This document shows positions 1 to 24,845 of a stretch of DNA of 24,845 bases, in pieces. The stretch covers positions 1 to 24,845 of the IMG/VR virus record IMGVR_UViG_3300007509_000059; one strand, 5' to 3'. The stretch is from a virus. The translations under genes and the position numbers were made by a program. Position 1 is the first letter of the stretch; each line of letters starts with the position of its first letter. Below the pieces are notes generated by a model. It made no database searches. It had not been told where the DNA came from and worked only from the letters and a program-made list of their open reading frames with translations.

Positions 1-1601
1 TGACATCCTTTGCGTCACAGGGAGAAATGAACGCGTTTATACGCGAGGGCTCAACTCGTAGAAAAGCTATTCTTACTCGTTTTCTAGATCTTCAGATTTT
101 TGATGAAATGTTAAAGATCGCAAAAAATGAAATGTCAGAATTGCGAGGAGAAATGAAGTCTGCTCCAGATAAAAATTGGAAGATCCTGATATGCGAACAG
201 GACGAATCTTTGGAGAGCTTTGCTGATGAGAAAAAAGAGGTAGAAGATGAGCTGGAAGAGTTGAAGGAAAAGAGGGATGATCTTAAGATTAGATTGGCTG
301 CTTTACCCACATCAGGAAAATATACAAAGGTGCAACTAGAAGAGCAAGTTGAGAAGCTTAACGTGCTTGAAACAAAGAAGCATACAGCACGCAACAAGAT
401 AATAGAGCTATCGACTGAAAGAGATGCGATATCGAAGAGGCTGGAGAAAATTGCGATTATCAAAGACCAGTTTCCGATTGATGAGTTAAGAGCACAAGCA
501 GTGCTTAAGAATGAATTAAGAAGTCAATGTGAACTTATCGAAGCAGGCTTGAATTTGGAGATTCAGAAATTAAATTCAAAGAAAAAGCTGGCAAAAAAGC
601 TTGAGAGCGTTCCATGTGGGGATGAGTTCCCAAAATGTCCGTACATCAAAGATGCGCACAAAAGCTCTAGGGAGTTAGACGGTCAGAAAGAGATCGTAAC
701 GAATGTGCGCAAAGAGTTGAGGGCAGTCAAGTCGAATCTAGATTCTCTACTTTCCGCAGGTGTCGATCAGAAGCTTAAGAAATATGAGGGTCTGTTGCAG
801 CAAGAGCAGACGTTAAAGTTAGAGAATTCAGAGATGAAACTCTCCATGAAAGAATCTGAGTCGGACCATCAAGAGCTTGTTACTTCTTTGCTCGCTGGAA
901 AAGAAGCACTGCGTGAAATGCGATTGCGATCTATAGATGAAGAGAAAGATGGTGAAGTTATAGAGATGCGAAAGGATCTTACATCGATTGAGCATCGGAT
1001 ATCTGAGCTTGATGGATCAAGGCTTTATTTGACTGAGCAGATTAGCGTGACGAAACAGGTCAGAGAAAATCTTAATGAAGAACGAGAGCGCTATAGCACG
1101 ATTAAGACAAGATGGGAAACGTATAGCACATTCATGCAGGCAGTTGATAAGAAGGGGATCCCCCTAACGATTCTTTCATTACAGCTTCCGCAGATCAATG
1201 CTGAGCTTACCAAGATACTACAGGGCGTCGTTAATTTTGAATTAACGCTTGAGGCAGACCCTGACTCCAACAACATGGATATTTTTATAGATTATGGTGA
1301 TTCCAAGCGCATTATCGAATGCGGCTCCGGTATGGAAAAGATGATTGCATCTCTTGCGCTAAGAGTTGGGCTTATCAATATCTGCAATGCACCGCGAAGC
1401 GATGTGTTAATAATTGACGAGGGATTTGGCGCTCTTGATGATAAGAATATTGAAGCCTGCTCAAGGCTGTTGACTTCATTGAAGAAGTATTTCACTAATA
1501 TTCTGATTATCTCGCATGTTGATGCTGTGAAAGATATCGTCGACAACGTCATTGATATTCAAAAATCGGGGAAGGACGCAAGGGTTAGATATGCAGAGTG
1601 A
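1..1601 (+). CDS. 46: Recombination endonuclease ATPase subunit, gp46/SbcC/Rad50-like (5' end missing)
   Basis: This is the C-terminal part of an SMC/Rad50-type ATPase. With gp47 it would form the nuclease complex that processes DNA ends for recombination-dependent replication. The frame is open from the window edge (first full codon at 3), so the ATG at 27 is internal: residues TSFASQGEMNAF read straight across it and match the Q-loop region of the family. The N-terminal Walker A lies outside the window. Numbering from the ATG at 27, about residues 30-390 are heptad-rich coiled coil. At the coil apex there is C197-x6-C204 (PCGDEFPKC) rather than the classical C-x-x-C zinc hook. The C-terminal head has a signature-like SGMEK (about 434), Walker B VLIIDEGFGALDD (about 459-471) with its D-loop, and an H-loop ISH (about 495). 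Its stop overlaps the next gene by 11 nt. Confidence 0.93.
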   Translation, partial: TSFASQGEMNAFIREGSTRRKAILTRFLDLQIFDEMLKIAKNEMSELRGEMKSAPDKNWKILICEQDESLESFADEKKEVEDELEELKEKRDDLKIRLAALPTSGKYTKVQLEEQVEKLNVLETKKHTARNKIIELSTERDAISKRLEKIAIIKDQFPIDELRAQAVLKNELRSQCELIEAGLNLEIQKLNSKKKLAKKLESVPCGDEFPKCPYIKDAHKSSRELDGQKEIVTNVRKELRAVKSNLDSLLSAGVDQKLKKYEGLLQQEQTLKLENSEMKLSMKESESDHQELVTSLLAGKEALREMRLRSIDEEKDGEVIEMRKDLTSIEHRISELDGSRLYLTEQISVTKQVRENLNEERERYSTIKTRWETYSTFMQAVDKKGIPLTILSLQLPQINAELTKILQGVVNFELTLEADPDSNNMDIFIDYGDSKRIIECGSGMEKMIASLALRVGLINICNAPRSDVLIIDEGFGALDDKNIEACSRLLTSLKKYFTNILIISHVDAVKDIVDNVIDIQKSGKDARVRYAE

Positions 1602-1830
1602 TAGCTTCTTTGTTCCTCTCGATTGTCCTATCTGTGAATTAATGATGCGGGATATGAAAGATTCCGTGCAATATTTAGAGACTAACTGCTGCGTGGAGTG
1701 TTGGATTTCGTTAGTAGAACCGTTGAGAAAATTAAAAGAAGATAAAGATTTCTCCCCCTCTGAAGAACATATTTCAAGGTATAGAGAAAAGTTAGTGGAA
1801 GACAGGATAATTAAGCAAGAGGAGCTTTAG
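1591..1830 (+). CDS. Small Cys-rich protein, possible zinc ribbon (79 aa)
   Basis: I do not recognise this gene. It encodes 79 residues with a CPIC pair near the N-terminus and a CCVEC cluster about 25 residues later. That spacing suits a single structural zinc site (zinc-ribbon or treble-clef type); this is inference from the cysteines alone. The C-terminal half is charged and helical. A longer reading from 1552 is possible, but the ATG at 1591 is preferred: it follows purine-rich GGGGAAGGACGC, overlaps the gp46 stop by only 11 nt, and puts the cysteines close to the N-terminus. The next gene starts 2 nt after its stop, so it is probably translated in the same message as gp46 and the terminase region. 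Confidence 0.7.
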   Translation: MQSDSFFVPLDCPICELMMRDMKDSVQYLETNCCVECWISLVEPLRKLKEDKDFSPSEEHISRYREKLVEDRIIKQEEL

Positions 1831-1832
1831 AC

Positions 1833-2210
1833 ATGTTAACAGTAGAAGAAGTCAGGGCGTTAGGCGAATGCCTAAACACAACTTGGGGTAAGTCGAGCAC
1901 GAACCCATCATCGATTAAAGTTACACACCATCTGGCTGGAGATATGTTAGATCTACAGACTCAGTCTATCGTCTATTTTGATGGTGAAAGATCTCTGAAT
2001 CCTCAGGTGATTCGTGAACGTGAGATTTCAAATGACATATTCAAAGATGTCTTAAAGAAAGTGAAGGCTGATTTCAAGGACTCTATGGGGAAGACTTTAA
2101 CGTTAAAAGAAGTATCCAGAGACGATGACGTCCAGTTGATTCAAGCTACTTCAAATTCCCCAAGAAAAATTGCTTATTATCGGTGCTTGTTGAGACTCCA
2201 AGTCAGTTGA
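1833..2210 (+). CDS. Conserved phage hypothetical protein upstream of terminase (125 aa)
   Basis: This protein of 125 residues has unknown function. It starts 2 nt after the previous stop, with AAGAGGAGC upstream as ribosome-binding site, and ends 6 nt before the terminase start, so it is translationally linked to gp17. The predicted character is a mixed alpha/beta small domain, with a basic C-terminus containing SPRKIAYYR. From memory, similar short proteins sit in T4-like cyanophage genomes, but I cannot name a function. Its position directly before gp17 is where a small terminase (gp16) might be expected. However, it lacks the helical, coiled-coil character of T4 gp16, so I do not assign that role. 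Confidence 0.75.
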   Translation: MLTVEEVRALGECLNTTWGKSSTNPSSIKVTHHLAGDMLDLQTQSIVYFDGERSLNPQVIREREISNDIFKDVLKKVKADFKDSMGKTLTLKEVSRDDDVQLIQATSNSPRKIAYYRCLLRLQVS

Positions 2211-2216
2211 GGTCGT

Positions 2217-3812
2217 ATGCCACCTCTGAACAAACAGAAACAAGTCGCAGAGATTGTAAAGTGCGGGAAAGATCCGTCTTATTTCATCAATCGCTATGTC
2301 CAAATTCAGCATCCTATTCGTGGTCGAATCCCTTTTCATACATTCCCATTTCAGGATGATTGTCTAGGGTACTTTAACGATCATCGTTATAGTGTTGTTG
2401 TAAAGTCTAGACAGCTTGGACTATCAACATTAACTGCTGCGTACGCAGTGTGGATGACTTTATTTCGTAAAGATAAGACAGTGCTTGTTATCGCAACAAA
2501 GCTAGCAGTGGCTCAAAACTTTATTAAGAAAGTAAAGATTGCTCTCTCTGGTATTCCTAAGTGGATGTGGATAACTGAAATCACTGCCAAGAATACTCAG
2601 GCTATTGAATTTTCAAATGGTTCCGCAATAAAGGCTGTTCCAACCTCTGATGACGCCGGCCGTTCCGAGGCGTTAAGTTTATTGATCGTTGACGAGGCAG
2701 CATTCATTCGTAACTTTGATGAGCTGTGGAAGGGGCTATACCCAACCCTATCGACGGGTGGTAGGGCGATTGTTGTTAGCACCCCCAACGGTACGGGTGG
2801 TCAATATTACGACATATACCACGATGCTGTGAATGGTGATAATGAATTCAAGGCCATAAAGCTTCCTTGGGATGTACACCCCGAGAGAGACGACACATGG
2901 TTTCAAAATGAGAGTAAGAACTTAAATCGTCAACAAATAGCACAAGAGCTGCTGTGCGATTTCCAGGCATCTGGAGAAACGTTTTTATCTTCCGAAGATA
3001 TAGAAAAATTAAGAATGCAGATTCGCCATCCGCTTGAAAAATGGGGTCCAGATAATGGAGTCTGGGTCTGGAAGTACGCGCTTGAGGGTCATTCCTATAT
3101 AATTTCTGCAGATGTTGCTAGGGGAGATGGGGGAGATTATTCTGCATTTCATGTAATAGACACAACGATTTCTGAAGTGGTGGTAGAGTTTAAGGGGCGT
3201 GTACCTCCAGACCAATTAGCTTTTTTATTGATGGAAGCCTCTAAGAGATATGACGATGCTATGATATGTCCTGAAAGTAATACGTACGGCTACGCGGTAC
3301 TTATGAAGCTACAAGAGCTAGGGTGCCGGCAGATATATTTCAAGAAAGAGAAAGACAAATTTAACGTCTTATACGGAAATGGGTCTATCGGGAAAGCCGG
3401 CTTCTCCACACAAGGAACAAGCAGAGCTCAGATTCTTACAAAGTTAGAAGAAGTGCTTCGTAATAATAAGGTATCGATTTATTCTTCTCGATTTGCAGAT
3501 GAAATGAAGACGTTTATCTGGACCAACAATAAGGCTCAAGCTCAACGTGGAAAAAATGACGACTTAGTAATGTCTTTAGCTATTGGGCTCTGGCTATATG
3601 ATGCGAAATCAAGTGGTAAGGTAAAGAAGGTAGATATGAACGCAGCAATGTTGGCTGGCTTCGCTATGAATAAAAAAAATGAGGCCCCGCAAAGGGACAT
3701 GTCTCCCTTTAATCAACAGGTGGGTATATTTACTGCAAGAGGAATGCCAATCTCTATGGACGATACCCATCCCTTGATATCAGGCAGCGCAGATTTTAAG
3801 TGGTTGCTTTAA
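2217..3812 (+). CDS. 17: Terminase large subunit, gp17-like
   Basis: This is the DNA-packaging motor and headful nuclease (531 aa; T4 gp17 is about 610). The N-terminal ATPase has a P-loop-like KSRQLGLST at residues 63-71, where the usual GK(T/S) lysine is Leu and a Lys sits at the start of the loop. Walker B is LLIVDEAA (155-162, catalytic pair D159/E160). The coupling motif STPNGTGG is at 188-195. The C-terminal RNase H-like nuclease shows acidic residues in ISADVARGDGGD (D299), CPESN (E353) and KNDDLVMSLA (D448/D449). It is complete, with a start 6 nt after the previous stop and a weak TTGAGG ribosome-binding site. The portal gene follows after 27 nt. No recognisable small terminase is present in the window. 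Confidence 0.97.
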   Translation: MPPLNKQKQVAEIVKCGKDPSYFINRYVQIQHPIRGRIPFHTFPFQDDCLGYFNDHRYSVVVKSRQLGLSTLTAAYAVWMTLFRKDKTVLVIATKLAVAQNFIKKVKIALSGIPKWMWITEITAKNTQAIEFSNGSAIKAVPTSDDAGRSEALSLLIVDEAAFIRNFDELWKGLYPTLSTGGRAIVVSTPNGTGGQYYDIYHDAVNGDNEFKAIKLPWDVHPERDDTWFQNESKNLNRQQIAQELLCDFQASGETFLSSEDIEKLRMQIRHPLEKWGPDNGVWVWKYALEGHSYIISADVARGDGGDYSAFHVIDTTISEVVVEFKGRVPPDQLAFLLMEASKRYDDAMICPESNTYGYAVLMKLQELGCRQIYFKKEKDKFNVLYGNGSIGKAGFSTQGTSRAQILTKLEEVLRNNKVSIYSSRFADEMKTFIWTNNKAQAQRGKNDDLVMSLAIGLWLYDAKSSGKVKKVDMNAAMLAGFAMNKKNEAPQRDMSPFNQQVGIFTARGMPISMDDTHPLISGSADFKWLL

Positions 3813-3816
3813 TTTT

Positions 3817-3824
3817 TATAATGA
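3817..3824 (+). promoter_or_regulatory. Candidate late-promoter motif TATAATGA
   Basis: This A/T-rich octamer lies in the 27-nt gap before the portal gene and ends 15 nt before its ATG. It resembles the T4 late promoter (TATAAATA) and similar octamers before other structural genes here. It is a motif match only and could be chance in an AT-rich gap. Confidence 0.25.
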
Positions 3825-3839
3825 TCGGTGAGGAATTAA

Positions 3840-5789
3840 ATGGCAGATAAGGGAAATATATTTCAAAGACTTACGAAGCTGTTCCGTTCAGGACCGGTCG
3901 TAAAAAGAAGGGTACGTCAAAATGTACCAGGTCTTTCGTCTTCGGCTGCAGAGGTTTTTAAGCGCGCCCATAATGATGTGTACAATAATACGCTCAGCGC
4001 GTATGGTTCATTTGACAGGATGTCAAGATATTCTGACTTTGCTGAGATGGAGGCCACGCCAGAAATCGCTTCTGCTTTAGACATATACGCTGAAGAAACT
4101 GTCAGTCCCGATGAACATGGGAAAGTACTACATATTTTTTGCGAAGATGAACTAAAGAAAGAGTTGCTAGAAACGCTTTTTTATGATACCCTGAACCTTG
4201 AGTTTAACTTGGTCATGTGGGTTCGTAATTTGTGCAAGTACGGTGATTTCTTTTTGTTCAATGATGTCGATCCGAAGTTTGGGATTGTGAATGCTTATCC
4301 CATCCCAATCGCTGAAATGGAAAGAGAAGAGGGTTTCGATCCAGAGAATCCTGGTGCTGTACGCTTTCGGTGGCTAACACAGGGAAATACGGTGCTAGAG
4401 AATTGGCAGGTATCTCACTTTCGTCTTCTGGGTAATGATGCATTTCTTCCATACGGATCATCTGTCCTCGAGTCAGCAAGACGCATTTGGCGTCAGTTGA
4501 TTCTTATTGAAGATGCAATGCTGGTTTACCGAGTCATCAGAGCTCCAGAGCGTAGAGTGTTCTATATTGACGTAGGAAATGTGGCTCCTGAAGATGTCAC
4601 AGATTATCTTGAGCAAGCAACAAGCACGTTAAAGAGATCCCAGGTGGTTGATAAGACATCAGGGAAGGTCGATCTACGTTACAACCCATTATCAGTTGAC
4701 GAAGATTATTTTATCCCAGTCCGTGGTGGAGATTCAGGCACCAAGATTGATACCCTCGCAGGAGGTCAGAACACGGCGGCGATTGAAGACGTCGAATATA
4801 TTCAAAAGAAATTATTCGCTGCTCTGAAGATCCCAAGAGCGTATCTTGGTTACGATGAAGAGATTGGTGCAAAAGCCACCTTAGCTCAAGAAGATATACG
4901 CTTTAGCCGCACGATTCAAAGAATTCAAAAGACAGTGATCGCTGAGCTTAACAAAATCGCGATGATCCACCTTTATGTGCACGGTTATGATGCTGAAGAC
5001 TTAATAGATTTTGAGCTGAAACTTTCTAATCCATCTTCTATTGCACAGATGCAGAAGCTGGAATTAATATCTCAGCGCTTTGATATTGCAGGTAAAGTAC
5101 CCGAGGGAATGTTAGATCGTAGGTGGGTTCAAAAGCAGGTTCTTGGACTAACTGATAAGCAGATCGAAGATATCCATGAAGGGAAGATGAAAGATAAGAT
5201 CGAAGATGCTGAAGTGGAGGGTGCCGGAGCTGAAGAAGGCGGCGAAGAAGGTGGTGGCGAAGAAGCCGGCGGCGGCGGCCTATTCTCTGCTGACGTTCCA
5301 GAAGATGGTCAACTATTAACAGCACTTCCCGCGACTGGAGACAGAATAAAAGATGACTCGGATGAAGATGAAGAAGATGACATTATTGACATTTCAAAAT
5401 TATCGATCGACGATCCAGACGCCCCGTTGAAAGCACAGTCAGCGGTTAGGAATCAAAGCAAGAAATCTTCTGGTGGTCCACTTAAAACTCATATGCCAGA
5501 CTTTCGTACGATGGTCACTCATAAGCGACCACAAGACTCTATGAGAAAACCTTTTGGAGATGATTACCTTCGCACAACGTTCGAGGGGACAGAATGGGAA
5601 GACCGGAATACTTATAAAAAGAATGTCGGCGTTAAGCCGGTAATCACGCCAGAATTAAGGGGAACATTTAGATCATTATCTTCAATCCTTGCTCCTGAAG
5701 GCGGAGTGCTTCTTAGCGAAGCGGGTTTAAGTGGGGAAGACAATTTCGACCTCGATGAATACGATGCCGGAGAAATAGATGAAAGTTAA
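3840..5789 (+). CDS. 20: Portal vertex protein, gp20-like
   Basis: This forms the dodecameric portal ring at the unique head vertex, where prohead assembly starts and DNA enters. The core is classical gp20: a basic N-terminus, SRYSDFAEMEATPEI around residues 60-75, the clip/stem region YRVIRAPERRVFYID (about 229-243), and the wing region KIPRAYLGYDEE (about 330). The core ends near residue 455. It is followed by a Gly/Glu-rich low-complexity linker (about 455-480), an acidic stretch, and a further roughly 120 residues that include DDYLRTTFEGTEW. The total of 649 aa is longer than T4 gp20 (about 524), and the excess is this C-terminal extension. It starts after GGTGAGG. Its stop overlaps the next gene by 11 nt. 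Confidence 0.96.
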   Translation: MADKGNIFQRLTKLFRSGPVVKRRVRQNVPGLSSSAAEVFKRAHNDVYNNTLSAYGSFDRMSRYSDFAEMEATPEIASALDIYAEETVSPDEHGKVLHIFCEDELKKELLETLFYDTLNLEFNLVMWVRNLCKYGDFFLFNDVDPKFGIVNAYPIPIAEMEREEGFDPENPGAVRFRWLTQGNTVLENWQVSHFRLLGNDAFLPYGSSVLESARRIWRQLILIEDAMLVYRVIRAPERRVFYIDVGNVAPEDVTDYLEQATSTLKRSQVVDKTSGKVDLRYNPLSVDEDYFIPVRGGDSGTKIDTLAGGQNTAAIEDVEYIQKKLFAALKIPRAYLGYDEEIGAKATLAQEDIRFSRTIQRIQKTVIAELNKIAMIHLYVHGYDAEDLIDFELKLSNPSSIAQMQKLELISQRFDIAGKVPEGMLDRRWVQKQVLGLTDKQIEDIHEGKMKDKIEDAEVEGAGAEEGGEEGGGEEAGGGGLFSADVPEDGQLLTALPATGDRIKDDSDEDEEDDIIDISKLSIDDPDAPLKAQSAVRNQSKKSSGGPLKTHMPDFRTMVTHKRPQDSMRKPFGDDYLRTTFEGTEWEDRNTYKKNVGVKPVITPELRGTFRSLSSILAPEGGVLLSEAGLSGEDNFDLDEYDAGEIDES

Positions 5790-6630
5790 ACACAATAAAA
5801 AAAGAAATGTCGGTCTTATTTTCGCTCAGCTGTCTCAATATATTTCTGAGGCTCTAGTGGAGGGTAAAGTAAGAAAAGCAAAGAAAGCGATTGATGTACT
5901 TCAGCTCCATTTTCGTCCAGGAACAGAGCTGTTTCGAGAGTTTCGTTTGTTTCGTGCGATGATGGTAACAGAAGTTCCATCATCTGCTTTGGCGTCTTCA
6001 ATTATTTCAGAAGCCAAACAAGCTGCAAGAAATTTGGACGTAAAGATTCTAACACAACAAAAGTCAGCGCTTATTAAGGACATCAATTATATTTTAGGCG
6101 AAGGAGATTTCTATAATAGGCGTGTCCCCGACTACAAAGAGTTTGCGACTGTGCAAACTCTTTTGTCTCAATGGCGTTCATCTTCTCCCGATCTCGTAGT
6201 TTCTTCTCGGTTTGAGGGCGAATTACACACATATCTTTTGAAAGAAAAAAGTAACGCTCATATCGAAGAGTTGAAGACTCCATCTGCAAGTCACTTAGTT
6301 TTAGAAATAATGCATAAGAAGATTGAGGAAAAATTTGGGGACTCGTTTTCGCCTAATCAAGTGGTGCTGTTAAGAGAGTACGTTTTTTCTGAAGAAAACG
6401 ATCAGCAATTCAAAAATCATTTACAAAAAATTAAGGGGGACACATCGAGGTCCCTAAATGAATTTTCTTTGATCTGCGAAAATAGTGTATTATCAAATCA
6501 GGTGGAGAAAGTTAAAGAGCAGGTAGCACACTTAGATGTGGATAGATTTGATGATGATTCGATTTCTAAATACTTAACCCTAATGAAGCTCACGGAAGAG
6601 CTGACCTCTGGAGAAGAATTAAATGTCTGA
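5779..6630 (+). CDS. Conserved T4-like phage protein between portal and protease (283 aa)
   Basis: Function is unknown. The protein of 283 residues is mostly helical and charged. It has an N-terminal basic patch, a segment RPGTELFREFRLFRAM (about residues 46-61), and a middle segment ATVQTLLSQWR (about 123-133). I recall similar proteins at this exact locus, between gp20 and gp21, in T4-like cyanophages and related marine phages; none has a firm function to my knowledge. Its start lies inside the end of the portal gene (11-nt overlap) and its stop overlaps the protease start by 8 nt, so all three are probably translationally coupled. Position suggests a head-assembly role. In T4 this interval holds the small core genes 67 and 68, but I see no sequence match to them. 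Confidence 0.85.
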   Translation: MKVKHNKKRNVGLIFAQLSQYISEALVEGKVRKAKKAIDVLQLHFRPGTELFREFRLFRAMMVTEVPSSALASSIISEAKQAARNLDVKILTQQKSALIKDINYILGEGDFYNRRVPDYKEFATVQTLLSQWRSSSPDLVVSSRFEGELHTYLLKEKSNAHIEELKTPSASHLVLEIMHKKIEEKFGDSFSPNQVVLLREYVFSEENDQQFKNHLQKIKGDTSRSLNEFSLICENSVLSNQVEKVKEQVAHLDVDRFDDDSISKYLTLMKLTEELTSGEELNV

Positions 6631-7243
6631 TCTAAAATTACTAACAGAATGGTCGCCCTGGCAATACTCTAAGGAGATGATCGAAGAAGCAAAAGCAGAA
6701 AATGGCGGAAAGCTTCTTATGAAGGGTGTATTGCAAAAAGCTGATACGCTTAATCAAAATGGGCGTGTTTACCCACGATCTATTCTAGATAGAGAGATTC
6801 GAAATTATCAAAAGTTTATTGCTGAAAATCGTGCTCTCGGAGAATGTGATCATCCTGACAGCTCAGTAGTTGAGTTGAAGAACGCTTCTCATATTATACG
6901 GGAAGCTTATATGGATGGAGATGTAGTATACGGGACAGTAGAGTTGTTAGATACTCCCGCAGGACAGATTCTTCAGAGTCTGGTTGAGGCCGGCGTAACT
7001 CTTGGCATTTCTTCCAGAGGTGTTGGATCGACAAAGCGTTCTGGTGATACAGATGTTGTACAAGATGATTTCCAGCTTATATGCTGGGATTTTGTTTCAG
7101 AGCCTTCCACACCCGGAGCATTCATGATGAGAGAGGGTGTGTCGATTAGAGAAAAAGACCTCAATAAAGTTTTTAACAAATCAGATCGAATCCATCGCTT
7201 GTTCAATGAAGTGCTGGATTGGGAAGAAGGAGAATCAGAATGA
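6623..7243 (+). CDS. 21: Prohead core protease, gp21-like
   Basis: This is the serine protease of the prohead core that digests scaffold and trims the capsid protein after shell assembly, and it is normally inactivated by self-cleavage. It has 206 aa, close to T4 gp21 (about 212). The catalytic signatures are clear: His77 in GECDHPD and a serine (S130 or S131) in LGISSRGVGS, the usual His/Ser arrangement of herpes/T4-type maturation proteases. A further conserved stretch, CWDFVSEPSTPGAFM, is at 154-168. The start overlaps the previous gene by 8 nt, with GGAGAAG upstream, and its TGA overlaps the next ATG (ATGA). The family cleaves after (L/I)-x-E; candidate substrates in this window include the scaffold, the capsid protein and small proteins at 7773 and 8268. 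Confidence 0.96.
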   Translation: MSDLKLLTEWSPWQYSKEMIEEAKAENGGKLLMKGVLQKADTLNQNGRVYPRSILDREIRNYQKFIAENRALGECDHPDSSVVELKNASHIIREAYMDGDVVYGTVELLDTPAGQILQSLVEAGVTLGISSRGVGSTKRSGDTDVVQDDFQLICWDFVSEPSTPGAFMMREGVSIREKDLNKVFNKSDRIHRLFNEVLDWEEGESE

Positions 7244-7773
7244 GTAATACGTGGCCAAGCCCCGGCCTTGGAATGGTTGGTGAATATCAAAGAAGCGGTA
7301 TTCCTTTCGTAACGTCTTCGAATGGAGCTGAATTAAAAACGGCGACTAGCAACGTAGTTCAGATTTCTTTTCCTCGAGTAACCAGATGGTTTGAGGTCCG
7401 TGGATTAGACGCAAGTAATTCTGCTGCAGAAATTAGAATAGGTTTCACTGAGAATGGTGTAAAGGGCGAAGGCGCTGTTACTGGCTCTATTCCAACTGGC
7501 GAGTTCAATACTAACGGAACACAAAAGTGGAGAAAGCTCCAGCCGCTACCAAGCACTGAGGCGCAGGTTGCTAATCACCAAAATTATTTCGTTATTCCAA
7601 GTTCGCAAACTTCTGAAGCTCCAGCTATGCGGTATGAATTAATGTGCACCGATCTCTTTTTGACAATGCACTCCGCTCACAATAGCGGGTTTTGTGTGGT
7701 AGCGGGGTTGACAGATATTCCCGTCGGATCCCTCGCGCTCACAGGCTCGAACGGGTATCAGGGAGTAGGCTAA
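7240..7773 (+). CDS. Probable virion-associated protein, beta-rich (177 aa)
   Basis: I do not recognise a named family. The sequence is rich in Gly, Ser, Thr and Asn with alternating hydrophobic residues, and begins MSNTWPSPGLGMVGEYQ, consistent with a beta-sandwich surface or structural protein. A start upstream (TTG at 7219) is possible, but the ATG at 7240 is preferred: AAGAAGGAG lies 7 nt upstream and the start forms an ATGA overlap with the gp21 stop. The stop overlaps the next start (TAATG). Its place directly after the protease in the head gene block, with no enzyme motif, favours a structural role. This is inference from context and composition. Confidence 0.75.
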   Translation: MSNTWPSPGLGMVGEYQRSGIPFVTSSNGAELKTATSNVVQISFPRVTRWFEVRGLDASNSAAEIRIGFTENGVKGEGAVTGSIPTGEFNTNGTQKWRKLQPLPSTEAQVANHQNYFVIPSSQTSEAPAMRYELMCTDLFLTMHSAHNSGFCVVAGLTDIPVGSLALTGSNGYQGVG

Positions 7774-8219
7774 TGGCTAAGGTGTCCCGCGAGATGCTGA
7801 AGGGGCTAGTCAAAGAATGTCTTTTTGAAATTCTTTTAGAGTCTACTGGCGAATCGACGCAATCTTTAGTCGAGTCTAGAGCTCGACCCCCACGACGCAC
7901 CGGCGCTAAAAAAAATAAGACCAGCGTTAAGCGTCCCGCATTAGACTCTATTTCTTTTGGGTCTAAGCCAAAAGTTTCAAAGCCACGACCGGTTGATGTG
8001 AGTAGTATTACTTCTGATCCGGTTATGGCATCGATATTTCAAGATACTGCAGCGACCACGCTTAGAGAGCAAGCTGCAGCTGAGAGAGGAAGACCTGGGA
8101 CACCGCTTGGCGAGGGTGTCTCATTAGATAGTATGGGTCCGTCTGGTTCGCCGAGCAGCTTGCTTGGAGAAGCTTCACAAAATTGGGCTTACCTCGCTTT
8201 TAACGATAAATCTGAGTAA
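7773..8219 (+). CDS. Low-complexity basic protein, candidate internal head/core protein (148 aa)
   Basis: Function is unknown. The ATG at 7773 is chosen over a longer upstream reading because it overlaps the preceding TAA (TAATG), as at 9055. The N-terminus (about residues 1-24) is an amphipathic helix, MAKVSREMLKGLVKECLFEI, containing gp21-type cleavage triplets L-F-E and L-L-E. After it the protein is Pro/Arg/Lys/Ser-rich and probably disordered, with basic RRTGAKKNK, and ends with a second L-x-E (LLGEA). A short N-terminal helix ending in a cleavage site, followed by a basic disordered body, is how T4 internal head proteins are built, so a core or internal protein is plausible but unproven. 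Confidence 0.65.
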   Translation: MAKVSREMLKGLVKECLFEILLESTGESTQSLVESRARPPRRTGAKKNKTSVKRPALDSISFGSKPKVSKPRPVDVSSITSDPVMASIFQDTAATTLREQAAAERGRPGTPLGEGVSLDSMGPSGSPSSLLGEASQNWAYLAFNDKSE

Positions 8220-8267
8220 AGAAACGGTTCCAACGAAATACATAGAAATAGTCTGGAGGAAAATAAC

Positions 8268-8537
8268 ATGGCTAAAAATATTAGACTTACCCCCGCTCTT
8301 TTAAGAAAACTTGTTCTTCAAGAGAAGAAGAAGATTCAAGAGGCCCTTGAAAAGGGTGAAGAAAGTGTGGAGGATGTGCACGCTGAAGAAGTAGATGCTG
8401 GTGACGAAGCTGATTCACTTGAAAAAGATATCAACTGGATGGCCGCATTAAAAATTCAGGAGAGTATACTTAAGAAAAAGTACGCTAAAGTGCAAAAAGC
8501 AAAGAAGATTCTTGTTAAGAAAATTAACGATCGATAA
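8268..8537 (+). CDS. Small charged coiled-coil protein, candidate prohead core protein (89 aa)
   Basis: This 89-residue protein is almost entirely helical and highly charged: a basic N-terminal helix (RLTPALLRKLVLQEKKK), an acidic middle (about residues 30-52) and a Lys-rich C-terminal coiled coil. It contains L-Q-E and I-Q-E, possible gp21 cleavage sites, within its first 25 residues. Size and composition recall the small T4 prohead core proteins gp67 and gp68, but I see no sequence identity to either. The ribosome-binding site CTGGAGGAAAA is strong and well spaced. It stands 48 nt after the previous gene and 35 nt before the next. The N-terminal helix resembles that of the protein at 7773 (Leu-rich, Lys-rich, ending at an L-x-E). 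Confidence 0.75.
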   Translation: MAKNIRLTPALLRKLVLQEKKKIQEALEKGEESVEDVHAEEVDAGDEADSLEKDINWMAALKIQESILKKKYAKVQKAKKILVKKINDR

Positions 8538-8572
8538 CCAACTAACTAACTTATTCTAGGAGAAATTGAAAA

Positions 8573-9055
8573 ATGCCCAGTCATACACAAACAATGGTAG
8601 AAGCAGTCTCAACAGCAAAGGGGATGGGATCGTCGGATACTGCCACTGTCCAGGCATCGTTTCCAGCGTCTCCTATTTATAAAGGTGATTTAACAGATCA
8701 GGGAATCAAGGACGAATATCAGGCATTGGTTCTTGATGGCGAAGTTAATGATGGTGGTCACACCTTCGGAACTTACAGTCGTGATTACCCCGATGCACCG
8801 GATATTAACGAAGTTGAATGGGGCGGCGGCGGACTTCCTGGAAGTCCATGGACACCGAACCCGGTTTCCCCCGGTCCTGGAAGCATCAATGCTTCAGACC
8901 AGGCCGATCCTCCAGACGGGTGGGGCCAAACTCCCCCCGAACAATGGGGTACGGGTGTTGGGTCGCAGCTGCAGCCCAGCGAAAGTTCCACGCAACAGTC
9001 AGGCGGAGTTCTTGGTGACTACGTCATGGGTAAGGCGTGGGGCGCTAGCTCTTAA
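8573..9055 (+). CDS. Pro/Gly-rich hypothetical protein (160 aa)
   Basis: Function is unknown. The first 80 residues are ordinary polar sequence, including DLTDQGIKDEYQ. From about residue 82 it is strongly Gly/Pro/Trp-rich (GGGGLPGSPWTPNP, then PPDGWGQTPPEQWG) and probably disordered. The ribosome-binding site CTAGGAGAAATTG precedes the ATG. The stop overlaps the next start (TAATG at 9053-9057), suggesting coupled translation with the 196-residue protein. It lies inside the head module, so a virion or assembly role is a reasonable guess, not a demonstrated one. Another forward frame (8733-9080) is also open across it, but that is a composition effect of the Gly/Pro-rich part. Confidence 0.7.
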   Translation: MPSHTQTMVEAVSTAKGMGSSDTATVQASFPASPIYKGDLTDQGIKDEYQALVLDGEVNDGGHTFGTYSRDYPDAPDINEVEWGGGGLPGSPWTPNPVSPGPGSINASDQADPPDGWGQTPPEQWGTGVGSQLQPSESSTQQSGGVLGDYVMGKAWGASS

Positions 9056-9645
9056 TGGGTGTTGGTCCTACCGACCCTGACAGTCCCATAAGCCTCGGCC
9101 GTAGGTCAGGTATGAATCTCGATTATCGGGATGACCTGGGTTACGGCCGGAGTTCTGCGAAATATCATGAACCACGAGTCAAGGCATCAAGCTATCCCTA
9201 TACCGAAGAAGATCCATATGATGATGTTGATCTTGGGTTAGAGATTGATGTCTTACAACATATTATCAATAAGATCGCTACACCGTACAAAACCGATGAT
9301 TCGCTAATAGGTCGTTCAGCAGACCATAATGCGAAAGTTGATGGTAATAAACCTATTTTGTCATTGGGCGAAATGGCTGTCGCAAAAGGCATGGTACCAT
9401 TCCCATCTATGTACAAAAAGAGAATTCAAGTGGGTGGCGGAGCCGGCGGCGGATCAATGCAGTATACAAGAGGTGACGCTAAGCCTAAGATTGGTTCTTG
9501 GCTTGGGTGGGCTCATTCGCCAGAAGAAGTGGGCGGGCCGGAAGGTGTTGACATTACATTCGACGAGTATATTGATGACGAAGAGGATGCGAACATTCTC
9601 AAGCTTAGAAAGGTTGTGAGAGGGATATTAGATCAACAAGAATGA
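9055..9645 (+). CDS. Hypothetical head-module protein (196 aa)
   Basis: I do not recognise this gene. It is 196 residues, acidic, with a Tyr/Asp-rich N-terminal third (LDYRDDLGYGRSS, YPYTEEDPYDDVD), a predicted helix EIDVLQHIINKIATPYKTDD (about residues 63-82), a Gly-rich loop VGGGAGGGS (about 126-134) and a C-terminal acidic segment followed by a short basic helix. The start is within the previous gene's stop (TAATG) and has no strong ribosome-binding site of its own, so re-initiation after the upstream gene is likely. A 78-nt gap follows before the scaffold gene, and I see no convincing signal in it. Confidence 0.72.
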   Translation: MGVGPTDPDSPISLGRRSGMNLDYRDDLGYGRSSAKYHEPRVKASSYPYTEEDPYDDVDLGLEIDVLQHIINKIATPYKTDDSLIGRSADHNAKVDGNKPILSLGEMAVAKGMVPFPSMYKKRIQVGGGAGGGSMQYTRGDAKPKIGSWLGWAHSPEEVGGPEGVDITFDEYIDDEEDANILKLRKVVRGILDQQE

Positions 9646-9723
9646 ATAGAAAACTACAAATGGTAAGTAATCTCTATTTGTTCGGGATATTTAAGTCTAA
9701 GTGCACACAAATAAGGTGGATTC

Positions 9724-11172
9724 ATGTCGACAAATCTTTATAGAGAGGCGATAGCAGAGGCACAGCAATTAAAATTGCTGGCTGAGCAGAATGCCAAGAA
9801 TAAAATCATCGAAGCACTCACCCCCCGAATTCAGGCGATGGTTGAGTCTCAATTATTATCAGAACAGGAAGAGATTCAGCTCGTTGATGTTGAAGCCCCT
9901 GTAGCAGAACTAGTTCCAGATGAGCTACTAGATGACGAAGCGGATGAAGAAGCTTCCATTATAGTTAACGCGCAAGGTGATGTGAACCTATCTGTGTCTG
10001 AAAGTCTTCCTAAAATTAGGAAAAACCTGAGAAATCAAAAAGCTCAGATTACAAACTCTGTGTCTTCCGATCAAAATAAGCTAGCCGAAAGAATTGCAAA
10101 GCTTCGAGGGAAGGTTAGGAGAATGGATGCCTTGCTGTCAGAAGTAAATGCGAGCGCATTATCGAGGCAGCAAAAGTCTGTAATTAAAAAGTCATATCAA
10201 AAACTTCTAGGCGAAGCCATAACTTTACGTTCAGAGGTAATAGTTAGTTCTAGCAACAAGAGTCAGGGCAACCGCTTAGCGATATTCGAAACATTAAAGG
10301 AGATGAATATAATGACTACCAAACGCAGCCGCGCCATCTTCAACCAACTTTTTGAAGCTGGCTACGGCGAATTAGATGAAATGGAATTGGTCCTCACCGA
10401 CGACGACCTAGAAGCCCTTGGTGTTGAAGATGCCGAGGCCGCTGATGTTGAGGCCTTAGATATTGAGGTCGCAAGTGATCTTGGCGAGGAAGAAGCTGAA
10501 GGCGAGGGAGAAGAGGAAGAAGTTGCTCTTGACCTTGGTGAGGTTTTTGAGATTGACCCCCGTATGTTAAAAATGGAGCTTCGCAAGCTTCGTAGAATGC
10601 GTGAAGCAACCGAGGGTAGCACGGAAGCTACCGATCAGGCCGATGCGTTTGGTGGTGGAGAAGTGGAAGATGAGTCTTTTATCGACGTCGATGAAGAAGA
10701 TCTTCTAAATGCCCTCGCTGACGAACTCGGCGATCCCGGAGTTCCTACTCCAACAGTTGAATCCCGCCGTCGTGCCCGCCGCCGCCGAGTCTCTGAGACC
10801 CGTCGCAGTCGCCGCACTTCAAAAAGAGGCTCCGCTACAGTCCGCGAAAACCGCGCCCTGAAGCAGCAGCTTACTGAAATGAATCTTTTTAACGCAAAAC
10901 TGCTTTATGTGAACAAACTGATGCAAAATCGTAATGTAAGTTCTAAGCAGCAGCGTGCCATAGTCGAGGCTTTAGATAATGCCAAGACAATCCGTGAGGC
11001 AAAGCTGGTATACGAAAGTATTACTCGTTCGCTAAACAAGAAGTCCCTCTCTGAGGGCAAGAGAAGAGTTCTTGGATCTTCTAGCAAGCCGACTCGTAGA
11101 GGTAGCTCTACAGTAAATGAGTCGACACAGACAGATCGTTGGGCGAAGCTCGCTGGTATTACAAACAAATAG
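9724..11172 (+). CDS. 22: Prohead core scaffold protein, gp22-like, with an extra N-terminal domain
   Basis: This is the main scaffold filling the prohead before DNA entry, later digested by gp21. It has 482 aa, much longer than T4 gp22 (about 269). The C-terminal domain (about residues 370-430: LKQQLTEMNLFNAKLLYVNK, then a QQRAIVEAL helix) is the conserved gp22-type part. The middle is very acidic (about 215-345), followed by an Arg-rich patch (about 346-370). The N-terminus MSTNLYREAIAEAQ carries an I-A-E cleavage site like that of T4 gp22 and internal proteins. At residue 197 a second in-frame ATG follows AAAGGAG. Starting there gives 286 aa, about the size of T4 gp22, with its own L-F-E near the N-terminus. 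Arg codons switch at this point from AGA/AGG (7 of 11) to CGT/CGC (24 of 30), suggesting a fusion of two core genes. Confidence 0.88.
   Translation: MSTNLYREAIAEAQQLKLLAEQNAKNKIIEALTPRIQAMVESQLLSEQEEIQLVDVEAPVAELVPDELLDDEADEEASIIVNAQGDVNLSVSESLPKIRKNLRNQKAQITNSVSSDQNKLAERIAKLRGKVRRMDALLSEVNASALSRQQKSVIKKSYQKLLGEAITLRSEVIVSSSNKSQGNRLAIFETLKEMNIMTTKRSRAIFNQLFEAGYGELDEMELVLTDDDLEALGVEDAEAADVEALDIEVASDLGEEEAEGEGEEEEVALDLGEVFEIDPRMLKMELRKLRRMREATEGSTEATDQADAFGGGEVEDESFIDVDEEDLLNALADELGDPGVPTPTVESRRRARRRRVSETRRSRRTSKRGSATVRENRALKQQLTEMNLFNAKLLYVNKLMQNRNVSSKQQRAIVEALDNAKTIREAKLVYESITRSLNKKSLSEGKRRVLGSSSKPTRRGSSTVNESTQTDRWAKLAGITNK
10296..10314 (+). promoter_or_regulatory. Internal ribosome-binding site and in-frame start within the scaffold gene
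   Basis: AAAGGAG at 10296-10302 lies 9 nt before ATG 10312-10314, which is in frame with the scaffold gene (Met197). Another in-frame ATG at 10303 is too close to use this site. The downstream product would be 286 residues beginning MTTKRSRAIFNQLFEAG. Sequence and spacing are as good as those of the annotated genes around it. Use of the site is inferred, not shown. Confidence 0.6.
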
Positions 11173-11202
11173 ACGCTAAATTCTTAAAGGAGAAAAAAGA
11201 AA

Positions 11203-13110
11203 ATGTCCAAGAAGTTTACACTTGACCAACTGACGGAAGGTATTCGTCAGCGTCACCAAGGCGACTCTAACAAGCGCCTGACAGAAAAGTGGAGCAGGAC
11301 TGGTCTTCTTAGAGGTCTCGAGAGCGTCCATCGTGAAAACATGGCAACGTTGCTCGAGAACCAAGCAGGTCAGATCCTACGTGAGCAGAACACCCTTGGT
11401 GGTGGTGGTCTCACACCCGCTGCAAGCTCCGGAGATATCCGGGGTTTTACTAACATCGCTTTCCCCATTGTTCGCCGAGTCTTCGGTGGCCTTGTGGCAA
11501 ACGAGTTGGTTTCCATTCAACCGATGAGCCTACCTTCCGGTCTGCTCTTCTATCTTGACTACACTTACGGTTCAAACGTCGGTGGTACTGTTGACGGTTC
11601 CCTAGGGTCCGCCACCAAGAACATCTACGATGCCGGTCAGTCAATTTATAATAACCCCGCAGGTAAGGGCATTCAGTCTGGTTCACTCGGCGCCGGTGGT
11701 CAGTATGACCTCGCTGGTTCCGGTTATTCCAGAGTCCATACCGGTTCTAATCTCGCACTTGGCACATCTGCCATGTTCGCTCTTGGTACCAATGCTGCAC
11801 AGACTCGTACAACCACCATCAGTTCTGGTGTAGGTTCTACTGGTGCTGACGGCCGGTTCCTACAGTTCGATCCTCAGGTAACGCAGAAGATAGACGATGA
11901 TAGCAATGGCTACTTCTTCTTGACTGTTGACCTTGGTGTGCTTGGTTCAGACTTTGACGTTACAGCTGTTAAGGAAGCTGCGCTTGTATTAACAGGTTCG
12001 TCTCTTAACGCTAGTTCAGTCATGGCGGTTCCTGGTGAGACATTCCAGGGTGGTAAGGGTGTATATAACATCCGTCGTCTTAACCAACTTGTTAAGTCTG
12101 GTTCTGCACTAGGTGCGATTTCACCGGATCCGATGGCAACTGCACAGAAGGCGGGTTCCGCTCTTCTCATGGTTATGTCTGGAACGGCTCTCGCAAGTGG
12201 AGACCTCGCAAGTTTCCGTTTGAGTTATCCCAAGACGAACACACTGAACGTTAACTCTTCCAACGCTGACACTCTTGTTGTCCCCGTTTTTGAGTCTAAC
12301 TTTAGCACTGGTACACCCGCTCCCGCCATTCCTGAGATTGACATTAAGATCGAGGCTATCTCGGTTGTCGCTCAGACTCGGAAGTTGCGTGCACGTTGGT
12401 CCCCAGAACTCGCACAGGATTTGAACGCCTACCACAGCTTGGATGCTGAGGTTGAGCTTACTCAGATTCTCTCTGAGCAGATTGCTCTTGAGATTGACCG
12501 CGAGATCCTGAATGACCTCCTCATGCAGGCTGACACAAACTACTACTGGAGCCGTAAGCCCGGTGACTTCGTTAATAAGAAGTCTGGTGCTTCTGCTGTC
12601 AAGGCCTCCTCCCTCGCGGGTGGTCCAGCCTTTACCGGTACAGTTCGTGAGTGGTACGAGACTCTCGTTGAGACCATCATTGATGTCGCAAATGAGATTC
12701 ACCGCTTGACTCTTCGTGGGTCCGCCAACTTTATCGTCGTTAGCCCCGACGTTGCAACAGTCCTTGAGGCCTCCGTGCTTTACAAGCCTGTTTACAGCAT
12801 CGACGGTGACGGTCAGGTTGCGCCCGGTATGAGTCTTGGTGCCGAGAAGGTTGGTACACTGAGCAACCGTTTCACAGTCTATAAGGATCCCTACTTCCCA
12901 CGCAACAAGATTCTTGTTGGGTACAAGGGCGGTAGCTACCTTGAGACCGGTTACGTATACGCTCCTTACGTGCCACTGATCGTTACGCCTACTATCTTCG
13001 CTCCCGAAGACTTCACACCCCGCAAGGGCGTGATGACTCGGTACGGCAAGAAGATGGTGCGTTCCGACTTCTACGGTACAGTAACGTGCATGGGTATGGA
13101 CGTCATCTAA
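11203..13110 (+). CDS. 23: Major capsid protein, gp23-like
   Basis: This is the HK97-fold shell protein (635 aa; T4 gp23 is 521). The most diagnostic stretch is RKLRARWSPELAQDLNAYHS followed by DAEVELTQILSEQIALEIDRE (about residues 396-436), a gp23 hallmark. The C-terminus has ANFIVVSPDVATVLEA and ends MGMDVI. The N-terminal 60 residues are a charged prohead region, and L-R-E at 59-61 (also L-L-E at 50-52) is the likely gp21 cleavage point, close to where T4 gp23 is cut (after residue 65). A Gly/Ser/Asn-rich insertion around residues 125-225 probably accounts for the extra length. It has an excellent ribosome-binding site (TTAAAGGAG) and codon usage (CGT, GGT, AAC, TTC) typical of very high expression. 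A strong terminator follows 28 nt after the stop. Confidence 0.97.
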   Translation: MSKKFTLDQLTEGIRQRHQGDSNKRLTEKWSRTGLLRGLESVHRENMATLLENQAGQILREQNTLGGGGLTPAASSGDIRGFTNIAFPIVRRVFGGLVANELVSIQPMSLPSGLLFYLDYTYGSNVGGTVDGSLGSATKNIYDAGQSIYNNPAGKGIQSGSLGAGGQYDLAGSGYSRVHTGSNLALGTSAMFALGTNAAQTRTTTISSGVGSTGADGRFLQFDPQVTQKIDDDSNGYFFLTVDLGVLGSDFDVTAVKEAALVLTGSSLNASSVMAVPGETFQGGKGVYNIRRLNQLVKSGSALGAISPDPMATAQKAGSALLMVMSGTALASGDLASFRLSYPKTNTLNVNSSNADTLVVPVFESNFSTGTPAPAIPEIDIKIEAISVVAQTRKLRARWSPELAQDLNAYHSLDAEVELTQILSEQIALEIDREILNDLLMQADTNYYWSRKPGDFVNKKSGASAVKASSLAGGPAFTGTVREWYETLVETIIDVANEIHRLTLRGSANFIVVSPDVATVLEASVLYKPVYSIDGDGQVAPGMSLGAEKVGTLSNRFTVYKDPYFPRNKILVGYKGGSYLETGYVYAPYVPLIVTPTIFAPEDFTPRKGVMTRYGKKMVRSDFYGTVTCMGMDVI

Positions 13111-13138
13111 TCTGATTAGACGAAGTCATTAATATTCA

Positions 13139-13168
13139 GGGGCGGTCCTTTCGGGGTCCGCCCCTTTT
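13139..13168 (+). terminator. Rho-independent terminator after the major capsid gene
   Basis: A GGGGCGG arm (13139-13145) pairs with CCGCCCC (13158-13164). CC/GG can add further pairing across a T-T mismatch. TTTTATTTT follows. It ends the long upstream head transcript. Confidence 0.9.
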
Positions 13169-13171
13169 ATT

Positions 13172-13199
13172 TTGGTAATTCGAATGCTTGTGCTATACT
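13172..13199 (+). promoter_or_regulatory. Candidate sigma70-like promoter for the decoration gene
   Basis: TTGGTA (13172-13177) as -35, a 16-nt spacer, and an extended -10 TGC-TATACT (TATACT at 13194-13199). It sits just after the capsid terminator and gives a leader of roughly 90 nt before the ATG at 13297. This is a motif match only. Confidence 0.45.
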
Positions 13200-13227
13200 T
13201 AATGATAAGCCCCTGGCATGGACATAA

Positions 13228-13237
13228 GGCGGACCCC
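13228..13237 (+). repeat. Inverted-repeat partner of the capsid terminator 3' arm
   Basis: GGCGGACCCC here is the exact reverse complement of GGGGTCCGCC at 13153-13162 inside the terminator hairpin. Pairing with the terminator's 3' arm would be 10 perfect base pairs, against 7 plus a mismatch in the terminator itself. The element lies in the untranslated leader of the next gene. Confidence 0.7.
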
Positions 13238-13273
13238 ACACGCTAGCTAGGGAATCATGTGGACAAGTAACTC

Positions 13274-13281
13274 TATAATAA
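13274..13281 (+). promoter_or_regulatory. Candidate late-promoter motif TATAATAA
   Basis: This A/T octamer ends 15 nt before the ATG at 13297 and directly precedes the AAAAAAGGAG ribosome-binding site. It is similar to the T4 late TATAAATA element and to motifs before other structural genes here. It could also be part of an A-rich translation enhancer. Confidence 0.25.
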
Positions 13282-13296
13282 AAAAAGGAGAAAATT

Positions 13297-13755
13297 ATGC
13301 CAAAAATACTAGTAACAGGTGCAAAAGGTTTGTACCAAAAGGGTGGAACAACTGGTGCAACGGGTACGGCCGGAACACTCTCGGGTCACCGTTCAATGGT
13401 TGAAACAATAACAGCCTCTAAGACACTGGACGCAGAAGACAGTGGAAAAGTTTTCCTCGTCGGCACAGACGCTCTAACTATAACACTTCCTGCTACCAAG
13501 TCTGGACTGACTTATACTTTCATTAACACCGGCGCTGATGAAGCAGTGCTTATTACAATCAGTCCCAACGCTAGCGATGCGATTGAGGGAACTATTGCAA
13601 ATGCTGCTGCCGATTCAGTATGCACCGGCACCGATGACGGTGATCTTACTAACACTAAGGCAACCGCCAACAAGGGGGACCGCGTCACGTTAGTGGGAGA
13701 CGGCTCTGCCGGATGGTATATCGTTGAGGGTGTAGGTATCTGGGTTGGCGCCTGA
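13297..13755 (+). CDS. Putative capsid decoration/outer head protein (152 aa, beta-rich)
   Basis: No named family is recognised with certainty. After a Gly/Thr-rich N-terminus (GATGTAGTLSGHR), residues about 35-152 look like a compact all-beta domain: TITASKTLDAEDSGKVFLV, then LTITLPATKSGLTYTFINTG and a C-terminal KGDRVTLVGDGSAGWYIV. Domains of this type, with alternating strands, short turns and a terminal aromatic W-Y, occur in phage surface proteins that form trimers on capsids or fibres. The gene stands alone between two strong terminators, immediately after the major capsid gene, with its own candidate promoter and a strong AAAAAAGGAG ribosome-binding site. That is what one would expect of an abundant capsid-decorating protein. 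No vertex protein gp24 homologue is visible. The decoration role is inference from fold impression and context. Confidence 0.7.
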   Translation: MPKILVTGAKGLYQKGGTTGATGTAGTLSGHRSMVETITASKTLDAEDSGKVFLVGTDALTITLPATKSGLTYTFINTGADEAVLITISPNASDAIEGTIANAAADSVCTGTDDGDLTNTKATANKGDRVTLVGDGSAGWYIVEGVGIWVGA

Positions 13756-13773
13756 TACGTAGATCTATATTCT

Positions 13774-13804
13774 AAAAATGCCGTCCTTTGGGCGGCATTT
13801 TTTT
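13774..13804 (+). terminator. Rho-independent terminator after the putative decoration gene
   Basis: A near-perfect hairpin: AAAAATGCCG (13774-13783) pairs with CGGCATTTTT (13793-13802), the stem continues as TCC/GGG with one G-U pair, and the loop is TTT. The T run ends the structure. It may also work on the opposite strand, because the left arm is A-rich. Confidence 0.93.
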
Positions 13805-13855
13805 ACTTCTGACTCTGCCTTATTAAATTAAGCGAGTAGATAGGAGGCCCCAACA

Positions 13856-14209
13856 ATGGCAGCATCAACAACAAAGACAAGTACTAGTACAAAGAAAACC
13901 CCAGCAAAGGCACCTGCGACAGAGACAGCCCCAGCGACAGAGACAGGCGCATCAGCAGCTGAACTCGCCGCGGCACAAAAAGAAATCGCAGCGCTGAAAG
14001 GGCAGCTGGCTGAAATGTCCGCTGCTGATGAACCCGATCCCGGTCCGCCCACGTTATCACAGATGGTCGCAGGATGTGAGACAGCAGATGAGAGCATGGC
14101 TCTTTTGGCTGGTCATATCGAGACGCAGACAAGAAGATCTGATAAAATGGTTGCTTTATTTAAGCGGCTGTGGGGTGAAGGACCCCTGGAAGACTTTGGC
14201 ATCTTCTAA
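13856..14209 (+). CDS. Ala/Thr/Lys-rich hypothetical protein (117 aa)
   Basis: Function is unknown. The first 30 residues are a disordered, basic Ala/Thr/Lys/Pro tail (TKTSTSTKKTPAKAPATE) resembling histone H1-like tails in composition only. Residues about 33-55 form a short Ala-rich coiled coil (AAELAAAQKEIAALKGQL). The C-terminal half (LSQMVAGCETADESMALLA onward) is a small helical region ending GPLEDFGIF. The ribosome-binding site ATAGGAGG is strong. It stands alone between the second terminator and the neck gene, separated from the latter by 76 nt. A virion-associated or DNA-contacting role is possible, but nothing in the sequence proves it. Confidence 0.72.
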   Translation: MAASTTKTSTSTKKTPAKAPATETAPATETGASAAELAAAQKEIAALKGQLAEMSAADEPDPGPPTLSQMVAGCETADESMALLAGHIETQTRRSDKMVALFKRLWGEGPLEDFGIF

Positions 14210-14254
14210 GTAAGAAGCCAACTTTTTCAAGAAAGTTAAGAAAGACATTTCACG

Positions 14255-14279
14255 CCCTACTTAATAGTTATCATTAGGG
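14255..14279 (+). promoter_or_regulatory. Hairpin covering the gp13 ribosome-binding site
   Basis: CCCTA (14255-14259) is complementary to TAGGG (14275-14279), with TAA/TTA able to pair inside the loop. The 3' arm contains the AGGG that would act as ribosome-binding site for the ATG at 14286. No T run follows, so it is not a terminator. It may limit gp13 translation; weak evidence. Confidence 0.3.
14263..14270 (+). promoter_or_regulatory. Candidate late-promoter motif AATAGTTA
   Basis: This octamer ends 15 nt before the gp13 ATG. It differs at one base from the TATAGTTA found before the second sheath and the tube genes. It overlaps the loop of the hairpin at 14255-14279. Confidence 0.25.
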
Positions 14280-14285
14280 TGTGAT

Positions 14286-15458
14286 ATGTCTTCTTTTGCT
14301 TATACCAAAAATCCAACTCCGTTTAGTTTCTTCGATACTGATACAGATTTTCAGCAAGAAGCTGATGCTGTAGTTTCCTTTGTTAAGAGGAAATTAGGTG
14401 ATGATATTCTAAGCGTTGAGTTGACAAAGAAACAGATGTGGGCTTGTCTAGAAGAGTCATTCCTAGAATACGGTCGCATAATCAATCAAGCAGACGCTAA
14501 ATCTCAATTAAGCAATCTTTTAGGGTACGCCACCGGAAGTAACAAGACCGGCCTTTTCCCCAAGCAGAATCTTGAATTTTTGCTCCGAATGGCAGAACCT
14601 TATTCTATGGAGGCTGGTATTGGAGGTTCTTATAACGAGGTTTCCGGCTCGATTCAGCTTGCATATAAGAAGCAAGACTACAACATCTACAATAGTCTGA
14701 AAGACTCTGCTGGGAATCTTATCGTCTCAAGCAGTAAAAATTCTCCCCGAACGAAGATGAGGATTAAAGAAGTATTTCACTTCAGTCCGCAAGCTGCGTA
14801 TAGGTTTTTTGATACCACATCAGCTGTCAATTATCTTAATAACGAATTTAGCTTTGAGTCTTTTACACCAGAGACTATTTTTTACGTTCTTCCGGTTTTC
14901 GAAGATGTTTTAAGAGCTGGTCAAATGGACATTTCTAATCGTGTTAGGAAATCGAATTATTCTTATCGAGTGATTGGTGAGAATATTCGTATTTATCCAA
15001 TGCCAACTCAAACAACTGGTTCTAGCGCGATGAAATTATGGATACGAGTTGCGTTTGCTCCCGACCCGTACGACCCAGACATTAAAGATGACACGATTTA
15101 TGGCGTCTCTAATTTGTCGAATGTTCCGTTCGGTCGCATGAAATATAGCAAAACAAATTCTGTTGGCAGACAATGGATTCGTCAGTACTGTCTTGCATTA
15201 TGTACAGAATTATTGGGCGCAGTCCGTTCAAAGTTTGCTACGGTCCCTATCCCGTCTGGCGATCTGCAGTTAAATGGCTCAGATTTGGTGTCACAGGGAA
15301 GAGAAGACCAGACACGTTTAAGAGACCAGTTGGTTGAGCTGTTAGATAGTTTAACATACAGCGCATTGCTTGAGGGTCAAGCAACAGACGCAGAAAATAT
15401 CATGAGGGCGTTAAAGCACATGCCGATGCCGCTAGGCAAATCAATAATCATAAAGTGA
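14286..15458 (+). CDS. 13: Neck protein, gp13-like
   Basis: This head-completion/neck protein acts with gp14 to close the filled head and receive the tail. It has 390 aa against about 309 in T4. The N-terminus has the family pattern FSFFDTDTDFQQEADAVVSF followed by KRKLGDDILSVELTKKQMW (about residues 18-60) and LEYGRIINQADAKSQLSNLL. The C-terminal third has GRQWIRQYCLALCTELLGAV (about 296-315) and the closing DLVSQGREDQTRLRDQLVEL helix, as in gp13. The central part (about 100-220) looks less conserved and accounts for the extra length. The start is the ATG at 14286 after AGGGTG. It opens the neck/tail run and is followed by gp14 after 10 nt. Confidence 0.9.
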   Translation: MSSFAYTKNPTPFSFFDTDTDFQQEADAVVSFVKRKLGDDILSVELTKKQMWACLEESFLEYGRIINQADAKSQLSNLLGYATGSNKTGLFPKQNLEFLLRMAEPYSMEAGIGGSYNEVSGSIQLAYKKQDYNIYNSLKDSAGNLIVSSSKNSPRTKMRIKEVFHFSPQAAYRFFDTTSAVNYLNNEFSFESFTPETIFYVLPVFEDVLRAGQMDISNRVRKSNYSYRVIGENIRIYPMPTQTTGSSAMKLWIRVAFAPDPYDPDIKDDTIYGVSNLSNVPFGRMKYSKTNSVGRQWIRQYCLALCTELLGAVRSKFATVPIPSGDLQLNGSDLVSQGREDQTRLRDQLVELLDSLTYSALLEGQATDAENIMRALKHMPMPLGKSIIIK

Positions 15459-15468
15459 GTAGTATAAG

Positions 15469-16143
15469 ATGGCACGACTTTTCATAACTCCTCGAGAGCA
15501 AGACCTGATATCAGATATTACAAAAGAGCTGATAAAAGACGTTGTCGGTCAAAAGATATACTACTACTCTATTCGCACCGACGTTACTAAGATTCACGAT
15601 ATATACGAAGAAGCAGTAGACAAATATTTCAATCCACCGATCGAGATTGACGCGCAGGTAGCTTGGGAACCCCAAGCAGTATCAACCGGTCGATTTGGGA
15701 GTGAAAATCTTTATACAACAGAAGCATATCTGCACTACAAAGATTTGATCGACAAAGACATTGATGTTCAGGAGGGTGATTATTTTTCATACGGTGAAAC
15801 ATTCTTCGAAATTACTTCAATCACATGGCAGTCCAATATTTATGGCGAGATTGAATATATGACTGGGGTGAAGCTGCTTGGGAAGCAAGCCAGAAAAGGT
15901 CTTATTGATAAGGAACCACACGGCCCGACAGATGAGGGATATTATCCTGGAGATCCAGATGCGATTCAGAGAACGTTTATTCAGCAGAGGGGCTTCGCTG
16001 AAATTGATGGAGAAGCGACAGGAGACACCAGGGCTTTGATTGAGCAGGGAAAACTCCAATTACCACCCGAACCGGCACCGGCTGAGGTTTCTCCAGAGGG
16101 ATCCCCCGGTGAAATAAGTTCTTCATTCTACGACGAGAGTTAA
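15469..16143 (+). CDS. 14: Neck protein, gp14-like
   Basis: This is the second neck protein (224 aa; T4 gp14 is about 256), partner of gp13. The N-terminus REQDLISDITKELIKDVVGQ followed by KIYYYSIR (about residues 9-36) follows the gp14 pattern of an EQ-x-LI helix and then a Tyr-rich strand. The middle has EGDYFSYGETFFEITSITWQ (about 102-121), a beta-barrel-like segment seen in head-completion and tail-joining proteins. The last 45 residues are Pro/Glu-rich and probably flexible. Assignment rests on these motifs and on position between gp13 and gp15; similarity is more distant than for gp13. It begins 10 nt after gp13 and ends 1 nt before gp15. Confidence 0.75.
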   Translation: MARLFITPREQDLISDITKELIKDVVGQKIYYYSIRTDVTKIHDIYEEAVDKYFNPPIEIDAQVAWEPQAVSTGRFGSENLYTTEAYLHYKDLIDKDIDVQEGDYFSYGETFFEITSITWQSNIYGEIEYMTGVKLLGKQARKGLIDKEPHGPTDEGYYPGDPDAIQRTFIQQRGFAEIDGEATGDTRALIEQGKLQLPPEPAPAEVSPEGSPGEISSSFYDES

Positions 16144-16144
16144 T

Positions 16145-17467
16145 ATGGCAACACGATATTCTATAACCAAGGGTGCGTACGAGAGAGTTGAAACTGGCTA
16201 CACGAATGAGGATGTTGCCGATGATTTCTTTATGCCGTCATGTACGATCGAAGATGTAGATAGAGGAGTTTTTAATCTCTTCAATAAAGAGCTTCCATTA
16301 TTTTATAAGCGCAAAGACCAGCTTAAACGAGTTCCAGTTATTTTCGCAACAGGTGAACGTTTTGCGTTATTAGCTAGAAATAGGCCCCTTAGAGATAAGG
16401 CTGGTGCATTGATACTACCACTCATATCTGTGATTAGAACTGGTATCGATCAAGAAAGTGCAAAGGGAGCCGCACAATTTCAGGGTGGACCGATAACAGT
16501 AAAAGTTAGGTTAAGCAAAGACGATTTAAGATATCAGCGTCTTAAAAATAATCATCTATTTAAGAATTCGGATGAAATAGTTATTAGTGCATACGATAAA
16601 CTTGCTGATGGAGACGGTGGCGGAACTACAGGCGGCCGCCTGGCTACAAGAAGAGCAGCTCCACCTGTTTCTGTATCTAGTCGTCTTGGGACTGTATTAA
16701 CGCCGTCAATATCAAGTAACCTAATCGAAACCATTCAAATTCCACCGATCAAGCAATACACGGCATCATATGAAATAACTTTCTGGACACAGTACACGCA
16801 AGAAATGAATTCTCTCATTAATGTAATGATGAACGGATATGTCGAAAATAGAAGAAGAACATTCGTGATTGAGACTGAAGACGGCTATCGATTTACTGCA
16901 TTTGTCGACGCCGCGTTAACACCGCAGAATAATTTTGATGATTTTACAGACGTAGAAAGATTAGTCAAGTATAGCTTCTCGATGAGCGTTGCTGCTTATA
17001 TGGTGGCTGCCCAAGAGCCCGGCATGCCCGTGCCATTCAGGCGAACCGTTTCGTCTCCAGACGTTTCGTTCGACGCTTCTCAAACCATCGGTGGTGTTCC
17101 TACTGGTCCCCCACCCGCTGGAATTCCTTCCGGAAACCCTGCTGACTGGATTTTAACAGACATCATGCCTTTAGATGAGGGAGTGCCCCCAGCGGGAATT
17201 GGCGTAGGAACCGGAATAATTACTGGCTTTCCAGGTACTCCCACATTAGAGATCGGAGGACAGTCTGCAGCCAATATTGCTGGCTCAACGAGTTTAACGC
17301 GTCCGACGACTATAATTACAAATATCAACCCTTTTACAGGGGAGAAGGAGCACATCGAAATTATAATTTCTAGTGCAGACCCGAAGAACGGAGAGGCTGT
17401 TTTTAAGTTTAGTAAGAAGTCCCCAAGTGGCATTGCTATTGATCTTGGAAAACTCCTTAAAGATTGA
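16145..17467 (+). CDS. 15: Tail completion/sheath terminator protein, gp15-like
   Basis: The ring protein that caps the tail tube and sheath and joins the tail to the neck. It has 440 aa against about 272 in T4 gp15. An N-terminal part includes DVDRGVFNLFNKELP (about residues 38-52), KRVPVIFATGERFALL (61-76) and LILPLISVIRTG (89-100). A linker rich in Gly and Ala (about 155-175) leads to PPIKQYTASYEITFWTQYTQ (200-219) and the conserved C-terminal part, RTFVIETEDGYRFTAFVDAA, typical of sheath terminators. From about residue 287 there is a 150-residue Pro/Gly-rich extension that T4 gp15 lacks. It lies 1 nt after gp14 and directly upstream of the sheath genes. The gp15 name is supported by motif pattern and order; the fold itself is inferred. 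Confidence 0.8.
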   Translation: MATRYSITKGAYERVETGYTNEDVADDFFMPSCTIEDVDRGVFNLFNKELPLFYKRKDQLKRVPVIFATGERFALLARNRPLRDKAGALILPLISVIRTGIDQESAKGAAQFQGGPITVKVRLSKDDLRYQRLKNNHLFKNSDEIVISAYDKLADGDGGGTTGGRLATRRAAPPVSVSSRLGTVLTPSISSNLIETIQIPPIKQYTASYEITFWTQYTQEMNSLINVMMNGYVENRRRTFVIETEDGYRFTAFVDAALTPQNNFDDFTDVERLVKYSFSMSVAAYMVAAQEPGMPVPFRRTVSSPDVSFDASQTIGGVPTGPPPAGIPSGNPADWILTDIMPLDEGVPPAGIGVGTGIITGFPGTPTLEIGGQSAANIAGSTSLTRPTTIITNINPFTGEKEHIEIIISSADPKNGEAVFKFSKKSPSGIAIDLGKLLKD

Positions 17468-17500
17468 TAGGTCGATATAAGACATTTAGGCATCGTACGA

Positions 17501-17508
17501 AATAGTTA
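17501..17508 (+). promoter_or_regulatory. Candidate late-promoter motif AATAGTTA
   Basis: This octamer lies in the 74-nt gap before the first sheath gene and ends 33 nt upstream of its ATG. It is one base different from the TATAGTTA before the second sheath and the tube. Confidence 0.25.
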
Positions 17509-17541
17509 TTTGTGACAAAGAAGATCCAGGAGACCCAACTC

Positions 17542-20500
17542 ATGGCAGAGCAAACATTTAGATCCCCAGGTTTTTTCGAGCGTGAAATTGACGCTACAGC
17601 GAGAACAACCGAAATAGTAGGTGTACCAGCAGGTGTTGTTGGTACAGCAGAAAAAGGTCCTGCCTTCGTACCAGTAACGGTAGGGAGCATGACTGACTTC
17701 ATTAACAAGTTTGGTGATATTGATACGAACAGATTCGGTCCATACGCAGTCCAGGCTTTCTTGAGCAACAAGACTGCCCTAACATACATGAGAGTGTTGG
17801 GCGCTGGCGCTAATGAAACAACTACCGATCTTAACAATACCCTCAAGTATGGAACAGTAAAGAACGCAGGGTTTAAGATAGCACCCAAGCTTTCTCAATG
17901 GAACATTGACAAACTTGGAGCAGTTACAGACGGACAATATTCAGATAGTTGTGTCCAATTCCTTGTTGCGAGGCACTACGTATCAGCATCAGCTGACTAT
18001 TCCTTCCCACAGTTCGTGGATAACCCATCATTCAATTCGAGCGGTGGAGACACAGTAAACCTTGTTCGAGCAGTCATGTTCACCGCGTCTGGTAGCCGGA
18101 TGCAGATTATGGATGTACCGAATACTTCGAATACAGCAGAGGCCTGGTCTAACACGCTTGATTCTCTTGCCAGAGTTCAGAGATCTACGAACAACAAGTA
18201 TTTTGGGCTGGTCGTTTCTTCCTCACGAGGCGGAGCTTACACAAACGAAATTAATAGTCTTCCTGGTGTTCGAATCATGACAGCATCGCTTGATCCTTCT
18301 GATGAAGCGTATATTACAAATGTCCTGAATACCGATCCCCTTAAGTTTTATGAGCACCAGCATCTGCTGTATCTTGACTTTGCTGTTGAAGATGAGCTAG
18401 CTAGTATCGATCAAAGTTCAAGTCCGGATGTGTATCCCGTTGGATTACTTTCTGGTTCTACCTCTAATCTGGCGAATGCGCTAGCCGGCGCCGATAGATA
18501 TGCACTATCTTCATTCGGCCGCTTTGACACGAGATACGCCACAGCACGAACACCCCAGATATTCTCGCAGCCTTACGGTGGGCAAGAATACGCTCTTATG
18601 TACTTTGAGTCTCTTTCCGATGGAACATATGGAAATGATAAGGTAAAGATCACCATTGGTAACCTGCGGGCTTCCACGAATGACAATTATCCTTATCCTG
18701 AGTTTGAAGTCCAGGTACGAAGATTTGATGATTCCGACTTACAGCCTCAGGTTTTAGAGACGTATCCCGCGTGTAATCTTGATCCTTCATCCGAGAACTT
18801 CGTTGCAAGAAAAATTGGCGATTACAAAGCTCGTTATAACTTTGACGCTGATAATGACGCTGAAAAGAGAATTGTCGTAACAGGTCGTTATCCCAATCTT
18901 TCAAACTTCGTTAGAGTTGTGATCGCTGATAAGGTCTACAAGCGTGATGTTCCAAAGAACGCATGTCCTTTCGGCTTCAATGGTGTACCAGTTATTAAGA
19001 CAAATGATACCTTGACTGATGGTCTTTCTCGACTTGAGGTTAATGGCGTCATATATGGTAACACAAAAACAACAGACGCCTCTGCTGCTGACCCCAACCC
19101 TGGACGACTTTGGGGTGACGGGGTTCGCTCCCCATTAACGGGATCGATTGTTCCTCCACTGCCGTATCGCTTTAAGCTTACACGTGGAGCTGTAAAGAAC
19201 AATTACTCTGGGTTCAGTGGCGACCCCAGCTCTACGGAAATTGTTGATAAACGATTGAACTGGGGTGTTAAGTGGTCTAGATGTCCAGAGACTGGAAGCA
19301 TGACTAATGCTAATCTTGATGTTAACGCTTCGTCGATCCCTAACCCGTTGATTAAGTCATACGGTAAGTTCCAGGGCATCATGAAGTTGGATACGTTGGT
19401 TTCTGGTTCTGGGGCCGATGCGTTCAATGGTAATAAGTTCACGCTCGCAAGAGTTGCTCTGGCAGAGATTGGCTCTAATGCCGCAACACTTCTCCAATAT
19501 ATAACTGCTTCTGCTACCGATAGCATCAAGGAAGCTTGCTACTTAAGAGAAGCTGTTCCCGATTCTCAGAATTATTCTATTCTAGATCCTGATAAGTCGA
19601 ATTACTATCGCGTTTCACTTGCGACCCTAATTCAGTCTAGCTCGGTTAAGTTCAACAGGTTTACTTCGTATACTGCGTTCAACGTTCCGTTCTACGGCGG
19701 ATTTGATGGTGTGAATATTCTTGATAAAGACATGTACTATATGACAGATAGGGCCAGCTCCACCGACGCTAGCTCTGGTGGTCTTACTGGAAAGGCTTCT
19801 GATGAGTTCAAGGCCTCTACAATCGGAATGGCATCTAACCCAGCTGGTGATGGTCGACTTAACAATAGCATCGCTGCATATCGTAAAGCTGCCGAGATTA
19901 TGACGGACGCTACGACTACTAGAATTAATATTCTTGCGATTCCTGGAATCAGAGATTCATTCGTTACAGATTGGGCGGCTGAGAAGACTAGAGACTATTC
20001 TATGGCGATGTATGTTATGGATATTCCTGCATGGACAGAGAGCGAAACACGCCTCTTCGGTATGGAAGATAGTTCATTGATCGCTAGCGCGTCTTACTCT
20101 GTACCTGATGTTAGAGAAACAGCAGAACAGTTCGAGAGCAGAGTGTTCGACAACAACTACACTGCGACATACTTCCCTGACGTCTTTATTACAGACTCTA
20201 ATACAAGCTCGAAGGTTCAGGTTCCCGCTTCCGTCGCGGTTATGCAGGCGCTTGGATATAACGATAAGGTAGCTTATCCATGGTTCGCACCCGCCGGCTT
20301 CAATCGAGGCGGTCTAGGGATTGTAAGTAATACTGAGGTAAGACTTTCAGCGGCTGACAGAGATGATCTTTATGATGCACGAATTAATCCGATTGCTAAC
20401 TTCTCGGATGGAAGCTTCGTTATCTTTGGTCAGAAGACATGTCAAATGGCGAAGTCTGCTCTTGACAGAGTGAATGTTAGAAGAATGCTACTTGAAGTCA

Positions 20501-20778
20501 AGAGACAAGTTGTGGGCGTTGCAGACAGATTATTGTTTGAGCCCAACACAGATGCTACAAGGGCACGTTTTATCAATCAAGTTACTCCGCTACTTGCCAC
20601 GATCCAATCACAACAAGGGATTGAATCCTTCCAGGTGGTCATGGATGGTTCAAATAATTCAGTGGAAGATGTTGAGAACAATCGCTTGAATGGTCGCATC
20701 GTCGTCGTACCGACAAGAGCAATCGAATTTATTGCGATTGATTTTATCATAACAAACAGCGGCGTATCGTTTGACTAA
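17542..20778 (+). CDS. 18: Tail sheath protein 1, gp18-like (1078 aa)
   Basis: This is the contractile sheath subunit that surrounds the tail tube. The ATG at 17542 is chosen over an upstream GTG (17512) because CAGGAGA precedes it and the resulting N-terminus MAEQTFRSPGFFEREID matches that of its paralogue. The sheath hallmarks are the N-terminal SPGF..REID strand, VPAGVVGTAEKGPAFVPV (about residues 28-45), the core NILAIPGIRDSFVTDW near 795, and the C-terminal domain: AYPWFAPAGFNRGGL, ALDRVNVRRMLLEVKRQV, LLFEPNTDATRARF, DFIITNSG. The protein is about 1.6 times T4 gp18 (659 aa). The extra length lies in the middle, including a beta domain (about 360-460) also present in the paralogue. Confidence 0.96.
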   Translation: MAEQTFRSPGFFEREIDATARTTEIVGVPAGVVGTAEKGPAFVPVTVGSMTDFINKFGDIDTNRFGPYAVQAFLSNKTALTYMRVLGAGANETTTDLNNTLKYGTVKNAGFKIAPKLSQWNIDKLGAVTDGQYSDSCVQFLVARHYVSASADYSFPQFVDNPSFNSSGGDTVNLVRAVMFTASGSRMQIMDVPNTSNTAEAWSNTLDSLARVQRSTNNKYFGLVVSSSRGGAYTNEINSLPGVRIMTASLDPSDEAYITNVLNTDPLKFYEHQHLLYLDFAVEDELASIDQSSSPDVYPVGLLSGSTSNLANALAGADRYALSSFGRFDTRYATARTPQIFSQPYGGQEYALMYFESLSDGTYGNDKVKITIGNLRASTNDNYPYPEFEVQVRRFDDSDLQPQVLETYPACNLDPSSENFVARKIGDYKARYNFDADNDAEKRIVVTGRYPNLSNFVRVVIADKVYKRDVPKNACPFGFNGVPVIKTNDTLTDGLSRLEVNGVIYGNTKTTDASAADPNPGRLWGDGVRSPLTGSIVPPLPYRFKLTRGAVKNNYSGFSGDPSSTEIVDKRLNWGVKWSRCPETGSMTNANLDVNASSIPNPLIKSYGKFQGIMKLDTLVSGSGADAFNGNKFTLARVALAEIGSNAATLLQYITASATDSIKEACYLREAVPDSQNYSILDPDKSNYYRVSLATLIQSSSVKFNRFTSYTAFNVPFYGGFDGVNILDKDMYYMTDRASSTDASSGGLTGKASDEFKASTIGMASNPAGDGRLNNSIAAYRKAAEIMTDATTTRINILAIPGIRDSFVTDWAAEKTRDYSMAMYVMDIPAWTESETRLFGMEDSSLIASASYSVPDVRETAEQFESRVFDNNYTATYFPDVFITDSNTSSKVQVPASVAVMQALGYNDKVAYPWFAPAGFNRGGLGIVSNTEVRLSAADRDDLYDARINPIANFSDGSFVIFGQKTCQMAKSALDRVNVRRMLLEVKRQVVGVADRLLFEPNTDATRARFINQVTPLLATIQSQQGIESFQVVMDGSNNSVEDVENNRLNGRIVVVPTRAIEFIAIDFIITNSGVSFD

Positions 20779-20786
20779 TATAGTTA
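20779..20786 (+). promoter_or_regulatory. Candidate late-promoter motif TATAGTTA
   Basis: This octamer begins at the first base after the sheath 1 stop codon and ends 27 nt before the sheath 2 ATG. The same octamer, followed by similar A-rich sequence and GGAG, precedes the tube gene. Confidence 0.35.
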
Positions 20787-20813
20787 GGAAAAGAATACAG
20801 GAGATTATTTCAA

Positions 20814-23800
20814 ATGGCTGAACTTACATTTAAGAGCCCGGGCGTTTCTACCAGAGAAATAGACCTTTCCGGTCCAACATCAGTGGGACCCTCGGGAACA
20901 CCTGCCGGAGTCATTGGCATGGCTGATCAGGGACGTGCTTTCGTTCCGATTACAATGGCAACTTTTGCCGATTTTATTGCTGAATTCGGCAATACAGACG
21001 GTACAAAATTTGGGCCGATGGCTATGAGGCAATGGCTGACATATGCTCAGGCTGGAACCTACTTGCGTACGCTTGGTATCGGTGACGGTAAGAAGCGTAA
21101 TACAAACGGTTCTGTTACTAATGCCGGCTTCACCGTCGGTCAGCAGCTGCCAAAGGCGAATGGAATCCTTGGACAAAATGCTTTTGCTGGAACAGCACCA
21201 GCGGCGACGCAGAACGGCGGCTTGGGAAGAACTTCGTTCCTCGCGGTTTGTATGGCAGAACAGAACAGTTCGGGCCTCTTCACAAACGCTGGTCTTAAGG
21301 CATCACAACCCGTCCTTCGAGGGGTCCTTATGGCTCCTTCTGGAGTACTACCAGCGTTAAGCGCTTCAAGAGCGACAACAACTGGTTTTCATGGCGGCGG
21401 AAATTTCAGTGGTAATAACACTCCGCTTGGATCTCCTACGGCTCTTAATTACGCTTGCAGAGAATCATTCGGTTCCGCGGCAGGAGACGATGCGGGTTCA
21501 ACTCTGGGTGCTGTTGATATCGCTGGTGGAAAGCAGGAGTTTGTGCTTCTATTAAATGGTCATACTCACACTGATTCATATCCTACAGTAATAACTGCGT
21601 CTTTTGATCCTCTTGCCCCCAACTATTTTGCGAACGTATTAAATACTGATCCGACGTTATCCCAGAAAGCTGGTCACCTTCTATACGCTCACTACGACAT
21701 CTTCCCCAACATGGCAGTCCCGACAGGTTCGGCGCTAATGTCCTACAATTACAACCCCACCGTTAATGGAACTATTGCTGGGAAGAGTATAAAGTATGAA
21801 GATATCGCATTCCTCGTAACTTCGTCAGCAGGACGTGGAGCTGGGTCTGCAACGATCCCTGACTTTGAAGGGTTTAGTGATCGTTTCCGGACTGCTAAGA
21901 CTCCGAAGGTTATATCTCAAGCGTTCGGTGGTAAGCCGAAGGACCTATTTTCTGTGCACTGCCTTGATGATGGTGCGATAGGAAATAAGAGAATTAAGAT
22001 CTCTATTGAGAATATCGTCAAGTCTACCAACATTAACAACAAATTTGGAACGTTCGATCTACTTGTACGTGACTATAACGACACAGACGACCTTCCACAA
22101 GTTATTGAGAAGTTCCCCAAGCTTTCTCTTAATCCTCTAGATGAGAGGTATGTCGCTAGAGTGATCGGTGATTATTATCTTTTCTACGATTTCGACAAGC
22201 GTGCCGGTTCACAGAAGCTCGTTGTTGAGGGATCATACCCCAATAAGTCTAACTACATCCGAATCGATCCAGTTGATGCTCTTGATAAGGGACAGATTCC
22301 AGCGACTGCTCTCCCATGCGGTTTCCGTGGAATTCAACACTTGGTCACATCGGCTTCTGCAATCTTCAAGGTAGACTCTGCGGACTTCGCGGTAGGAATT
22401 GGATCATATCCTTCGCTTGGTATTGTGCAGCCCCCTGTTCCATTCCGTGCTAGCGTTTCTAAGGGTGAAGCACCTAAGAAGAAACTGGCTGGTAATCTTT
22501 ACTGGGGAGTTCAGTTTGAAAAGAAGATGCGCGTCGCAACTCCGAATGAGAGTACAGTGAACGATGCTCAGATGGATTCATTCTCGAAGTACTTCCCCAA
22601 CTATCACCAGACTTATCGTCCTGCGATGGTCGGAGACAATGCTGGAACAGCTGATAGCGGTGGCACCATTCTTGACTCTGATAGATTCAACAACAATAAG
22701 TTTACCTTAGAGAATATCCAGGTTATTACCACCACGTCTGACCAAGCTGATGCGAATCAGTGGGCAGCTGCTACCTACAAGAGAACGGGTGTGGCCGCCA
22801 GCACGATGAATGATATTGACGGAAGCTCTTCGTCTTCTACAAGGTTGCTTTCTGTATCGAAGGACTTCGGTCTATCCTCAGCAAGAAGATTCTTGAAATA
22901 TACGTTTATCGCTCAGGGCGGTTTCGATGGGTTGAATATCCTCGATAAAGAAAAGGCAACAATGTCTTCAACTGCCTGCAAGAGAGAGATGGACGATTCC
23001 AACCAGGGCGAGACAAATGGACCTACAGTTGCAGCGTATCGTAAGGCTCTAGACATCCTTGAAGAGCGCTCAGACGTGAATATCCAGCTTCTTGCTATTC
23101 CAGGTATCCGTCATTCGTCTGTTACTGATTACGCGATTACGACTGTTGAGGATCGCTTTGATGCGATGTATCTAATGGATATTGAAGCGCAGAATAATCT
23201 AGGTAATATTGTGACTGGTTCTTCCGACCTGATTAGCGTGACAAATACTGTGACTGCATTCACGAGTAGAAACTTGGATTCTTCATTCGCAGCAGCGTAC
23301 TTTCCTGATGTACTGATGACAGAGGTTGCAACCGGACAGACTGTTGTTGCACCCCCAAGTGTTGCGGTTCTCGGGGCATTTGGTCTCAATGATCAGGTTG
23401 CGTATCCTTGGTTTGCCCCCGCTGGCTTCACCCGAGGAGCACTAAAGAATGTTACCGAAAGTCAAGTAAAGCTTAATAGGACTAACCTCGACGCTCTTTA
23501 TGATGCTGATATCAATCCTATCACAGCGTTCCCACAATCTAAGGAAGTTATGGTATTCGGCCAGAAAACATTACTCGCCGCGCAGAGCGCGTTGGACCGA
23601 GTTAATGTTCGAAGACTACTCATCGACATTCGTCGTCAGGTAAGAGCGATTGGAAACACATTCCTCTTCGAGCCGAATAGAGAAGCTACCCTAGCAAGAT
23701 TCTCAGCTGCTGTTAATCCAATATTAGGTAGAATTCAGCAGCAGCAGGGTCTTGAAAGATTCAAGGTGCAGATTGATGCAACCACAACCACCCAGGCTGA

Positions 23801-23906
23801 CGTGGAAAATAACACGGTACGAGGTAAGATCTTCTTACAGCCTGTTCGTTCAGTCGAGTTTATATCACTAGATTTTGTGGTAACTAACGCCGGTATGGAC
23901 ATTTAA
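20814..23906 (+). CDS. 18: Tail sheath protein 2, gp18-like paralogue (1030 aa)
   Basis: A second full-length sheath gene directly after the first. It starts MAELTFKSPGVSTREID, parallel to sheath 1, and shares the whole plan: GTPAGVIGMADQGRAFVPI, a middle beta domain with DDLPQVIEKFPKLSLNP and VARVIGDYYLFYDFD, GGFDGLNILDKE, LLAIPGIRHSSVTDY, and the C-terminal AYPWFAPAGFTRGAL, ALDRVNVRRLLIDIRRQV, FLFEPNREATLARF, DFVVTNAG. The C-terminal domains are clearly homologous; the variable middle parts differ in sequence and loop lengths. Both look intact, with no stop, frameshift or missing domain. The ribosome-binding site is ACAGGAGA. The two may co-polymerise, or one may be used in a sub-part of the tail; the sequence does not say which. 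Confidence 0.96.
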   Translation: MAELTFKSPGVSTREIDLSGPTSVGPSGTPAGVIGMADQGRAFVPITMATFADFIAEFGNTDGTKFGPMAMRQWLTYAQAGTYLRTLGIGDGKKRNTNGSVTNAGFTVGQQLPKANGILGQNAFAGTAPAATQNGGLGRTSFLAVCMAEQNSSGLFTNAGLKASQPVLRGVLMAPSGVLPALSASRATTTGFHGGGNFSGNNTPLGSPTALNYACRESFGSAAGDDAGSTLGAVDIAGGKQEFVLLLNGHTHTDSYPTVITASFDPLAPNYFANVLNTDPTLSQKAGHLLYAHYDIFPNMAVPTGSALMSYNYNPTVNGTIAGKSIKYEDIAFLVTSSAGRGAGSATIPDFEGFSDRFRTAKTPKVISQAFGGKPKDLFSVHCLDDGAIGNKRIKISIENIVKSTNINNKFGTFDLLVRDYNDTDDLPQVIEKFPKLSLNPLDERYVARVIGDYYLFYDFDKRAGSQKLVVEGSYPNKSNYIRIDPVDALDKGQIPATALPCGFRGIQHLVTSASAIFKVDSADFAVGIGSYPSLGIVQPPVPFRASVSKGEAPKKKLAGNLYWGVQFEKKMRVATPNESTVNDAQMDSFSKYFPNYHQTYRPAMVGDNAGTADSGGTILDSDRFNNNKFTLENIQVITTTSDQADANQWAAATYKRTGVAASTMNDIDGSSSSSTRLLSVSKDFGLSSARRFLKYTFIAQGGFDGLNILDKEKATMSSTACKREMDDSNQGETNGPTVAAYRKALDILEERSDVNIQLLAIPGIRHSSVTDYAITTVEDRFDAMYLMDIEAQNNLGNIVTGSSDLISVTNTVTAFTSRNLDSSFAAAYFPDVLMTEVATGQTVVAPPSVAVLGAFGLNDQVAYPWFAPAGFTRGALKNVTESQVKLNRTNLDALYDADINPITAFPQSKEVMVFGQKTLLAAQSALDRVNVRRLLIDIRRQVRAIGNTFLFEPNREATLARFSAAVNPILGRIQQQQGLERFKVQIDATTTTQADVENNTVRGKIFLQPVRSVEFISLDFVVTNAGMDI

Positions 23907-23917
23907 TCCAAGAACTA

Positions 23918-23925
23918 TATAGTTA
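23918..23925 (+). promoter_or_regulatory. Candidate late-promoter motif TATAGTTA
   Basis: Identical octamer to that at 20779, ending 24 nt before the tube ATG. The intergenic sequence after it (A-rich, AGAA, then GGAG) also resembles the one between the two sheath genes. Confidence 0.35.
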
Positions 23926-23949
23926 GATAAGAACAAGGAGTAAGATAAA

Positions 23950-24438
23950 ATGCCAGAAACACTATCAGTTACCGATATGTTGCCGAACAAGTTTGAGCCC
24001 AAAAGAAAATTCAGATGGGTGTTCGCAATCGAAGGTATTGACGCATTTTTGATCAAGACGGCCGCTCGTCCCACAATGAACACCGCTGAGGTTGAAATTC
24101 CCTTTATTAACTCTACCCGCTTTATTGCAGGTAAGACGAAGTTCGACGCTCTGTCAGTAACACTACACGATCCTATTGCTCCTTCGGGCGCACAGCAGGT
24201 CATGGAATGGGTTCGTACCCACTATGAGTCTGTATCAGGTCGCGGTGGTTATGCTGACTTTTACAAGCGCGACTGCCAGTTAAAGCTTCTCGATCCCGTA
24301 GGGACCGTGGTAGAACTCTGGGATATGAAGGGTTGTTTCCTCACATCAGCCGGTTTCGGTGATTTGGATTACGGCTCGGAAGACCCTGCTGAAATTGCAT
24401 TGTCAATCCGTTTTGATAATTGCGTGCTTCAATACTGA
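23950..24438 (+). CDS. 19: Tail tube protein, gp19-like
   Basis: The subunit of the rigid inner tail tube. It has 162 aa, essentially the T4 gp19 length (163). Family features are the N-terminal LPNKFEPKRKFRWVFAIEGI (about residues 11-30), the strand ARPTMNTAEVEIPFINSTRF, DALSVTLHDPIAPSGAQQVM (about 66-85) followed by EWVRTHYE, and a C-terminal LLDPVGTVVELWDMKGCFL plus GDLDYGSEDPAEIALSIRFD. The ribosome-binding site AAGGAGTAAGAT is strong, as expected for an abundant protein. It follows sheath 2, the standard gp18-gp19 order, and is closed by a strong terminator. Confidence 0.97.
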   Translation: MPETLSVTDMLPNKFEPKRKFRWVFAIEGIDAFLIKTAARPTMNTAEVEIPFINSTRFIAGKTKFDALSVTLHDPIAPSGAQQVMEWVRTHYESVSGRGGYADFYKRDCQLKLLDPVGTVVELWDMKGCFLTSAGFGDLDYGSEDPAEIALSIRFDNCVLQY

Positions 24439-24459
24439 TCATTACATTTACTTCCTATT

Positions 24460-24489
24460 AAAGAGCGCGGTTTACCGCGCTCTTTTTTT
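24460..24489 (+). terminator. Rho-independent terminator after the tail tube gene
   Basis: A perfect 11-bp stem, AAAGAGCGCGG (24460-24470) with CCGCGCTCTTT (24475-24485), a TTTA loop and a T run. It ends the neck/sheath/tube transcript. Confidence 0.95.
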
Positions 24490-24500
24490 ATGTGGTTTGT

Positions 24501-24531
24501 TTTACACCCCACCTCCCCGGTTTAAGATAAT
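24501..24531 (+). promoter_or_regulatory. Candidate sigma70-like promoter for the gp26-like gene
   Basis: TTTACA (24501-24506, five of six bases to TTGACA) with either TAAGAT (24523-24528, 16-nt spacer) or GATAAT (24526-24531, 19-nt spacer). It lies between the tube terminator and the next gene, the same terminator-promoter layout as at 13139-13199. Spacing to the consensus is imperfect. Confidence 0.4.
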
Positions 24532-24563
24532 CATAATGTTGGAAACTAATATGAGGTGTACGT

Positions 24564-24845
24564 ATGTCAACTGAAAAAGGTGGTCCCACCGAACGAAGTG
24601 AAATATTTGGTTCGATGAAAGAGCACATGCCAGCCAGAAATGTTATGAAAGATGATTTTGGCTTTGAAATTCCTGTAGAGACGGTACCGCTACCGTCGGG
24701 TGGAAAGTGTTATGATGCTGATCACCCCCTCTCCGGAAAAAATACTGTTGAGATTCGAGCGATGACGGCTCGAGAAGAAGATATTCTTACTTCAAAAGCC
24801 CTAATCAAGAAAGGGACAGTAATAAGTCATCTCATCAAGTCGTGT
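24564..24845 (+). CDS. 26: Baseplate hub assembly protein, gp26-like (3' end missing)
   Basis: The first 94 codons of a gene cut by the window end. The ATG at 24564 follows ATGAGGTGT, giving MSTEKGGPTERSEIFGSMKE at the start. Residues about 43-80 have the pattern of the T4 gp26-type baseplate proteins: VPLPSGGKCYDADHPLSG, then VEIRAMTAREEDILTSKALI and KKGTVISHLIKSC. The PLPS-G-K-Y and mTA-EEDIL motifs are the basis for the call. In T4, gp26 takes part in baseplate central hub formation. It begins a new transcription unit after the tube terminator, presumably a baseplate operon continuing outside the window. Confidence 0.75.
   Translation, partial: MSTEKGGPTERSEIFGSMKEHMPARNVMKDDFGFEIPVETVPLPSGGKCYDADHPLSGKNTVEIRAMTAREEDILTSKALIKKGTVISHLIKSC

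Follow-up and report, generated by a model that had tools for sequence, protein, structure and literature searches.

A putative nested scaffold gene with an internal promoter-like box in a clade of T4-like phages

The gene that lies between the prohead protease and the major capsid protein of this phage probably encodes two scaffold proteins in one reading frame: a long form of 482 residues, the positional equivalent of gp22, and a nested 286-residue short form that would be co-transcribed with gp23. We put the probability of this interpretation at about 0.8. A promoter-like box, a ribosome-binding site and a start codon are all conserved inside the gene, and for this reason the phage probably makes both a long and a short scaffold. 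With less assurance, we lean towards the broader proposal that the head core in a marine T4-like clade is assembled from two scaffold isoforms encoded by a single gene. The short isoform and the capsid protein would be transcribed together from a late promoter inside the coding sequence, in a herpesvirus-type nested transcription unit that evolved independently, and the ratio of long to short form could tune the size of the core or head.

Gene organization

The window, by which we mean the whole stretch of DNA analysed, is a viral record of 24,845 bases which carries T4-type head genes in order. The features needed here are as follows (plus strand where marked +).

2217–3812: terminase large subunit, T4-type head gene
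3840–5789: portal, T4-type head gene
6623–7243 (+): gp21-type prohead protease, presumed to cleave at L/I-x-E (Peptidase_S77, E = 5.9e-27)
9687–9693 (+): ATATTTA, gene-start box (putative late promoter −10 box) that precedes the ATG of the long scaffold by 37 nt
9713–9719 (+): AAGGTGG, ribosome-binding site of the long form, from sequence (−7.8 kcal/mol)
9724–11172 (+): long scaffold reading frame, 482 residues, positional equivalent of gp22, between the gp21-type protease and gp23
9751–9759 (+): I-A-E, residues 10–12 of the long form, putative prohead-protease site (Glu at residue 12 in 25 of 39 relatives)
10240–10246 (+): ATAGTTA, internal box, putative promoter for the short scaffold and gp23, 72 nt before Met197
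10296–10302 (+): AAAGGAG, internal ribosome-binding site
10312–11172 (+): nested short scaffold, 286 residues (predicted product)
10348–10356 (+): L-F-E at residues 13–15 of the short form, putative site of prohead-protease cleavage at the end of a targeting-like peptide
11186–11192 (+): AAAGGAG, ribosome-binding site of gp23, from sequence
11203–13110 (+): gp23 major capsid protein (Pfam Gp23, E = 1.3e-75), without an ATANTTA box of its own

Several small reading frames separate the protease gene from the scaffold reading frame, which gp23 adjoins directly. The first-pass annotation had placed an internal start within this frame, and its coordinates are exact: the frame has 482 codons, the AAAGGAG stands at 10296–10302, and the ATG at 10312 is codon 197, with a spacer of 9 nt. 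We refer to the regions before and after this junction as the N part and the C part.

The scaffold role of the product is putative and rests on synteny, as no family model or sequence match labels it a scaffold. A search for protease families within the reading frame likewise returned no match. Comparison with T4 gp22 gave an hhalign probability below 2%, none of 44 members matched phrog_237 and no homology to cyanophage gp22 was detectable; the gp22 proteins of T6 and of cyanophages, used as positive controls, did match phrog_237. The term 'positional equivalent' is used because the gene occupies the position of gp22 but has no sequence or profile link to T4 gp22. AlphaFold models of the two parts are helical and partly confident (pLDDT 72.6 for the N part and 64.7 for the C part), and Foldseek searches of the PDB and BFVD with them returned nothing meaningful.

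We also note that the major capsid protein is 635 residues long and that its Pfam Gp23 match is centred on residues 374–626, which suggests a large N-terminal or inserted region relative to T4 gp23.

The internal ribosome-binding site and start codon

Relatives were collected by a scan of IMG/VR (79 loci) and by a second scan with an alignment of the N part (80 loci). Junctions were dereplicated at 85% DNA identity, giving a set of 39 whose members are less than 85% identical. The internal ATG is kept in all 39, and AAGGAG is found at the identical 9 nt spacing in 36, with GGAG in the remaining three; these counts come from related phages and are not independent, but some of the N parts are only about 28–30% identical. 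Shuffling synonymous codons within each gene gives an expectation of 8.3 for AAGGAG at this site, compared with the 36 observed. Residue 2 of the short form is Ser, Thr or Ala in 38 of the 39 junctions.

The codons of the ribosome-binding site are invariant (AAG in 43/43, GAG in 44/44). Only three of 106 well conserved codon columns are free of synonymous variation, namely these two and the ATA codon of the box described below. With a pairing energy of −10.8 kcal/mol, the internal site is the strongest among 19 gene starts scored in the window; the starts of the long form and of gp23 score −7.8 and −8.7 kcal/mol. Every one of the 36 distinct junction ATGs scores −8.7 kcal/mol or lower, while 1671 other internal ATGs average −3.6. 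A weakened TGGAG replaces AAGGAG in a few relatives (L141, L143–L145 and L156; L155 is cut by the contig end), in which the ATG and the box are kept.

Taken together, the comparison proposed in the first-pass annotation finds both the internal ribosome-binding site and Met197 conserved, and it supports an internal start giving long and short scaffold products in the manner of a nested gene. The same annotation had allowed that an indel might have joined two ordinary adjacent genes. This is ruled out, as is an assembly error, since the same frame is open in independent contigs as well: the N and C parts form a single continuous frame in all intact relatives except one, and frame and start persist in relatives whose N parts fall to about 28% identity. 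The exception (L032) has a frameshift at 6362–6372, real or a sequencing error, which breaks the long frame well before the junction and leaves the short frame, box and ribosome-binding site intact.

Codon usage across the junction

A change in codon usage at the internal start had been described as sharp. The counts on which this description was based are exact: Arg is AGA or AGG in 7 of 11 cases before the junction and in 5 of 30 after it, where CGT or CGC accounts for 24 of 30, and Ile is ATA in 6 of 15 cases before and 1 of 8 after. Taken on its own, this gene shows a significant shift for Arg (Fisher p = 0.0066) but not for Ile ATA (p = 0.35). The shift is real across the relatives, but 'sharp' is too strong for a single gene, as the best change point is shallow (codons 200–222, t = 3.4; permutation mean 2.0, 99.9% level 4.5).

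With the gp23 of the same phage as reference, codons are better adapted after the junction than before it in 38 of 39 relatives, and in all 39 when stratified by amino acid. Adaptation is lowest over the approximately 90 codons before the internal ATG and then rises, not as a perfect step, and the low-adaptation zone overlaps the region that carries the internal signals. Such a rise would fit stronger expression of the C part.

Prohead-protease motifs

In T4, gp21 cleaves after L/I-x-E, and internal proteins carry N-terminal targeting peptides of 10–19 residues which are removed by such cleavage (PMC9026906). The motifs remarked on earlier near each N-terminus of the present gene recur across the relatives. 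The first L/I-x-E of the short product ends at residue 13–16 in 36 of 39, against a background density of 3% per position, and in most relatives the long product has I-A-E ending at residue 12. The fixed distance of the motif from the internal start gives independent support for Met197 as a true N-terminus.

The ATANTTA box

The sequence ATANTTA lies 29–50 nt ahead of the long start in nearly all of 45 representatives. A further copy is found within the gene, at −66 to −84 from the internal ATG, in 35 of 39 junctions, compared with 3.7 expected from synonymous shuffles. Its ATA codon is invariant (38/38). NTT follows in every case, encoding Val, Leu, Phe or Ile, and the codon after that always starts with A, so that the heptamer is kept though the encoded residues vary. 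The four junctions that lack the box at its usual place comprise three (L030, L031 and L128) which retain the internal ribosome-binding site and ATG and one (L039) with a box at −33.

Few gapped 7-mers are as enriched as the box in noncoding sequence before genes. In noncoding stretches upstream of genes 97 copies were observed and 3.3 expected, a 30-fold enrichment, and there is a strand bias of 300 versus 67. A 119 kb relative has 50 copies on the coding strand, 24 of them 12–53 nt before a gene start, and ten on the opposite strand. Within the window the box occurs 18 times on the plus strand and once on the minus strand, in many cases just ahead of genes (for example at 9687, 10240, 14264, 17502, 20780 and 23919, all plus strand), including those for tail sheath and tail tube. 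We name ATANTTA as the likely late-promoter −10 box of this clade, on the evidence of its position. Late promoters of T4 are known to do without a −35 element (PMC2988020), and T6 shows TATAAATA at places that match the ATANTTA boxes of the clade.

As an observation apart from the scaffold, the window contains two long tail sheath genes in tandem (17545–20778 and 20814–23906; 1077 and 1030 residues, both phrog_23), and each has an ATANTTA box ahead of it.

An ATANTTA box of its own is absent ahead of gp23 in 37 of 39 loci, and the internal box would therefore head a unit consisting of the short scaffold and gp23.

Proposed expression and comparison with known systems

We propose that one late transcript starts before 9724 and yields the 482-residue long scaffold. 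A second would start just 3′ of the internal box at 10240–10246, with a leader of approximately 55–60 nt, and would be translated from the AAAGGAG and the ATG at 10312 to give the short scaffold and then gp23. The predicted short form retains the acidic middle and the C-terminal helical domain; the conserved N-terminal helix would belong to the long form only. Both forms would begin with a peptide of 12–15 residues ending in L/I-x-E, at which gp21 would cut. The long form may link the core to the portal or set the size of the core. That the box is a promoter and that both proteins are made is our inference from these signals, and the short form is probably the more abundant of the two.

Short scaffolds that start in the same frame inside a longer, protease-carrying reading frame are familiar from phage lambda (C/Nu3) and phage Mu (I/Z), in which the signal for the short form is translational. 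The present gene differs from these in having no protease domain and in having a conserved promoter-like box. In herpesviruses, the promoter of the short gene UL26.5 lies inside the coding region of the long gene UL26 and the transcripts are 3′-coterminal (PMC2949831). The gene described here resembles that pair in its expression layout, for which no homology is claimed: the nested scaffolds are in frame and share a C-terminus, and the promoter, here putative and read from sequence, lies in the long gene. The unique N-terminal part of UL26 is a protease, whereas here it is a helical scaffold extension and the protease is the separate gene at 6623–7243; in addition, gp23 follows on the same presumed transcript. 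Nested scaffold genes are familiar in cases where a protease forms part of the long product. With the protease in a gene of its own, nesting here separates two scaffold forms only.

The likeness to T4-type gp22 lies in the position between gp21 and gp23 and in the L/I-x-E sites. T6 also has a late-promoter box approximately 35 nt before gp22 and a second one inside gp22. The difference is that the T4-type box is TATAAATA, whereas the box here is ATANTTA and lies in mid-gene, ahead of a nested start. No comparable conserved start site was found in the scaffolds of T6, cyanophages or the outgroup introduced below, and the open-licence literature yielded no report of a nested gp22. The arrangement is a candidate means by which uncultured marine phages could control head size and the stoichiometry of the scaffold, and it offers a testable case in which a putative promoter and a ribosome-binding site are conserved at the DNA level within coding sequence. 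The predicted short protein is one that annotators will miss.

Alternative explanations and origin of the nested gene

Two alternatives accept the internal signals without a short scaffold. The internal box might serve gp23 only, as an intragenic promoter in gp22 of the kind found in T6, where TATAAATA lies inside gp22, 142 nt before gp23; the absence of a box ahead of gp23 in 37 of 39 loci fits this. However, the T6 box is near the 3′ end of gp22 and has no in-frame ribosome-binding site and ATG, and a promoter for gp23 alone leaves unexplained the invariant codons of the ribosome-binding site, the 9 nt spacing, the ATG, the small residue 2 and the distance to L/I-x-E. We regard this explanation as improbable. 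Less probable still is that the AAAGGAG, rather than marking a start, makes ribosomes pause for the sake of co-translational folding. Shine–Dalgarno-like sequences within genes have been discussed as pause sites, but a pause requires neither an exactly spaced ATG nor Ser, Thr or Ala at residue 2, an upstream box or better downstream codon usage.

The remaining alternatives concern origin and turn on the outgroup scaffolds, those of Flavobacterium phage immuto, Microcystis phage Mel-JY01 and loci L071 and L073–L079. Each of these scaffolds is encoded by one gene; its N-terminal helix aligns with the beginning of the N part (hhalign 96%) and its C-terminus with the end of the C part (99.8%). It had been suggested that an ancestral 196-residue core protein was fused to gp22, the internal start being a relic; the size of the C part, the codon shift and the two N-termini with L/I-x-E all speak for this. 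Both ends are nevertheless present in the outgroup single genes, and no separate gene for the N part turned up in the 80 further loci of the scan seeded with it, in every one of which it either shares a frame with the C part or is truncated at a contig end. Nor would a relic preserve synonymous codons and spacing across such divergence. The suggestion thus stands in its internal start with predicted long and short products and falls in its fusion, to which we give marginally less credence than to the gp23 promoter. A tandem duplication within gp22 whose copies then fused, with the start of the second copy retained, is also unlikely, if the least so of these alternatives. Compared as profiles, the N and C parts score 34 against a shuffled maximum of 20, but the probability is only 34% and drops to 4% for the helical segments alone with the outgroup included, and the helix layouts of the two parts differ. 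We therefore rejected duplication as a weak hint which disappears in the segment-limited test.

Returning to the nested scaffold gene, the match of the outgroup genes at both ends implies that the whole reading frame corresponds to an ancestral single scaffold, so the nested unit would have arisen within an expanded middle region of that gene. The nested genes form one clade (support 100/100) apart from the outgroup scaffolds. The immuto and Mel-JY01 genes share the homologous N-terminal helix, the C-terminal domain and the place before gp23, but each is a single short gene of 366–413 residues without a conserved nested start or box.

One relative of the nested scaffold (L173), the sole match in a genome collection, lies on a 108.9 kb contig binned in a Halobacteriovorax MAG; as a pointer to a predatory-bacterium host this is a weak hint, too weak to name the host. 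The scaffold gene of immuto (L081:6089–7330) is annotated 'DNA polymerase phi-like protein' and looks misannotated, and that of Mel-JY01 (L082:7239–8339) is labelled 'hypothetical' and looks unannotated.
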